This document shows positions 1 to 64,000 of a DNA stretch of 64,000 bases, in pieces. Each line of letters opens with the position of its first letter. The stretch's first letter is position 1. This DNA is from Trichormus variabilis 0441 (GTDB taxonomy: Bacteria; Cyanobacteriota; Cyanobacteriia; Cyanobacteriales; Nostocaceae): NCBI RefSeq assembly GCF_009856605.1, contig NZ_CP047242.1:2486001-2550000 (forward strand), given 5' to 3'. A program made the position numbers and the translations under genes. The notes beneath the pieces are model-generated. The model searched no databases. It was not told where the DNA came from and saw only the letters and a program-made list of their open reading frames with translations.

Positions 1-660
1 TGCAATCATGCAGATTGTCCCAAGCACCTCAATTGTCGCATTTCTGCCCATGATTCTTTACTGTATGTGGCAGTAAATCAGGAGTTCCAAGGCGTAATCT
101 ATTACACCGACCCCCTGCGCCCAGAAAGTCCAGCCGTGATTGAGAAACTACAAACCGAATACGGCATGGAAATACATCTACTGACAGGGGATAATCAGCA
201 AAGGGCTATGGCTGTTGCGGCGGAACTGCATCTTCCCCTATCTCAAGTCCATGCAGAAGCATTCCCCGCACAAAAAGCCGAAATTATCCAGAAATTACAT
301 GATTCAGGTAAAACTGTTGCCTTTACCGGCGATGGTTTAAATGATTCCATTGCCCTAGCTTATGCAGATGTCGCCATTTCCTTTGGTAGTGGTTCCGAAG
401 TAGCCAGAGAAACAGCCGATGTTGTCCTGATGGATGATACCTTGACTAGTTTTGTGGAAGCAATAGCGATCGCTCGTCAAACCCAAGCAATAATTAAACA
501 AAATATCAGTTTAGCCGTTGTTCCCAATTTAGCCGCTTTAGGACTAGCAACCACCGTAGGAATACATCCCCTAGCGGCAACTGTAGTTCATAATGGTTCA
601 GCCATTGCAGCCGGGTTAAATGGTTTACGTCCCCTCATGCACAAAGACCCACCAAGATAG
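1..660 (+). CDS. P-type metal-transporting ATPase, 3' part
   Basis: The reading frame is open from base 1, so the gene starts outside the window and only about 219 C-terminal residues are seen. They hold the second half of the HAD-type phosphorylation domain, with a TGDN motif and the hinge motif TGDGLNDS, and then a hydrophobic tail ending in HNGSAIAAGLNGLRPL, which is typical of the last membrane segments of heavy-metal P1B ATPases. The DKTGT aspartate and the metal-selecting CPC-type segment lie upstream, so the transported ion cannot be named. The protein would be a membrane metal pump. GTG at 67 could be taken as a start, but the frame continues smoothly upstream and the fold needs more sequence. 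Confidence 0.85.
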   Translation, partial: CNHADCPKHLNCRISAHDSLLYVAVNQEFQGVIYYTDPLRPESPAVIEKLQTEYGMEIHLLTGDNQQRAMAVAAELHLPLSQVHAEAFPAQKAEIIQKLHDSGKTVAFTGDGLNDSIALAYADVAISFGSGSEVARETADVVLMDDTLTSFVEAIAIARQTQAIIKQNISLAVVPNLAALGLATTVGIHPLAATVVHNGSAIAAGLNGLRPLMHKDPPR

Positions 661-877
661 AAAGATGATACATTGCTATTCTTAAAACCCCTATGCGAGG
701 AGAGAGGCTTTGATTCTTTCTCCCCTTCCCTTGTAGGGCAGGGGTCGGGGGTTAGGTTTCAGAGAAAGTTGCACATTGCATATCCTTATAAACTGATATA
801 GTGTTTTTCTGCTTTAGTTAAAAACTGAAACATTCTCGTTGGGAACTGAAACATTCTCCTTTAGAACTAAAATCTTG
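661..877. repeat. Intergenic gap with dispersed-repeat fragment
   Basis: This short gap holds a GC-rich fragment at about 718-760 (CCCCTTCCCTTGTAGGGC followed by GGGGTTAGG). It resembles the inner part of the MITE family found at 2729 and 41668. No gene or clear promoter was seen. Confidence 0.5.
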
Positions 878-1375
878 ATGAATCAACCAACTATCAAACT
901 CTTACCACAACATCAGCAAACCATCCTCAGTCATGCTGAAAGCGTCTATCCGGAAGAGTGTTGTGGGTTGATTATGGGATACGTAGCCAATAAGGCGAAA
1001 ATTGTAGTGGAAGTCATACCTACCGCTAACGCTTGGGAGACAGAAGCAGATAACTTTACCCAAGAAATAAACCAGACAAATATCACTTCCCCAGCCTCCA
1101 CCTTAAAAAGAAGATATGCGATCGCACCTCAAGTTATGTTACAGGTACAAAGGCAAGCGCGGGATAAGTCACTCAATATTATTGGTATCTATCACTCTCA
1201 CCCTGATCATCATGCCGTACCTTCAGAATGCGATCGCCTCTATGCTTGGCCTGGATACTCGTATATAATAGTTTCCGTCCAAAAAGGTATAGCCAGTGGC
1301 ATCCTTAGTTGGAGCCTTGATGATCATCATCAGTTTCAATCAGAAATAATTGATAACATAACTTTAAATACTTAA
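878..1375 (+). CDS. JAMM/MPN-domain metallopeptidase
   Basis: This 165-residue protein has the JAMM zinc-peptidase signature: an upstream glutamate in PEECCGLIMG and then HSHPDHHAVPSECD, i.e. HxH followed ten residues later by Asp. Bacterial proteins of this size (Mec+/RadC-like MPN group) remove C-terminal extensions from, or release cysteine from, ubiquitin-like sulfur carrier proteins. The next gene, 63 bp downstream on the same strand, is a MoeB/ThiF-type activating enzyme with a rhodanese domain, the expected partner in such sulfur-carrier systems. The frame extends up to a TTG at 839, but ATG 878 is preferred because the homologous region begins just after it. The substrate is not identifiable from the window. 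Confidence 0.85.
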   Translation: MNQPTIKLLPQHQQTILSHAESVYPEECCGLIMGYVANKAKIVVEVIPTANAWETEADNFTQEINQTNITSPASTLKRRYAIAPQVMLQVQRQARDKSLNIIGIYHSHPDHHAVPSECDRLYAWPGYSYIIVSVQKGIASGILSWSLDDHHQFQSEIIDNITLNT

Positions 1376-1438
1376 GACTAAAGACCGACATCATTTTTCG
1401 ATACAATCAGTAGTCCGCGCTTCCGCATTCAAACTCCT

Positions 1439-2611
1439 ATGCTTAATCCCAACCTGGAAGATATCCAGTTAACTAAAGACGACTACGAACGCTACTCCCG
1501 CCACCTGATTTTGCCGGAGGTGGGAGTGGAAGGACAAAAACGGCTCAAAGCTGCCAGTGTACTGTGTATCGGTACAGGTGGACTGGGTTCACCACTACTG
1601 TTATATTTAGCTGCCGCCGGTATTGGACGCATCGGTATTGTCGATTTCGATGTGGTTGATACTTCCAACCTGCAACGCCAAGTCATCCACGGTACATCCT
1701 GGGTAGGTAAACCCAAAATTGAATCTGCAAAAAACCGCATACACGAGATTAACCCCTATTGTCAGGTTGACCTCTACGAAACTCGTCTCAGTTCCGAGAA
1801 TGCCCTAGATATCATCAGACCTTACGATATTGTGGTGGATGGTACAGATAACTTTCCCACCAGATATCTAGTCAACGATGCTTGCGTATTATTGAACAAA
1901 CCCAACGTCTACGGTTCCATTTTCCGCTTTGAAGGACAAGCCACAGTATTTAACTACGAAGGCGGGCCAAACTACCGCGACTTGTACCCAGAACCACCAC
2001 CACCAGGACTAGTTCCCTCCTGTGCAGAAGGTGGGGTATTAGGGATTTTGCCAGGGATTATCGGCGTAATTCAAGCCACGGAAACAGTGAAAATTATTTT
2101 AGGTAACGGTAATACCCTCAGTGGTAGATTATTGCTGTACAACGCTTTAGATATGAAATTCCGCGAATTGAAGTTACGTCCCAACCCCATACGCCCAGTC
2201 ATTGAAAAGCTGATAGACTACGAACAATTCTGCGGTATTCCTCAAGCCAAAGCAGCCGAGGCGCAAAAAATGCAAGAAATCCAAGAAATGACAGTTACCC
2301 AACTCAAGGAATTGCTGGATAGTGGGGCGAAGGATTTTGTCCTGCTAGATGTGCGTAACCCCAACGAATACGAAATCGCCAAGATTCCTGGTTCTGTATT
2401 AATACCTTTACCAGACATTGAAAATGGTAATGGTGTGGCTAAAGTCAAAGAAGCCCTCAACGGACACCGCTTGATTGCTCATTGTAAGATGGGTGGGCGA
2501 TCGGCGAAAGCCTTAGCCATCCTCAAAGAATCGGGGATTGTGGGGACAAACGTCAAAGGCGGAATCACCGCTTGGAGTCGGGAAGTAGACCCATCAGTTC
2601 CTGAGTATTAA
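1439..2611 (+). CDS. moeB: MoeB/ThiF-type adenylyltransferase with rhodanese domain
   Basis: This 390-residue E1-like enzyme has an N-terminal ThiF/MoeB domain of about 265 residues with the nucleotide-binding motif GTGGLGSP and the characteristic DFDVVDTSNLQRQ segment. It is followed by a rhodanese domain (about 280-385) whose active-site loop is AHCKMGGRSAKA. Family members (MoeZ/MoeBR) adenylate the C-terminal glycine of MoaD/ThiS/CysO-like carriers and transfer sulfur from the rhodanese cysteine. It acts in the cytoplasm in molybdopterin, thiamine or cysteine sulfur routes. The JAMM peptidase just upstream recalls the mycobacterial CysO-MoeZ-Mec arrangement, but no carrier protein or CysM lies next to them here. 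Confidence 0.9.
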   Translation: MLNPNLEDIQLTKDDYERYSRHLILPEVGVEGQKRLKAASVLCIGTGGLGSPLLLYLAAAGIGRIGIVDFDVVDTSNLQRQVIHGTSWVGKPKIESAKNRIHEINPYCQVDLYETRLSSENALDIIRPYDIVVDGTDNFPTRYLVNDACVLLNKPNVYGSIFRFEGQATVFNYEGGPNYRDLYPEPPPPGLVPSCAEGGVLGILPGIIGVIQATETVKIILGNGNTLSGRLLLYNALDMKFRELKLRPNPIRPVIEKLIDYEQFCGIPQAKAAEAQKMQEIQEMTVTQLKELLDSGAKDFVLLDVRNPNEYEIAKIPGSVLIPLPDIENGNGVAKVKEALNGHRLIAHCKMGGRSAKALAILKESGIVGTNVKGGITAWSREVDPSVPEY

Positions 2612-2728
2612 GACTAAATAGTTGTAATGTAGAGAAGAAGCAGGGGAAATTCAGAGTTGTGGATTTCCCCTTTTCTGTAATTTAAGATTGCATAATAGTG
2701 TCAATATTTGTTTGCTGGGATTGTTTTA

Positions 2729-2864
2729 ACGTGAGTCCGATAAATTCGGAAGAACCCCTCTCCATAGCTTGCTTCCCGCAGGGTACCTCTCCCCGACGCG
2801 GGGAGAGGCTTAAAACCCTGATTATTTGGTACTCAGTTATAGATTTTCAGCCCCTTCCCTTGTA
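2729..2864 (+). mobile_element. Left part of a MITE split by the composite transposon
   Basis: The element begins ACGTGA at 2729 and is preceded by TGTTTTA (2722-2728). The sequence matches, in reverse complement, the intact MITE at 41668-41821. It stops at TTGTA (2860-2864) where the IS begins. The missing right part resumes after the second IS and runs to TCACGT at 10575, followed by a second TGTTTTA (10576-10582). The two halves therefore form one MITE with a 7-bp target duplication, interrupted by the 7.7-kb unit. Confidence 0.8.
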
Positions 2865-4682
2865 GGATACTGTTGGCGAATTGATAGAGGGCAAAACCAA
2901 TCATCACAAAATAGAAAATCAGGAATACTATGAGGCAGTGGGAGCAATTCGAGCAAAGTGAGAAACGCGAGTCTGACTGCGTGGGACATGTTGCCACCAA
3001 TCCCACATCCGACTGAAGTTGATAGCAGCAGCAGTAATGACATGCTGCAAGAGAGTTTTGGCAAGACCAATGTAGCGACAACGGCGTAATTGGTAGCGAC
3101 CAGTAGCTTGGGAAATCAAGCCTTCAACGCCAGCACGTTGGTGATAAATTTGTTGAAAAGATTCAGTTTTTTGGCGAATGCGAGCATCATGTAATGCAAG
3201 ATGTAGTTCCTGTGGTTTGAGGGTCAGAAGACGCGGTAGTTTTTTGGAGCGAGTGCATTTTGAGCGACTTGAACAAAGCGAACAATCGGATTTGTCAAAT
3301 TGTATTTTGACTACTGGATTGTCATGGCTATCGACAGTTGTACGCCAGGACTTACTTTGTTTACCCATTGGGCAATCAACACGCATCAAATCCCAATGAA
3401 TAGTGAAGCAATTTTGCTCAAAGCCGGATTGTGCTGTTGCTTGCCAACTAGTTCCGGGGGGAACTTTTCCTACTAAATCAACATGAAAATGGGATTGACT
3501 ATCGACTAAGTTTTGAGCATTGACATAGCCAGTATCGACAACATGTTCTTGTGGCAAAAGATTGTTCTGGTTTAAACGAGAATGAATTACTGGTGTCATC
3601 TCAACATCCGCACTTGTGGCCACGGACGTTTCCACATTGATAATTAAGTTTGGCAGTATGGGGTGACAAATTTCTGTCAGATGCAGATTATAACCAGTCC
3701 AGTTGATTTCTCGCTTGCTGGAATTGCGTGCATCAACATCGTAAGGAGATTCAATCTGTAGTCTATTTGGTGGTAAGTTATCTTGTTCTCGCCAATAGAC
3801 TTGTTGCAATTGAATATAGTATTGTTGCACCCAAACTATACGTAATGTTTCCACTGATGGAATCTGCCACAGCCAATTACAAGTTGAGTCTGCATACAAA
3901 GCGGATAGCAAATGATGACCATCCTCACCAATTTTTCGCCTCAATTTCTCACGTTCGGCTTTTGATTTGGGCAAGCGGTATTGCTCAAATCTCAGGGAGT
4001 AACGTTCAAACCAATCAACGTCAACTCTCGATTTGAGCCAATCAGGGGCAAAATAAGCCAAGTCATTTAAGGTATGACGTAAAGTTTCTCCCACTAATTC
4101 CAAACGATTTAACTGTCGTACTGCGGCTAATACGTGAGTTGAATCAGTTCTGACACGGCCGCGATTTTTGAGCCAACCTAGTTCTTGGAAACGAGCTAGC
4201 ATTTGGTTGAGTAACTCTCGCTCTCGTCCTGCTTTGATTAATCGCTGACGAAATTCTGAAAGTACTGAATAATCAAACCCTGGGTCATTTAATTCCAACG
4301 ATAGTGCGTATTTCCAATCAATATGACCCCTCACTGCATCCGCCGCTTGTCTATCCGTTAAACCTTCGATAAATTGCATTACTGTCACTAATGCCAGTTG
4401 TCCTGCTGATATTCCACTTTGACCACAATCTGCGCGGTAAAGTTTGACAAAATCCTCATCCTTATATAACACTCCTATTTCATCCCGCATCTTCATATAT
4501 ATGTTCCCTTTGGGAAATGAATTCCGGGCTACTTGCGCTGTTGTTTCAGGAATCTGCGACATATCACGCGGGTGCAGGGTCATAATCTTTGTAGATGCTA
4601 CGCTCAATATACTTATTCTCTTTTTTCCACTGTTCCAAACTCTTGAGGGGCTTAACCCTTCAATAATTCGCCAACAGTATCC
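2865..4682 (-). mobile_element. IS1182-type insertion sequence, copy 1
   Basis: This 1818-bp element has ends GGATACTGTTGGCGAATT (2865-2882) and its reverse complement at 4665-4682, an 18-bp perfect terminal inverted repeat that extends imperfectly further inward. It carries one transposase gene on the minus strand. Copy 2 at 8717 is practically identical inside, but its transposase-side end differs. The inner flank is GACGA, which does not match the outer TTGTA, so this copy lacks its own target duplication. Confidence 0.85.
2928..4583 (-). CDS. IS1182-family transposase, copy 1
   Basis: This 551-residue protein starts at MTLHPRDMSQIP (ATG at 4583). The frame stays open upstream through the IS end, but that extension is read from the terminal hairpin and outside sequence and is not expected to be coding. 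The protein has the N-terminal DUF772-like region (RADCGQSGISAGQLALVTVM, then a segment with DRQAADAVRGHIDWKYAL) and the VRTDSTHVLAAVR motif that supplies the first catalytic aspartate of the DDE domain. The later part has VVDTGYVNAQ, a CSLCSSRSKCTR cysteine motif and the C-terminal HQRAGVEGLISQATGRYQLRR motif with the catalytic glutamate. It is identical in translation to copy 2, so both are probably functional and recently duplicated. Confidence 0.9.
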   Translation of the reverse strand: MTLHPRDMSQIPETTAQVARNSFPKGNIYMKMRDEIGVLYKDEDFVKLYRADCGQSGISAGQLALVTVMQFIEGLTDRQAADAVRGHIDWKYALSLELNDPGFDYSVLSEFRQRLIKAGRERELLNQMLARFQELGWLKNRGRVRTDSTHVLAAVRQLNRLELVGETLRHTLNDLAYFAPDWLKSRVDVDWFERYSLRFEQYRLPKSKAEREKLRRKIGEDGHHLLSALYADSTCNWLWQIPSVETLRIVWVQQYYIQLQQVYWREQDNLPPNRLQIESPYDVDARNSSKREINWTGYNLHLTEICHPILPNLIINVETSVATSADVEMTPVIHSRLNQNNLLPQEHVVDTGYVNAQNLVDSQSHFHVDLVGKVPPGTSWQATAQSGFEQNCFTIHWDLMRVDCPMGKQSKSWRTTVDSHDNPVVKIQFDKSDCSLCSSRSKCTRSKKLPRLLTLKPQELHLALHDARIRQKTESFQQIYHQRAGVEGLISQATGRYQLRRCRYIGLAKTLLQHVITAAAINFSRMWDWWQHVPRSQTRVSHFARIAPTAS

Positions 4683-4730
4683 GACGAGGGGAGAGGTTTG
4701 GAGAGGGGTCATTTGTCATTGAGTTCCCAA

Positions 4731-7700
4731 TTACCTTGTCCGTAATAACTGCACAAAGGTATTACTCACCGTATTGTCTTTAGTATCTGCGGCGTATTGA
4801 ATCAACTTCTCCCGCAATTCCTTGGCTGCATCTATTGGCAGTAAGCTGGCTAAGAGGAAGTAAACACCACGAAAGCGGGGGTCACCCATTCTATCTACTA
4901 ATAGTCTTTCCGCTTCATCACTGTCGCCGAGAAAGTTCTGCACTAGGAAGAAGTCCATGATTTTATCGTGGCGGAAATACCATTCTTTCTTGGCTTCCCC
5001 TTTATCATCTTGCCATTGACGGCTCACTACCATTTTATATTTCTCATCTTCCAAAGACATGACGACTTGATAAAATTCATCGGCGGGTAAGGCTTGTTTG
5101 TCGTCGATACGCATTTGGTAGACTGCGGCGGAGAATTTTCTTAAGGGAAATTCTTGGTTCCATTCCTTCAGGTATTCAGCCGCTATTAGGTTGTATTGCT
5201 GTTCTTGCAGGCGGAATAAGTTGGGATATTGACCTTGTGATAACATCAGGGCTACCACGGTTAAATCCATTGGGTTGGAAAGAATGCGCCTGGCTGCTTT
5301 TAATTCTTCCTCTGGTTGCTGGGTAGTGAGGACTTCTTTTAAATAATTAATGCAGGCTTGTTCGTAATCAGCACCTTGAATTTTGGCATCCTTGGGCAGT
5401 CGCGGTTCACGGGAGAGCAAAAACTCTTGAATTTGGTTGGGTTCTAAGGGTTGCAAGTGGTAGGTTTTGGCGGTTGAGGGTGGTGTCCACTCTAGGGGCT
5501 GGGTAGTCATGATAATGTTGCCCCGGAAATAGCTTTCCACAAACTGGCAGATTTTAGCTCTGGTATCGGCTGTGACTTCGTTGAGTCCGTCGATGCAGAT
5601 ATCTATTGCACCACTGTAAATGAGGTTTTTCAGGAAGTCGGCATCTTGGGCTTGGCCGTGTAGCTTGTCTTGGATGGCTTCAATTACGCCTTTATGGCAT
5701 TTTTGGGCGGGGAGATAAACGACTATGCGCGGGGAGTTTTGCAACAGATGGCGGAGAAACATCGACTTACCTAAGCCGGAATCCCCTTCTAAGATAATTT
5801 GCCCTTTGATGCTGGGGAGGGCGGCGGTAACTGGGAAGATATCCCCTGTACCGGGAACTTTGACTCTGGATTCTGGGAAGTAGCCTTTGTCACTAAAGTT
5901 ATCTAAGCCGGCATCGGCTAGGAGGGAGGGTTTGAAGGGTTCAAATAATTTACGGCGGAAGGGGGGAAACCAGGTGAGGAGAAAGCCGACGTAACCCACC
6001 CCTAAGATGCGGCGTACCCAAGGGTTCCAGAAGAAGATGGCTTGAATTTGGGGGAATTTGGGGTAGGCGAAGATGAGGGCAAGCCAGAAGGTAGCGTGTG
6101 TGAGGATGGTAATTCTGGCGTTGAAAAACCACTGCCAACCCTTGAGGTTGACTATGACTGATTGCAGTGAATCAGCTTCGTTGTAGCCAGCTTTTTTGAG
6201 GTTGTTGTAGTGAGTTTCTAATAGGAGAATATCTTGCGGTTGCCAAGGGGTTTTTCTGGCGACTAGGGCGATTTGTTTTGCTAAATCATCACGTATTCGT
6301 GCAAATTCTTGGCTGGGTTGCCAAATGTCGCGGAATAGTTCTAGTGTTTTGACAGCTTGAGAGTGTTCCAGCTTATCAGGAGTTGTTTTTGGTCTGCCTA
6401 GCCATGTCAGCAGGGTTTTGACTTTTTCATGGCCGCCACCCAGGAAATAAGTCCAAAATCGCCAAAATTCATAATTATTCTGACCATAATCAAAACTTCC
6501 CTGATTTGGTTCGTAGATATAATTCAAAACTACGACAACCTCTTCTAATTTAAGTTGTCTGATTTTTCCCAATGCCGATGCCGCATTTCCACGAACGTCG
6601 GCGGGAACGTTTTCATCCTTGAGGAAATTGAGGATGTCAGGGACATACTTGACTGCGGCTTCTCCCAAGTTGCCCAATGCCAATGCTGCATTTCTACGAA
6701 AGGAGGCTTCCACCTTTTCATCCTTGAGAAAATTGAGGATGTCAGGGACATACTTAGCTGCGGCTTCTCCCATACTGCCCAATGCCTCTGCCGCATTTCT
6801 ACGAAAGATGGTGTCCACCTTTTCATCTTTGAGGATATTAGCGATGTCAGGGACATACTTAGCTGCGGTGTCTCCCAAGTTGCCCAATGCCGATACCGCA
6901 CCATAATAACGAACGTTGTTGTCCAACTTTTCATCCTTGAGGATATTAGCGATGTCAGGGACATACTTGGCTGCGGTGTCTCCCAAGTTGCCCAATGCCT
7001 TTACCGCATCTGAACGAACGATAGTGTCTACTTTTTCATCCTTGAGGAAATAGAGGATGTCAGGGACATACTTAGCTGCGGCTTCTCCCATACTGCCCAA
7101 TGCCTGTGCCGCACCTGAACGAACGGTGGCGGGAACCTTTTCATCCTTGAGGATATTAGCGATGTCAGGGACATACTTGGCTGCGGCTTCTCCCAAGTTG
7201 CCCAATGCCTGTGCCGCACTTCTACGAACATCGGCATCCACCTTTTCATCCTTGAGGATATTAGCGATATCAGGGACATACTTGGCTGCGGTGTTTCCCA
7301 ATTTGCCCAATGCCTCTGCCGCACTACCACGAACGTTGGTGGGAACCTTTTCATCTTTGAGGATATTAGCGATGTCAGGGACATACTTGGCTGCTGCGTT
7401 TCCCAAGTTGCCCAATGCCGATGCCGCAAATAAACGAACGATGGTGTCTACTTTTTCATCTTTGAGGATATTAGCGATGTCAGGGACATACTTGGCTGCT
7501 GCGTTCCCCAAGTTGCCCAATGCCTTTGCCGCACCTGAACGATCATAGTCGGGAACCTTTTGATCCTTGAGGAAATAGAGGATGTCAGGGACATACTTGG
7601 CTACGGTGTCTCCCAAGTTGCCCAATGCCTCTGCCGCACTACCACGAACGTTGGTGGGAACTTTTTCATCCTTGAGGATATTAGCGATGTCAGGGACATA

Positions 7701-8063
7701 CTTGGCTGCGGCTTCTCCCAAGTTGCCCAATGCCTCTGCCGCACTGCCACGAACGCCGGCGCTCACCTTTTCATCCTTGAGGATTTTGGCAGCTTTCTCG
7801 GCAATATCCTCTGGTTTCTTCACCAGGGATTTTAAATCTTTGAGATTATATTCACCTAATTGCTTGAAAGCATATCCCTTAACTTGGTCATGTCCATCAT
7901 CAAGGGCAGCTACTATGCCGTTAATCTGCCACGCTTCCGGCTGGGGCTTGGGCTTTTCTTGGGCGTTCACCCAAGGTAGGCAGAGTAGGAAAGAAAGGAT
8001 GAAGGCTAAAGAATAAAAAATGTAGCGAGAAGGCTGGCGATGATGGCGGAGAGTTGTGACCAT
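4731..8063 (-). CDS. Signal peptide, HEAT-repeat and NACHT-like STAND NTPase
   Basis: This 1110-residue protein is the only gene between the two IS copies. Residues 1-34 look like a signal peptide or anchor (basic start, hydrophobic core, VNA-Q cleavage-like site). Residues 94-479 are eleven HEAT-type repeats of 35 residues (core LKDEKV, VR, AA, ALGNLG, AAKYVPDI), followed by a partial twelfth. Residues 650-700 contain two hydrophobic stretches. The NTPase follows, with Walker A GDSGLGKS at 760-767 and Walker B IDICIDGLNE at 820-829, then the FRHDKIMDFFLVQNF segment typical of NACHT/STAND helical regions. Such NTPases often sense a signal through repeats and oligomerise; several bacterial members act in phage defence. 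Here the repeats are N-terminal, opposite to the usual order. The function and ligand are unknown. Confidence 0.85.
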   Translation of the reverse strand: MVTTLRHHRQPSRYIFYSLAFILSFLLCLPWVNAQEKPKPQPEAWQINGIVAALDDGHDQVKGYAFKQLGEYNLKDLKSLVKKPEDIAEKAAKILKDEKVSAGVRGSAAEALGNLGEAAAKYVPDIANILKDEKVPTNVRGSAAEALGNLGDTVAKYVPDILYFLKDQKVPDYDRSGAAKALGNLGNAAAKYVPDIANILKDEKVDTIVRLFAASALGNLGNAAAKYVPDIANILKDEKVPTNVRGSAAEALGKLGNTAAKYVPDIANILKDEKVDADVRRSAAQALGNLGEAAAKYVPDIANILKDEKVPATVRSGAAQALGSMGEAAAKYVPDILYFLKDEKVDTIVRSDAVKALGNLGDTAAKYVPDIANILKDEKLDNNVRYYGAVSALGNLGDTAAKYVPDIANILKDEKVDTIFRRNAAEALGSMGEAAAKYVPDILNFLKDEKVEASFRRNAALALGNLGEAAVKYVPDILNFLKDENVPADVRGNAASALGKIRQLKLEEVVVVLNYIYEPNQGSFDYGQNNYEFWRFWTYFLGGGHEKVKTLLTWLGRPKTTPDKLEHSQAVKTLELFRDIWQPSQEFARIRDDLAKQIALVARKTPWQPQDILLLETHYNNLKKAGYNEADSLQSVIVNLKGWQWFFNARITILTHATFWLALIFAYPKFPQIQAIFFWNPWVRRILGVGYVGFLLTWFPPFRRKLFEPFKPSLLADAGLDNFSDKGYFPESRVKVPGTGDIFPVTAALPSIKGQIILEGDSGLGKSMFLRHLLQNSPRIVVYLPAQKCHKGVIEAIQDKLHGQAQDADFLKNLIYSGAIDICIDGLNEVTADTRAKICQFVESYFRGNIIMTTQPLEWTPPSTAKTYHLQPLEPNQIQEFLLSREPRLPKDAKIQGADYEQACINYLKEVLTTQQPEEELKAARRILSNPMDLTVVALMLSQGQYPNLFRLQEQQYNLIAAEYLKEWNQEFPLRKFSAAVYQMRIDDKQALPADEFYQVVMSLEDEKYKMVVSRQWQDDKGEAKKEWYFRHDKIMDFFLVQNFLGDSDEAERLLVDRMGDPRFRGVYFLLASLLPIDAAKELREKLIQYAADTKDNTVSNTFVQLLRTR
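6627..7784 (-). repeat. 105-bp coding tandem repeat (HEAT units)
   Basis: Eleven consecutive units of 105 bp encode 35-residue HEAT repeats, and a partial twelfth continues to about 6560. DNA similarity is high: the blocks encoding ILKDEK and AAKYVPDIA recur almost unchanged, while the bases coding for the residues after KV differ between units. One unit (the ninth) has one extra codon. High DNA identity makes copy-number change by slippage or recombination likely. Confidence 0.85.
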
Positions 8064-8364
8064 GTTGGGGGCAAGGTGGCAGATTACACGCGCTTATGAG
8101 TAATATATCAGGCTTACTTAGAATAATTATGCCTACGGTGTGCATATATTTGAGTGCTAGGTGCAAAATGTGGTTTGATCCCCCTAAATCCACGCCACTT
8201 GCTACAAGTCGGCAAAGCCGCCCAACGCAGTGGCTCCCCTTAAAAAGGGGGACTTTAATTCTTGTTCCCCCCTTTTTTAAGGGGGGTTAGGGGGGATCAA
8301 AACGTTATGGTGCTAAGTTATTAGACTTGTGTATACACCGTAGCCTCTAACTACCCTACTCTTT
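8064..8364. repeat. Gap with a MITE-like inverted repeat
   Basis: Between the cargo gene and the tandem repeat lies an element at about 8174-8301 with ends GTTTGATCCCCCT and, inverted, AGGGGGGATCAAAAC. It encloses a GC-rich segment with a further pairing of CCCCTTAAAAAGGGGG type. It encodes no protein. Promoter elements for the leftward cargo gene are expected near 8064-8170 but none is convincing. Confidence 0.6.
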
Positions 8365-8640
8365 ACTCTCCCGCCAGTATTAAAAACTCACTCACGAGTA
8401 TCAAATACTCTCCCGCCAGTATTAAAGACTCACTCACGAGTATTAAACACTCTCTCGCCAGTATTAAAGACTCTCCTGCCAGTATCAAAGACTCGTTCAT
8501 GAGTATTAAAGACTCTCCCACCAGTGTCAAAGACTCGCTCACGAGTATCAAAGACTCTCCCACCAGTGTCAAAGACTCGCTCACGAGTATCAAAGACTCA
8601 TTAACGAGATGTAAATACTCGCTCACGAGTATTAAATATT
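8365..8640. repeat. 21-bp tandem repeat, about 13 copies
   Basis: A degenerate 21-bp unit of the form GACTCGCTCACGAGTATCAAA, alternating with a GACTCTCCCACCAGTGTCAAA type, is repeated about 13 times. Because 21 is a multiple of three, both strands contain long open frames that read as heptapeptide repeats (SLTSIKD on plus, ESLILVG-like on minus). The plus frame lacks an early start codon and neither strand shows a ribosome binding site, so it is listed as repeat DNA and not as a gene. Confidence 0.8.
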
Positions 8641-8720
8641 CCTCAACGTGATTTTATAAAGGCTCTCGCTTGTGTGCAGCAAGGCTTTGATCTCTCTCCA
8701 AACCTCTCTCCTACAAGGAT

Positions 8721-8769
8721 ACTGTTCCAAACTCTTGAGGGGTTAAGCCCCTCAAGAGTTTGGAACAGT
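8721..8769. repeat. Perfect hairpin at the left end of IS copy 2
   Basis: Two perfect 22-bp arms (8721-8742 and 8748-8769) flank the 5-base loop TTAAG. In copy 1 the corresponding outer arm instead reads GGCGAATTATTGAAGGG after ACTGTT and pairs poorly. The arm in copy 2 was therefore rewritten from the inner arm, probably by template switching or hairpin repair. Confidence 0.85.
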
Positions 8770-8814
8770 GGAAAAAAGAGAATAAGTATATTGAGCGTAG
8801 CATCTACAAAGATT

Positions 8815-10470
8815 ATGACCCTGCACCCGCGTGATATGTCGCAGATTCCTGAAACAACAGCGCAAGTAGCCCGGAATTCATTTCCCAAAGGGAACATATA
8901 TATGAAGATGCGGGATGAAATAGGAGTGTTATATAAGGATGAGGATTTTGTCAAACTTTACCGCGCAGATTGTGGTCAAAGTGGAATATCAGCAGGACAA
9001 CTGGCATTAGTGACAGTAATGCAATTTATCGAAGGTTTAACGGATAGACAAGCGGCGGATGCAGTGAGGGGTCATATTGATTGGAAATACGCACTATCGT
9101 TGGAATTAAATGACCCAGGGTTTGATTATTCAGTACTTTCAGAATTTCGTCAGCGATTAATCAAAGCAGGACGAGAGCGAGAGTTACTCAACCAAATGCT
9201 AGCTCGTTTCCAAGAACTAGGTTGGCTCAAAAATCGCGGCCGTGTCAGAACTGATTCAACTCACGTATTAGCCGCAGTACGACAGTTAAATCGTTTGGAA
9301 TTAGTGGGAGAAACTTTACGTCATACCTTAAATGACTTGGCTTATTTTGCCCCTGATTGGCTCAAATCGAGAGTTGACGTTGATTGGTTTGAACGTTACT
9401 CCCTGAGATTTGAGCAATACCGCTTGCCCAAATCAAAAGCCGAACGTGAGAAATTGAGGCGAAAAATTGGTGAGGATGGTCATCATTTGCTATCCGCTTT
9501 GTATGCAGACTCAACTTGTAATTGGCTGTGGCAGATTCCATCAGTGGAAACATTACGTATAGTTTGGGTGCAACAATACTATATTCAATTGCAACAAGTC
9601 TATTGGCGAGAACAAGATAACTTACCACCAAATAGACTACAGATTGAATCTCCTTACGATGTTGATGCACGCAATTCCAGCAAGCGAGAAATCAACTGGA
9701 CTGGTTATAATCTGCATCTGACAGAAATTTGTCACCCCATACTGCCAAACTTAATTATCAATGTGGAAACGTCCGTGGCCACAAGTGCGGATGTTGAGAT
9801 GACACCAGTAATTCATTCTCGTTTAAACCAGAACAATCTTTTGCCACAAGAACATGTTGTCGATACTGGCTATGTCAATGCTCAAAACTTAGTCGATAGT
9901 CAATCCCATTTTCATGTTGATTTAGTAGGAAAAGTTCCCCCCGGAACTAGTTGGCAAGCAACAGCACAATCCGGCTTTGAGCAAAATTGCTTCACTATTC
10001 ATTGGGATTTGATGCGTGTTGATTGCCCAATGGGTAAACAAAGTAAGTCCTGGCGTACAACTGTCGATAGCCATGACAATCCAGTAGTCAAAATACAATT
10101 TGACAAATCCGATTGTTCGCTTTGTTCAAGTCGCTCAAAATGCACTCGCTCCAAAAAACTACCGCGTCTTCTGACCCTCAAACCACAGGAACTACATCTT
10201 GCATTACATGATGCTCGCATTCGCCAAAAAACTGAATCTTTTCAACAAATTTATCACCAACGTGCTGGCGTTGAAGGCTTGATTTCCCAAGCTACTGGTC
10301 GCTACCAATTACGCCGTTGTCGCTACATTGGTCTTGCCAAAACTCTCTTGCAGCATGTCATTACTGCTGCTGCTATCAACTTCAGTCGGATGTGGGATTG
10401 GTGGCAACATGTCCCACGCAGTCAGACTCGCGTTTCTCACTTTGCTCGAATTGCTCCCACTGCCTCATAG
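8815..10470 (+). CDS. IS1182-family transposase, copy 2
   Basis: This 551-residue protein is identical in translation to the copy at 2928-4583 from MTLHPRDMSQIP onward, with the same DUF772-like N-terminus, DDE-type motifs and cysteine motif. ATG 8815 is chosen because it is shared by both copies; upstream codons lie in the terminal hairpin, where the two copies differ. The gene is intact, so this copy could act on either IS in trans. Whether copy 2 itself can still be mobilised is uncertain because its left terminal repeat is shortened. Confidence 0.9.
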   Translation: MTLHPRDMSQIPETTAQVARNSFPKGNIYMKMRDEIGVLYKDEDFVKLYRADCGQSGISAGQLALVTVMQFIEGLTDRQAADAVRGHIDWKYALSLELNDPGFDYSVLSEFRQRLIKAGRERELLNQMLARFQELGWLKNRGRVRTDSTHVLAAVRQLNRLELVGETLRHTLNDLAYFAPDWLKSRVDVDWFERYSLRFEQYRLPKSKAEREKLRRKIGEDGHHLLSALYADSTCNWLWQIPSVETLRIVWVQQYYIQLQQVYWREQDNLPPNRLQIESPYDVDARNSSKREINWTGYNLHLTEICHPILPNLIINVETSVATSADVEMTPVIHSRLNQNNLLPQEHVVDTGYVNAQNLVDSQSHFHVDLVGKVPPGTSWQATAQSGFEQNCFTIHWDLMRVDCPMGKQSKSWRTTVDSHDNPVVKIQFDKSDCSLCSSRSKCTRSKKLPRLLTLKPQELHLALHDARIRQKTESFQQIYHQRAGVEGLISQATGRYQLRRCRYIGLAKTLLQHVITAAAINFSRMWDWWQHVPRSQTRVSHFARIAPTAS

Positions 10471-10533
10471 TATTCCTGATTTTCTATTTTGTGATGATTG
10501 GTTTTGCCCTCTATCAATTCGCCAACAGTATCC

Positions 10534-10575
10534 TTGTAGTGAAGGGGTTGGGGTTAGGTTCCGTCGAATTCACGT
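10534..10575 (+). mobile_element. Right part of the split MITE
   Basis: The sequence after the second IS (TTGTA, then GAAGGGGTTGGGGTTAGG and TCCGTCGAATTCACGT) continues the MITE begun at 2729 and ends in TCACGT at 10575. It is followed by TGTTTTA (10576-10582), the second copy of the 7-bp target duplication. Confidence 0.8.
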
Positions 10576-10595
10576 TGTTTTAGGAGTAATTGCTG

Positions 10596-11165
10596 ATGTC
10601 GTTATCAACTCCAGTATTTGCCAACAAAACACTAGAAGAGTTTCTGAAATTACCAGAAACTAAACCCGCCAGTGAATATATTGACGGTAAAATCTACCAA
10701 AAACTGATGCCTCAAGGAGAACATAGCACCTTACAAAGTAGTTTAGTAACAGCTATTAATGAAATTGCTAAACCACAAAAATTAGCTTACGCGTTTCCTG
10801 AGTTACGCTGCACATTTTCGGGAAATTCTATAGTTCCAGATATTGCTGTCTTTGAATGGTCGCGTATTCCTTTACTTCCTAATGGCAGAATTGCCAATAA
10901 ATTTGAAATTTCCCCCGATTGGATTATTGAAATTCTTTCTCCAGAACAATCCCCTAATCGGGTTATCCGTAAAATAATGTTTTCTATGCAAAATGGTGCA
11001 AAGCTAGGTTGGTTTCTCGACCCTAATGATGAATCTATCATGGTTTTTCAACCCGATATATTGCCAGAAATCAAAGCAGGGAAAGAAATTTTACCTGTTA
11101 TGAGTGTATTGGCGAATTGGCAATTAACTGTAGAAGATATTTTTAGTTGTTTGAATTTTAGTTGA
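10596..11165 (+). CDS. Uma2-family (DUF820) putative endonuclease
   Basis: This 189-residue protein has the layout of the Uma2/DUF820 family, which is very abundant in cyanobacteria: an N-terminal YIDGKIYQKLMP segment with the conserved glutamate region, then the PD-(D/E)XK-like core SIVPDIAVFEW and the strand DWIIEILSPEQSPNRV, ending in a tryptophan-rich WFLDPNDESIMVFQP region. Family members have a restriction-endonuclease fold, but their targets and roles are mostly unknown. ATG 10596 is chosen over TTG 10590 because AGGAG at 10582-10586 is spaced well for it. The gene starts just outside the MITE and transposon and probably belongs to the original chromosome. Confidence 0.8.
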   Translation: MSLSTPVFANKTLEEFLKLPETKPASEYIDGKIYQKLMPQGEHSTLQSSLVTAINEIAKPQKLAYAFPELRCTFSGNSIVPDIAVFEWSRIPLLPNGRIANKFEISPDWIIEILSPEQSPNRVIRKIMFSMQNGAKLGWFLDPNDESIMVFQPDILPEIKAGKEILPVMSVLANWQLTVEDIFSCLNFS

Positions 11166-11380
11166 AAAAACAAATAATGCAGATTTTGTAGGGGTTTACA
11201 GCGTAAATTCTTCTACAAAAATCCGATTTGATTTCTGTTCAATGAAAGGTGTTTTGGTTTCCTTATTCCTAACAACCTCACAAAATTAATGGGACATCAT
11301 GAATATTAAATAATAAAAATTCAAAAGGAGACTCAGAGGGGGAAAAATAATGCAAGATTCACCCCTCTGTTGATTTCTCT

Positions 11381-12553
11381 ATGAATGTATCAAAATCGCA
11401 TATCCTATGGGTACAAGTTTGGGTATTGGCAGCACTACAGGGAGCAATCACCCTGGCTTGGATCATATATAATGCCTACGTACCCAAACTTCTAGTTCAG
11501 TTTGGTTTTCCCCCATCCTTGGCAGTGGGTTTGCTGGTGGTGGAAAATGCCTTGGCTGTGATTATGGAACCACTCATGGGTGGGCTTTCGGATCAAGCAC
11601 AGCGTTGGGTGGGTAGTCGATTTTTGTTAATCTCCGCAGGGGTGATTCTCTCAGCGACACTATTAATTGCGATCCCCTGTATTGTTACTTTCGTTCCTCC
11701 TACCGTTGTCTGGCGATCGCTTTTACCAATAGTATTAGTAGCCTGGGCTTTGTCTATGACAGTGTTTCGCAGTCCAGCGATCGCTTTATTAGCCAAATAC
11801 TCAATGCCTGCCGAGTTACCTTTAGCATTTAGTGTTGTCGTCTTGACAGGAGGCATAATTGGTGCATTTCGACCAATTGCCAATAAGTTTATCCTCAATT
11901 TAGGACCAATTTTTGCTTTTGCGATCGCCTCTTTCGTATTACTGGCGGTAACGGCTGCATTGCGCTTAGTCAACCCTCCTCATACACCCGTTACCAACCC
12001 AAGAGAAATTACACAGTTACCCAACAGAGAATTAAGTTTAATTTTAGGTACTGGTTTTGGTGTGGCCTGGGGTTCGCGGTTAGTCATGGATATTTTGGGA
12101 AAAATTCTCCCAGTCCAACTGCAAATCACCAATAATGATTGGTTGATGGTATGGGTGGGACTAGCGATCGCAGTTGCCAGCTTACCTGCGGCATGGTTCA
12201 CTATGAAAGTAGGCGATCGTCAAGCCATGCTGATTGGTATTGGCCTAACTACTTTGTCACTACTAATTATGGTTTGCTTCAATATCCCAATTCCTTTTTT
12301 ATTAACCCTAATTGTGGGATTTAGTGTCATTATCAACGGTACAATTCCGTTTTGTTTACGACTAGTGTCTCAACCTTGGGAAGGTTTGGGAATTGGGATG
12401 TATTTTGGTGGGTTTGCTTTAGCAATGAGTTTATTTGGAGCAATTTTCCCCCAACCCCAACAAATTACACCAGTTGTAGGTCTAATTGGGTTGATTTTAG
12501 CTTTTTTACTAGCTGGAGGATGTATTGCGGCTAGCGGCGAGACTAATCCTTAA
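11381..12553 (+). CDS. Major facilitator superfamily transporter
   Basis: This 390-residue, very hydrophobic protein has about twelve predicted membrane segments. A short MFS-like loop with MGGLSDQAQRWVGSR follows the second segment (compare the GxLaDrxGRr motif), and a weaker counterpart WFTMKVGDRQAM occurs in the second half. It is probably an inner-membrane secondary transporter, with a loop reminiscent of SLC45-like sugar carriers, but the substrate cannot be predicted. It converges on the SDR gene with a 9-bp gap, so the two probably share a terminator region. The start ATG 11381 lies 14 bp after a GATTCACCCC stretch without a clear ribosome site. Confidence 0.75.
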   Translation: MNVSKSHILWVQVWVLAALQGAITLAWIIYNAYVPKLLVQFGFPPSLAVGLLVVENALAVIMEPLMGGLSDQAQRWVGSRFLLISAGVILSATLLIAIPCIVTFVPPTVVWRSLLPIVLVAWALSMTVFRSPAIALLAKYSMPAELPLAFSVVVLTGGIIGAFRPIANKFILNLGPIFAFAIASFVLLAVTAALRLVNPPHTPVTNPREITQLPNRELSLILGTGFGVAWGSRLVMDILGKILPVQLQITNNDWLMVWVGLAIAVASLPAAWFTMKVGDRQAMLIGIGLTTLSLLIMVCFNIPIPFLLTLIVGFSVIINGTIPFCLRLVSQPWEGLGIGMYFGGFALAMSLFGAIFPQPQQITPVVGLIGLILAFLLAGGCIAASGETNP

Positions 12554-12562
12554 TTCAGCTTT

Positions 12563-13381
12563 TTATGTGGGTAATTGTGAGAAAAGTGTTTCCCAATCAA
12601 TAGTAGGTGGTCTTGTTCCCTTATTGACCAGTTCAAAAACTTGTCCTTCACTAGCTGAATAAAAAATAGATTCCACACAAGCTGCGGCGACATCAATTCT
12701 ACTAGCATCCCCAGCTAAGGTGTCACCTTTGCCAATAACTACATTGAGCTTACCCCCTGTGGTTGCTTTCAAGAGTGTATTCAGGTCATAGGAAGTATAA
12801 GGACCATCAATCAAGCGTCCTGGGCGAATGATGGTGTAAGGTAGCCCGGAATGAATAATCGCTTCCTCTCCCTTTTTTTTGGCATCCAGCACACCGAAAG
12901 CATTCAAAATATTAAAAGGCGGCTGATCCTTGCGGAGAATCCCCACGGAAGATACAAAGACAAACCTACTCAAATCTTTAGGTGCGGCGGCGACTAAGTT
13001 ACTCACACCCTCTGCATCAACTTTTGCGGGAGTGTTTTTTGCTGTTGCTTCTCTATAGTCAGAATCTAGAAGAATTTTACCCCATTCAAAAAAGTTGGGT
13101 TCTGGATCAAATTCCCATCTAGCAGAGGGAAAGGCTGTAGTTCCAGTACAACATATAATGTGGGTGACATGATCAACTGCTGCTGGAAGTGTGTTGGGTT
13201 GGCGGATGTCGCCCACAAAAACCTCAACTTTTTCATTGAACAGCTGTTTAGCTTTTTCGGCGTTCCGTGTGAGGATACGCACCTTTGCACCCTTCTCCAA
13301 TAGCTTACCAACTACAATTTGTCCTACTCCACCAGTTGCACCAACAACTAACACCAAATCTTCAGTTCTTCCAAAAGTCAT
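12563..13381 (-). CDS. NAD(P)-binding atypical short-chain dehydrogenase
   Basis: This 272-residue protein starts with the Rossmann motif VLVVGATGGVGQ and an arginine after the second strand (ILTRN), indicating NADP preference. It has the FVFVSSVGI strand in place of the classical catalytic serine segment and lacks the YxxxK pair in its usual place, as in the NmrA/Ycf39/Tic62-like atypical SDRs. Plant and cyanobacterial relatives act in photosystem assembly or as redox-sensing scaffolds. A specific role is not evident here. It converges with the MFS gene. Confidence 0.75.
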   Translation of the reverse strand: MTFGRTEDLVLVVGATGGVGQIVVGKLLEKGAKVRILTRNAEKAKQLFNEKVEVFVGDIRQPNTLPAAVDHVTHIICCTGTTAFPSARWEFDPEPNFFEWGKILLDSDYREATAKNTPAKVDAEGVSNLVAAAPKDLSRFVFVSSVGILRKDQPPFNILNAFGVLDAKKKGEEAIIHSGLPYTIIRPGRLIDGPYTSYDLNTLLKATTGGKLNVVIGKGDTLAGDASRIDVAAACVESIFYSASEGQVFELVNKGTRPPTIDWETLFSQLPT

Positions 13382-13460
13382 AACTGTCCTAGAGATAGCC
13401 TATTTTTAATCTACTCAAAAATATTAGTATGCTGTTTGCTACCACAGGGGGATATCACAG

Positions 13461-13493
13461 ACAAAAGCCCGGTGGTTACGTCCGGGCTTTTGT
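13461..13493. terminator. Bidirectional intrinsic terminator
   Basis: Perfect 12-bp arms ACAAAAGCCCGG and CCGGGCTTTTGT surround a 9-base loop. The thymine run within CCGGGCTTTTGT is present on both strands, so it can stop transcripts from either side. The nearest genes are the leftward SDR gene starting at 13381 and the leftward HetP-like gene ending at 13965, the latter being the likely user. Confidence 0.75.
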
Positions 13494-13700
13494 AAATGCA
13501 GTGGGGATATATTCCCCAAAGGTTTTGATATAGAAGTTCTGTATAATTCGCTGTACTGATAGGTAATACCACGGCATTTTTGGCAATTCCGGAAAAACAG
13601 CAGAAATTTTTTCTGGTTTCAACGAGAAATATACTGATAGTTTGAGGGCGTAAGATGGTGATAAGCAGAGATTTTGTTGTAATTTACCGCGTTTTTACTG

Positions 13701-13805
13701 ATGAATTATTTATCTGGTAGCTGGCAAGAATGGTTGACTGTATCAGCATATTTGGGTTTGATGATTGTTGTCATGTGGTTTGTATTTACCACACAGAGGA
13801 GATAA
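13701..13805 (+). CDS. Possible 34-residue single-span membrane protein
   Basis: The frame reads MNYLSGSWQEW, then a hydrophobic stretch LTVSAYLGLMIVVMWFVF, then TTQRR and a stop. This is the layout of small thylakoid or plasma-membrane subunits: a short polar start, one transmembrane helix and a basic end. No ribosome binding site is obvious and the family was not recognised. The hydrophobic composition and good codon use make it more than random, but it needs comparison with related genomes. Confidence 0.45.
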   Translation: MNYLSGSWQEWLTVSAYLGLMIVVMWFVFTTQRR

Positions 13806-13964
13806 AAAAGGGGTGTAAAGGTTTTAAACATTTATACCCCTATACCCATTCGGCTGAAACTCACAGCGTACTCCTCCAGGAGAAGCAAGCTAAAGGCAGC
13901 ATCCCCCAGGGAAGCCTGGCCCCCTTACACCCAAACAACAGAGAACCTGGGTGAGTCCTGCTTT

Positions 13965-14375
13965 CTATTTATTCCTGCTATACATTACAGCTATTTTTGT
14001 TTCTAAGTACCCTGGGATATTTTTCACCTTATCTGGTTCGGAAGTGGTTAAGTAATCAGAAGCATTCGACTGGTTTAAACCCTGTGTAGAAACTTTATTA
14101 ACTACGCTAGAGTTAGTTACGGAGGAATTGGTACTTATGGATTTTCCATTATTTAATGAAACAGGTATATTGGCAACTTGTCTATTGTCCTTCATGAGAC
14201 GGCTATAAGTCCGTTGGGGAATAAAGTGGAGAGGATTGTACCCAACAAAACGTAAAATTAAAACACAAGCCCAAGAATATCTTCCATCAGTAATAGCTTC
14301 AATGACTTGATTCAACTGTTCAGTAGTAATTATTTTGTGAAACCGATTTTGGGAAGAATTTATGTGGTAGCTCAT
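13965..14375 (-). CDS. HetP-family protein
   Basis: This 136-residue protein has an N-terminal domain of about 60 residues with the HetP-family signature EQLNQVIEAITDGRYSWACV, followed by RFVGYNPLHFIPQRTYSRLMKDN. The C-terminal half is a low-complexity serine/asparagine tail. In Anabaena PCC 7120, HetP and its paralogues (Alr2902 among them) control the timing of commitment to heterocyst differentiation and interact with HetR. By context and memory of synteny this is likely the Alr2902 counterpart. A long non-coding region follows upstream (14376-15483), room for developmental regulation, although no HetR or NtcA site was confirmed. Confidence 0.85.
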   Translation of the reverse strand: MSYHINSSQNRFHKIITTEQLNQVIEAITDGRYSWACVLILRFVGYNPLHFIPQRTYSRLMKDNRQVANIPVSLNNGKSISTNSSVTNSSVVNKVSTQGLNQSNASDYLTTSEPDKVKNIPGYLETKIAVMYSRNK

Positions 14376-15483
14376 AATGTGTTGGAGATATTTATCTAAA
14401 TATGAAAGTTATAGACTGATTACATCAGTGTTTAGCTGTTTAGGGAACACAAAAAATAAACTATCCGAAATTGATGGTTTGATAGGGTGCGCTATTATGA
14501 ATAATTTCTGAGCATATTTAGGTGCTATCACATTGATGCACCATACATTTTGGATATGGTATTTTCATGGAAGCTGAATTAAATGAAAACTTTGCTGTCG
14601 GTCAGTTCACTTGCGATTAAGATAGCCTTCTTCGCTCCATCCATCTTGCTTTTTAAACCCAGTAGTTGAGTTAAGTAAAATTTTTCAACTATAAGAGTTT
14701 AGAAGCACTTACCATAATTTTTTAATCAAAAAATGCTTGTGATAACGATCAGGCCTAGTAATCGCAAAAATAGTTAGCAATTGCCCAAGAAAAGTTTTGC
14801 TGATTCGATGGTGTGTAATTTTGTCTGTTCTGGAATGCTGAAGATAGTAAATAAGTGATCAAGAGCATCACTTTGATGGTCCCATTGTTGAATTTTGCCG
14901 TTGGAAGATTGAAGACTTATTACCATTTCTTAACCCCAGATACTATTTTCACAGACAAAAAATTTATCGCAAAACAGTTACCTAAAATACAGAATACAAT
15001 TTTCCTACGATTAATTCAGCCAATTTGGCATTTTTTTTGTCCATTTTCCCAGAAAAACGGAGAGTGGGGGAGATGAGGAAGGACTGTTGACTGTGAGACA
15101 GTAGCATTCTTCTCTACGTTCGCGGTAGCGTTGCGTAGCCAAGACAGACGCTGCGCGTTCAACGTCCGGTAGGGAAGACGCTTTGCGTTGTAGGCGGAAT
15201 GCCGTTAGCGTAGTGGTAGGGACATTAGGAGCATCACTTGGAGGGTTGACTGTTTACTCTTAATGATAAAAATATGCTGTATTTTTTCAAGTAATCACTA
15301 CTCTCTACCTATGTTATGACAGTTTTAAATTATAATTAATCTCAATAAAATAGATATTAAATTAACGGTAATAGAGATATGTAACTCTTACGGTGTAAGA
15401 CTTTGATACATTTGATTGATGTTTAAATATCTACAATTAGAAGTAAACTTATAAGTCATAGAACTGGGTGTTTAAAAATATCT
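14376..15483. repeat. Long gap with dispersed repeats
   Basis: No convincing gene was seen. A small MITE-like element lies at 14482-14545 (ends TAGGGTGCGC and GATGCACCATA). It shares ATGAATAATTTCTGAG with the one at 27552-27616. A GC-rich block at about 15115-15230 consists of the short GCGTTGCGTAGC/GCGTTAGCGTAG-type modules common in Nostoc. The rest is AT-rich and may hold promoters for the divergent hetP-like and CDF genes. Confidence 0.6.
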
Positions 15484-16386
15484 ATGGCTTACGATAACCG
15501 TGCGGCAGTACGCAAAGTTTTACTGATTACCCTAGTGCTAAACTTGTTTGTGATGGGGTTAAAAGCATTTGTAGGGTATTTAACTGGTTCTCTCAGCTTG
15601 TTAGCCGATGCGTTGCATAGTGTCACAGATAGCGCCAACAATATTCTGGGATTATTTGCTAGTAACTTTTCTTCTCCATATCCCGATCGCGAACATCCTT
15701 ACGGACACCACAAATTTGAAGCTGTAGGTGCTTTGGGAATCGCCGCATTTTTAGGAATAGCCTGCTTTGAAATTCTCCAAGGTGCGATTGAGCGCATTCT
15801 CAAGGGTGGCGCACCTGTAAGAATTTCGCCGCCTGAGTTGTGGTTGTTGCTGATTGTCTTGGGAGTAAATATTTTTGTGGCGTTCTATGAACGTAATGAG
15901 GGTAAGCGGGTAGGTAGTCAAATCTTAATTGCTGATGCGACCCATACTATGAGCGATGTGTGGGTAACAATCTCGGTAATATTTGGTTTGATTGGGGTTT
16001 GGCTTGGGTATCAATGGCTAGATATAGTGTTAGCTTTTCCGGTAGCTTTGTTGGTATTTTGGAGTGGTTGGTCAGTTTTAAAAGAGAATTTACCTTGGTT
16101 GGTGGATCAAATGGCGATCGCACCAGAAGCCATACACGCGATCGCCGTTGCTGTACCTGGGGTAATTAATTGTCACGATATCGCCTCACGGGGTGTCCTC
16201 GGTCGTCAAGTCTTCATGGAAATGCACTTAATAGTAGATGCGCCAGATGTGGAAACTGCTCATCGCATTACCGAAGAAGTCGAAAGACGGCTAGAAGAAC
16301 GCTTCAGTCCAGTCAGGATTATCATTCACGTCGAACCACCAGCCTATGAGTCTGAGCAAATCAGTTTTGAAACTGGATCGAAATAG
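15484..16386 (+). CDS. Cation diffusion facilitator (CDF) metal exporter
   Basis: This 300-residue protein has six predicted membrane helices and a C-terminal cytoplasmic domain. The metal-site motifs are HSVTD in the second helix (LLADALHSVTDSANN) and HTMSD in the fifth (ADATHTMSDVW). An HxxxD pair in both helices points to zinc, cadmium or cobalt and not the DxxxD manganese type. The C-terminal part contains GRQVFMEMHLIVD and RIIIHVEPP, typical of the ferredoxin-like dimerisation domain. It should export divalent metal from the cytoplasm in exchange for protons. Confidence 0.9.
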   Translation: MAYDNRAAVRKVLLITLVLNLFVMGLKAFVGYLTGSLSLLADALHSVTDSANNILGLFASNFSSPYPDREHPYGHHKFEAVGALGIAAFLGIACFEILQGAIERILKGGAPVRISPPELWLLLIVLGVNIFVAFYERNEGKRVGSQILIADATHTMSDVWVTISVIFGLIGVWLGYQWLDIVLAFPVALLVFWSGWSVLKENLPWLVDQMAIAPEAIHAIAVAVPGVINCHDIASRGVLGRQVFMEMHLIVDAPDVETAHRITEEVERRLEERFSPVRIIIHVEPPAYESEQISFETGSK

Positions 16387-16725
16387 AGAATAGGGAAAAA
16401 AGGCTGTTGTCATCGCACCTAGCTACGAAAAAATCAAATAGGATGGCGATCGCTTTATTTGATTTAATACAACTACATCTTTATTTATACTTCCACAAAC
16501 AAAGTCTTACTCCTATATTTAGCATTTTGAATTGAATATAAGCCTACTCATGTATGTAAGTAAAGATAATGAGTAAAGAGATGATTACTCATATCTGCAC
16601 GAATTGTTATGCTGAGACAGTCAAGTATTTTTGATGAACAAGACTTCAGTATTGTTTGATGCTTCAAGAGAATTGTTACATCAAAAATCAGTCTTGCTAC
16701 TGATTGTAATCTTAAGGATTGAGAA
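16387..16725. other. Intergenic region upstream of the phytochrome operon
   Basis: This AT-rich gap of 339 bp holds one HIP1 octamer near 16448 and no gene. The promoter of the phytochrome gene must lie here. A good ribosome binding site, AAGGA at 16714-16718, precedes the GTG start at 16726. Confidence 0.5.
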
Positions 16726-18981
16726 GTGAACATCAACGATATCACTATTCCCTTTCATGTAGACCTCAGTAACTGTAATAAAGAGCCAATTCATATTCCT
16801 GGGTTAATTCAACCTCATGGAGTACTTTTAGCATTACAAGAAATAGACTTAACGATTCTGCAAGTTAGTAATAATACATTCAATCTCTTAGGAAGACATC
16901 CTGAACAGTTACTCAATCAACATTTAAGTTGTTTACTAGAAGCAGAACAAATTAACTTATTACAGGATTGTTTGACGCAAGAAGATTTACAAATAATCAA
17001 TCCCCTAGAATTTATTATAAAATCCCACAACCAAAGCATTAATTTCGATGTTATTGCCCATCGTTCTAATGGTTTGTTGATTTTAGAATTGGAAGCTAAT
17101 TTATCAGACAAAAATTATTCATTTTTCCGATTTTATCACCTTGTAAAGCTAGCGATGCTAAAACTCCAAGGTGCGGCAACAACAACAGAAATCAGCCAGA
17201 TATTAGCTCAAGAAGTCCGAAAGATTACTGGCTTTGACAGAGTGATGGTTTATCGCTTTGATGAACAGTGGAATGGTAAAGTTATTGCCGAAGTAAGACC
17301 AGAATATCTTACATCTTATTTAGGGTTACATTATCCAGCATCTGATATTCCCCAACAAGCTAGAAAACTCTATAGCCAAAACTGGCTGAGGCTGATCCCA
17401 GATGCTAAATATCAACCAGTACCAATTGTTCCTACTAATCATCCCCTTAATAACCAGCCTTTAGATTTAAGTCGCTCAGTTCTTCGTAGTGTTTCCCCAC
17501 TACACATTGAATATATGCAGAATATGGGCGTGACAGCTTCTATGTCGATTTCAATCATGAAAAATCAGAAATTATGGGGACTCATTGCTTGCCATCATCA
17601 ATCACCAAAATACATACCCTATGAAATACGGAGTGCCTGTGAATTTTTAGGACAAATGACTTCTGTAGAAATGAGTGCTAAGGAAGATAGTGAAGATACA
17701 GAAGACAAAATTCGAGTGAAGTCTGTGCATAGCAAATTAGTCCAATATATGTCGGCGGAAAATGACTTTATTAATGCCTTAATTGACCATCAGCCGAACA
17801 TACTTGACCTGGTAAATGCACAAGGAGCAGCAGTTTGTTTTAACGGTAATTTTCGTACAGTCGGCCAAGTTCCGCCAATCCCAGATATTCAAGTTCTTGT
17901 GGAATGGATGAGTCAAAATATACATGAGGAGATTTTTGCCACAGATTCACTCGCAACAGTTTACCCAGATGCAGAAAAGTTGCGGGAAGTGGCTAGCGGC
18001 TTGATAGCACTTTCTATTTCTAGAAGTCAGAAAAACTATGTTTTATGGTTTCGTCCAGAGGTGGTAAGAACTGTAGATTGGGGAGGAAATCCTCATAAAC
18101 CTGTAGAAGTTATAGCCAATGGTGGAATACGCTTATCACCTCGTAAGTCTTTTGAATTATGGAAAGAAACAGTACTTTTAAAATCACATCCGTGGAAATC
18201 TTATGAAGTGAATGCAGCACTAGAGTTAAGAAGCGCAATTATTGGTATAGTGTTGCAAAAAGCAGATGAACTAGCACAGCTAAATATTGAACTGAAACGC
18301 AGCAATCAGGAACTAGATGCTTTTGCTTATATCGCTTCTCACGACTTGAAAGAACCACTGCGGGGAATTCATAATTATTCCAACTTTTTAATGGAAGATT
18401 ATGGCGAAATTATCGATGCACAAGGAAAGGAAAAGTTACTTACCCTGATTCGTCTCACCCAACGGATGGAAGATTTAATCGATTCGCTGCTGCATTTTTC
18501 CCGTTTGGGACGGGTTGATTTATCCATGCAGGACACCGACCTCAATGAAATTGTGCATCGCATTCTAGATATGTTAAGTGGGCGAATTGAGGAGACAGGG
18601 GTGGAAATTAGGATTGTACAATTACTGCCTGTAGTGTACTGCGATCGCATCCAAATCGGTGAAGTCTTCAGTAATCTCATTGCCAACTCCATCAAATACA
18701 ACGACAAAGCCAACAAATGGATTGAAATTGGCTACATTGACAACCAACCTCTACCACCCACATTTTACGTGCGAGATAATGGCATTGGTATTCGAGAAAA
18801 ACACTTTGAAGCCATTTTTCGTATCTTCAAACGACTACACAGCCCCAACAAATATGGTGGTGGTACAGGTGCAGGGCTGACCATAGCCAAAAAAATTGTC
18901 GAACGACATGGCGGTAAAATTTGGGTGGAGTCAACCTACGGCGAAGGTAGTACCTTCTATTTCACACTGCAAGGTGTGTAG
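16726..18981 (+). CDS. aphB: Biliverdin-type phytochrome histidine kinase
   Basis: This 751-residue protein has the order PAS-GAF-PHY-HisKA-HATPase. The N-terminal Cys17 sits in VDLSNCNKEPIHIPGLIQPHG, the site where bacteriophytochromes attach biliverdin. In the GAF domain the phycocyanobilin-binding cysteine of Cph1 (YHCH) is replaced by SPLH, so this is the CphB/AphB type and not the Cph1 type. The PHY tongue contains WFRPE. The kinase has H539 in IASHDLKEPLRG, an N-box and GTGAGLTIAKK. The start is GTG with AAGGA upstream. It is followed 82 bp later by a CheY-like regulator, its likely phospho-acceptor. The symbol is from remembered synteny with all2899. Confidence 0.9.
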   Translation: MNINDITIPFHVDLSNCNKEPIHIPGLIQPHGVLLALQEIDLTILQVSNNTFNLLGRHPEQLLNQHLSCLLEAEQINLLQDCLTQEDLQIINPLEFIIKSHNQSINFDVIAHRSNGLLILELEANLSDKNYSFFRFYHLVKLAMLKLQGAATTTEISQILAQEVRKITGFDRVMVYRFDEQWNGKVIAEVRPEYLTSYLGLHYPASDIPQQARKLYSQNWLRLIPDAKYQPVPIVPTNHPLNNQPLDLSRSVLRSVSPLHIEYMQNMGVTASMSISIMKNQKLWGLIACHHQSPKYIPYEIRSACEFLGQMTSVEMSAKEDSEDTEDKIRVKSVHSKLVQYMSAENDFINALIDHQPNILDLVNAQGAAVCFNGNFRTVGQVPPIPDIQVLVEWMSQNIHEEIFATDSLATVYPDAEKLREVASGLIALSISRSQKNYVLWFRPEVVRTVDWGGNPHKPVEVIANGGIRLSPRKSFELWKETVLLKSHPWKSYEVNAALELRSAIIGIVLQKADELAQLNIELKRSNQELDAFAYIASHDLKEPLRGIHNYSNFLMEDYGEIIDAQGKEKLLTLIRLTQRMEDLIDSLLHFSRLGRVDLSMQDTDLNEIVHRILDMLSGRIEETGVEIRIVQLLPVVYCDRIQIGEVFSNLIANSIKYNDKANKWIEIGYIDNQPLPPTFYVRDNGIGIREKHFEAIFRIFKRLHSPNKYGGGTGAGLTIAKKIVERHGGKIWVESTYGEGSTFYFTLQGV

Positions 18982-19063
18982 AAACATAACCAATTTCAAA
19001 TAGCCTACAACTAGGCTGCGCCAATAAAATTCAAAATTTAGAGAACTTTTAAGCACTCCCCAG

Positions 19064-19519
19064 ATGATTGGTAGCAACACCCAACCTTTATTAGTAATTG
19101 AAGATAGCGACGAAGATTTTGAGGCTTTGCAGCGAGTCATGCAACGAGAAGTTGTCTTAAATCCTGTTTTTCGTTGCACTGATGGTGAAGATGCTTTAGA
19201 TTTTCTCTACCATACAGGAGCTTATCTCGACCCAGCAACGGCTCCTTGTCCCTCGATTATTTTGCTTGATTTAAATTTACCGGGAACTGATGGGCGAGAA
19301 ATATTAGCGCAAATTAAACAGGATCATAATCTCAAACATATTCCTGTGATTGTCCTCACAACTTCTTGTAATCCTAAAGATATTGAAATATGTTACCAAT
19401 ATTGCGCCGCTAGTTATATCCTTAAGCCTATAGATATTAACCGTTTAGTTAAAACTATTCAAAGCTTTTTAACTTATTGGTTAGATATTGTGATTCTTCC
19501 TGATGCTGTTAGCAATTAG
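19064..19519 (+). CDS. Rcp-type single-domain response regulator
   Basis: This 151-residue receiver has the acidic pocket EDSDED, phospho-acceptor Asp69 in [12 protein letters not shown], a threonine in LTTS and the lysine in LKPID. The [12 protein letters not shown] motif and the small insertion before it are typical of the Rcp1/RcpB partners of cyanobacterial phytochromes. It has no output domain, so it likely relays the signal by dimerising or by passing phosphate to another protein, perhaps the hybrid kinase that starts 2 bp after its stop codon. The gene is co-directional with the phytochrome and probably in one operon. Confidence 0.9.
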
Positions 19520-19521
19520 TC

Positions 19522-21462
19522 ATGGCACAACCGCTAACCGTTTTAATTATTGATGATTGTGCTGAAGATCGCCAAGTTTATCGCCGCTATCTCCAGCAAG
19601 ACCAAGAGCATCACTATACAATTCTGGAACAAGAATCAGGAGAGGAGGCACTGGAATTATGTCGGCAGTTGCAACCTGATGTAATTTTATTAGACTTTTT
19701 ACTGCCAGACCAAGATGGACTAGAACTTCTGGCTGAATTACAAAAGCTGCTGCAAGGAAGTATGCCAGCTATAGTCATGTTAACGGGTTACGGTAATGAA
19801 GCGATCGCCGTACAAGCAATGAAAAGTGGTGTTCATGACTATTTAGTGAAAGAACAAACGACAGCAGAACGTTTGCGTTCCACTCTTCACTCTGCAATTA
19901 TCCAAACGCGATTACGCCAAGAACTTTCCCGGAGTCAGGAGCAATTACACGACAGCCAAAAATTTATTGAACGCATTGCAGAAACCACTCCGGGGATTTT
20001 GTACGTTCACGATTTAGTCGAAAAGCGGAATGTTTATATCAATGGTAAGGTTGGTAATTTATTAGGTCATACTCCCCAAACAATTCAAAATTTGGGAAAA
20101 GAATTTCTCATCACATTCATGCACCCTGAGGATTTAGTTCGGCTTCCGCAAGTATTTCAGCAGTTTGACTCAGCCAAAGATGGAGACATCATCGAACATG
20201 AGTATAGGATGCGACACGCTGATGGTGGATGGTGTTGGTTTTTTAGTCGTAATTCTGTGTTCATGAGAAACAGTGATGGTTCACCACGCCAAATAGTCGG
20301 TACAGCCTTTGATATCACCGCTCGTAAGCAAGCTGAAGAAGAACTACGCTCTAGCAATGAACGTTTCCGACTAGCTGCCGCCGCCGTGAATTCTCTCATT
20401 TATGAATGGGATATAAAAAAAGGTACGGTCACTAGGACGGAGGGATTGACCCGGATTTTAGGCTACTCTGTGGAGGAAGCCACCCCAAATATTGAATGGT
20501 GGCAAGAGCAAATTCATCCTGACGACCAGGACTTTTTGGTTGAGCAATTCCAAAATCCACCTGTTAATCAAACTCATTATACTTTTGAATATCGCATCCG
20601 ACACAAAAACAATCAGTATTTATACGTATTAGATCAAGGGATAATCACCAGAGATGAAAATGGCCAGCCAGTGCGAGTAGTCGGTAGTGCAACCGATATT
20701 AGCGATCGCAAACTTGCGGAAGCAGAACGCGACCAACTATTGCAATTAGAAAAATTAGCCCGTGCGGAAGCAGAAGCCGCCAATCAAACGAAAGATGAGT
20801 TTGTGGCGATGGTATCTCATGATTTGCGATCGCCATTGAATGCAATTCTCGGCTGGTCACAATTGTTACGAACTCGCCAGCTTGATGAAAGCACATTTAC
20901 CCGTGCGTTAGAAACCATTGAACGCAACGCACAATCACAGTCAAAACTTTTGGAGGACTTACTGGATATGTCTCGTATCCTCAGGGGTAAGTTACAGTTG
21001 GAGTTTTGCCTAGTGGAGTTACCTGCTATTATCGGCGTAGCAATTGAGACTGCTTATCCCTCAGCCAAAGCTAAAGATATTCATTTAAAGTCGGTGATAG
21101 ATGAATCAATTCCACTGATTCCTGGTGATATCAATCGCTTGTTACAAGTTTTAGGCAATCTGCTTTCAAATGCGATTAAATTCACACCTCCAGAAGGACA
21201 GATCACAGTCCAACTATCATATACAGACTCTGAAGCTCACATCACAGTGATTGATACAGGTATTGGGATTAAGTCAGAATTTTTACCCTACGTTTTTGAG
21301 CGCTACCGTCAAGCGGACTGCCAACATAAACAACATGGTTTGGGTTTAGGGTTAGCGATCGCCCGTTATCTCATAGAATTACACGGCGGGGCGATTCATG
21401 TGAATAGCCTGGGTGAGGGACAAGGAACTACTTTCACTATTAAATTACCATTGCACCAATAA
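19522..21462 (+). CDS. Receiver-PAS-PAS histidine kinase
   Basis: This 646-residue cytoplasmic protein has an N-terminal receiver (Asp58 in ILLDFLLPDQDG, lysine in DYLVKEQ), two PAS/PAC domains at about 145-270 and 275-400 (second PAC ending VVGSATDISDRK), and a kinase with His433 in MVSHDLRSPLNAI, an N-box LSNAIKF, a G1 box DTGIGI and a G2 box GLGLGLAIA. It starts 2 bp after the single-domain regulator, so translation is probably coupled. It may receive phosphate from the phytochrome through its receiver and add PAS-based input of its own. No output domain follows the kinase. Confidence 0.9.
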   Translation: MAQPLTVLIIDDCAEDRQVYRRYLQQDQEHHYTILEQESGEEALELCRQLQPDVILLDFLLPDQDGLELLAELQKLLQGSMPAIVMLTGYGNEAIAVQAMKSGVHDYLVKEQTTAERLRSTLHSAIIQTRLRQELSRSQEQLHDSQKFIERIAETTPGILYVHDLVEKRNVYINGKVGNLLGHTPQTIQNLGKEFLITFMHPEDLVRLPQVFQQFDSAKDGDIIEHEYRMRHADGGWCWFFSRNSVFMRNSDGSPRQIVGTAFDITARKQAEEELRSSNERFRLAAAAVNSLIYEWDIKKGTVTRTEGLTRILGYSVEEATPNIEWWQEQIHPDDQDFLVEQFQNPPVNQTHYTFEYRIRHKNNQYLYVLDQGIITRDENGQPVRVVGSATDISDRKLAEAERDQLLQLEKLARAEAEAANQTKDEFVAMVSHDLRSPLNAILGWSQLLRTRQLDESTFTRALETIERNAQSQSKLLEDLLDMSRILRGKLQLEFCLVELPAIIGVAIETAYPSAKAKDIHLKSVIDESIPLIPGDINRLLQVLGNLLSNAIKFTPPEGQITVQLSYTDSEAHITVIDTGIGIKSEFLPYVFERYRQADCQHKQHGLGLGLAIARYLIELHGGAIHVNSLGEGQGTTFTIKLPLHQ

Positions 21463-21617
21463 TATTTGTAGAGGTTAGGAATGATAAAAGCTTCCTACTA
21501 TTGTGCTGAGGCAGTGATTAGTTAGATTTTATTTGTCAGTCCCTCAATCCTCACAAGTTCCTCAAGTTTAACCAATATTATAAATAGGATTTCACTATAC
21601 TTGCTCTTGGTTACTGA

Positions 21618-21809
21618 TTACTTAACTTGTAACAGATAGCTCATACAATGCCCCATGAGAAAGTAGACTACTAACATAGCCGCAGCAGCCAGCGCCACTA
21701 ATGTCCCTGCCAACATAAGAGAGAATTCCTTATTCTCCACAGCCTTCTCCATTAGGTGCAGCGACCATGCCACCAAGGCTACATCAAATAATAAAATAGG
21801 AATCAACAT
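21618..21809 (-). CDS. Small two-span membrane protein, hypothetical
   Basis: This 63-residue frame contains two hydrophobic segments (MLIPILLFDVALVAWSLHL and FSLMLAGTLVALAAAAMLVVYFL) separated by a charged turn MEKAVENKE. That layout suggests an inner or thylakoid membrane hairpin protein. The family was not recognised and no clear ribosome site was seen. It lies alone between the hybrid kinase and hisF, both at some distance. The composition argues for a real small gene. Confidence 0.55.
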   Translation of the reverse strand: MLIPILLFDVALVAWSLHLMEKAVENKEFSLMLAGTLVALAAAAMLVVYFLMGHCMSYLLQVK

Positions 21810-21914
21810 ATTTTTTAATATTTATTAATACTTGTAAATCAATCTTAACATCCTTTTCGAGAACTGTACCCGACTTGTGCTAGACGTAATGTAAATTCCA
21901 TGATGTCTTTAGAA

Positions 21915-22688
21915 CTATGCGTATAAGCGGACTGGAACTTGGCAATCACGCAAATAATTCTTAATTTCAGCCACGCTGAGTTGACCGTAATGTAGCAGCG
22001 ATGCCAATAAAGCAGCTTCCGCTTTCCCTTCAGTTAAAGCAGTGTATATATGTTCACAGTTACCCGCACCACCAGAAGCAATAACTGGTATTTCTACAGA
22101 CTCAGCAATTGCCCGTGTTAACTCTAGATCGTAACCAGCTTGAGTACCATCAGCATCCATACTCGTTACCAAGAGTTCACCTGCACCGCGCTTTTCCACT
22201 TCTTTCGCCCATGATAAGGCATCCAAACCCGTGTTTTCTCTACCACCACGCACGTAAACATCCCAACCGGGATTACTGGGATCTACTCTGCGTCTAGCAT
22301 CAATCGCTACAACGATGCACTGATTACCAAAGCGATCGCTCGCCCGATCAATCAATTCTGGGTCACGTACTGCCGCAGAGTTAATACTAACCTTGTCTGC
22401 CCCAGCGCGTAACAAAGCTTTAACATTTTCTAAGGATTGAATACCACCACCTACAGTCAGGGGAATAAAGACCTGCTCGGCAGTCCGGTAAACAACGTCA
22501 ATGATCGTATCCCGGTCTTCATGAGTAGCCGTAATATCCAGAAACACTAACTCATCAGCCCCAGCATCGTTGTAAACCTTGGCCAGTTCTACCGGATCAC
22601 CAGCATCCTTGAGATCAACAAAGTTAACTCCTTTAACTACCCGTCCCGCCTTCACATCTAAACAAGGTAAGATTCTTTTAGATAACAT
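21915..22688 (-). CDS. hisF: Imidazole glycerol phosphate synthase subunit HisF
   Basis: This 257-residue (beta/alpha)8-barrel has the catalytic Asp11 in [13 protein letters not shown] and the second acid in IVVAIDARR. Phosphate-binding segments VGGGIQS and IASGGAGN are present. HisF uses ammonia delivered by HisH to cyclise PRFAR into IGP and AICAR in histidine synthesis, in the cytoplasm. Length matches the family. It is not in a his operon here, which is normal for cyanobacteria. It diverges from ruvB with a 153-bp gap. Confidence 0.95.
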
Positions 22689-22841
22689 AATAATTTTTTA
22701 CTCCTGGGTAATTGTCCGGAATTTAAATTTTAAATTGACCTGTGTATTTTCTCACCAAAATCTTCGCCACCATTTCTACTACCAGTATTACGGCGAAGAA
22801 TTAACGCAAACAGTCCTAAACTTAGAGTTGCAAGCTGAATT

Positions 22842-23942
22842 ATGGCGATCATCTCCTCAAAAAAACAGCCCCCAGAACCCAACGGACAGCCAAACAAGCG
22901 CCCGGAGTCAGCACCAGCCGCCCCTAAAGAGAAGGTTTTGCAACCTGAAGCTGCTATTGATGAGCAAGGTAAGCAAGAAGAAAGTATCAGACCACAAAAA
23001 TTCGCCGACTACATCGGACAGAAAGACCTGAAAGACGTGCTGGACATTGCCATCAAAGCAGCCAAGTCGCGGGGTGAAGTTTTGGATCACTTGCTACTGT
23101 ATGGCCCGCCAGGATTGGGTAAAACAACAATGGCAATGATATTAGCTTCGGAAATGGGAGTCAATTACAAAATCACTAGTGCGCCCGCCTTAGAACGTCC
23201 CAGAGATATTGTCGGGCTACTAGTGAACCTCAAACCCGGTGATATTTTATTTATTGATGAAATCCATCGACTTTCGCGGATGACCGAAGAAATTCTCTAT
23301 CCGGCAATGGAAGATTACCGCTTAGATATCACCGTGGGTAAAGGTTCCAGCGCTCGGATTCGGAGTATACCTTTGTCTAAGTTTACCTTAGTGGGGGCAA
23401 CAACCCGCGTAGGTGCCTTAACTTCACCACTGCGCGATCGCTTCGGCTTAATTCAAAAACTGCGCTTTTACGAAGTTGACGAACTCAGCCAAATAGTCCT
23501 GCGGAGCGCTCAGTTACTCCAAACCCAAGTTACCGACGACGGAGCCACAGAAATCGCCCGTCGTTCACGGGGAACACCACGTATCGCCAATCGCTTACTT
23601 AAACGTGTCCGCGATTATGCACAGGTAAAATCCTGCACAGAAGTTAGCCAAAATATTGCTGCCGAAGCACTACAGCTATTTCAAGTAGACCCATGCGGAC
23701 TCGATTGGACAGACCGTCGAATGCTCAGTGTGATTATCGAGCAATTTAACGGTGGCCCCGTAGGTTTAGAAACAATTGCCGCCGCGACCGGAGAAGATAC
23801 CCAAACAATAGAAGAAGTATACGAACCTTACCTGATGCAAATTGGCTATCTCAGTCGGACTCCCCGTGGTCGCACAGCCACCAAAGCCGCCTATAAACAC
23901 ATGGGATTTACGCCACCAAACGAGCAGCTATCTTTACTTTAA
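22842..23942 (+). CDS. ruvB: Holliday junction branch migration ATPase RuvB
   Basis: This 366-residue AAA+ protein has Walker [10 protein letters not shown], Walker B FIDEIHR, sensor segment [17 protein letters not shown] with the arginine finger, and a C-terminal winged helix containing [13 protein letters not shown]. RuvB hexamers drive branch migration with RuvA and RuvC in recombination repair. The first 45 residues are a charged, proline-rich extension common in cyanobacterial RuvB. The start ATG 22842 gives this extension; a later start would lose part of it but not the [11 protein letters not shown] conserved beginning. Confidence 0.95.
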
Positions 23943-24001
23943 TGATTGGTAATAGGTAATGGGTAAAGGGTAATCGGTAATTGGTCAATCGTTTTACACT
24001 A

Positions 24002-24088
24002 CCCAATCCCCAATCCCCAGTCCCCAATCCCCAGTCCCCAGTCCCCAATCCCCAGTCCCCAGTCCCCAATCCCCAATCCCCAACCCCC
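24002..24088. repeat. STRR heptamer repeat CCCCAAT/CCCCAGT
   Basis: About twelve heptamers of CCCCAAT or CCCCAGT lie in a row between ruvB and the TPR gene. This is a classic short tandemly repeated repetitive sequence of heterocystous cyanobacteria. Related short runs occur at 28581-28607 and 29331-29368. Confidence 0.9.
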
Positions 24089-24107
24089 TAGCCACAACTC
24101 AACCCAG

Positions 24108-24917
24108 ATGATAATTAAGTTAATTAGTGTTGTTCTCAGCTTATTAGTTTTGTTTGGCTGGGGTACACCAGTCATGGCACAATCTCCGCAACCATCGATT
24201 ACCCAGGAACAAATAGCACAAGGGGAGGAATGGAAAAATCAGGCATTTAAGGCCACAAATAAAGGTGATTTTGTCACCGCAGAAAAGTATTGGACAAAAA
24301 TTATTGATAATTTCCCTACTAATGCTGGGGCTTGGAGTAATCGCGGCAATTCGCGGGTGAGTCAGAATAAGTTACAAGCAGCGCTGACAGATTTCAACAA
24401 AGCTATAGAATTAGCCCCGAATGTTACCGACCCGTATTTAAATCGGGGTACAGCATTAGAAGGCTTAGGGAAATGGTCTGAAGCGATCGCTGATTATAAT
24501 CATGTCCTAGACCTCGACCCTAACGATGCAATGGCCTATAACAATCGGGGTAATGCTAAAGCAGGTTTAGGGAAATGGTCGGAAGCGATCGCAGATTACA
24601 AAAAATCCTTTGAAATTGCCCCAAACTTTGCCTTCGCCCGTGCCAACTACGCCATTGCCCTTTACGAAACTGGGCAAAAAGATGAGGCAATCCGGGAGAT
24701 GCGTAATATTGTTCGTAAATACCCCAACTTCGCAGATGTCCGCGCCGCCCTAACAGCTATTTACTGGGTAAACGGACAACAAGGTGAAGCCGAAAGCAAC
24801 TGGGTAGCGGCTTATGGTTTAGATACCCGATATAAAGATATGAACTGGGTAAAAAACATCCGTCGCTGGCCGCCTAGTATGGTGTCAGCCTTAGATAAGT
24901 TTTTGCAAATCAAGTAA
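24108..24917 (+). CDS. Secreted TPR-repeat protein
   Basis: This 269-residue protein has an N-terminal signal peptide (hydrophobic core [12 protein letters not shown], cleavage-like site VMAQS), so it is probably in the periplasm or thylakoid lumen. After residue 40 come about six TPR units of 34 residues, for example [30 protein letters not shown]. Two central units share [12 protein letters not shown] exactly, pointing to internal duplication. TPR proteins scaffold protein complexes and many cyanobacterial ones help photosystem assembly, but the partner is not known here. The heptamer repeat just upstream lies in its presumed 5' region. Confidence 0.8.
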
Positions 24918-24932
24918 GATATATTTACGGGA

Positions 24933-25006
<74 letters not shown>

Positions 25007-25057
25007 TTAACCACACGATTTATAACAGTAACACACATTTTTCATAAAAGCAAAGTT

Positions 25058-26554
25058 TTATTGTTTCAGTCGCTTCTGTGCCAAAGCCATTAGTCTTTGC
25101 CCTTCCGGGTAGGCTGTTGTTCCAGGTTTGATAGTATTTAGCTGATTGATAATCCCTTGTATTTGACCTTGGAACTGTTGCGGGTCAGAGGGAGGAGCCG
25201 CAATCAAACTTTGAATTTGTTCATTAGCTTGTTTCAGTGATGACTGCGACTCAGTTTCAGCTTGCAGTCGAGTTTCGATAATTCCTAAGTTGGTTTGGTA
25301 ATTTGCTAATAACTTCTGCGCTTCCACATAACCGGGTTCTTCTACGCGCACATTTTCTAATTGCTCAATTGCTGTTGACCACAGTTTAGCAATTTGCTTC
25401 CATTTTGTTTCTGTATGTGGTGGGTTTTGGGAGGCTTGAGCCGCAGCCAAGGCAAATTGTTTGGCACCTTCAATTAATTTGCCACTTTTAGGATCAACAA
25501 TGCCCTGAATTTTGCCCTGGTAAATTGCCAATAACTTTTGTGCTTCCAAGTATCTAGGGTTTTCTAAGGGAACTTGGTTAATGCGGCTCATGGCTTGTTG
25601 CCATAGTTCCGAGGCTGTTTGCGGCTGTGTTTGCTTGATTTTCTCGGCGGCGAGATCAAATTCTTGAGCCGCGACAATGAAACTACCAATTCGAGCGTTT
25701 TCAAAATCCCGTGTGTAGGCTCTTAGCTTCGCTTTTGCGGTTTTTGCAGCTAATGTTTGTGCGGGAATTTCTTCTAACTGGTCGATTCCCGCTTGCCAAG
25801 AAGCGATCGCCTGTTCTCTATCTTTGCTATTAGCCGCTTGTTCATATTGTTTTTTCGCCAATTCTATGGCTAGTTCACCTTGATTAAGTGGTGTTAAAGC
25901 ATTCTTGTCTTGAAAAACAACAGCACTAATTCGTGCAGTCCGTTGACGAGCTGCTTCAAACTCATCTAAAGTAAATCGCCAACTGCAACCAAACAAACTA
26001 CAGTAAGCCTGGGGATAATATCCGAGAAACCAAACTGGTAGATTATCTAGATGTTTTTGTGCTTCTTGAACCTTTTTTGCACCCTCCTCAATATCAAATG
26101 AACTAGTAGCTTTATTAATTAACTGGTCAGCTTGCTCCAGATTTTGAATTACTCCCCGATAGTGATAATCCATACTCATATAGCTGGGTAACAGTAGGAT
26201 TGGTACTGTTCTCGCCACAGGCCAGCGAATCATGGGATAAGGTAAATTCACTACCCAGACAATCCCCGCCGAACTACCCACGAGAATTACTGTCCATTTG
26301 ATTTTGGTAAAAAGTCCAGGCGCTTGATTTGCTTTTGCAGCTTGCTTGAGGACTTTCTCATTAAATTGCGGATATATGTCCAAAAATATATCCCGTAACT
26401 CGTCTATCTGAGCAGGAGAGCCTGTTTCTAAACGCAATTTCTCTAATCGTTTAATTACTATTTCCCGTTCAATCTTACTAACTTGGTCATTACCACTACA
26501 TTTTTCCACTTCTGCTAGCAATAGTTTCCAGGCTCTTTGATTGAGGCGATACAT
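25058..26554 (-). CDS. Membrane-anchored helical protein, hypothetical
   Basis: This 498-residue protein has a short N-terminal helical domain (1-85), a hydrophobic region at about 87-125 (WTVILVGSSAGIVWVV and VPILLLPSYM) and a long, mostly helical C-terminal part rich in Ala, Gln and Glu. The latter contains a repeated module ending in P-Y-EAQKLLA-YQ at two places (NPRYLEAQKLLAIYQ and EPGYVEAQKLLANYQ) and a last PEGQRLMALAQ, so about three 70-90-residue TPR-like units. Similar proteins are widespread in cyanobacteria without known function. A scaffold at the membrane is an inference only. Confidence 0.75.
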   Translation of the reverse strand: MYRLNQRAWKLLLAEVEKCSGNDQVSKIEREIVIKRLEKLRLETGSPAQIDELRDIFLDIYPQFNEKVLKQAAKANQAPGLFTKIKWTVILVGSSAGIVWVVNLPYPMIRWPVARTVPILLLPSYMSMDYHYRGVIQNLEQADQLINKATSSFDIEEGAKKVQEAQKHLDNLPVWFLGYYPQAYCSLFGCSWRFTLDEFEAARQRTARISAVVFQDKNALTPLNQGELAIELAKKQYEQAANSKDREQAIASWQAGIDQLEEIPAQTLAAKTAKAKLRAYTRDFENARIGSFIVAAQEFDLAAEKIKQTQPQTASELWQQAMSRINQVPLENPRYLEAQKLLAIYQGKIQGIVDPKSGKLIEGAKQFALAAAQASQNPPHTETKWKQIAKLWSTAIEQLENVRVEEPGYVEAQKLLANYQTNLGIIETRLQAETESQSSLKQANEQIQSLIAAPPSDPQQFQGQIQGIINQLNTIKPGTTAYPEGQRLMALAQKRLKQ

Positions 26555-26738
26555 AGAGATAAAGTATAATCTATGATACTAGTATTCCCATCATCACCCA
26601 AAAAACTTAACTGGCAGAAATAAGACAGCGTGTCATCAGGTCAATAATCTACGGTACTGGATTTTTACAAATGACTAACGACCATAAGATATATTGTTAA
26701 AATTTATAAGTAGCATAAGAAAATACTTATTATCTCAA

Positions 26739-27515
26739 ATGCCAACTGCTTTAATTACGGGTGCTTCTGGCGGTATAGGTAAAGCCTTTGCTCAAGAATT
26801 AGCGGCGCGTCAGACAAATCTTGTGCTTGTAGCGCGATCGCAAGATAAGTTACATCAATTAGCTCAAGAATTACAACAGCAGCACAAAATTCAAGTAGAT
26901 GTAATCGCTAAAGACTTAACAGAAACAGATGCAGTCGCGGATGTATTTGATATCACCAAAAGCCAAGGACTGACAATTGATTGTTTAATTAACAATGCTG
27001 GGTTCGGCGATTATGGTGACTTTGCCGAAAGCGATCGCACAAGACAAATTAAAATTGTCCAGTTAAACGTTTTAGCATTGGTAGATTTAACCCATAGATT
27101 CTTGCCTTTAATGCGTCAAAGCCGTTCGGGAAGCATTATTAACGTCGCTTCTATTGCAGGCTTTCAACCGATACCTTATCTTTCCGTTTATGCCGCAAGT
27201 AAGGCTTTTATTGTGAGTTTTAGTGAAGCTTTATGGGCAGAAAATCGCCAATATGGTGTTCGTGTTTTAGTTACTTGTCCAGGGCCAACAGAAACTGACT
27301 TTTTTACTGAGGCTAATTTTCCCCAAGCTTTGGCGGAAACCACAAATAAGGTAATGAGTTCTGAAGAAGTTGTCTTGAAATCACTCAAAGCCTTGGAAAA
27401 CTGGGAACCAACGGTAATTATCAGTGATACTAGTACCCAACTTAGAAGCAATGTGGCTCGACTTGTACCACGCAAAACTTTGCTTAGTCTTTTAGCTAAA
27501 CACTTTAAAGCTTAG
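26739..27515 (+). CDS. Short-chain dehydrogenase/reductase
   Basis: This 258-residue classical SDR has the cofactor motif TGASGGIGKAF, the NNAGFGDYG segment, the serine region SIINVASIAG and the catalytic YAASK. An arginine after the second strand (LVARSQDKL) favours NADP(H). The C-terminal half is like the DltE/YqjQ-type SDRs of about 260 residues acting on lipids or other unspecified alcohols and ketones. ATG 26739 is chosen over the upstream TTG 26694 because it directly precedes the first beta strand. Confidence 0.85.
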   Translation: MPTALITGASGGIGKAFAQELAARQTNLVLVARSQDKLHQLAQELQQQHKIQVDVIAKDLTETDAVADVFDITKSQGLTIDCLINNAGFGDYGDFAESDRTRQIKIVQLNVLALVDLTHRFLPLMRQSRSGSIINVASIAGFQPIPYLSVYAASKAFIVSFSEALWAENRQYGVRVLVTCPGPTETDFFTEANFPQALAETTNKVMSSEEVVLKSLKALENWEPTVIISDTSTQLRSNVARLVPRKTLLSLLAKHFKA

Positions 27516-27551
27516 TTGTCAGATACTTCCAGATAAAACAATATCCAAAAT

Positions 27552-27616
27552 GTAGAGTGCGTCAGGATGAATAATTTCTGAGTATAGTTAGGTTCTATCG
27601 CACTGACGCACCCTAC
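27552..27616. mobile_element. 65-bp MITE-like element
   Basis: The ends GTAGAGTGCGTCAG and CTGACGCACCCTAC are inverted repeats with one mismatch. The interior shares ATGAATAATTTCTGAG and TTAGGT-TCTATC with the element at 14482-14545, showing a dispersed family. Confidence 0.7.
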
Positions 27617-27750
27617 TAAAATAAGCCTACCAAACTGAAAATGTCTTTAATTTTGAATTTTGCGGAAAGTTCTGTAGGCGGGTTTCCCGCCGTAGGAAAC
27701 TTTTCAAGACGAATTTTGAATTTTGAATTGTTAATTTGTCAACTCTCAAC

Positions 27751-28530
27751 TTACATATATCTAGTCAGTTGGACACGATAACGTTCTTTTTTCGTTACGG
27801 CAATTTCTCCAACTTCTAAGCGTCCTTTACCGCGAATAGCGATTAAGTCACCTGATTTTACTTGGGAACTGGCTTGGGTGACTTCTTTCCAATTGACACG
27901 GACATCACCGGAATCAATCAAGTCTACCATCTTACTGCGAGACATCCCAAAACCAGCAGAGGCGATCGCATCTAACCGCAAAGAAGCTTCTACTGTCGTC
28001 AATTCTTTCTTCTTCGGTTCCCGAACTTTTAATTCAGCTAGCTCAATGGGTTGGGTTTTCACAGGAACAGAACGCACCTGATTAAGATGAATTTGCAAAA
28101 ATTCTGCTAACTCTGGAACTACAATGGCTTGCGCTCCCCGTTCACCCAAAACAATAATATCGCCAGTTTTCTCCCTGACAATCCCAGTTCCCAGCATTGC
28201 GCCTAAAAAATCGCGGTGAGTCGCCGAGTCAAATAGGAAATTACCTGCAATTTCTAGTACCACAAGGCTAACTTGAGATTGATCTAAGGGTAACTCAGCA
28301 CGGGCGATCGCTAATCTTTGGCGTTCTGCTTGCGGATATCCACCCCAAGCCACCAACTGCACGTCTGTTAACCGACTAAACACCCGTTGAATCTCTGCCA
28401 ACTCCGGCGGAGAAAAAAAATCTGTCACAACCACTTCCCAAGTCTTAATAGCTTGCTCTGCTTGGTCAATTACACGAGCTACACTATCTCGATTTTCAAC
28501 ACCCTTTAAAAGTTCTTCTCGTGGCAGCAT
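27751..28530 (-). CDS. S4-domain RNA-binding protein (photosystem II S4 type)
   Basis: This 259-residue protein has a C-terminal S4 domain (LRLDAIASAGFGMSRSKMVDLI, then SGDVRVNWK and SGDLIAIRGKGRL). The N-terminal YlmH-like domain contains RDFLGAMLGTGIVREKTGDIIV. Cyanobacterial and plastid members are known as the photosystem II S4 domain protein and are thought to bind RNA or ribosomes. Length and domain order match. It is leftward and separated by 78 bp from the membrane protein gene upstream. Confidence 0.9.
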   Translation of the reverse strand: MLPREELLKGVENRDSVARVIDQAEQAIKTWEVVVTDFFSPPELAEIQRVFSRLTDVQLVAWGGYPQAERQRLAIARAELPLDQSQVSLVVLEIAGNFLFDSATHRDFLGAMLGTGIVREKTGDIIVLGERGAQAIVVPELAEFLQIHLNQVRSVPVKTQPIELAELKVREPKKKELTTVEASLRLDAIASAGFGMSRSKMVDLIDSGDVRVNWKEVTQASSQVKSGDLIAIRGKGRLEVGEIAVTKKERYRVQLTRYM

Positions 28531-28608
28531 TTTTATATAGTCGGTTGTCGGTTGTCAGTCGTTATCGTTCGATACTTACCTAATCCCCAATCCCCAATCC
28601 CCAACTCC

Positions 28609-29115
28609 TTACACAGGACTTGTATCAGCGTAACCTTGGATATTTTCTGGCTCAAACTGGCGCAATATTCGGGTTGCTTGGCGAGACAGTGTTTCCGAGC
28701 CTTGAACTACAATCAAGTATTTACCTGCATCTAAGCGATTACGGTAAGGTAAAGCATCACCACCACCAATAATTAAGCCTACTCCTCCGCCAACAACTAC
28801 ACTACCCATAGCACCACTAGCAGCGCCTAAAATACCGCCTACAACGTGATTACCAATTTCACCCGCCCAGGCGAAGGTATTCAAACCAGTGATGTAGCTA
28901 AAGGTAAAACCGGCAAAAAAGCCGAATGGTACTAACCAATATGCCATTAGCTTCACTTGCTTTTTAGCTTGGAGATTGGGATCAATCAAGCCAAACTCAT
29001 CAGCAGTTTTATACCCTCTACCTAAGATAGTGCTATTAATACCTTCTCTTTCTAAGGCTAAGTAAGCAGCTTCTGCTTGGATGCGATCTGGTAATACGGC
29101 TACAAGGTAATTCAT
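28609..29115 (-). CDS. Glycine-zipper membrane protein, hypothetical
   Basis: This 168-residue protein has an N-terminal alpha/beta segment (YLVAVLPDRIQAEAAYLALEREGI) similar to stress-related general domains. A hydrophobic middle part (WLVPFGFFAGFTFSYITGL) and a glycine-rich stretch (GGILGAASGAMGSVVVGGGVGLIIGGG) form one or two zipper-like helices. The C-terminus has YLIVVQGSETLSRQATRIL, again alpha/beta. The function is unknown. Comparable proteins are common in cyanobacteria. Confidence 0.7.
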   Translation of the reverse strand: MNYLVAVLPDRIQAEAAYLALEREGINSTILGRGYKTADEFGLIDPNLQAKKQVKLMAYWLVPFGFFAGFTFSYITGLNTFAWAGEIGNHVVGGILGAASGAMGSVVVGGGVGLIIGGGDALPYRNRLDAGKYLIVVQGSETLSRQATRILRQFEPENIQGYADTSPV

Positions 29116-29207
29116 TGATAGAAAAATTTGTCTGATAAAAATTTTGCCCTAATTAACAGGGTATCAGTCATTGTTCCATCAATGCAGACAGTGAGGAAAT
29201 GAGTCAG

Positions 29208-29368
29208 GGGAGCAGGGGAGGTAGGGGAACAGGGGAGGCAGGGGAGCAGGGAGCAGGGGAGCAGGGAGCAGGGGAGCAGGGAGCAGGGGAGCAGGGAGCA
29301 GGGGAGCAGGGAGCAGGGGAGAAAAATTTACCCAGTCCCCAGTCCCCAGTCCCCAATCCCCAATCCCC
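29208..29368. repeat. STRR block (GGGGAGCAGGGAGCA and CCCCAGT types)
   Basis: A G-rich run of AGCAGGG/GAGCAGGGG units (about 29208-29322) is followed by a C-rich run of CCCCAGT/CCCCAAT heptamers (29331-29368). The two are partly complementary in purine/pyrimidine bias. Open frames over this block on either strand are repeat artefacts. Confidence 0.9.
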
Positions 29369-29375
29369 TACCTGC

Positions 29376-29753
29376 TCACTTAAGCGCATCTAAAGGCTCA
29401 CAAAAGTCATTAACACCTTGCTTGAGAATATATATCAAAACTGGTGTTGCCAAAATATTCGGGAATGTGGGCATGGTTTTGAGATGAGCCATCATCTCGA
29501 TAATTGAGCCGTTAAGCAAGGAACTACGGAATTCTGGCTCACAAATAACAGCACGCCACTTTCTTGCCAGAGCATCTAACCATTCGGCGTTAGCTCGTTC
29601 TGGTTCTTGTCCTGCTTTGATGGCTAGTGTCATCGCCGCATCTTCTAAATCTCCTTCGCAGTCCTCAATTAAGTCCAAAGCCTCCATTGCTCCCAGATCA
29701 TCTGCCAATTGAGAGCGAAACAATGCTATTTCTTGTGATGTAACTGTTGTCAT
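29376..29753 (-). CDS. Conserved hypothetical protein
   Basis: This 125-residue acidic, mostly helical soluble protein starts MTTVTSQEIALFRSQLADDL and contains EALDLIEDCEGDLEDAAMTLAIKAG, followed by a WLDALARKWRAVIC segment. No known domain was recognised. Its stop codon abuts the STRR block. Composition, codon use and a UBA-like helical pattern (DLEDAAMTLA) support a true gene. It precedes tolC's 3' end by 67 bp but reads in the same direction, so co-transcription downstream of tolC is possible. Confidence 0.65.
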   Translation of the reverse strand: MTTVTSQEIALFRSQLADDLGAMEALDLIEDCEGDLEDAAMTLAIKAGQEPERANAEWLDALARKWRAVICEPEFRSSLLNGSIIEMMAHLKTMPTFPNILATPVLIYILKQGVNDFCEPLDALK

Positions 29754-29820
29754 GAGTAAATAATCAGTAGTCCATAGTCCATAGTTTATAGGTTATGGTT
29801 AGTTGACGGTTGACTACCGA

Positions 29821-32016
29821 CTACTGACTACTAATTAATGCTCTAGAAGTAACAGCACGTTGTAGTTCAGCTAAGGCACGATTGTAATCGAGAATTGCAG
29901 TGATTCTGTTACCCTCAGCCTGTGTTAAGTCGTTTTCTGAGTTAATCACATCTGTTTGAGTACCTACACCAGCTTGGAAACGCAACCGCGCTAGACGCAG
30001 TGCTTCTCTAGCCTGTTCTAGGGCAACATTGGCAGTTTGCACGTTTTCTAGGTTGGAGCGTTGGTTGGTAAAGGCCTGCTCTACTTGGAAGCGGACTTGG
30101 TCTCGCTGGCTAGCAAATCGAGTTTCGGCGATCGCAATATTAGCTCTAGCTTGGGATGCTCTGGCTCTAGCGGCTCCACCATCGTACAGATTTAAGGTTG
30201 CTCTCACCCCAACAGAATAACCGTCAGTCAGACCGACACCATCATCAAACTGATCCAGTAAGTTGTAGTTAGCAACGAAGCTGACTTGTGGCCCCAAGGT
30301 TGCTAATGCTTGCCGACGTTGTTGCTCGCTGATGTTTCTTTGTGCCAACTGCTGATGCAATTCGGGACGGTTTTGATAAGCGAGGATGATGCTTTGTTCT
30401 AGGGATTGGTTCCACAGCCCTGCTAATTGTACAGGGTCGGCAGCGCTGATATTTACCGCCTGAGGAATGCTTAACAGGGTTGCTAGTTGACGGCGAGTGG
30501 TTTGTTGCCGAGATAGGTTATTGGTTAGCTGTTGGGTGTTATTAGCTAAGTTTACTTGCGATCGCAGCACATCAAATCTAGTACCCACCCCAGCCCTTTC
30601 TAAGGCTTCCGCATCTCGCAAGCTAGCTTGGGCATTTTCTACCGCCGACCGAGCAATACGGACTTGTTCATCTGCCTGTTGCAAGTCGTAATATGCTCTA
30701 GTCACGCTCAAGCGAATTTCTTCTGACTGACGCTCTACATCCAATTCATTAAAACGTACTTGTTCCTCAGCTTCTTGAATAGCAGCTTTCCTTCTCCCAG
30801 AAGTATAAAGGTCGTAGGATAATTGTGCTTGGCTATTAAAGGCTGTACCAGGTTCATCGTTGTTGCCAACTCCCCCCTGTTTACTAATCAGTTCGTTCTG
30901 GAGTTGACCGCCGGCAGACTGACTGCGGGTAACATCACTACTGACAGATAAATTAGGTAATAAAGCTGCCTGTGCTTCTCGTAGCAGGGCTTGAGTGCGT
31001 TGCAGTTCCAACAGAGAAACTTGTAAATCCCGATTGCTCCGCCGTGCCAGTTCCAGCGCCTGAGTCAAGGTAATCGGCTGATTCTCCTTGAGTGTCACTT
31101 CTTCTGGTTTGGTGGGAAATTGCAGAGGATTGGCATTGGGAATCAGGTTTGGTGGCACTTCTACAGCACCTACAGGTGCTTGAGTCTCTACTGGCGCTGA
31201 TTCCGTCTGGACAGGTGCAACTCTTGGTGACTGAGTATCTGCTGGTACTGATTCCGTCTGGACAGGAGTATCTGTCGGCGCTTGAATATCTACTATGGTT
31301 GATTCTTCCGGTACAGGAGCAGCAGTAGGGTCTTGTGTAGTATTACCCTGAGCTATCTGCTGTCCGGTTAGCTTGGTGAGTTGACAAGTTTGTGGTGAGC
31401 AACTGCTGATATTTAGGAGTTTTGCTGCGCCGACGTGATTTGCTGTTGCCTGTAAAACCATTGGTAACTGGGTTTGCAGTTTTTTCTGTGGCGCAGGATT
31501 TTGTATATAAGACGGAGAAAAAGTTTGTTGTCCAGCCAGCAGCGTAGTAGAGGTAGCAGAAGCTACTTTTGTTACTAACTTCGGTTTAGTAATCCCTGAG
31601 TTAATTTGTTTTTGTTGGCTGGGAAAACGCTTTTGTTTTAGCCTTTGAGAAAGAGTCAGTTTAGATTTGAGAGGGAAATTTTTAACTTCATCTTTTCGGG
31701 ATTTTTGTTCTCTATCGATACCAGTATTTTCTGTCAAGATTACTGGGTGACTGTGACTACTGGAAAATTGTAAATTTGGTGTAGTCACACCAGAAGTGGG
31801 AATGATGTCTGGAAAAATCTGGACTGTAGCATTAGGCAGTTGTGTCTGATTTTTGTCTACTAGCAAAGTTTGACTATTTTGAGTAGTCACAACACTAGAA
31901 GAAGGCACAAGTTGTACACTACTTACTTTCATTGCTTCAGCCACAGCTGGCTGAGTCGTCAATACTGCTGCTGTTACACCAGGCAAGAAACTATAGAATA
32001 AGTGTTGTCCTTTCAC
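29821..32016 (-). CDS. hgdD: TolC-family outer membrane efflux protein (HgdD-like)
   Basis: This 731-residue protein has a C-terminal pair of outer-membrane efflux (OEP) repeats covering about residues 310-725, with helical hairpins such as LTQALELARRSNRDLQVSLLEL and the counterpart QVRFQVEQAFTNQRSNLENV. The first about 300 residues are an unusual extension, including a Pro/Thr/Glu-rich segment with near repeats (VQTESVPADTQ, VQTESAPVETQ). An N-terminal hydrophobic segment suggests secretion. In Anabaena PCC 7120 the TolC homologue HgdD (remembered as alr2887, beside kaiABC) exports heterocyst glycolipids with DevBCA and other substrates. Context and length fit. Confidence 0.88.
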   Translation of the reverse strand: MKGQHLFYSFLPGVTAAVLTTQPAVAEAMKVSSVQLVPSSSVVTTQNSQTLLVDKNQTQLPNATVQIFPDIIPTSGVTTPNLQFSSSHSHPVILTENTGIDREQKSRKDEVKNFPLKSKLTLSQRLKQKRFPSQQKQINSGITKPKLVTKVASATSTTLLAGQQTFSPSYIQNPAPQKKLQTQLPMVLQATANHVGAAKLLNISSCSPQTCQLTKLTGQQIAQGNTTQDPTAAPVPEESTIVDIQAPTDTPVQTESVPADTQSPRVAPVQTESAPVETQAPVGAVEVPPNLIPNANPLQFPTKPEEVTLKENQPITLTQALELARRSNRDLQVSLLELQRTQALLREAQAALLPNLSVSSDVTRSQSAGGQLQNELISKQGGVGNNDEPGTAFNSQAQLSYDLYTSGRRKAAIQEAEEQVRFNELDVERQSEEIRLSVTRAYYDLQQADEQVRIARSAVENAQASLRDAEALERAGVGTRFDVLRSQVNLANNTQQLTNNLSRQQTTRRQLATLLSIPQAVNISAADPVQLAGLWNQSLEQSIILAYQNRPELHQQLAQRNISEQQRRQALATLGPQVSFVANYNLLDQFDDGVGLTDGYSVGVRATLNLYDGGAARARASQARANIAIAETRFASQRDQVRFQVEQAFTNQRSNLENVQTANVALEQAREALRLARLRFQAGVGTQTDVINSENDLTQAEGNRITAILDYNRALAELQRAVTSRALISSQ

Positions 32017-32071
32017 CGCATCCCCTCACACGAAAATTGATCTGGCGGCAGAAAACTTTTCTTCACCACAG

Positions 32072-32125
32072 AATATAGCACGATACTAAATTTAAAGAGG
32101 AATATAGTACGATACCAAATTTAGG
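32072..32125. repeat. Short direct repeat between kaiC and tolC
   Basis: The sequence GAATATAGCACGATACTAAA is repeated 28 bp later as GAATATAGTACGATACCAAA, followed in both by TTTA. The second copy runs into the kaiC stop codon. It lies in the kaiC-tolC gap and may be part of the kaiC 3' end or of the tolC promoter. Confidence 0.6.
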
Positions 32126-33680
32126 AATCGGAACCCTGTTTGTCTTCAAAACGTCGGACTATCCGAGAAAGTTCCGCTTTCTCGTCAATACTAACGCGGG
32201 TTGGAGAGCCACTGACAATTCTTTCGTAGTTACGGAAAGAATCTTGAATTTCTGGACCATCTGCCGTGATATTATATTCTCTAATTCCTTTGTCGTGCCA
32301 GGAACCTCTCATCTTAAATACGTTAATTGCCCTTGACATTTCCCCACGAATCTCTACGTACTGTAGCATTAAGATTGTGTCGGTAATTGTAGAGATGTGA
32401 GAGTCGGTTATGGAATGAGATCCCATAAATTGGTCAGTTGTGTTAGTAAAGAAGCCCGTAATTTCTTCTTGTTTGGCATAACCTGTGACACCAATAACAA
32501 ACTGCCGGAAAGCATTATTACTTACACCTCTAGCTAGTGCTGATAGGGAATCAATAGCAATTCTTGCTGGTTTAAAATAGGCAATTTCGGACTTAATAAT
32601 TTGCAGGTGGTCTTCTAACCCAGTTGATTCTGGGTAGGTACAAATAATCTTCAGTAAACCTTGGCTTTCTAATTCTTCAAAATCAATACCCCAAGAATAA
32701 GCATTCCGAGATAGTTGAGCGCGTGATTCTTCATAAGCGAATAATATCGCTCGCTCGTTGTTGACGCAGCCATTTTGTAAGAATTTACTCACTAACAGGG
32801 TTTTACCCGTACCGGTAGCCCCTGTGGCTAAAATGATTGAGTCTTTAAAGAACCCACCACCGCACATTCCATCTAGAGTTTTGACACCAGAAGAAACCCG
32901 GACATTAGAAGACCTTTGAGTCAAGCGCATTGCTCCTAATGGGAAAATGTTCACACCATCATTGGTAATTGTGAAAGGATACTCACCTTTCATGTGAGTT
33001 GTACCACGCAATTTCAATATTTCAATGGTGCGGCGGCGACGTTCTCCTTCTAAAACGTTACGGGCTATGACCACGTTATCGGATACAAATTCCTCTACAC
33101 CAAAGGAGGCTACTGGCCCATATTCTTCGCTGCGTTCGGTGGTAATTATTGTAGTGACATTGAGTTGTTTGAGACGCGCTACTAGGCGAAAAATCTCTCG
33201 ACGTACAACCCCCACTGCTTCATATTGCTGGAATACGGCGGTGATGGAGTCGATGGATACTCGTTTGGCCTTGTATTTACGAATTGCATATTGCAAGCGC
33301 TCAATTAATGCGGAAAGATCAAAGTTGCCAACGATATCTTGGCCTTCTGGGTCTGGAGATGCGTCCAGAATAAATAATTTACCCTCATTAATTAGGCGTT
33401 GTAAGTTCCAGCCAAAAATATGAGCATTTTTGATGATGTCGCTGGGCGATTCTTCAAAGGTGACAAATACACCTGGTTCATCAAAGAAGCTAATACCGTT
33501 AAAGAGAAACTGTAGAGATAATAAAGTTTTGCCTGTTCCAGAGGTTCCACTGACTAACGTAGTTCTACCAACAGGTAAGCCGCCATGACTAATATCGTCA
33601 AAGCCTTCAATCATTGTGCGAATTTTTTCTACACCATTACCAGATGTATTTTGTTGTTCCGGCTGCTCTTTCTCACTCAT
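32121..33680 (-). CDS. kaiC: Circadian clock ATPase/kinase KaiC
   Basis: This 519-residue protein is made of two RecA-like halves. CI has the P-loop SGTSGTGKT and the catalytic glutamate pair in VTFEES. CII has GATGTGKT, the pair in AYEES, and the phosphorylation serine-threonine in SHISTITDT. The C-terminal A-loop region GSPTRVSIDEKAELSRIV is intact. KaiC hexamers autophosphorylate when bound by KaiA at the tail and dephosphorylate with KaiB, forming the cyanobacterial oscillator. All key residues are present, so a working KaiC is expected. It is the last gene of the leftward kaiA-kaiB-kaiC order. Confidence 0.97.
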   Translation of the reverse strand: MSEKEQPEQQNTSGNGVEKIRTMIEGFDDISHGGLPVGRTTLVSGTSGTGKTLLSLQFLFNGISFFDEPGVFVTFEESPSDIIKNAHIFGWNLQRLINEGKLFILDASPDPEGQDIVGNFDLSALIERLQYAIRKYKAKRVSIDSITAVFQQYEAVGVVRREIFRLVARLKQLNVTTIITTERSEEYGPVASFGVEEFVSDNVVIARNVLEGERRRRTIEILKLRGTTHMKGEYPFTITNDGVNIFPLGAMRLTQRSSNVRVSSGVKTLDGMCGGGFFKDSIILATGATGTGKTLLVSKFLQNGCVNNERAILFAYEESRAQLSRNAYSWGIDFEELESQGLLKIICTYPESTGLEDHLQIIKSEIAYFKPARIAIDSLSALARGVSNNAFRQFVIGVTGYAKQEEITGFFTNTTDQFMGSHSITDSHISTITDTILMLQYVEIRGEMSRAINVFKMRGSWHDKGIREYNITADGPEIQDSFRNYERIVSGSPTRVSIDEKAELSRIVRRFEDKQGSDS

Positions 33681-33754
33681 CGTTTGCTAATAATGGGGTG
33701 CTATCCCCAGTTTTTATATGACTAAAGTTGGTAAATTATTTTTAACACCAAAGA

Positions 33755-34081
33755 TTAAAGACTACTTTGTGCTTCCCAATCTTCTTCTGTTAGTTCTTCA
33801 TACAACAAATCTAAACCAATCAGAACTCTTTCACGGTCTGAAAGATCACCAATGATTTTGCGGACTGGTGGGGGTAAAATCTTTGATAATGTTGGGGTGG
33901 CTAATATTTTATCTTCTTCTGCTAATTGTGGATTCTTCAGCACATCAATTACTTTTAGGGCATAAATACCTTGAAACTCCTGTTCTAAAATATTTTTGAG
34001 TGTTTTTAACGCCCTGACTGAGTTCGGTGTATTGCCTGCTACGTAAAGCTTGAGGACGTATGTCTTTCTGGCTTTATTCAT
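33755..34081 (-). CDS. kaiB: Circadian clock protein KaiB
   Basis: This 108-residue thioredoxin-like protein starts [21 protein letters not shown] and has the conserved middle [24 protein letters not shown]. The frame continues ten codons further upstream, but ATG 34081 matches the usual KaiB length and start. KaiB switches fold, binds the KaiC CI ring at night and sequesters KaiA. The acidic tail (EELTEEDWE) is typical. The gene lies 105 bp after kaiA and 74 bp before kaiC. Confidence 0.95.
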
Positions 34082-34186
34082 AAAGGTAGATGATAGAAGT
34101 AAGCATTTCAATATAAGGTATCTTCATGAATTTTGTAGTCAGTTATGTTTCTTTTTTGTGACTACTTATGGTGTAAGGAAATTCTA

Positions 34187-34495
34187 TTATTTAAAGATTG
34201 CCCCTCTATAGGCTTCACAAAGATGAGCCAGGATATCTATCAGGGTGAGGCGATAATCCATTAAAGTTTCATCACCTCTGCCCTCTAGTCGTAGTTGTTT
34301 AGAAAATTCATCAATTAGTTCCATATGAATTTCAATAATTTCTGGCACAGGAATATTAGCACAAAATACTGCATTGATAAATTTATCAATTTTTTCTTTT
34401 AATGCTTTGTCTGTAGTAAAGTAACTTAAAAGAATCTGGCGATAATCTGATTTGAGTTGCTGCAATAATACTTGCTGATCAACTTCTTGAGTCAT
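34187..34495 (-). CDS. kaiA: Short KaiA (C-terminal domain only)
   Basis: This 102-residue protein equals the C-terminal four-helix dimerisation and KaiC-binding domain of full KaiA (about 284 residues), with FSKQLRLEGRGDETLMDYRL near its end. The N-terminal pseudo-receiver domain is absent, as known for Anabaena/Nostoc. It should still stimulate KaiC autophosphorylation. Its ATG overlaps the stop of a 91-codon frame upstream as ATGA, so translation may be coupled. It is followed by kaiB. Confidence 0.93.
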   Translation of the reverse strand: MTQEVDQQVLLQQLKSDYRQILLSYFTTDKALKEKIDKFINAVFCANIPVPEIIEIHMELIDEFSKQLRLEGRGDETLMDYRLTLIDILAHLCEAYRGAIFK

Positions 34496-34767
34496 GTGCT
34501 GACAAACCTACTGTGCTTGTTGCTTTTGGCATACGAATAAGGAGATTTACTGAAAAGATTTCCGTTAGTCTCTGGTTTTAACCATCTCAGTAAGTGATAG
34601 GTTTTTGTACTGATGGCAGCAAATAGAGACGAGAGGGATGGGGAAATGTTTGTAGACCACCTTAAAATCCACGGCCATGTGCGTAATACTGCACCAGTAG
34701 CTAGTTTTAGTGGATGATCTAAATTTTCTTTAACATCTGGTGGAAGAACCAATATTAATAGTAGCAT
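34492..34767 (-). CDS. Possible upstream frame overlapping kaiA
   Basis: A 91-codon frame starts at 34767 and ends in a TGA that overlaps the kaiA ATG by 4 bp. The translation (MLLLILVLPPDVKENLDHP, then a basic helical part and a Ser/Lys-rich end) does not resemble the KaiA pseudo-receiver or any family known to me. The exact ATGA junction suggests translational coupling, or that it is a decayed remnant of the longer gene. It may also be chance. Confidence 0.35.
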   Translation of the reverse strand: MLLLILVLPPDVKENLDHPLKLATGAVLRTWPWILRWSTNISPSLSSLFAAISTKTYHLLRWLKPETNGNLFSKSPYSYAKSNKHSRFVST

Positions 34768-35402
34768 TTACATACTTGTGTATTTTGCAATTACTGTCAT
34801 CCATAGAGGTATGAAAATTAGTGAGAATAATTGGTATTTTTTAAATTAGTAATCCCATTGTTAAAAGATAGCCTATGTCAAAACATAGAGTTATGGTCTT
34901 TTACTCATTTGTCTATCTGTAATAGTAAATAGGTAAAATGATTAAATTTTGTAAAGTTGCACATAGTCGAAAATACGTTAGCTAATTCATGATTTACAGA
35001 TGTATATCTATCTGAATAGAGATTTCCTATTCTGCTCCTTGATAAGATACTTAAACGGAATTAAAGTATTGTCGCATTCTCAATCATTATAATTCCTCAA
35101 GGTTCTAAAGCGAATGTTTGGAGCCATAATTGTTCTAGCCGTCATTATCAACAAAAAATTGAAACATCTGTAGAAAACTGGCGTGCTGATCTTGCCAGAG
35201 TTCGGAGGAGCAAAGGAAAATGTCACCGCTCTGAAAGCTAGTGAATGCAAATAGCAGTGTTCGAGAGAACCAATCTATTGTTTCAATAGTGTTAAAGCTC
35301 TACCAAAATCTCTTATATGAGTCTTCTTGAAAGATATTGCCTCCGGCAGTAACACTATCTGCTCCAATGCTTATGGTGGAGCTAGAGGCTTTCAGAGGAA
35401 GA
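34768..35402. promoter_or_regulatory. Divergent region between kai genes and kinase
   Basis: This 635-bp AT-rich region separates the leftward kai genes from the rightward kinase and must carry both promoters. No gene, strong hairpin or clear sigma-70 pair was identified by eye. Confidence 0.4.
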
Positions 35403-38400
35403 ATGATCCCCCAAAGCCTTATGTCAATGCTACAGTATCCGCTTGATGAATTTCTAGCCAATGTAACCAGTTGCTTAGAAACAAGTACTCTGGCAATGGT
35501 GCTGGAGGTTTTTGAGCAACAGCAATGCGATCGCCTACCGCCCGCCTTTGGCGATCGCTTGGTGATAGTAAATGAGCAGCAATGCCCCGTTGGGTTGCTG
35601 CACTCTGGCCAGCTAGCACGGAAGTTGTTAGCAGCCACAGGTAATGAACTATTTTTAAACTTACAACAGCCACTGTCAACCTTTAGTCAAGCCTTAATTG
35701 AACCAATACAGATATTACCAGCCAGCCATAGTGTAGAGCAATTAGGCGTATTTTGGCGGTATCACCAAGCCCATAACTGGGAATATGTACTGGTTGATGA
35801 AGAAGGTAAATTCTTGGGGATTCTCGACAGTGTACGTTTATTGGCAGCATTGGCAAAAGAGCAAACAGCGAATCATTCTCATGCCCCTAACTCTACATAT
35901 GCCCCTAACTCTACATATATAGATGGTGTCGAGGCTGATTTGAGGGGATCACCTATGGAGAGTGGAACGCCGACGCTACATTCATTGCAGGATGTCGCCC
36001 GTTCTCTGCGAGATACTTCACCAGCGTCTAGAGGTGACCAACTCCAACCATTGGTACAGTTATTAGAGCGTCTACCTTGGCCTCTCATGTTGCAAACCAG
36101 TGCAGGTGAAGTGTTAACACGAAATTTAGCTTGGTGGCAACAATTGGGAGCGTTGAAAGATCCAGAGGGTGTGCGTCAACAAGTGGAAGCCATTTTGGCA
36201 GCTACCAGGATTAAACAGCCAGAATATGTTGGTCAAAGAAGTACCACAGGTACAAATCATATTCAAGGCTATGAGCAAGTAGGAGAGGAGTTAGCCCAAA
36301 TACCAGCCACAGGTTTGCTACCCCTGTCACCCTACGAACCAACAACCAGCGCCAAAACTAGCTCTAGTCGCTGCTTTTTAGATAGTCAAATGGGTACTTG
36401 TACCTGTGTGGTAGAAGTGCAGAACGGACAGGAGCGAGTTTGGCAGTTTGCCAAAATTCTGTTAGACAATACCGATTTAAAATTGCCCAACACCGATGAT
36501 TTATGGCTGGTGTTGGCGACGGATGTCACAGAACAGCAGCAACTTTGTAAAGAACTTGCAGCTAAAAATGCTGATCTCATTCAGTTAAATCGCTTAAAAG
36601 ATGAATTTTTAGCTTGTATTAGTCATGAGTTGAAAACACCCTTAACGGCAGTTTTAGGCTTATCGCGGTTGCTAGTAGACCAGCAGTTGGGGGAACTGAA
36701 CGAACGCCAAGCCCGTTATGCGGGGCTAATTCACCAAAGTGGTCGCCACCTGATGAGCGTGGTAAATGACATTTTGGATTTAACTCGCATGGAAACAGGG
36801 CAAATGGAATTGACCCCAGTACCAGTGAGTATTCGGGCTGTGTGCGATCGCGCCCTTTCTGAAGCCAAAGCGATCCATAATCAAACTAGTAAAGGCAGCA
36901 CCACAGAAGCCACTCGCCAATCTACGCCAGAATTTACACTTTCCATTGAACTGGACTTAGACCAGATAGTGGCTGATGAACTGCGTCTGCGGCAAATGCT
37001 AGTTCACCTGCTGTCTAACGCTTTCAAATTTACAGAAATATCCGGGGAAATTGGCTTAAGAGTCAGTCACTGGGAAGGATGGATTGCCTTTACAGTTTGG
37101 GATACAGGGATTGGTATTCCCGAACACCAACAACATTTAATTTTTCAAAAGTTCCAACAATTAGAAAATCCTCTGACTCGCCAATTTGAAGGTACAGGCT
37201 TAGGACTAGTCTTAACTAGGGCTTTAGCTCGTCTCCACGGCGGTGATGTCAGCTTTTTGTCGCGGGAAGGTAAAGGCAGTCAATTTACCTTGTTGTTACC
37301 ACCTAGCCCACCCAGCAGTGGTTTTTCTGAGTCGGAAGTGGAAGTAGAAGATATGCCCACCTCCAACACCCGCAATCGGGTAACTAATACTGGACAAAAT
37401 CATCCAGTTTCCTGTCAAAGATTAGTCCTAGTGGTGGAAGCTGTAGCCCGATATATAGAAGATTTAACCGACCAACTGAAAACTTTAGGCTATCGAGTAG
37501 TAATTGCTCGTTCAGGAACAGAAGCTGTCGAAAAAGCCAGGCGTTTACAACCAAAAGCCATCTTTTTAAATCCCCTGTTACCTTTGCTGTCTGGTTGGGA
37601 TGTGCTGACTCTGCTGAAATCTGATAGCGCAACTCGTCATATTCCGGTAGTTGTGACCGCTACAGGGGCAGAAAAAGAAATAGCCTTTGCTAACCGCGCC
37701 GATGGTTTCCTCAGCTTGCCAGTAGAACAGCAATCCCTGACACCATTGTTAGATAAATTATGTGGCAAATCGACGGTGCAGTCACTAGGTTTAGGGATTA
37801 ACGAAAGGAATCAATCAAAAAAGACTCTACGGATTCTGCGGTTAGTGGATGTGGAACTGGAGTCTATCAATCCCCATCCTTCACTACAAGAACACCGGGT
37901 GATTGAAGTGGATGATTTAGACCAAGCCGAACTTTTAGCCAGGGTTTGGCAGTTTGATGTCATTCTGTTGGATGTAGAAACTTCTCTAGCCAAAGCTTAT
38001 TTACAACAGTTAACTCAGCATCCCCGCCTAGCCGCTTTACCTTTAGTCACTTGTGACGTGGAAACAACCTTGGCTGCTTCCCAAATCCCTGGTCTTTCGG
38101 TGTTTCCTTGTTTAACACCCCGTGTGAAAGATCAGGACAGCGAACTACGCAAAGGTAAAGTCGATCCCTTACTATCGGTGTTACAAATTGCCTCCGGTAT
38201 CTGCTACCCACCAAGTATCTTTGTAGTAGACTTGACCATGTTAGAGGATTTACCACAAGCTAGACGCAAGCCAGTCAAGGGTTCTGGTACAGAGAGAAGA
38301 ACTGTCAGCCGTGGAGAAGTTGCAGAACGGGGAACTGAATGGTTCCAAGCTTTAATTCAGTACTTACAAACAGCTGGCTTGAAAGCCACAATGGCGCGCT

Positions 38401-38732
38401 GTTGGGCAGAAGTTTTACAACAAATTGGCCATAATAGCGTCGATTTACTGCTGATTTGTCTAGGAGAATCAGCTATCCATCCAGAAGCCGTCAATGCTTT
38501 GAAAGCATTACAGGATTTACCCTGTAATTTGCCACCGATTTTAGTTATTGACCAACAATTAAGTCGCACTCAAGTTACTTCTCGCAGTAGACTGACTCAT
38601 CATAAAAAGCAGGAGTCAGAATCCATCACAGATGTGGCAAAAGCGATCGCTACCCAAATTGTCCCACGTTCCATCTCAATGGAAGACCTGTTAACTCAAA
38701 TTCATCAAACTTTGACTCTCAATGAACGCTAA
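35403..38732 (+). CDS. Large histidine kinase with pseudo-receiver-like tail
   Basis: This protein has about 1109 residues from ATG 35403; the frame is open to a TTG at 35337, and AGAGG lies just before the chosen ATG. The N-terminal part has a CBS-like pair (FGDRLVIVNEQQCPVGLLHSGQLARKL and WEYVLVDEEGKFLGILDSVRLL), followed by a PAS-like region. The kinase has His408 in CISHELKTPLTAVLG, an N-box HLLSNAFKF, DTGIGI and GTGLGLVLTRAL. Three regions with receiver-like folding follow. The first has FLNPLLPLLSGWD, where the acceptor Asp is Asn and the acid pocket is VVEAV; the others also lack a full Asp-Lys set. It is divergent from kaiABC, so a link to clock input or output is an inference. Confidence 0.85.
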   Translation: MIPQSLMSMLQYPLDEFLANVTSCLETSTLAMVLEVFEQQQCDRLPPAFGDRLVIVNEQQCPVGLLHSGQLARKLLAATGNELFLNLQQPLSTFSQALIEPIQILPASHSVEQLGVFWRYHQAHNWEYVLVDEEGKFLGILDSVRLLAALAKEQTANHSHAPNSTYAPNSTYIDGVEADLRGSPMESGTPTLHSLQDVARSLRDTSPASRGDQLQPLVQLLERLPWPLMLQTSAGEVLTRNLAWWQQLGALKDPEGVRQQVEAILAATRIKQPEYVGQRSTTGTNHIQGYEQVGEELAQIPATGLLPLSPYEPTTSAKTSSSRCFLDSQMGTCTCVVEVQNGQERVWQFAKILLDNTDLKLPNTDDLWLVLATDVTEQQQLCKELAAKNADLIQLNRLKDEFLACISHELKTPLTAVLGLSRLLVDQQLGELNERQARYAGLIHQSGRHLMSVVNDILDLTRMETGQMELTPVPVSIRAVCDRALSEAKAIHNQTSKGSTTEATRQSTPEFTLSIELDLDQIVADELRLRQMLVHLLSNAFKFTEISGEIGLRVSHWEGWIAFTVWDTGIGIPEHQQHLIFQKFQQLENPLTRQFEGTGLGLVLTRALARLHGGDVSFLSREGKGSQFTLLLPPSPPSSGFSESEVEVEDMPTSNTRNRVTNTGQNHPVSCQRLVLVVEAVARYIEDLTDQLKTLGYRVVIARSGTEAVEKARRLQPKAIFLNPLLPLLSGWDVLTLLKSDSATRHIPVVVTATGAEKEIAFANRADGFLSLPVEQQSLTPLLDKLCGKSTVQSLGLGINERNQSKKTLRILRLVDVELESINPHPSLQEHRVIEVDDLDQAELLARVWQFDVILLDVETSLAKAYLQQLTQHPRLAALPLVTCDVETTLAASQIPGLSVFPCLTPRVKDQDSELRKGKVDPLLSVLQIASGICYPPSIFVVDLTMLEDLPQARRKPVKGSGTERRTVSRGEVAERGTEWFQALIQYLQTAGLKATMARCWAEVLQQIGHNSVDLLLICLGESAIHPEAVNALKALQDLPCNLPPILVIDQQLSRTQVTSRSRLTHHKKQESESITDVAKAIATQIVPRSISMEDLLTQIHQTLTLNER

Positions 38733-38999
38733 GGAGTGGCGAGGATGAGCGTCAACCTCTAGGTGTTTTTTTCCCAGTACCAAATTTTACGGCTGAAATG
38801 CTTATGCTGTAAGGATTTGCATCTGTTTGGCTTCAGTACGAGGTTGACGCGATCGCTTGAATCTCTTACCAGGGTAGCTTTTTCGCTATTTTTTAAGCTG
38901 CTACTCTTGACAACTCAATGGCTGAAAAGCTACCTTAGGTTCAGATTGACGCAACCGCACCTTGAAAACTAAATATAGTAAGCCTTCTAGACCCCGGCT
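38733..38999 (+). promoter_or_regulatory. Presumed CRISPR leader
   Basis: The AT-rich segment lies before the first repeat, on the side expected from the repeat orientation (repeats end in GAAAC, degenerate repeat at the far end). It has TTGACA at 38907-38912 and TACCTT 18 bp later as a weak promoter pair. Two inverted repeats are visible: GCGTCAACCTC (38749-38759) with GAGGTTGACGC (38840-38850), and GGTAGCTTTT (38873-38882) with AAAAGCTACC (38925-38934). A short open frame across it looks accidental. Confidence 0.6.
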
Positions 39000-40987
39000 G
39001 TTTTAATTAACAAAAATCCCTATCAGGGATTGAAACTGGTTTTTCTCGCGTTATGAATGTTTTTGCTTTTGTTTTAATTAACAAAAATCCCTATCAGGGA
39101 TTGAAACAACGTTATGCCACTTCAAGGCAATAGCTTCCGACGTTTTAATTAACAAAAATCCCTATCAGGGATTGAAACCTGCGGTCAATTGCCTTTGTGC
39201 ATCAGTTTGAGTTTTAATTAACAAAAATCCCTATCAGGGATTGAAACCTAACATCGCCCTAGCTAAACCAATTAAATTCAAGTTTTAATTAACAAAAATC
39301 CCTATCAGGGATTGAAACTAAGGTTGAGCTAACTAATAAACCGCCGGAAGAAATAACGTTTTAATTAACAAAAATCCCTATCAGGGATTGAAACTAACTT
39401 ATTTCTAACTAGTAACTGAAGTTGATAAGTTTTAATTAACAAAAATCCCTATCAGGGATTGAAACCAATAATTATTAGTATTATTTCCATTTTCCTCCTG
39501 TTTTAATTAACAAAAATCCCTATCAGGGATTGAAACCAGTACAAGATGCTAATACAATTACTATTCAAAAGTTTTAATTAACAAAAATCCCTATCAGGGA
39601 TTGAAACAAGCGTAAATCCGTTTTTAGCAGGTACATCTGGGGCAACGGTTTTAATTAACAAAAATCCCTATCAGGGATTGAAACAGGAACAATTGTTCCT
39701 TAAGCCTATGCCATCAGGTTTTAATTAACAAAAATCCCTATCAGGGATTGAAACCGAATCCCATCCTCTCCGTTATTCCAGCGATTTTAAGTTTTAATTA
39801 ACAAAAATCCCTATCAGGGATTGAAACCAAACCCTTGCTGTATATGACTTGATCCAGATGATCGTTTTAATTAACAAAAATCCCTATCAGGGATTGAAAC
39901 CAATTAATTTGGAATGTTGAAAGCTTTCATGGCTTAGTTTTAATTAACAAAAATCCCTATCAGGGATTGAAACATGCTTAGTCTTCCGCTACATCACAGA
40001 AAGACTAGTTTTAATTAACAAAAATCCCTATCAGGGATTGAAACTTAGTTTTTTCTAGCTCTTGTTGTAGGAGTTGAATTTGGTTTTAATTAACAAAAAT
40101 CCCTATCAGGGATTGAAACAGACTAGTCCCGGCAAAGTGGCGGAAACAGGAACGTTTTAATTAACAAAAATCCCTATCAGGGATTGAAACTGCGGCAACA
40201 GTACATAATGCTTTTCAACTTTCAAATGTTTTAATTAACAAAAATCCCTATCAGGGATTGAAACTCTTTGGCTTTTAATTCATCTGGTTCTGGTGTCGTT
40301 TTAATTAACAAAAATCCCTATCAGGGATTGAAACGAAGCATCTCACACCAGATGGCAAACTACAGCAACGTTTTAATTAACAAAAATCCCTATCAGGGAT
40401 TGAAACACTAGTACACCCTGGGTGGCTAGAGACACGCTAAGAGTTTTAATTAACAAAAATCCCTATCAGGGATTGAAACAATTATTTTCTTGATTGGCTG
40501 CTGTATGGCTTTGGTTTTAATTAACAAAAATCCCTATCAGGGATTGAAACAAGTCGGTAGTGATTTTAAGAAAGTTATCCTCTGCGGGTTTTAATTAACA
40601 AAAATCCCTATCAGGGATTGAAACTTAGCTTAAGCCTATCCCTGACTATTCCCAGCACTTTATCAAGTTTTAATTAACAAAAATCCCTATCAGGGATTGA
40701 AACAGCAGATGACCACTCAGACCAAGGACGCGGAGAGGTTTTAATTAACAAAAATCCCTATCAGGGATTGAAACCAGGAATTGCAAAATCTTCAGGTTCA
40801 TTAGTGAGTTTTAATTAACAAAAATCCCTATCAGGGATTGAAACCTATATAGTTGTTTTGGATCTAGGTCTAAAAGTAGTTTTAATTAACAAAAATCCCT
40901 ATCAGGGATTGAAACTAGAAAAGCTTGGTCAATGTCTCAAGAACTTTGGGGTTTTAATTAACAAAAATCCCTATCAGGGATTGAAAC

Positions 40988-41589
40988 CATTAAAATTCAA
41001 AAACTAGGTGCAGACGATCGCGTTTTAATTAACAAAAATCCCTATCAGGGATTGAAACCAGAAAAAAGATAGAAGCCGATTTGCGGGAAGACGTTTTAAT
41101 TAACAAAAATCCCTATCAGGGATTGAAACCGCCTACGAGGGTACAGAGTTCGCCCCCATGAACGTTTTAATTAACAAAAATCCCTATCAGGGATTGAAAC
41201 ATCGCTTAATTGTTGCTGTACTAGTGATGCGGCTAGTTTTAATTAACAAAAATCCCTATCAGGGATTGAAACAGCGCCTCTGAGGTTAGCGCTTCTGAGG
41301 TTAGGTTTTAATTAACAAAAATCCCTATCAGGGATTGAAACCATTAAAATTCAAAAACTAGGTGCAGACGATCGCGTTTTAATTAACAAAAATCCCTATC
41401 AGGGATTGAAACCAGAAAAAAGATAGAAGCCGATTTGCGGGAAGACGTTTTAATTAACAAAAATCCCTATCAGGGATTGAAACCGCCTACGAGGGTACAG
41501 AGTTCGCCCCCATGAACGTTTTAATTAACAAAAATCCCTATCAGGGATTGAAACATCGCTTAATTGTTGCTGTACTAGTGATGCGGCTA
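40988..41589 (+). repeat. Duplicated spacer block inside the CRISPR array
   Basis: The spacers after repeats 28 to 31 (40988-41235) recur unchanged after repeats 33 to 36 (41342-41589), shifted by 354 bp. The unit is five spacer-repeat pairs; the fifth spacer (41273-41304) is present once. This is a tandem duplication through the repeats and not independent acquisition. Confidence 0.95.
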
Positions 41590-41667
41590 GTTTTAATTAA
41601 CAAAAATCCCTATCAGGGATTGAAATGGCGCAGCTAGGACACTTGATTCTTCCATTGCCTTGTTTTA

Positions 41668-41821
41668 GTGTTAGTTCGACGAAACCTAACCCCAACCCCT
41701 TCCCTACAAGGGAAGGGGCTAAAAATCCACAACCAAGTACCAAATAATCAGGGTTTTAAGCCTCTCCCCGCGTCGGGGAGAGGTTTGGAGAGGGGTTATT
41801 CCGAATTTATCAAACCCACGT
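41668..41821 (-). mobile_element. MITE inserted in the terminal CRISPR repeat
   Basis: This 154-bp non-coding element is flanked by the 7-bp direct repeat TGTTTTA (41661-41667 and 41822-41828). The right copy is the start of the degenerate terminal repeat, and the left copy follows a 35-bp spacer (41627-41661) by one base. The interior contains GCCTCTCCCCGCGTCGGGGAGAG and CTTCCCTACAAGGGAAG hairpins. It is related, inverted, to the split MITE at 2729/10575, which has the same TGTTTTA target. Confidence 0.85.
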
Positions 41822-41929
41822 TGTTTTAACTAACAAAAATCCCTATCAGGGACTGAACAAACTCTTAATATCACCTGTACCTACAGCCGCTTTACATAGA
41901 GTTTTAAAAAACAAACCCCGACTAATTAT

Positions 41930-42562
41930 CTATTTAAAGATAGAGGGTAGAATACTAGGAGCCAACCATAAACCGTAACCAATAAATGCAAATACGGCTG
42001 TAATGACAGCAGTAACGACATAGCTGAGGCAAATTAGTAAACCATCAGATTCAATTGTGGCGATCGCTAATAATAAAATACCTACAGTAGGTATCGGGTT
42101 AGTTAAGGGAATTGGTGAGATGAGTAATATTGTCAACCAAGATATACAAAACCCATTGATACGCCAAGTTAAAGGGTTATCAGCAATTTTACTTAAGCGG
42201 GGACGGGCAATTTTCTCTACAATCTTGGTGACACGCCGCAGATTTTGAAGAAGAAACTGGGCAAAAGGACGGGGGAATTTATAATGAGCGATTTTTTTAG
42301 GTAGCCAAGGCGATCGCCTACCCAAAACCATCTGTACCGATAATATCAGACAAGCAGCACCAAAAGGCCCGGTTGCCCCTGGTGGCATAGGAAATAAGAA
42401 AGGCAAAACCAATAATGCAATTACCAAGCTAAAACCACGTTCTGAGGTTTCCGCCAAAATGTCGCCAAGTGTCAAATGCTGTTCGGCTAAACGTTGCAGC
42501 AATGACTTAATTTCTTGAGAAAAGCTTAAACGCACTTGGTGTGAATTGAGGTGAATTGCCAC
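41930..42562 (-). CDS. ExoD-family membrane protein
   Basis: This 210-residue protein has the ExoD layout: an N-terminal helix (LLQRLAEQHLTLGDILAETSERGFSLVIALLVLPFLFPMPPG) followed by three to four further membrane segments (ILLISPIPLTNPIPTVGILLLAIATIESDG). The motif with P-P and IESDG is characteristic. ExoD was first linked to exopolysaccharide production and alkali sensitivity in Rhizobium; the biochemical role is unknown. It lies next to the CRISPR array end and on the opposite strand. Confidence 0.88.
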   Translation of the reverse strand: MAIHLNSHQVRLSFSQEIKSLLQRLAEQHLTLGDILAETSERGFSLVIALLVLPFLFPMPPGATGPFGAACLILSVQMVLGRRSPWLPKKIAHYKFPRPFAQFLLQNLRRVTKIVEKIARPRLSKIADNPLTWRINGFCISWLTILLISPIPLTNPIPTVGILLLAIATIESDGLLICLSYVVTAVITAVFAFIGYGLWLAPSILPSIFK

Positions 42563-42683
42563 AATAATCCCACTTAATCTAAATAAAATAAATACAACAT
42601 ATCAATACAACTTACGCACCCAGATTTTCTGTTGAAACCGGGTGTCAGGGTGTAGGGGCGTAGGAGTCGCAAACATTTATACT

Positions 42684-43559
42684 TCACACTGGCGGAACTA
42701 AAACAGCTACAGCTTTAGGAATAACGCGAAATGTGGCGGGGGTATAGGTTGTGATTTCACCATCGGTATTGATAGCACGGGGTTTACGTGTATAAACTTC
42801 AAACTCCTGGCCGTTGAGGGCGCGGACGTTTTGTCGATGAATGTGTCGGCCATTTCGCATTGCAGGTAATAAGGGAATAATTTCCCACCAATGACTAATT
42901 TCTAGACTATAAAGGTCTAGTCTTTGGTCATCAATACTAGCGTCGGGAACTATAGCCATACCACCGCCGTAATAGCGGCCATTTCCGACAGCAATTTGTA
43001 CAGTTTTGATACGAAAAACTCTGTCTTTAGAGTGAATCTCTGCACTAAAAGGACGAGATTCCCAAATAACTTGCATGGCTGTAACAGCATAAGCAAATAT
43101 TCCCCAGCGACGTTTAAATTCTTTGGTCAGTCGGCGGGTAATTTTTACACTTAGTCCTAAACTAGCAACATTAAAAAAGTGTTTACCATTTACCCAACCT
43201 AAATCAATACGTCTTAATTCTCCTTCGGCAATTGTTCTACAAGCTTCGGGCAATGAGTTAGAAATTCCTAGTGTTCTAGCTAAGTCATTAGCAGTTCCTA
43301 GTGGTAAAATTCCTAAAGGTAATTGTGTTTCTACTAAAGCATCAACAACAGCATTTAATGTACCATCACCCCCTCCAACTATGACTAAATCGACTTGATA
43401 TTTATACTTATGTATAACTTGAGAAAGGTGCTTAGGATGTTCTGTTGATTCTTCGATTAACTGAAAATTAAATTTCTTCAGATGATTAATTGCCTCCAAT
43501 AGACGCGCTTGTCCTTGGCGGGCATGACGATTTACTAATAGCAGTGCGCGGAGGCTCAT
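42684..43559 (-). CDS. Diacylglycerol/lipid kinase family protein
   Basis: This 291-residue protein has the DAGK/YegS catalytic signature VIVGGGDGTLNAVVDAL and the LPLGTANDLARTLGI segment, with NGRYYGGGMAIVPDASIDD further on. Family members phosphorylate diacylglycerol, phosphatidylglycerol or sphingoid bases using ATP at the inner membrane surface. Length fits YegS/DgkB-like soluble enzymes. The substrate is not determined. It is leftward, 122 bp before exoD. Confidence 0.88.
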   Translation of the reverse strand: MSLRALLLVNRHARQGQARLLEAINHLKKFNFQLIEESTEHPKHLSQVIHKYKYQVDLVIVGGGDGTLNAVVDALVETQLPLGILPLGTANDLARTLGISNSLPEACRTIAEGELRRIDLGWVNGKHFFNVASLGLSVKITRRLTKEFKRRWGIFAYAVTAMQVIWESRPFSAEIHSKDRVFRIKTVQIAVGNGRYYGGGMAIVPDASIDDQRLDLYSLEISHWWEIIPLLPAMRNGRHIHRQNVRALNGQEFEVYTRKPRAINTDGEITTYTPATFRVIPKAVAVLVPPV

Positions 43560-43821
43560 AATAATTGTAATTTGTAATACGTAATCCGTGGTTAAGATAT
43601 AAGATTACTATTGAATTTGTGAATTATCCGTAGTAGGCATTGCCCACCAAAACCTGGACATATACAGATACTAACACCACGCCAGTTGCTACAACGCAGC
43701 AAACATCCGTAACGCAATGGTTCCCTGGCAGCAATTTTATTTTTACTTTATAAATAACCTCTAATAAGCAACTATATTTATCATAGTTAAAAAACATAAA
43801 TATTGTCGCCATAAAATACTA

Positions 43822-43856
43822 TAGATCCCCGACTTCTCAAAGAAGTCGGGGATCTA
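43822..43856. terminator. Strong hairpin downstream of cmpD
   Basis: Perfect 16-bp arms TAGATCCCCGACTTCT and AGAAGTCGGGGATCTA with a 3-base loop lie 123 bp after the cmpD stop. There is no good thymine run on either side, so it may act as an RNA-stabilising or repeat-type hairpin and not a classical terminator. The surrounding gap (43560-43978) has otherwise only dispersed-repeat pieces near 43680-43730. Confidence 0.55.
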
Positions 43857-43978
43857 GTATCTCACAAATTATTGATGATTGCTATTTAAAAAAAAGGTAG
43901 AAGATAAGTGGTAAAATCGGGTGATGTTACCTTTTATCTTTTACCTAAGTGCTAACAGTCGTCATCTGGGGAACGTTG

Positions 43979-44845
43979 TTATCCCACATCATCATGGGCA
44001 AATCTATTAAAGAGAAAGTCTAGGGCGTAGTTACGCAGTTTATAGTATTCTGGATCTTCCATTATACGGGCGCGATCGCGTGGGCGAGAAAATGGAATTT
44101 CCAACACTTCACCGATTTTGGCGTGGGGGCCGTTGGTCATCATTACCAATTTGTCGGCTAAAAATAGCGCCTCATCGATGTCGTGGGTAATCATCAATAC
44201 TGTGCAGCGATTATCACCCCAGATTTTCAACAATTCTTCTTGTAATTCCTCTTTGGTGATGGCATCTAGCGCCCCAAAAGGTTCGTCTAAAATCAGGACT
44301 TTGGGACGAATTGCCAAAGCACGGGCAATAGATACCCGTTGTCTCATACCCCCTGACATTTGCATGGGTTTTTTCTCCATCGCATCAGCCAGTCCCACCA
44401 TTGCCAAATGTTCCCGGACAATTGCCCTTTTCTCTGGTTCTGGCTTGTTGGGGTAAACAGCATTCACCGCTAGATAGATATTTTCAAAAGCAGTCCGCCA
44501 AGGAAGGAGGGCATAGTTTTGAAACACCACCATTCTATCGGGGCCAGGTTGGGTGATGGGTTGACCTTCCAGTAAAACTTGCCCGGAGGTAGGAAAGTTA
44601 AAACCAGACACCATATTTAGTAGTGTGGATTTACCACAACCAGAGTGACCAATAACACAGAGAAATTCACCCTGTTCTACATTTAAGTTAACGCCATCAA
44701 GGACGGTGAAGGGGCCTTTCTTGGTGGGATAGACTTTACTAACGTCTTTAATTTCTAGGAAAGGTCTGTTGTTAGTCGCACTAACCGAGTGTCTTTCCTG
44801 TCTGCTTCTGGTGGTTTCGGTAACGCTTGAACTACGGTTTTGCAT
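43979..44845 (-). CDS. cmpD: Bicarbonate ABC transporter ATPase CmpD
   Basis: This 288-residue ATP-binding subunit has Walker [10 protein letters not shown], signature MSGGMRQRVSIARALA and Walker [13 protein letters not shown]. It starts with a polar extension of about 25 residues. CmpD works with CmpC as the two ATPases of the CmpABCD high-affinity bicarbonate importer at the plasma membrane, induced by low CO2. NrtD of the nitrate importer is very similar, so the assignment rests on CmpA and on the lack of nirA and narB nearby. Confidence 0.78.
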   Translation of the reverse strand: MQNRSSSVTETTRSRQERHSVSATNNRPFLEIKDVSKVYPTKKGPFTVLDGVNLNVEQGEFLCVIGHSGCGKSTLLNMVSGFNFPTSGQVLLEGQPITQPGPDRMVVFQNYALLPWRTAFENIYLAVNAVYPNKPEPEKRAIVREHLAMVGLADAMEKKPMQMSGGMRQRVSIARALAIRPKVLILDEPFGALDAITKEELQEELLKIWGDNRCTVLMITHDIDEALFLADKLVMMTNGPHAKIGEVLEIPFSRPRDRARIMEDPEYYKLRNYALDFLFNRFAHDDVG

Positions 44846-44882
44846 GGTGGTGAAGGGGGTATGATTTGGGGGAGTTTGGTAG

Positions 44883-44913
44883 GGTGCGTTAAGGACGTTA
44901 GTCCTAACGCACC
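44883..44913. repeat. Inverted repeat between cmpC and cmpD
   Basis: GGTGCGTTAAGGAC and GTCCTAACGCACC form a hairpin with a 4-base loop and one unpaired A. It belongs to the short GGTGCGT-type palindromes of this genome (compare 27552). Being inside the operon, it may influence processing of the transcript. Confidence 0.65.
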
Positions 44914-44979
44914 ATACTGGCTGTGATTTTGAATTTTGTAGCTTGCTTCTCCGATAGGAGTATTTTGAATTTTGAATCG

Positions 44980-46983
44980 TTAAGCTACTCTTCTGGTTGG
45001 CGAGTCTAAGATGACTTCCGCAATGGAGAAATCACGCTTAATGTGCAGGCTGTTGAGATAGGCTATGGGGTCGTCGGCGTTAAAGGGTGTGCCATCAAAT
45101 AATTCGATGGGTTGGCGAGTGTAGCTGATGTCCAGACCTAATTCTCTGGCGGCGGTACTGAAAACGCGTACACGACAAACCCGTTCTACAACTTCTACCC
45201 AGTTTCTGGGGAAAGGCGTATCACCCCAGCGCGCCAACTGACTCATAATCCAGATTTGTTCGGTACGGCTGGGACGGTTGATGGCTGACTGGGCAAAAAA
45301 CTGGTGGTGGGCGTAGTCTCGTAATGGGTGGTCTATATCACAGACAAGGCTATTTGGGTCTTCCAGTTGAATGTAATCTAAATCTGTGCTGACGTAATCT
45401 CTACCTGCCACAATTCTTCTGACTTCTTCGACATTTTCTGGTCGAGAACAATATTCACAGGCTTCCAGCAAAGCTTTAGTCAAGGCGATGTGGGTATTAG
45501 GATATTTTTCTGCCCAATCTTCCCGCACCCCAAGGACTTTGCCAGGGTGTCCCAACCACACTTCCAAGTCGGTAGCGATGGTAAAGCCGATATTTTCTAC
45601 GGCGGCGCGGTAATTCCAAGGTTCACCCACGCAATAACCGTCAATACTTTTGTTTTGCAAGTCGGCTACCATCTGCGCTGGCGGGATGGTTCTCATATCC
45701 ACATCTAAATCGGGGTCAATTCCACCAGCCGCTAACCAGTAACGTAGCAATAAATTGTGCATGGATGCGGGATGGACTACCCCCATGATGTGACGTTGGT
45801 CACGGGTACGCAAGAGGTAATTTTTGAAGTCCGATAAGCTGCGAACACCTTCATCATAAAAGCGTTTCGCCAAGGTGATGGCGTTACCGTTACGGGTCAT
45901 GGTGAGGGCGGTAACCACAGGTAGGGGTTGGTTATCATGTCCACCCAAGGTTAACCACATGGGCATCCCGGAAGGCATTTGGGCAGCATCTATATAACCG
46001 CCTTTCATGCCATCCACAATACCCCGCCAGCTAGTTTCCCGCACTAAGTTGACTTCATCCAAACCATGCTTAGTAAAGAAACCTTTTTCTTTGGCTACAG
46101 CTAGAGGGGCGCAAGCTGTCAAAGGTAAGAAACCAATTTCTAGGTTAACTTTTTCTAACCCGTGACGAGCCACATCTGCGGTTTTCCGGGCGCGAATTTT
46201 CTTCACCCGCTTTTGTTGGTTGAGGAAGTAAATCATCTCACTCCGCAAACTGTAGTAGCTTGGGTGTTCTACTACTTCCATGCGTTTCCGGGGTCTGGGG
46301 ATATCAACTTCTAGGATGTCACCAATTTTGGATTCGGGGCCGTTGGTCAGCATGACAATTCTGTCAGACAACAGCACGGCTTCATCTACGTCGTGAGTCA
46401 CCATTACCGCCGTGACTTCATTTTCTTCGCAGATTTGCATTAACTGTTCTTGCAAATTCCCTCTGGTCAGAGCATCCAAAGCGCCAAAGGGTTCATCCAA
46501 TAGTAATAGTTTAGGACGAATTGCCAAGGCACGGGCGATCGCTACCCGTTGTTTTTGTCCCCCAGACAACATCCCCGGTTGTTTATCGGCGTGGGGACGC
46601 AAACCCACCATATCTATATGTTTTTCTACAATTGATTTGCGTTCAGCTTCCGGCATTCCCTTCATGACTGAGTTGACAGCTAGGGCAATATTTTCTCTCA
46701 CCGTCCGCCAAGGCAACAAAGAATAGTTTTGGAAAACCACCATCCGGTCTGGCCCTGGTCTGCTAATTCTTTGTCCTTCCAGGGTGACTATACCTTCAGT
46801 TGGCAAATCCAAACCAGCAATCATATTCAATAAAGTGGACTTACCGCAACCGGAGTGACCAATCAAAGAAACAAACTCACCTTTTCTAATTTGGAGGTCA
46901 ATTCCTTTGAGGGCGATATATTTCCCACCACCGGTTAATTCAAATACCTTATCAATTTGGTCAACTGCAACAAATACGCTCAT
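44980..46983 (-). CDS. cmpC: Bicarbonate ABC transporter ATPase-binding fusion CmpC
   Basis: This 667-residue protein has an N-terminal ATPase (Walker [10 protein letters not shown], signature [16 protein letters not shown], Walker [13 protein letters not shown]) fused to a C-terminal CmpA/NrtA-like binding domain from about residue 285 ([25 protein letters not shown] onward). The extra domain is regulatory in NrtC/CmpC. The frame is open twelve codons further to TTG 47019, but ATG 46983 gives the family start [16 protein letters not shown] and follows AAAGGAA. It lies 81 bp after cmpB with a short STRR in the gap. Confidence 0.8.
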
Positions 46984-47021
46984 TTCCTTTGTTCCCCATG
47001 ACTTTGTTCGCTTGGTCAATA

Positions 47022-47062
47022 GCCATTAACTAATGACTATTGACTAATGACTATTGACTAAT
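47022..47062. repeat. STRR between cmpB and cmpC
   Basis: Heptamer-type units (AATGACTATTGACT and variants) repeat about three times between the two genes. A related run of TGATGAC units fills much of the cmpA-cmpB gap at about 47970-48016. Confidence 0.75.
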
Positions 47063-47064
47063 GT

Positions 47065-47904
47065 CTATTTCTGTTCTGCTGGTAAGATTTTGTTTTGCAA
47101 CCAAGCCATTAACTTATCGAGAATCAGACCAACAACACCGATGTAGACCAGGGCTAAAATTACTTCGCTGACGTTGTTGTTTTGATAAGCATCCCAGATG
47201 AAAAAGCCAATCCCAACGATACCGGACATAACGATTTCTGCGGCGATAATCGCTAACCAAGCTAAACCAATCGCTATTCTCAAGCCAGTGAAAATGTAGG
47301 GTAAAGCAGAGGGAATAAGGATGTTGGTGAAGTATTCTTTGCGGCTAAGTTGAAGAACTTTAGCAACGTTGTTGTAATCTTGGGGAATTTGAGTTACGCC
47401 TACTGCCGTGTTAATTAAGATAGGCCAAATGGCAGTGATGAAAATTACGAATAATGCTGCTGGTTCGTTTTGTCTTAAAGCTGCCAAGGAAATGGGAACC
47501 CAAGCCAAAGGTGGTACAGTCCGTAGTAATTGGAATATGGGGTCTAAAGCTTTAGACATGGTTTTATTAATGCCAATTAAAACCCCTAAGGCAACGCCAA
47601 CAACGGCCGCTAAGCTATAGCTGATTGCTACCCGTTGGAGACTGGCTAAAATTTGCCAAAATAGACCTTTGTCTGTGCCACCTTTATCGTAAAAGGGATA
47701 CAAAATGAGTATCCAGGTGTCTTGGATTACTTGTACAGGGCCTGGTAATGTAGCGCCAGGAGTCCACGAGAATAATTGCCAGATTACCAGAAAAATTACA
47801 ATGGCGATCGCTGGCGGGAATAAATCAGGAAACTGCTTTTGTAAACTTGATAAGAAACTGTTATCAAATCTAGGATTTACTGGTCTTTTCTGTGCGACGG
47901 TCAT
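47065..47904 (-). CDS. cmpB: Bicarbonate ABC transporter permease CmpB
   Basis: This 279-residue inner-membrane permease has about six membrane helices and the ABC importer EAA-like loop in YFTNILIPSALPYIFTGLRIAIGLAW, where the ATPases dock. It would form the dimeric channel for the substrate delivered by CmpA. It is of the NrtB/SsuC/TauC family, so sequence alone does not tell bicarbonate from nitrate. The gene follows cmpA with 113 bp between them. Confidence 0.8.
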   Translation of the reverse strand: MTVAQKRPVNPRFDNSFLSSLQKQFPDLFPPAIAIVIFLVIWQLFSWTPGATLPGPVQVIQDTWILILYPFYDKGGTDKGLFWQILASLQRVAISYSLAAVVGVALGVLIGINKTMSKALDPIFQLLRTVPPLAWVPISLAALRQNEPAALFVIFITAIWPILINTAVGVTQIPQDYNNVAKVLQLSRKEYFTNILIPSALPYIFTGLRIAIGLAWLAIIAAEIVMSGIVGIGFFIWDAYQNNNVSEVILALVYIGVVGLILDKLMAWLQNKILPAEQK

Positions 47905-48017
47905 GTTAATTTATGCTCCTCAGATGACGACTTATGGAAGGAAAACTTGACTCAAGAGTGTAGCGATTCTCTTGATTGATGACTGATGACTGATGACTGA
48001 TGACTGTTAACTAATGA

Positions 48018-49394
48018 CTAAACACTAACTTTCTTGATTTTCAGGCTCTTGAGATATTCGTCTGGCTTTTCGGGGTCAAATTTTGTGCCATCAAAGAATT
48101 CTTCAACACCGCGAGATGTACTTGTGGGAATATCAGCCGCAGCAATTCCCGCCTCTTTAGCCGCTTCTTTCCAAATATCTTCGCGGTTGACTTTATCGAT
48201 TAATTCTTTGGCTTTAGCTGCACCATTAGCTAGGTAATCTTTGGGTAAGAATCCCCAACGTACATTTTCTGTGATGAACCACAAATCATGACTCTTGTAG
48301 GGATAAGAAACACTACCTTTTTCATCTTTCCAGTAGTAAGCCGCCATTGATTTATCATCAATTTTGCGACCATCACCCATATCATATTTGCCGACGTATG
48401 GGTCTGCCAGAATTTCTGGATTATTGAGGTTGAAATAATTTCTTCCAGCCAGAATTTGAGCTGCTTCTTTGCGGTTGTCAAAATTATCTAACCACTGTTG
48501 CGCCTCCATAATGCCTTTGAGTAACGCTTTGGTTGCTTTGGGGTATTTATCCACCCAATCAGCTCTCATTGCCAAGTATTCTTCTGGGTGATTTTTCCAA
48601 ATCTCTGCGGTTAAGGCGGCCATGTAGCCAATTTTGTCGTTGACCAAGCGGAATGGCCAGGGGTCACCTGTGCTGAAAGCGTCCATTGTGCCGGTTTTCA
48701 TGTTAGCTACAGTTTGCGCCGCCGGGACTGTCAGCAGTTTGACATCTGCATCTGGGTCAATACCGCCTGCGGCTAACCAGTAGCGAATCCATAAGTCTTG
48801 GTTGACGTGGGGGAAAGTGAAAGCGGCAGTGAAGGGTGTAGAAGACTTGAGTTGGCTAAATAAAGACTTAGCGCCTTCTAATTTTAAACTGATACCTTTA
48901 CCTTGGTGCTTGTTAGCGATCGCAATTCCATTCCCATGTGTAATTAATTGACATAACACATACATGGGTATCTTTTGATTACCCTTAGTAATTAAACCTT
49001 CGGTAATCAAGTGTGGCATAGGCATTTGCCATTGACCGCCATCAATACCACCACCAGCCGAACCAATTTCTACGTTATCTCTAGCAGAACCCCAAGAAGC
49101 TTGTTTAGAAAGTTCTACATTAGTTAATCCATATTTAGCAAAGAAACCTTTTTCTTTGGCAATAATTAAAGGAGCCGATTCCACAATGGGAATATATCCC
49201 AACTTCACAGTAGTGACTTCTGGTGCTTGCTCTGCGCTAACATTAGCAGCAGGTTGAGCAGTTGGTGCAGATTGTGTTCCTCCGGTAGTCTCAGGCGGAT
49301 TTCCCAAGCAACCTTTGAGGAACACTGCACCTGCCGAAGCTCCTGCTGTAACTATAAACTTGCGGCGAGAAAATTGATTAAAAAACTCTGTCAT
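48018..49394 (-). CDS. cmpA: Bicarbonate-binding lipoprotein CmpA (NrtA-like)
   Basis: This 458-residue solute-binding protein has a twin-arginine start ([11 protein letters not shown]) and a lipobox LKGC, so it is a Tat-type lipoprotein at the outer face of the plasma membrane. The segment [19 protein letters not shown] and the motif [12 protein letters not shown] match my recollection of CmpA (Synechocystis Slr0040), whereas NrtA has GIDGAHILTPMPYL and ESFCVGEPW. CmpA binds bicarbonate together with calcium. The operon has no nirA or narB, unlike the nitrate operon. This supports bicarbonate over nitrate, but not decisively. Confidence 0.8.
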
Positions 49395-49973
49395 ATATAG
49401 CCCCTTGAGTCGAATTTAAATTTTTGTAGACATGACAATTTATGCAGGCGAAACAGATGTTTCGTGCAATATACAAAAACTTTTTTCACCATACTGAGTA
49501 AAACGATCCCCTCTATTTCTATGCAGAAATAGATTGAATCACTACTGAGTAAATAAAAATAGCTAAATTACTTGGCTTTACTTGAGCTTTCCTTGCGGTC
49601 GCTCGCTGTATTGAAATTTAGTTTACAGGTTTTATTCTCAAAGTGGTTAACTTTGAACAGGTAATTATTAAATAAATATTAGATTGGTTATATAAGTAAA
49701 AATTTATCTTCGCAGACAAAAGTAGATATATTCATTCAATGTATCGATGTTTATCAATGATGAGCATTTATGAAGAAGGGGATTTACTCAATTGATCCAT
49801 ATATTGATGTAATTTTCTGGTAAAAACCTGGGGATTTATCAATACAAACTATTATCTAAAACTATAGATTGAGTATTTATGCTGGCTGAAATTGCCAAGT
49901 TTAGTTGGCGATTCACAAGAACTTAGCTAGGACGATAGTATTGAGGGAAGAATCAATTAAGCCTGGCTTATCA
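49395..49973. promoter_or_regulatory. Divergent control region of cmpA and selO
   Basis: This 579-bp AT-rich region separates leftward cmpA and rightward selO. A hairpin CTATTTC-TATGCA-GAAATAG lies at 49514-49533. CmpR, the LysR-type activator of cmp operons, binds sites of the TTA-N7/8-TAA kind; I could not fix a specific site by eye. No gene is seen. Confidence 0.4.
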
Positions 49974-51431
49974 ATGACTTTAGCGGAAACTTTCAATACC
50001 GAAAATCATCCCAATCCTTTGATTACCCTGAACTACGAACCAGCCTTAGAATCTTTGGGTAACGACTACTATGATGAAGTCACAGCCGCCGAATTTCCTC
50101 AACTCACCCTACGCTGGCGGAATGACGCGATACTACCAAGACTGGGACTAGACCCGCAAACAGTGACAGATGAAGATTTCATCACCGCTTTTGGTTTATT
50201 CCAAGGACGCAAGCCACTGTTAGCACTGCGTTACCACGGCTATCAATTCGGTGAGTATAACCCCAACTTGGGTGATGGTAGAGGTTTTTTGTATGGACAA
50301 GTTCGCGGTACTGATGGCGAACTGTATGACTTTGGGACAAAAGGTTCTGGAAGAACACCCTATTCTCGTGGTGGCGATGGAATGCTGACACTCAAAGGTG
50401 GTGTGAGAGAGGTTTTAGCCGCCGAAGCATTACACCAATTAGGAGTTAGAACCTCTCGCTGTCTCACCATGATAGAAACTGGTTTAGGTTTGTGGCGCGG
50501 TGATGAACCTTCACCCACCCGTTCATCGGTGATGGTGAGGATGAACAAGTCTCATATTCGTTTTGGGACTTTTGAGCGTCTGCACTATTTTCAACGCTCA
50601 GATTTAATTAAGAAACTCTTAGATCATGTAATTGAGCATTATTACCAACACCTAACCCATGAATCAGATAAGTATGCTTTATTTTATGCGGAATTAGTGA
50701 AACGGGTGGCAGAATTAGTCGCTCAATGGATGGCCGCAGGCTTTTGTCATGCAGTTCTCAACACTGACAATATGTCAATTACTGGGGAAAGCTTTGACTA
50801 CGGGCCTTATGCGTTTATTCCTACTTATAATCCCTACTTTACAGCTGCATATTTTGATTATTACGGACGCTATTGTTACATCCAACAACCAAGTATTTGT
50901 CAGTGGAACCTGGAAATGCTGCAAGTCCCATTAAGAGCAGTTATTGATAAAGCTGATATGGAAGCTGGATTAGCCAAATTTAATGAGTATTGCCATGCAG
51001 AATATCACTCTTTGATGTTGAAAAAATTAGGCTTTGAGCAGTTAACCACCCCAGAAGCAGAAGAGCTTTTAAGCCTCACCCTCAAGTTTTTACAAGAGAG
51101 TCAAGTTGGCTATCACCAGTTTTTCTATGAGATGGCGCGTACATTTTCAGTTAAATGGAGAGATGAGCCAGGACTGGTATTAAGTGGTTCAGATATTGTT
51201 CCTCCATCAGGTACAGATGCAAACTTTGATAATTGGTGTGTGCTTTACCATAAAATTCTCAATAATTTCGACTATGAACAAGTGAAGATAATTGCTCAGA
51301 ATCTTACTTACTACAATCCAAAAACTTCATTATTGAGACCCACCATCGAAGAAGCTTGGGAACCGATTGTTCAAGAAGATAATTGGCAACCTTTTTATGA
51401 TTTAGTTAAGAGCATTCAATCAAGAGGCTAG
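49974..51431 (+). CDS. selO: SelO-type protein adenylyltransferase
   Basis: This 485-residue pseudokinase-fold enzyme of the YdiU/UPF0061 family has [18 protein letters not shown] in the N-lobe, [17 protein letters not shown], and the active-site segment [23 protein letters not shown] with the two key aspartates. SelO transfers AMP from ATP to Ser/Thr/Tyr of proteins, in bacteria linked to redox stress. The C-terminal selenocysteine or cysteine of some members is not evident here. ATG 49974 is chosen over TTG 49905 because it matches the family start. Confidence 0.9.
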
Positions 51432-52223
51432 TAACTAAGCAGAAAGTCTACAAGGCGGAATATCCTACGGGGAGGCTTACGCCGACCCAGGAAAGCAAGC
51501 TACAGAAATCAAAATTCATATAAAGTAAGCATTTTTTGTTGGTAGTTATTGATTATTTACTGGAAAAAGTTAGGTTTAAAACCGAGTAGCATTGTAGGCA
51601 AGACATCCTTTTTTCCAAGGTAGGCTTCGGCGTGAGCGCTCAGTCGAACGCTCACGCCGGACGAAATCGGAACGGTAGAAAACCAACACCGGTGCTTTCA
51701 AGTCGGGAACACGCACACGCCTCTGGCTCTAGGGTGTTGATTTTGTAACTTTTCAGGATTTAAAAATTAATGCACTAGCGTATTTTGTTTCCTTATGAAA
51801 ACTAAAAAGACATAGAACTTTCACCCAGATTGTCTAACCAATATACCTGTCTTATTTTTAATAAAAAAAATAACTATATTTAACAGCAAATAACAGGTTA
51901 ATAATCACATATTTAAGCTATTTTAGCTATGGTTTAAGTTAATAACTTTGATTGTGATTAGATATATAAATATTAAAGTTAAATTAATTTTTGTTGTGTA
52001 GTAAGCAAATATCAATTAATATCTCTTGCACAGTTTTTATAAAGAATTTACCATAAAAATTCTGCAATAAAAACTACTTAACTCAGGTGAGGATTTCCCA
52101 CCTGATTTTTTCGAGAAATAATTTAAGTAAATGTCCTGCTATTATTAGTGTTTTTATTGACATACAAATGAAGACTAGTGTTAAGTAGTGTGACTTATAT
52201 CAAATGTGCTGGAGGTGGAATAA
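51432..52223. other. Long gap upstream of the LOV kinase
   Basis: This 792-bp gap has no gene. It includes GC-rich dispersed repeat bits at 51455-51500 and a hairpin at 51628-51659 with 11-bp arms CGGCGTGAGCG and CGCTCACGCCG. The last 400 bp are very AT-rich and probably carry the promoter of the kinase. GGAGGTGG at 52211-52218 is a strong ribosome site for its GTG start. Confidence 0.5.
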
Positions 52224-55200
52224 GTGAATAGGCAGCACAAACATCACCGATGTAATCCAGTAAACTTTTTAAGCAAACAAAATTTGCTGCCGTTTTTGCT
52301 TGGTATTGTGATTTTATTGGTTGTGGTGATGCTGTGGCTAAGACTACAAGCCGAAGAAGAAATCAAAATTCAACAGTTGATCAAACAGCAAGCGATCGCC
52401 ACCCAAACTGAATTAGTAACACAACTGAAGACTCGCATTCTGGCATTAAAACGTATAGGTAAACACTGGGAAATGCACGGCAGCATTCCCCAGGCACAAT
52501 GGGAACTAGAAGCAAGAGCATATCTTGAAGATTACGGAGGTTATCAAGCCATCAAGCTGGTTGACCCATCATGGCAAGTACTGCGGTCTGTTTCTGTAGC
52601 AAAAAACAAAGCAGCCGAGAATTTAGAGATAATGCCAAAATTCCCACAATGTAAGGGAGCAACAGCACAGCCAAGCCATGAAACTACGCTAACTCATACA
52701 GTTAATCTCAACCAAGGCGATCGGGTATTTTTCGCTTGTGTACCTTTATGGATGGGAGATAAGTTTGGTGGTGCGGTCTTAGGAATTTTTCAGGTTAAAC
52801 AGTTCTTTGAGTCAGTTTTACACATAGCACCAGGTTACAAGATTAGAGTATTTGATGGTCAAGAGTTGATCTATGGCCAAGATAGACAGTCCTCAACCCT
52901 ACCATCTTGGCAACAGTCAGTAAACATCAACTTTGATGGGATGACTTGGCAATTGCAGATTTACCCAACCCCAGAACTATTAAAAGATTTATATTCACCT
53001 CTACCAACAGTTGTATTAGTAGCCGGAATTTTCAACGCTGGGGCAGTCACCCTACTAATTTATTTTGCTCAAGCCACCAAACTTAGTAACCATCAGATTG
53101 GCAGAATCAACCAAGAACTAGCTGACAGAATTGAAAAACAAACACAGGTAGAAATTGCCTTGCGTGCCAGTGAAAACCGTTTGCGAGAGTTATTAGAAAC
53201 AGTCAGAGTTATACCTTGGGAAGTTGACTTAAAAACTCAGCATTTCACCTATGTTGGGCCGCAAGCAGAAACTTTACTGGCATACCCTATTGCTCAATGG
53301 TACGAGGAAAATTTCTGGGACAATCATCTACATCCCCATGACCGAGATTGGGCTGTGAGATTTTGCCAGGAAGCGGCCAACAAAGGGCAAAACCACGAGT
53401 TGGAATACCGAATGCTAGCTGCTGACGGCAGAGTTGTCTGGTTACGAGACGTTGTGAATGTAGTGGAAGTTGATGGAACTCCCGTAATGCTGCGGGGGTT
53501 CATGTTTGATATTACCGACCTCAAGCGAGTGGAAGAAACTTTGAGATTACGGGAGAGAGCATTAGCCGCCAGCAGTAATGGCATTGTTATTAGCGATGCT
53601 AAACTTCCCAATTATCCAGTAATATATGTGAACTCTGCCTTTGAGCAGATCACAGGTTACAAAGCTACAGAAATCGTCGGACGCAACTGTCGTTTTTTGC
53701 AAGGTAACGACACGACACAACCAGCAATCGAAGAGTTGAGGTCAGCACTCAAAGCAGGCAAAAATTGTAAGGTGATTCTGCGTAACTATCGCAAAGATGG
53801 CAGTTTGTTTTGGAATCAGTTGAGCGTCTCGCCCATTTATAACGATAATGGCCAGTTAAGTCACTTTATTGGGATTCAAACTGATATTAGCGATCGCCAA
53901 CAAGCAGAAGCTTCTTTACGACGGCAAGCCCTCACCTTTGAAAATATTTACGATGGTGTGATTATCACCAACTTACAAGGGCAAATTCTGGACTGGAATC
54001 CTGCCGCAGAAAGGATGTTTGGTTATAGCAAAGACCATATTTGTGGACAAAGTATTAGTATTCTGCACAAGGTAGAAGAAGATGCAGCCTTAAACAGCGC
54101 CATTATTGCAGAAATCACCAAGCAGGGGCGCTGGTCAGGAGAAATTAACTTTGTGCGTCAGGATGGTAGTCAAGGAATTTGTGAAACAACCATCGTTGCC
54201 CTACAAGATGACCAGGGACAAACTGTCGCCACAATTAGCGTCAATCGTGACATTACTGAACGCAAGCACGCTGAATTATTGCTCAGGCGTAGCGAAGAAC
54301 GTTTTCAAGCTTTCATGAATCATAGCCCCACACCTGCTTGGATTACGGATATAGATGGCACAATTGTTTATCTAAGCGAAACTTATCGGCGGACTTTTCA
54401 ATTACCAACACAAGAACTCATTGGTACAAATATTTTTGATATTTATCCACCCGAATTGATTCAAACTTTCCGAGAAACTATCCAAATAGTTGCGCGTACC
54501 CATCAAGTTATGGAAACTGTAGAGTCTGTACCTTGTAGTGATGGCACAGTGCGAGATTTTTTGGTTTATAAATTTCCCATATCTAGTAAACCTGATGAGT
54601 GTTTAATTGGCGGTATTGCTATTGATATTACTGAACGCAAACAAGCCGAAGCAGCTCTGAGAAAAAGTGAAGAACGTTGGCAATTAGTCATTGAAGGTAA
54701 TCAAGACGCTATTTGGGATTGGAATATTATCACCAATGAAACGTTTCGTTCTGCGCGGTGGGCAGAACTCATCAAAGAACAAAACTATCAACCCATAGCT
54801 GATCATGCAGATTGCATTAGCCGCATTCATCCTGATGATTATGAGCGGGTGATGGCAGTTAGACAAGATTGTCTTAGTCGGAAAATTCCTAATTATGTGG
54901 TGGAGTATCGTTTGCGTTGCAACGATGACAGCTATAAGTGGGTATTAGTTCATGCAACTGGTCAATGGGATGAGCGGGGTAATCCGGTGCGGATGGTTGG
55001 TTCTATCAAAGACATTACTGAACGCATAGAAGCGCAAGAAGCCTTACAAAGACAATTACACAGAACCCTATTACTAGAAAAAATTACCCAAAAAATTCGC
55101 CAAAGTCTCGATAGTAAAGAAATTTTTGAAACAGCTGCCACCCAAATTGGCCAAGCTTTAGCAGTCGATCGCTGCCTGATACATTCTTACATTAGTCATC

Positions 55201-57686
55201 ATGACCCACATATTCCCTTAGTCGCTGAATATAACAACGTTCTCGATTACTGCTCAATGCAGAAATGGGAATTTACTACCACTGGGAATCGTCACATTTT
55301 ACAAATGATGTCCCAGGATAAGGCGATCGCCTCTGCCAATGTCTACACCGATCCTTTACTACAAACAGCAGTACCTAGCTGCTGTGAAATTGGGGTCAAG
55401 TCCATGCTAGCTGTCCGCACTTCCTATCAAGGGGAGCCTAACGGAGCTATTTGTTTACATCAGTGTAAGTATTTTCGCCAGTGGACTCCTGAAGAAATTG
55501 AATTACTAGAAGCAGTGGCTGCTCAATTGGGCATAGCGTTAGCTCAAGCTCAGTTATTAGAGCAGGAAACCCGCCAACGGGAAGAACTCACTATCAAAAA
55601 TTTTGCCTTAGAACAAGCAAAAAGGGCAGCAGAAGCCGCTAATCGGGCAAAAAGCGAATTTTTGGCTATGATGAGCCACGAAATCCGCACTCCTATGAAT
55701 GCTGTGATCGGCATGACAGGATTACTCTTAGATACGGAATTAACTTCCCAACAACGCGACTTTGTGGAGACAGTTCTCACAAGTGGCGATGCTTTGTTGA
55801 GTATTATTAATGACATTCTGGATTTCTCCAAAATTGAATCTGGTAAGTTAGAACTGGAAGAACAACCTTTTGAGGTGAGGACTTGTGTAGAACAAGTCAT
55901 CGACCTCTTAGCCGCTAAAGCTGCCCAAAAAGATATTGAACTCGCTTACCTGATTCATCCCCAGGTACCCATGCAAATCGCTGGAGATTTAACTCGCCTG
56001 CGGCAGATTTTGACGAATCTCCTCAATAATGCGATCAAATTTACCCCAGAAGGAGAAGTTGTAGTCTCTGTGCGTAGCCAGCCATCACCCAACCAAAAAA
56101 CCAAGAACTGCTGCGAAATTATCTTTACCATCAAAGATACAGGTATTGGTATTGCCCCGGAAACAATGGATTTGTTATTTCAACCATTTGTCCAGGCTGA
56201 TGCCTCGATGACAAGAAAATATGGGGGTACAGGACTAGGACTCGTTATCAGCAAAAGATTGGGTGAAATGATGGGCGGCTATCTTTGGGTAGAAAGTCGG
56301 GGGTGCGTTGGTGGAAACCCTCCCCCTGGATGGCAACGTAAAAACTCAATCTCATCTGCTTCTGTGGCTACAGGTTCCACCTTTTATTTTTCTATGACTG
56401 TGCCTGTGGTGGCTCATGCAGATTTAGAGACTTCCATCACTTCCCCAGTTCAACTGAGCGGTAAACGGTTATTAATTGTCGATGATAATCCAACAAATCG
56501 CCAGATTTTGAGATTACAAGCCGAACCTTGGCAGATGGAAACTTACACAGCCCCATCTGGTGCTGAAGCTTTAGCGCTGATAGACCAGGGAATGGCCTTT
56601 GATATTGCCATTTTGGATGTGCAGATGCCGGAAATGGACGGTCTGACACTGGCAAGGCAAATTCGTCAGCGTCCCAGTTATCAACACTTACCCTTGGTGA
56701 TTTTAACTTCTTGGGGTCAACCAGATACTGACTTGAGTGATATCGAATTTGCAGCCTGTCTAAATAAACCAATTAAACAATCTCAACTTTTTGATGTCTT
56801 AGCTGCAAGTTTGGGCAATCAACCTATCCGTGCTAGTGTTGTTCCTGATCGTTCCGCTCAAGTCAATTCATGTCTGGCACAGCAGATACCTCTACGCATT
56901 TTGCTTGCAGAAGATATAGTGGTGAATCAGAAAGTGGCTCTGCTGATCCTGAAAAAATTGGGTTATCGGGCAGATGTAGTGGCTAATGGACTAGAAGTGC
57001 TGGAAGCTTTACAACGTCAGTCCTATGATGTAGTGCTGATGGATGTGAATATGCCAGAAATGGACGGGTTGAAAGCCAGCCAAATCATTTGTCAAACTTG
57101 GAGTCCTCGTTCTCGTCCATATATTATCGCTATGACCGCTAATGCTATGCGGGGCGATCGCGAAGCTTGCTTGGCGGCGGGAATGGATCACTACATTAGT
57201 AAGCCTTTACAACTTGAGGAGTTAGCCAAGGCACTGGGCAAATGTCACCCCTCAACTAGTTCTACAGAGAAAGCACTGGAGAAAACCAGTAGCCAAAATC
57301 AGACTTTTACAGATATTAGTGATTTAAAATTTGCCACAATAGATACAAAGATTTTACAAGCATTACGGGATATGTTAGGAGGAGATAAAGTAGCATTTGC
57401 CGAATTAATCAACTGTTACCTTACTGAATCCCCTAAATTGATTGAAAATTTAAATGTAGCTATTAATACGGAAGATACCCAAGGAATATGGAAGACAGCG
57501 CACAAATTTAAATCCAGTAGTGGCTCAGTTGGGGCGGTTTTTCTAGCACAACTTTGTAAATTGCTAGAAGCTAAGGGTCGCAATAACAATCTAGAGGGTT
57601 GTATAGAACTTGGCTCACAGTTATGTCAAGAGTATGAACTAGTCAAAACGGCTTTGTACAGAGAAGTGAACAAGGAGACACCATGA
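52224..57686 (+). CDS. LOV/PAS/GAF hybrid histidine kinase
   Basis: This 1820-residue membrane protein has a first helix (about 18-40), an extracytoplasmic sensor and a second helix (about 257-282). Next come a PAS_3 domain, a LOV domain with the flavin-binding signature GRNCRFLQG (Cys489), three more PAS domains and a GAF domain (about 955-1105, without the cyanobacteriochrome Cys-His). The kinase has His1152 in MMSHEIRTPMNAVIG. Two intact receivers follow (ILDVQMPEMDG and LMDVNMPEMDG), then an HPt domain with a histidine in TAHKFKSSSGSVGA. Start GTG with GGAGGTGG. It overlaps the downstream GGDEF gene by 4 bp. This matches All2875 of PCC 7120, whose LOV domain was reported to be photoactive. 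Confidence 0.93.
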   Translation: MNRQHKHHRCNPVNFLSKQNLLPFLLGIVILLVVVMLWLRLQAEEEIKIQQLIKQQAIATQTELVTQLKTRILALKRIGKHWEMHGSIPQAQWELEARAYLEDYGGYQAIKLVDPSWQVLRSVSVAKNKAAENLEIMPKFPQCKGATAQPSHETTLTHTVNLNQGDRVFFACVPLWMGDKFGGAVLGIFQVKQFFESVLHIAPGYKIRVFDGQELIYGQDRQSSTLPSWQQSVNINFDGMTWQLQIYPTPELLKDLYSPLPTVVLVAGIFNAGAVTLLIYFAQATKLSNHQIGRINQELADRIEKQTQVEIALRASENRLRELLETVRVIPWEVDLKTQHFTYVGPQAETLLAYPIAQWYEENFWDNHLHPHDRDWAVRFCQEAANKGQNHELEYRMLAADGRVVWLRDVVNVVEVDGTPVMLRGFMFDITDLKRVEETLRLRERALAASSNGIVISDAKLPNYPVIYVNSAFEQITGYKATEIVGRNCRFLQGNDTTQPAIEELRSALKAGKNCKVILRNYRKDGSLFWNQLSVSPIYNDNGQLSHFIGIQTDISDRQQAEASLRRQALTFENIYDGVIITNLQGQILDWNPAAERMFGYSKDHICGQSISILHKVEEDAALNSAIIAEITKQGRWSGEINFVRQDGSQGICETTIVALQDDQGQTVATISVNRDITERKHAELLLRRSEERFQAFMNHSPTPAWITDIDGTIVYLSETYRRTFQLPTQELIGTNIFDIYPPELIQTFRETIQIVARTHQVMETVESVPCSDGTVRDFLVYKFPISSKPDECLIGGIAIDITERKQAEAALRKSEERWQLVIEGNQDAIWDWNIITNETFRSARWAELIKEQNYQPIADHADCISRIHPDDYERVMAVRQDCLSRKIPNYVVEYRLRCNDDSYKWVLVHATGQWDERGNPVRMVGSIKDITERIEAQEALQRQLHRTLLLEKITQKIRQSLDSKEIFETAATQIGQALAVDRCLIHSYISHHDPHIPLVAEYNNVLDYCSMQKWEFTTTGNRHILQMMSQDKAIASANVYTDPLLQTAVPSCCEIGVKSMLAVRTSYQGEPNGAICLHQCKYFRQWTPEEIELLEAVAAQLGIALAQAQLLEQETRQREELTIKNFALEQAKRAAEAANRAKSEFLAMMSHEIRTPMNAVIGMTGLLLDTELTSQQRDFVETVLTSGDALLSIINDILDFSKIESGKLELEEQPFEVRTCVEQVIDLLAAKAAQKDIELAYLIHPQVPMQIAGDLTRLRQILTNLLNNAIKFTPEGEVVVSVRSQPSPNQKTKNCCEIIFTIKDTGIGIAPETMDLLFQPFVQADASMTRKYGGTGLGLVISKRLGEMMGGYLWVESRGCVGGNPPPGWQRKNSISSASVATGSTFYFSMTVPVVAHADLETSITSPVQLSGKRLLIVDDNPTNRQILRLQAEPWQMETYTAPSGAEALALIDQGMAFDIAILDVQMPEMDGLTLARQIRQRPSYQHLPLVILTSWGQPDTDLSDIEFAACLNKPIKQSQLFDVLAASLGNQPIRASVVPDRSAQVNSCLAQQIPLRILLAEDIVVNQKVALLILKKLGYRADVVANGLEVLEALQRQSYDVVLMDVNMPEMDGLKASQIICQTWSPRSRPYIIAMTANAMRGDREACLAAGMDHYISKPLQLEELAKALGKCHPSTSSTEKALEKTSSQNQTFTDISDLKFATIDTKILQALRDMLGGDKVAFAELINCYLTESPKLIENLNVAINTEDTQGIWKTAHKFKSSSGSVGAVFLAQLCKLLEAKGRNNNLEGCIELGSQLCQEYELVKTALYREVNKETP

Positions 57687-58675
57687 AAAATACAGTTCCA
57701 GAAAGCCCGTCCCTCATTCTCATTGTTGATGATGAACCGTTCATCCGAGCGCAGTTGCGGCTTTCTCTACAATGTGAAGGCTATCGCACAGCCGAGGCTG
57801 AAGATGGTAGAAAGGCTTTGACTATTTTTCAAGAACTGCAACCTGATATAGTACTGCTGGATGCGATTATGCCTGACCTGGACGGCTTTGAGTGTTGCAC
57901 TCGTTTGCAGCTACTAGAAGATGGTAAATACACACCAGTCTTAATGATTACTGGACTAGAGGATCAAGAATCAGTTGATCGGGCATTTGAGGTGGGAGCA
58001 ATTGATTATGTTACCAAACCTATTCACTGGCCAGTTTTGCGTCAACGGGTCAAACGTTTAATTCAGCAATCCCATCTCCAACAAAAGCTAGAAGCGGCTA
58101 ACAGAGAATTGCAAAGGTTGGTGACGATTGATGAGTTAACTCAAGTAGCCAACCGCCGCAGATTTGAGGAATATTGCGCTCAAGAGTGGCAACGTATGGC
58201 GCGGGATCAACTACCCTTATCTCTGATTCTTTGTGATGTCGATTTTTTTAAAGCTTACAACGATACTTATGGTCATCGGGCGGGCGATCGCTGTTTACAA
58301 TTGGTGGCAAAAGCTATTGAAAACTGCGTTAATCGACCGGCTGATGTAGTCGCTCGTTATGGGGGCGAAGAATTTGCTGTTATCCTACCCAGAACATATC
58401 CTGAGGGAGCTATTCATTTAGCTAACGCCATCTGCTCTGCTGTTCGAGAATTGCAAATTCCCCATCTGACTTCTCAAGCTAATACTTGTGTCACCATTAG
58501 TGCTGGGGTAGCTACAGAAATTCCTGTACCCAACTCTGATTTTCAAGAAATTATCGATGCTGCCGATCGCGCCTTATATCAAGCTAAAATGGCCGGACGC
58601 GATCGCTGTCAACAATATATTAAACAATCATCTTCTCCTGTTTATTTTTTAAATGCTCATCATCGACTGGCTTGA
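57683..58675 (+). CDS. Receiver-GGDEF diguanylate cyclase
   Basis: This 330-residue protein has a receiver domain (acid pocket VDDEP, Asp60 in IVLLDAIMPDLDG, lysine in YVTKPIHW), a short helix, and a GGDEF domain with the active site RYGGEEF. The inhibitory I-site RPAD sits five residues before it. It should make c-di-GMP when the receiver is phosphorylated, presumably by the HPt of the kinase that ends in its first codons. Its PCC 7120 counterpart All2874 was reported as a diguanylate cyclase needed for normal heterocyst development under high light. The 4-bp overlap ATGA signals translational coupling with the LOV kinase. Confidence 0.95.
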   Translation: MKNTVPESPSLILIVDDEPFIRAQLRLSLQCEGYRTAEAEDGRKALTIFQELQPDIVLLDAIMPDLDGFECCTRLQLLEDGKYTPVLMITGLEDQESVDRAFEVGAIDYVTKPIHWPVLRQRVKRLIQQSHLQQKLEAANRELQRLVTIDELTQVANRRRFEEYCAQEWQRMARDQLPLSLILCDVDFFKAYNDTYGHRAGDRCLQLVAKAIENCVNRPADVVARYGGEEFAVILPRTYPEGAIHLANAICSAVRELQIPHLTSQANTCVTISAGVATEIPVPNSDFQEIIDAADRALYQAKMAGRDRCQQYIKQSSSPVYFLNAHHRLA

Positions 58676-58718
58676 GTAAGAAGTTAGAGGTTAAGGCAGA
58701 TATTTCCTCCATAACCAA

Positions 58719-59735
58719 TTACCGATTCGGTTGATAAACTCGACCAAATGTATGATCAGGGTGAATCTCAACTACTAAATCGACTAGAGCAGCACATTGA
58801 GATAAGGGTTGAATAAATAATTCAGGATGTAGCGATCGCCAAAAATAATTGACAAACTCTTCTATCTGTGCATCTGACATTCCTGTTCTACCAGCAGCAA
58901 TCATTTTTTGTTCAGCTTGTTTGCGCCATTCCAGAGAGCAACGGTAATCTGTGGGATATAACAAAATTAAACTGTCTAATTTCTCCCATAGTGGCAAATA
59001 ATTATTTAACTGACGATTCATATCACGGGCAAAAGCCTGATCTTCATTAGTGAGAATCGGCGGTGGGGGGAAATTAAAGAGGCTGGGATCAATTGGGCGG
59101 ACACCAACAAACCATCCCTCAAAAATTAAAATATCAACTCCTGTAATGACATCAGAATCAGTGCGATCGCCTGCACCAGAGTGAGCAGATTTATCAAAGC
59201 GGGGAACAATTACAGGACTTTTTCCTTGACGGATTTGTTCTAGAACATTCAAACCTAAATCGATATCATGGGTTCCTGGGGGGCCACGCCAAATTAAACG
59301 AGGGTCTTGCTGTAGTAAAGCTAGGCGATCGCTATAAGTTTTATATAAGTCATCTAGCGACAAACTTAAGGTACGATATCCCAACTGCTGGAGAATGATC
59401 TGAATCACTAGGGAAGTGGTAGTTTTACCAGTTCCTTGACTACCTAAAATTCCTTGGATAAAGGGGTGTTTTAACTTTTGATGTTGTGCGGCTATTTTCA
59501 TTCCCAGTGGTAGCCATAAGTCCCACAAAACCGGGAACATTTTTTCTGGTGGTATTTTCAGATTATTTTGACAGAACTGATTAAAAGCTGGCAGCACCGC
59601 TTGTAAAAGAAGCGATCGCTCTCGGATCATTTCCTCTACGTTTGCCGGCGTGATCCCAAAAGCTTTAGCCCTCAATTCATCTGCTAAAGCTGCTGCTGCC
59701 GCTTCCTTCTGCCCGACTTGCATCACGTCGCCCAA
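58719..59735 (-). CDS. glyK: Plant-type D-glycerate 3-kinase-like protein
   Basis: This 338-residue P-loop kinase has Walker A GSQGTGKTT, the segment SLDDLYKTYSDR, then RGPPGTHDIDLG and PRFDKSAHSGAGDR, with the acid strand DILIFEGWFVG. This is the pattern of the plant GLYK family, related to phosphoribulokinase and pantothenate kinase. GLYK makes 3-phosphoglycerate from glycerate in the photorespiratory cycle, and a Nostoc GLYK of this type is known. The gene converges with the diguanylate cyclase. Substrate assignment is by family and not by a confirmed motif. Confidence 0.82.
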   Translation of the reverse strand: MGDVMQVGQKEAAAAALADELRAKAFGITPANVEEMIRERSLLLQAVLPAFNQFCQNNLKIPPEKMFPVLWDLWLPLGMKIAAQHQKLKHPFIQGILGSQGTGKTTTSLVIQIILQQLGYRTLSLSLDDLYKTYSDRLALLQQDPRLIWRGPPGTHDIDLGLNVLEQIRQGKSPVIVPRFDKSAHSGAGDRTDSDVITGVDILIFEGWFVGVRPIDPSLFNFPPPPILTNEDQAFARDMNRQLNNYLPLWEKLDSLILLYPTDYRCSLEWRKQAEQKMIAAGRTGMSDAQIEEFVNYFWRSLHPELFIQPLSQCAALVDLVVEIHPDHTFGRVYQPNR

Positions 59736-59752
59736 CTCCTCCCCACTTCTAA

Positions 59753-60085
59753 CTATGATCCCAGCTTAAAGGCTTCAATAAACAGGCTATAGGTAAAGCC
59801 GACTTTGAGAAGATTGAGTGATTCTACTAAGAGCGATCGCCTAGCGAAAAAGCCCTGCATATAAAATATTCTGCTAGTAACCTCCGTCAGAAATACTAAA
59901 AATGCCGCGATCACAATATCTAGTTCTGACCTTTGACCTGCTGTGGTAGAGATTGCTGTACCCAGAAAAATGCCGAATAAAAAGCTAATCAATAGTAGCG
60001 ACAACCGCCGCCAAGGATTTAAAAACCATTGCCCCAACTGCCTAGCAATGGTATCGAACAAGTTGTTAAGACGAGTGTTTTGCAT
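59753..60085 (-). CDS. Ycf20-like DUF565 membrane protein
   Basis: This 110-residue protein has two to three membrane segments (LSLLLISFLFGIFLGTAIS and LDIVIAAFLVFLTEVTSRIFYM). It carries the DUF565/Ycf20 signature around NPWRRLSLLLIS and the C-terminal FARRSLLVESLNLLKVGFTYSLFIEAFKLG. Ycf20 proteins are conserved in chloroplasts and cyanobacteria, and a plant homologue influences non-photochemical quenching. The molecular role is unknown. It starts 17 bp after glyK in the same direction and may be co-transcribed, being upstream of it. Confidence 0.88.
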   Translation of the reverse strand: MQNTRLNNLFDTIARQLGQWFLNPWRRLSLLLISFLFGIFLGTAISTTAGQRSELDIVIAAFLVFLTEVTSRIFYMQGFFARRSLLVESLNLLKVGFTYSLFIEAFKLGS

Positions 60086-60862
60086 CGGTGAGGTTTTTGG
60101 AAAATGATGGGCAGTCAGGAATGCTCCATCAAATTAGTTTGACACAAATTACCGGGATGCTATTGAAAATATCTAAGAAGATGTTTGAAAAGTATCATTG
60201 CTAACACCAAAATCTTAAAAACTTAACCCCCCTAGCCCCCTTCCCTACGAGGGAATGGGGGTTTCAAAGCCTCTCGACCTTTCGGGGAGAGGGTTGGAGA
60301 GGGGTTTCTAGTATACTTTTCGACTTTTCAAACACCCTCTAAGTATCTGTAGGGTGGGCAATGCCCAACCTTGTATATTTCTTGTATGGTTTGTTGACTA
60401 CTGACGGTTAATAGTCAAAACGGAAAGATGTGCAAGTTAAAGCAAGGGCAGCTGATTAATTCACTGGAGAAATGTTACGAAATGTAAACATTTTTGGTTG
60501 ATCAAGATCCAGTTTTGGGGGAAAATAGCCTGTGCTTCAAACTACTTATTTCCCAAAAATTATTATTGTCTCTATCAGTATAAATATATAATTAATGTAC
60601 TTTAAGATACCCCTGGACTGGATATAATTATACTTCATTTCCAGTATAATCAAGCTTTTAGAGCCTTTCTTAGTTGAAAAATCAGGTAATTATTCATGCT
60701 TCCAGTTTTTAGAAAAACTGATACTTATGCTACATTCTTGAGCCAAATTCTACAGAAGTCCACACCCAGGAAGTAAGCAATTTTCCTTGATTATCTCTAG
60801 GGAGAATAGGCTACTATTTGGTCAAGCCTACAAAAATAATTATTTCTAAAATCAATATCAAT
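60086..60862. repeat. Gap with a MITE-like repeat
   Basis: This 777-bp region without a gene has at about 60222-60316 a repeat with CCCCCTTCCCTACGAGGGA and CTCGACCTTTCGGGGAGAG, related in style to the MITE at 41668. The rest is AT-rich and contains the promoter of the lipoprotein gene. Confidence 0.6.
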
Positions 60863-61474
60863 ATGAAATCTTCAGTGTATCGTAACGCTGTGGTGACAGC
60901 TTGCGCCTTGGGTCTACTGGGATTACTGGTAGGTTGCTGGGGAATGACAGTATCAATTGAAGCTACAAATCCAGATGTTCCTTCAAGTATATCTACTGAT
61001 ATAGAAGAGATGAAAACCAATTCGTCTTTGCCGAGTAATTCTACTGAAGTTGTAAATACAACAAATTCACCAACGAATTTAATCACGCAAAAGAGTGAGC
61101 CAACGAATTCCATCTTGGCTGCACGCCAATCATTACCCCGTGACACCAAGCATCTGGGGAAATTACGCATGAGTAATCAAACAGATCAACCTGTGCGATT
61201 GGCTTTATTAGCTCGCCAGTCAGCCAATAAAGGCTCAACTACCAAAGAAAGTGGTGTTCCTGCTCATTGGGATTTTGATCCCCAAGAAGGTAGTGCCAGA
61301 GGATTAATACTCTCTCTACCAAATGGAAGCATGAAACTGGAAAAAGGCGATATTTTAGTAGCCTTTGCCCAAGATGGTTCCCGACGCTACTGGGGTCCTT
61401 ATGTTGTCGGAGAAACGCCTCAACCCACTTGGAATCCCCAAAGTCAAGAATGGGTTTTAGTTCTTAGTCAATAG
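60863..61474 (+). CDS. Lipoprotein, hypothetical
   Basis: This 203-residue protein starts MKSSVYRNAVV with a hydrophobic signal sequence and lipobox LVGC around residue 25, so it should be lipid-anchored. A Ser/Thr/Asn-rich linker follows, and the C-terminal half holds a compact domain (LRMSNQTDQPVRLALLAR, AHWDFDPQEGSARGLILSLPNGSMKLEKGDILVAFAQDGSRRYWGPYVVGE) that looks beta-rich. No known family was recognised. ATG 60863 is preferred to the upstream GTG 60818 because it starts the signal peptide directly. Confidence 0.7.
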   Translation: MKSSVYRNAVVTACALGLLGLLVGCWGMTVSIEATNPDVPSSISTDIEEMKTNSSLPSNSTEVVNTTNSPTNLITQKSEPTNSILAARQSLPRDTKHLGKLRMSNQTDQPVRLALLARQSANKGSTTKESGVPAHWDFDPQEGSARGLILSLPNGSMKLEKGDILVAFAQDGSRRYWGPYVVGETPQPTWNPQSQEWVLVLSQ

Positions 61475-61892
61475 TCATGGAGTTTTTTGTCAGTGGCCAG
61501 TGGCAACATAACTAATTAGGACTTACGTAGGGGTGTAAGGGTTTAGGGGTTTAGGGGTGTAAGGGTTTTAAACATTTATACCCTTCTCTAAACCCTTGAT
61601 CTTGCGTTTTCATGGGTAAGTTCTACTAATAACCGACACGCACAACGCAATAAAAAAGTAGGAATATTCAAGAACAAAACATAGCCACTGAACGACTTAT
61701 GATCAATGCAAGAAATAAAAAGTTAATAGCTTATACCAATTCTCTATGAAGTTGCGCCAAATAAATGATGTAGAGACGTTGCATCAACGTCTCTACAGTA
61801 CAGAATAAAGTGCATCTTCATCAAGAAACGGTATTACAGCCAAAAAGCTATTAACTATTAACTACTGACCGTTGACTAATGACTATTGACTG
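61475..61892. repeat. Gap with STRR and a hairpin
   Basis: The gap has runs of AGGGGTGTAAGGGTTTAGGG type at 61528-61575 and of TGACTAATGACTATTGACT type at 61871-61893. A perfect 11-bp hairpin lies at 61770-61796 (GTAGAGACGTT and AACGTCTCTAC), a common Nostoc palindrome. No gene was seen. Confidence 0.6.
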
Positions 61893-63788
61893 ATGAGGTT
61901 AAAATTGAGCGTTCTTGGCGCTGTTGAGCGGTGCTTCAATAATCTAGTAAAGCGTCCAGCCCTTGCTGTGACTGCCTCAATTCTGTGGTTGATTCTAATT
62001 GGTTGGATAGGCTATGGATGGAACTTAGGCAGTGTTGGCTTGGTTGACGAAACAGAGCCATTATTTGCTGAAGCTTCACGGCAAATGTTAGTTACGGGTG
62101 ATTGGATCACGCCGTTTTTCAATGGTCAAACTCGTTTTGACAAACCTGCTTTAGTTTATTGGTGTCAAGCGATCGCCTATGCGGTGTTTGGTGTGAATGA
62201 GTGGGCAGTGCGTCTTCCCTCAGCGTTAGCAGCAATGGGAGCAGTGTCCCTAGCTTTTTATACAGTTCATTGGTCTATAACGAAAAAGGATGAGTTAGAA
62301 CAAGTGACACTGCCAACTCGCCGCTACTTAACAGCTGGTGTAGCCGCAGGTGTCATGGCACTCAATGCACAAATGATTGTCTGGGGAAGAACTGGTGTCT
62401 CAGATATGCTCTTAACTGGGTGTATCGCCTCAGCTTTGTTATGCTTTTTCCTCGGATACGCGGCAATGGAGTCTGGAGAAAGACAGGAAGCAGGAGATGG
62501 GGGAATGCCGAACCCAAAGGGCAGGAGGAATAAGCGATCGCTATTCCCTAACAAGTGGTATTTGGCTTGTTATGTGCTAACTGCTGGGGCAATTTTGACT
62601 AAAGGCCCTGTGGGTATTGTTTTACCGGGGATCATTGTCTTGGTATTTTTGCTATATGTGGGGCAGTTGCGAACAGTACTGCGGGAAATGCGCCTCGTTT
62701 TAGGAACAGTTATTATCTTAGGTTTATCTGTTCCCTGGTATGCCTTGGTGATTTGGCGTAATGGTGAGAGTTATATCAACTCTTTTTTTGGATATCACAA
62801 TGTGGAGCGTTTTACGGAAGTAGTTAATGGTCACTCGGCTCCTTGGTATTTTTACTTTGTGATAGTGACACTATTTTTCGCCCCATATTCGGTCTATTTA
62901 CCTTTAGCACTTTTCAGACTGAAGTTTTGGCAGCGATCGCACTGGCAAAATCAAGAACGTTCTCAACAGTTGGGTTTATTTGCCTGTATTTGGTTTCTGA
63001 GCGTTTTTAGTTTCTTTACGATCGCTGTTACCAAACTGCCAAGCTACGTCTTACCTTTAATGCCGGCGGCCGCTATTTTAGTAGCATTGTTATGGAGTGA
63101 TTTCTTCCCCAGTGGTGAACAAACAAACAAGATAGAGATTACTTATCCATCTTCTCTTTTACTAGCCAGTGGCTGGGTAAATGTTATATTTTTAACCATT
63201 GTGGCAGTAGCGTCGTTTCACACATATCATCTGTTGGGTAATGATGATGCAGCCCCCAACTTCCGCCAAAATTTACAAGATTCTGGATTACCGGCGATCG
63301 GCGGCTGGCTTTGGCTCGCCGGGGCAATTTTTGTTGCTGTTTTAATATTGCGTCGCTATTGGCATTCTATTATCGGCGTTAATATGCTCGGATTCGCGGC
63401 CTTTTTGCTAGTTGTCACCATGCCAGCTTTGTTTTTGATGGATCAAGAGCGTCAACTACCATTAAGAGACTTATCTGCTGTTGTAGCTCAAGTACAACAA
63501 CCAAAAGAAGAAATAATGATGGTTGGTTTCAAAAAGCCAAGTGTAGTTTTTTATAGTCACAAACAGATAAATTTTGTCCAGACAACAGAAGAGGGTGTGG
63601 AATATATCCATAATTTAGCTAATCAAGCAGTTAAACCATCTTCCCTATTACTTGTGACTAACAAAAAAAACTTTTTCAAAATGGACTTACCGCCAGATAA
63701 TTACGAAAATTTAGAAATTCAAGGTGCTTACCAATTGACTCGGATTAATTTCAAGAAGATGAAAACTGAAAAAGTTAAAATTTCCTGA
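61893..63788 (+). CDS. GT39-type membrane glycosyltransferase
   Basis: This 631-residue integral membrane protein has about eleven hydrophobic segments. The first external loop holds VDETEPLFAEASRQMLVTGDWITPFFNGQTRFDKPALVYW, the acidic-pair signature of the PMT/ArnT (GT39/GT83) family, which transfers sugars from polyprenyl-phosphate donors to lipids or proteins at the outside of the plasma membrane. A hydrophilic insert occurs near residues 190-215. It ends with a short soluble domain. Acceptor and donor sugar are unknown. A clear intrinsic terminator follows the gene. Confidence 0.85.
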   Translation: MRLKLSVLGAVERCFNNLVKRPALAVTASILWLILIGWIGYGWNLGSVGLVDETEPLFAEASRQMLVTGDWITPFFNGQTRFDKPALVYWCQAIAYAVFGVNEWAVRLPSALAAMGAVSLAFYTVHWSITKKDELEQVTLPTRRYLTAGVAAGVMALNAQMIVWGRTGVSDMLLTGCIASALLCFFLGYAAMESGERQEAGDGGMPNPKGRRNKRSLFPNKWYLACYVLTAGAILTKGPVGIVLPGIIVLVFLLYVGQLRTVLREMRLVLGTVIILGLSVPWYALVIWRNGESYINSFFGYHNVERFTEVVNGHSAPWYFYFVIVTLFFAPYSVYLPLALFRLKFWQRSHWQNQERSQQLGLFACIWFLSVFSFFTIAVTKLPSYVLPLMPAAAILVALLWSDFFPSGEQTNKIEITYPSSLLLASGWVNVIFLTIVAVASFHTYHLLGNDDAAPNFRQNLQDSGLPAIGGWLWLAGAIFVAVLILRRYWHSIIGVNMLGFAAFLLVVTMPALFLMDQERQLPLRDLSAVVAQVQQPKEEIMMVGFKKPSVVFYSHKQINFVQTTEEGVEYIHNLANQAVKPSSLLLVTNKKNFFKMDLPPDNYENLEIQGAYQLTRINFKKMKTEKVKIS

Positions 63789-63811
63789 TTGGTAATCATT
63801 GAAAGCTTCAT

Positions 63812-63846
63812 ATCCCTAACTTTTCCAAAAAGTTAGGGATTTTTAT
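63812..63846 (+). terminator. Intrinsic terminator after the GT39 gene
   Basis: Arms ATCCCTAACTTTT and AAAAGTTAGGGAT (63812-63824 and 63828-63840) form a stem with a 3-base loop and are followed by TTTTAT. It lies 24 bp after the stop codon. Confidence 0.85.
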
Positions 63847-64000
63847 ATGAATTCTGTTTATTTGTGTTATAACCCTAAGTGTATTGCCCAAAGGATGTAT
63901 GAAATGATGGCTTTTTGGGCAAAAATTGAGTTAGATCAGGTCACTACCTTAGAGCAAAAATGACTGCGTTCCACTACAGGCGATCGCAAGAATTTTGGCT

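Follow-up and report, generated by a model that had tools for sequence, protein, structure and literature searches.

Composite transposons such as Tn10 and Tn5 carry two inverted IS copies whose outer ends are used together, and a short target duplication is found at their outer borders. In staphylococci, the portions of the two reports drawn on here describe IS1272 as deleting or replacing a hairpin, with blunt ends and no duplication, and TnSha1 as carrying one IS (PMC4923244, PMC5678879); loop duplication is drawn there only as a possible pathway (PMC5678879). A literature search on cyanobacterial composite transposons led to PMC2246112, the portions of which drawn on here contain no mention of "palindrom-", hairpin or IS1182. 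The antiviral STAND proteins that have been tested are described, in the portions of PMC10907252 drawn on here, as tripartite with the STAND domain in mid-protein. Here we describe a gene flanked by two inverted IS copies in Trichormus variabilis 0441; the window is the whole stretch of 64,000 nucleotides that was analysed.

Architecture of the unit

Window positions 2860-10538 comprise an IS (+ strand), a HEAT-NTPase gene (- strand) and a second IS (- strand), with TTGTA at both outer borders. The features are as follows.

2721-2729, no strand: left copy of the 9-bp duplication that the MITE itself made at its target, TTGTTTTAA
2730-2859, - strand: left half of the target MITE, terminal stem ccccttccc
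2860-2864, + strand: TTGTA, left-hand member of the 5-bp loop duplication that the unit made in the palindrome
2865-4682, + strand: IS copy c1, 1818 bp, L end outward
2928-4712, - strand: c1 transposase ORF
4683-4687, + strand: GACGA, right-hand part of the duplicated loop at donor site D1 (the left-hand part, GACGA, now adjoins the lone IS at C1:1763550)
4731-8063, - strand: cargo gene, 1110 aa
8323-8683, no strand: 21-bp tandem repeat that lies upstream of the cargo gene and moved with it
8674-10470, + strand: c2 transposase ORF
8712-8716, + strand: TACAA, loop of donor hairpin H1, with the H1 left stem immediately before it
8717-10533, - strand: IS copy c2, 1817 bp, with its L end outward and its inner R terminus changed into a perfect palindrome
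10534-10538, + strand: TTGTA, right-hand member of the unit's own loop duplication
10539-10574, - strand: right half of the target MITE, stem gtgaagggg with one mismatch
10575-10583, no strand: right copy of the 9-bp duplication that the MITE itself made at its target, TTGTTTTAG

A sequence-only reading of this DNA had proposed that two inverted IS copies enclose one large gene, that TTGTA borders the whole on both sides, that the unit is set in one MITE with a second member at 41668, and that it moved as one piece; all of these proposals stand. The arms 2848-4668 and 8730-10550 are inverted and 100% complementary across 1821 nt. The two copies differ at the inner end of c2, where a palindrome-type change leaves 10 matching bases of the 18-bp terminal repeat. 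Both outer ends of the unit are identical L ends of the IS, and the R ends face inward. The unit thus has the composition of a composite transposon, with two IS of the same kind around a cargo and identical L ends outward, and TTGTA/TTGTA surrounds it within a single MITE that has its own 9-bp duplication, with one mismatch. A scan in which 40 of the 147 first-look candidates were scored gave at least 52 genome matches to this MITE's family, partial ones included; the member at 41668 is among them.

The IS element and its palindromic targets

The c2 transposase ORF scores 304.4 bits against the NCBIfam model NF033551 (transpos_IS1182; cutoff 270), which places the element in the IS1182 family. 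There are 17 genome copies, 100% identical along the matched stretches, and all lie in 5-nt palindrome loops or between the halves of such palindromes. Palindromic targets have been reported for some IS1182 members, and here 14 copies sit between matched stems and three between palindrome halves. Stems of 9-12 pairs (one mismatch allowed) occur in 14 of the 17, and mismatched stems only in c1 (6 pairs), c2 (1 pair) and L019, a lone copy at C1:1,763,550 (6 pairs). The immediate flanks are TTGTA/GACGA for c1 and TACAA/TTGTA for c2. An exact direct loop duplication surrounds 9 of the 15 copies other than c1 and c2 (9/17 overall), and the six without one include L019. It is therefore literally true, as the earlier reading had noted, that neither IS of the unit has its own direct duplication; this is weak evidence alone, since those six copies also lack one, and the decisive point is the mismatch of the stems as well (6 and 1 pairs against 9-12 in the 14 copies). 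With stems kept in 14/17 copies and the loop duplicated exactly in 9/17, the pattern is not hairpin replacement of the IS1272 type.

We also note that this IS duplicates the palindrome loop, and that in three copies placed at single sites in G003, the closest relative compared, one loop copy is inverted. An origin of loop-inverted copies by recombination between distant copies is ruled out for L009 and L011, both flanks of which are together in G003, and probably for L020, where one flank and 42 bases of the other side are contiguous in G003 and the remainder of that side has no match there. The flanks of another loop-inverted copy, L014, lie on two separate G003 contigs. A literature search found no inverted loop duplications of IS1182 elements among the matches listed. 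Perhaps, and we offer this tentatively, this IS1182 branch inserts in an extruded palindrome, at its single-stranded loop, and duplicates the loop alone; one loop copy might turn over during joining or afterwards, so that stem, loop and IS end would form a perfect inverted repeat. Given such loop insertion and duplication, palindromic MITEs could act as reusable docking loops for carrying whole host genes about the chromosome.

Donor site, scar and target

In G003 a homologue of the cargo gene sits where the window genome has the lone IS, about 0.73 Mb from the unit in the same chromosome (the target MITE is at C1:2.489 Mb). The 5′ flank of the G003 gene runs into g8, the gene directly to the right of the lone IS in the window genome, and there it is 98.5% identical to window-genome locus L044 (10368-11034); the G003 donor locus also holds a stretch related to the 21-bp tandem repeat. 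The 3′ end of the gene is on a second contig, which continues into the donor-left DNA of the window genome. G003 is a draft of about 160 contigs; its donor locus falls on two of them and the gene is interrupted where they end, so that on the 3′ side the evidence for adjacency is a pair of contig ends.

The lone IS has the layout of a scar: GACGA, IS, TACAA. GACGA occurs in only two of 34 IS flanks, the inner flank of c1 and the left flank of L019, and these pair via a 12-base stem. Both upstream donor hairpins are kept in G003, where 32 bases separate their loops; the inner flank of c2 is the left half of the first, and the right flank of L019 is the right half of the second. Re-pairing the flanks of c1, c2 and the scar restores the downstream donor site (GACGA/GACGA), both donor hairpins on the upstream side and, at the target, the MITE (TTGTA/TTGTA). 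Stem matches between repeat arms are not unique (c2 left with L019 right, 15 bases and a shared TACAA; c1 inner with c2 inner, 18 bases), so the re-pairing rests more on synteny and the MITE duplication. The D1 hairpin itself is absent from G003. No close IS copy was found in G003 among the matches listed for four IS-locus queries (40 candidates scored each), which held only a 67% match of about 300 bases; the IS could be missing from this draft assembly. The donor as it stood before the move, with its IS copies, was found in no strain compared.

At the target locus (ThiF) the gene is absent from all five relatives compared over stretches of 14-19 kb (G001, G002, G003, G004 and G008). Thus the observation that the sequence-only reading had named as fatal to it, the gene at this place in a strain without the IS copies, was not made among them. 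About 228 bp separate the two target flanks in G003 (window 1-2674 and from 12578 on), and this interval contains neither a gene nor a MITE nor an IS. The empty MITE that the earlier reading had looked to relatives for was not found in these five, because the MITE is missing from this place in all of them; the MITE's own 9-bp duplication stands in for such a relative.

From the donor position, the target, the re-paired flanks and the two identical outer ends, we conclude that the unit is very probably a composite transposon, in which the gene moved as IS-gene-IS from the donor into the MITE loop and the donor collapsed to a scar. A resident IS1182-family element that inserts in 5-nt palindrome loops would have landed on either side of the HEAT-NTPase gene at C1:~1.7635 Mb, the two copies being inverted relative to each other and their L ends pointing away from the gene. 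The transposase would then have acted on these two L ends as the ends of a composite transposon, and the 7.67-kb IS-gene-IS would have inserted as a whole at the TTGTA loop of the MITE (C1:2.489 Mb), with a second copy of TTGTA as the result. The donor gene copy would subsequently have been lost and a single IS left as the scar, presumably either through recombination involving another IS in the adjacent hairpin or through a deletion that ran from the IS into the loop of this hairpin; the scar requires one or the other, and neither is directly seen.

Recombination might instead have done all of the work: two direct IS copies would have recombined to release the gene as a circle and leave the scar, the circle would have recombined into a single IS already present in the MITE, and the right-hand IS would afterwards have been inverted where it stood. 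The same flank pairs account for the scar and for the c1 and c2 flanks on this account, and the inverted repeats at the IS ends, together with the palindrome arms, could permit a flip. However, the unit has an L end at each outer border, whereas a lone IS resident in the MITE would have offered one L and one R, so this account also needs c2 to have been inverted precisely; this favours composite transposition, and we regard recombination into a resident IS as unlikely. Recombination among single IS copies with no flip was also considered and is rejected: it would pair c1 left with c2 inner (stem 2) and c2 left with the right of the scar (stem 15, same loop), and it contradicts the order in G003, where one target flank follows the other and g8 adjoins the upstream flank of the gene. 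That the gene was always at this place and received two independent IS insertions is extremely improbable. With 17 copies, 100% identical along matched stretches, the IS has spread recently, and insertions close together are possible, but the stems and loops are mismatched across c1 and across c2, the gene is absent at ThiF in 5/5 relatives, and the layout in G003, with the gene at the donor place, contradicts it.

The cargo protein and the defence-gene question

The cargo gene encodes a large putative membrane protein of 1110 aa with a signal-peptide-like start, a HEAT array, hydrophobic segments near 646-700 and a NACHT-like P-loop NTPase at the C end. In the GDSGLGKS motif G760, S762, G763, G765 and K766 are invariant among 46 sequences, and DGLNE (825-829) is wholly so, giving a P-loop and an acidic Walker B. 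As to the NACHT label of the earlier reading, the Pfam NACHT model scores 18.2 bits, below its cutoff of 26.7. A sequence profile search of solved structures gave no chain named NACHT at E≤1, and sequence and profile searches gave weak matches to unrelated proteins alone. The full-length predicted model has a mean pLDDT of 78.2 and a pTM of 0.55, with middling confidence in the NTPase half. The identity of that half is 50-90% across 31 aligned relatives (74-90% in all except three) and 81-100% in the best 120 of 879 homologues, a list chosen for similarity. These values led us to set aside diversifying selection, first hinted at by 70-72% protein identity in G003 beside neighbours with about 90-98% DNA identity.

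Upstream of the gene and on the same strand, g8 is present in 32 related loci, 30 of them distinct by g8 sequence. Where at least 1.5 kb of upstream DNA was available, 30 of 71 loci have g8 and 41 do not (repeat records included), so this position is common but not universal. The gene adjoins g8 in G002, G005 and G006, the loci whose genes were examined, and there the two are surrounded by what we take to be hemA-like and pntAB-like genes, one on each side. Neighbours were sampled from 35 of the 41 loci without g8, with those of g8 loci left out (122 of 128 listed neighbours); three of the six loci dropped appeared to duplicate records of genomes already in the set. At E≤1e-10 no PADLOC family had matches in two or more of the 122.

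That the cargo is a mobile defence gene travelling between genomes on this unit, the role suggested by the sequence-only reading, is very unlikely. In its favour are the P-loop NTPase with a repeat array, the patchy presence among relatives, a HEAT part weakly similar to defence models that contain HEAT, the 41/71 loci away from g8, which place the gene family in several locations, and the single neighbours that match mad2, mad3, mad8 and PtuB models, among 15 PADLOC families with one neighbour each. Against it, the full-length gene occurs once in the genome (one other match listed, 45% across residues 83-529), housekeeping-like genes surround it in G002, G005 and G006, the NTPase half is well conserved among relatives, and the EruA model scores 36.7 bits with a cutoff of 1000. 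Nor is the protein tripartite with the NTPase in its middle, the layout of antiviral STAND proteins: HEAT is N-terminal and the NTPase C-terminal. A literature search for composite transposon, defense system and NACHT together found nothing. Since the move occurred within one chromosome and no defence model recurs among the 122 neighbours from 35 loci, the proposed defence or surveillance role is not supported.

Comparison with described elements

Like Tn10 and Tn5, the unit is bounded by two IS in inverted orientation whose outer ends would have worked as a pair, and a short duplication marks its outer borders; it differs from them in the IS family and in its cargo, one host gene moved inside its own chromosome with a donor scar present. 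It offers an unusually complete record of one composite-transposon move, with donor, scar, cargo, target and duplications in one genome and the state before the move in a relative.

The cargo resembles bacterial NACHT and antiviral STAND proteins, as far as the consulted portions of PMC10907252 and PMC12169576 describe them, in its NACHT-like P-loop, DGLNE motif and repeat domain. It departs from them in its C-terminal NTPase, in an N-terminal HEAT part that lies behind a signal-peptide-like start and before hydrophobic segments, in a score below the Pfam NACHT cutoff, and in that no defence neighbourhood was seen at 35 loci without g8. The locus is a caution against equating a single NTPase between two IS with a mobile defence gene.

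In its transposase the unit resembles the staphylococcal IS1272, TnSha1 and TnSha2, which, in the portions of PMC4923244 and PMC5678879 consulted, share with it the IS1182 family and a palindrome target with little sequence demand; TnSha1 and TnSha2 likewise mobilise a chromosomal gene as a composite element. Unlike TnSha1, the unit has two inverted IS with L ends outward, and unlike TnSha1 and TnSha2 its cargo is no resistance gene. Unlike IS1272, its IS keeps the stems and duplicates the 5-nt loop (9/17 exactly). In this unit a palindrome-targeting IS1182 element has moved a host gene within the chromosome, and the copies of this IS are natural examples of the loop duplication that is a model pathway in the portion of PMC5678879 consulted.

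The inverted IS pair and the palindromic targets of this IS

The sequence-only reading had placed two IS copies in inverted orientation around one gene, and its coordinates are correct. The two arms, copies c1 and c2, are 100% complementary over 1821 nt and enclose one 1110-aa gene, the cargo. The exact elements in the window are as follows.

2865–4682, + strand, IS copy c1
8717–10533, − strand, IS copy c2

The transposase passes the NCBIfam IS1182 model (304.4 bits vs. a cutoff of 270), and the L end (GGATACTGTTGGCGAATTG...) points outward in both copies. The inner R end of c2 is altered; its terminal repeat matches for 10 of 18 bases, beyond which the sequence duplicates the opposite arm of a small nearby hairpin. 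Template switching between palindrome arms would have this outcome, and such switching is reported to homogenise arms and invert spacers (PMC8604942). At window 8717–8770 this end now reads as a perfect palindrome, with the matching part of its terminal repeat shortened from 18 bases to 10, and c2 may be unable to transpose on its own.

The genome (7.10 Mb, 5 contigs) carries 17 copies of the IS, 16 uninterrupted and one in two pieces, and flanks were compared for all of them. In 14 of the 17, the flanking sequences form a palindrome with 9–12 paired bases (one mismatch allowed) around a 5-nt loop, the exceptions being c1, c2, and the copy at C1:1763550. The loop is duplicated directly and exactly in 9 of the 17, and in four (L009, L011, L014, and L020) it is opposite in orientation across the IS, e.g., TTGTA-IS-TACAA; L023 (TTGCA-IS-TACAA) is one base off this pattern. 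Because other copies also have no exact direct duplication, its absence at c1 and c2 proves little alone, and their mismatched stems say more.

Of the four loop-inverted copies, three can each be placed at one site in G003, the closest relative's genome compared, so one loop copy was either inverted in situ or inserted inverted.

L011, C1:4571600; G003 flanks abut on C131, MITE absent
L009, C1:5892400; G003 flanks ~120 bp apart on C13, MITE absent
L020, C1:1587500; intact hairpin with loop TTGTA on G003 C1, here TACAA-IS-TTGTA; one side is supported by 42 bases

The stem (9), loop (5), and IS end (18) make up an inverted repeat in which the loop is the mismatched part, so arm correction would give exactly the loop-inverted state. 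The three copies suggest arm correction or, alternatively, cruciform joining, in which the junction is made to the opposite loop. For structure-dependent transposition, loop duplication has been proposed as a possible route, with a different route for IS1272 itself (PMC5678879). The two IS flanks of the fourth copy, L014 (C1:4992200–4996100), lie on different G003 contigs, making it a candidate rearrangement breakpoint.

Donor and target loci

The copy at C1:1763550 is a lone IS, and its immediate right-hand neighbor is g8, a gene of 158 aa with no PADLOC or NCBIfam match. Of 93 loci from relatives that were examined (15 + 78), 32 have g8 upstream of the HEAT-NTPase gene on the same strand (30 distinct by g8 sequence); where 1.5 kb or more of upstream sequence was available (71 loci), g8 is present in 30 and absent from 41, repeat records included.

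Among the five relatives compared by ThiF protein, G003 comes nearest (99% vs. 96–97%). Its g8 and the DNA rightward match the locus here (L044, from 10368) with 98.5% identity over the first 667 bases, and farther right the longer aligned pieces are 90–95% identical. In G003 the 5′ part of the cargo gene and its upstream repeats directly precede this g8-side DNA, and the 3′ end of the gene is on a separate contig that runs into our donor-left DNA; therefore, the gene occupies the place of the lone IS. G003 has also kept the upstream site, as hairpins CCTCTCTCT-TACAA-GGAGAGAGG and CCCCTTCCC-TACAA-GGGAAGGGG. In the genome here, c2 is bordered on its inner side by the left half of the first hairpin plus TACAA, and the lone IS is bordered on its right by TACAA plus the right half of the second. 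GACGA occurs in only two of 34 flanks, left of the lone IS and on the inner side of c1; these two pair over 12 bases, and the hairpin they form is absent from G003.

Two further features of the locus were observed. The G003 relative of the cargo gene is interrupted around residue 1020, where two contigs end (C130:1–105 and C2:1–116), probably because of another repeat or IS. Between the lone IS and the G003-shared region, L044 4576–8130 (C1:1759575–1763129) holds an 1184-aa hybrid histidine kinase-like gene that is missing at the corresponding G003 place.

At the target, the G003 flanks (window 1–2674 and 12578 onward) are separated by ~228 bp that contain no MITE and no cargo, Uma2, or MFS gene. 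The cargo gene was not found in the stretches around ThiF from G001, G002, G004, and G008; two short matches in the G008 stretch (69 and 78 bases) are only to the repeats upstream of the gene. Joined, the outer flanks of the unit form a single MITE that has a 9-bp duplication of its own, TTGTTTTAA/TTGTTTTAG, which bears out the proposal that deleting the unit and one TTGTA rebuilds a MITE. In the region 41400–41870 of the window, the other MITE is within a CRISPR-like repeat array (repeat GTTTTAATTAACAAAAATCCCTATCAGGGATTGAAAC), and a degenerate repeat comes after it. The MITE is bounded on either side by TTGTTTTA and seems to have entered the array internally or at its end.

How the unit probably moved

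The three odd IS copies explain one another when their flanks are re-paired into three sites.

D1 (donor), left flank of the lone IS with inner flank of c1
D2 (donor), inner flank of c2 with right flank of the lone IS
M (target MITE), outer flanks of c1 and c2, both outer ends L

A single step, composite transposition using two L ends, would suffice to produce the arrangement seen. What stayed at the donor is a single IS, its L end at GACGA and its R end at TACAA of the second hairpin. This could reflect recombination with an IS lying in the second hairpin or an IS-adjacent deletion into the loop of that hairpin; either would suffice, and loss of the donor may have preceded, accompanied, or followed the move. 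For recombination into one IS already resident in the target, a single resident IS shows one L and one R end, so one outer border would carry the wrong end unless c2 was afterward inverted where it stands. Composite transposition accounts for both outward L ends, and the structural claim of the sequence-only reading, a composite unit, was right, its donor now being identified. With IS-bearing loci as queries, no close IS copy in G003, a draft assembly, was among the matches listed; therefore, the IS events are probably younger than the split from G003.

The cargo gene and the standing of the unit

At its N terminus the cargo protein resembles a signal peptide (the strongest hydrophobic window begins at residue 14); it continues with HEAT repeats up to about residue 500, hydrophobic segments near 646–700, and a P-loop NTPase half. 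From the sequence, the protein is predicted to sit in the inner membrane, its HEAT part outside the cytoplasm and its NTPase on the cytoplasmic side. In an alignment of 46 sequences, which includes a Bacteroidia and a Rhizobiaceae bin, G760, S762, G763, G765, and K766 of the P-loop stretch GDSGLGKS are invariant, as is the whole of DGLNE. Pfam NACHT scores 18.2 bits, under its cutoff of 26.7, so we term the NTPase NACHT-like.

In G002, G005, and G006 the cargo gene and g8 lie between genes that we take to be hemA- and pntAB-like. For loci without g8, up to two neighbors per side were scanned (122 of 128 listed neighbors, 35 of 41 loci). The recurrent Pfam families, with 25 of 102 listed, are led by DUF4351 (7) and threonyl-tRNA synthetase domains (6), followed by glycyl-tRNA synthetase beta (3) and DUF2887 (3); one neighbor is an ISL3-type transposase. 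No PADLOC family matches more than one of the 122 neighbors at 1e-10, and 15 families match one, including the mad2, mad3, mad8, and PtuB models. With no PADLOC family recurring, a defense role, though possible, is not indicated by the context, and the suggestion of a mobile defense or surveillance gene is not supported.

The history of the unit is unusually well preserved, and loop duplication and inversion at the IS copies are a mechanistic side result. The unit is a composite element of an already known kind, of which this individual example is new.
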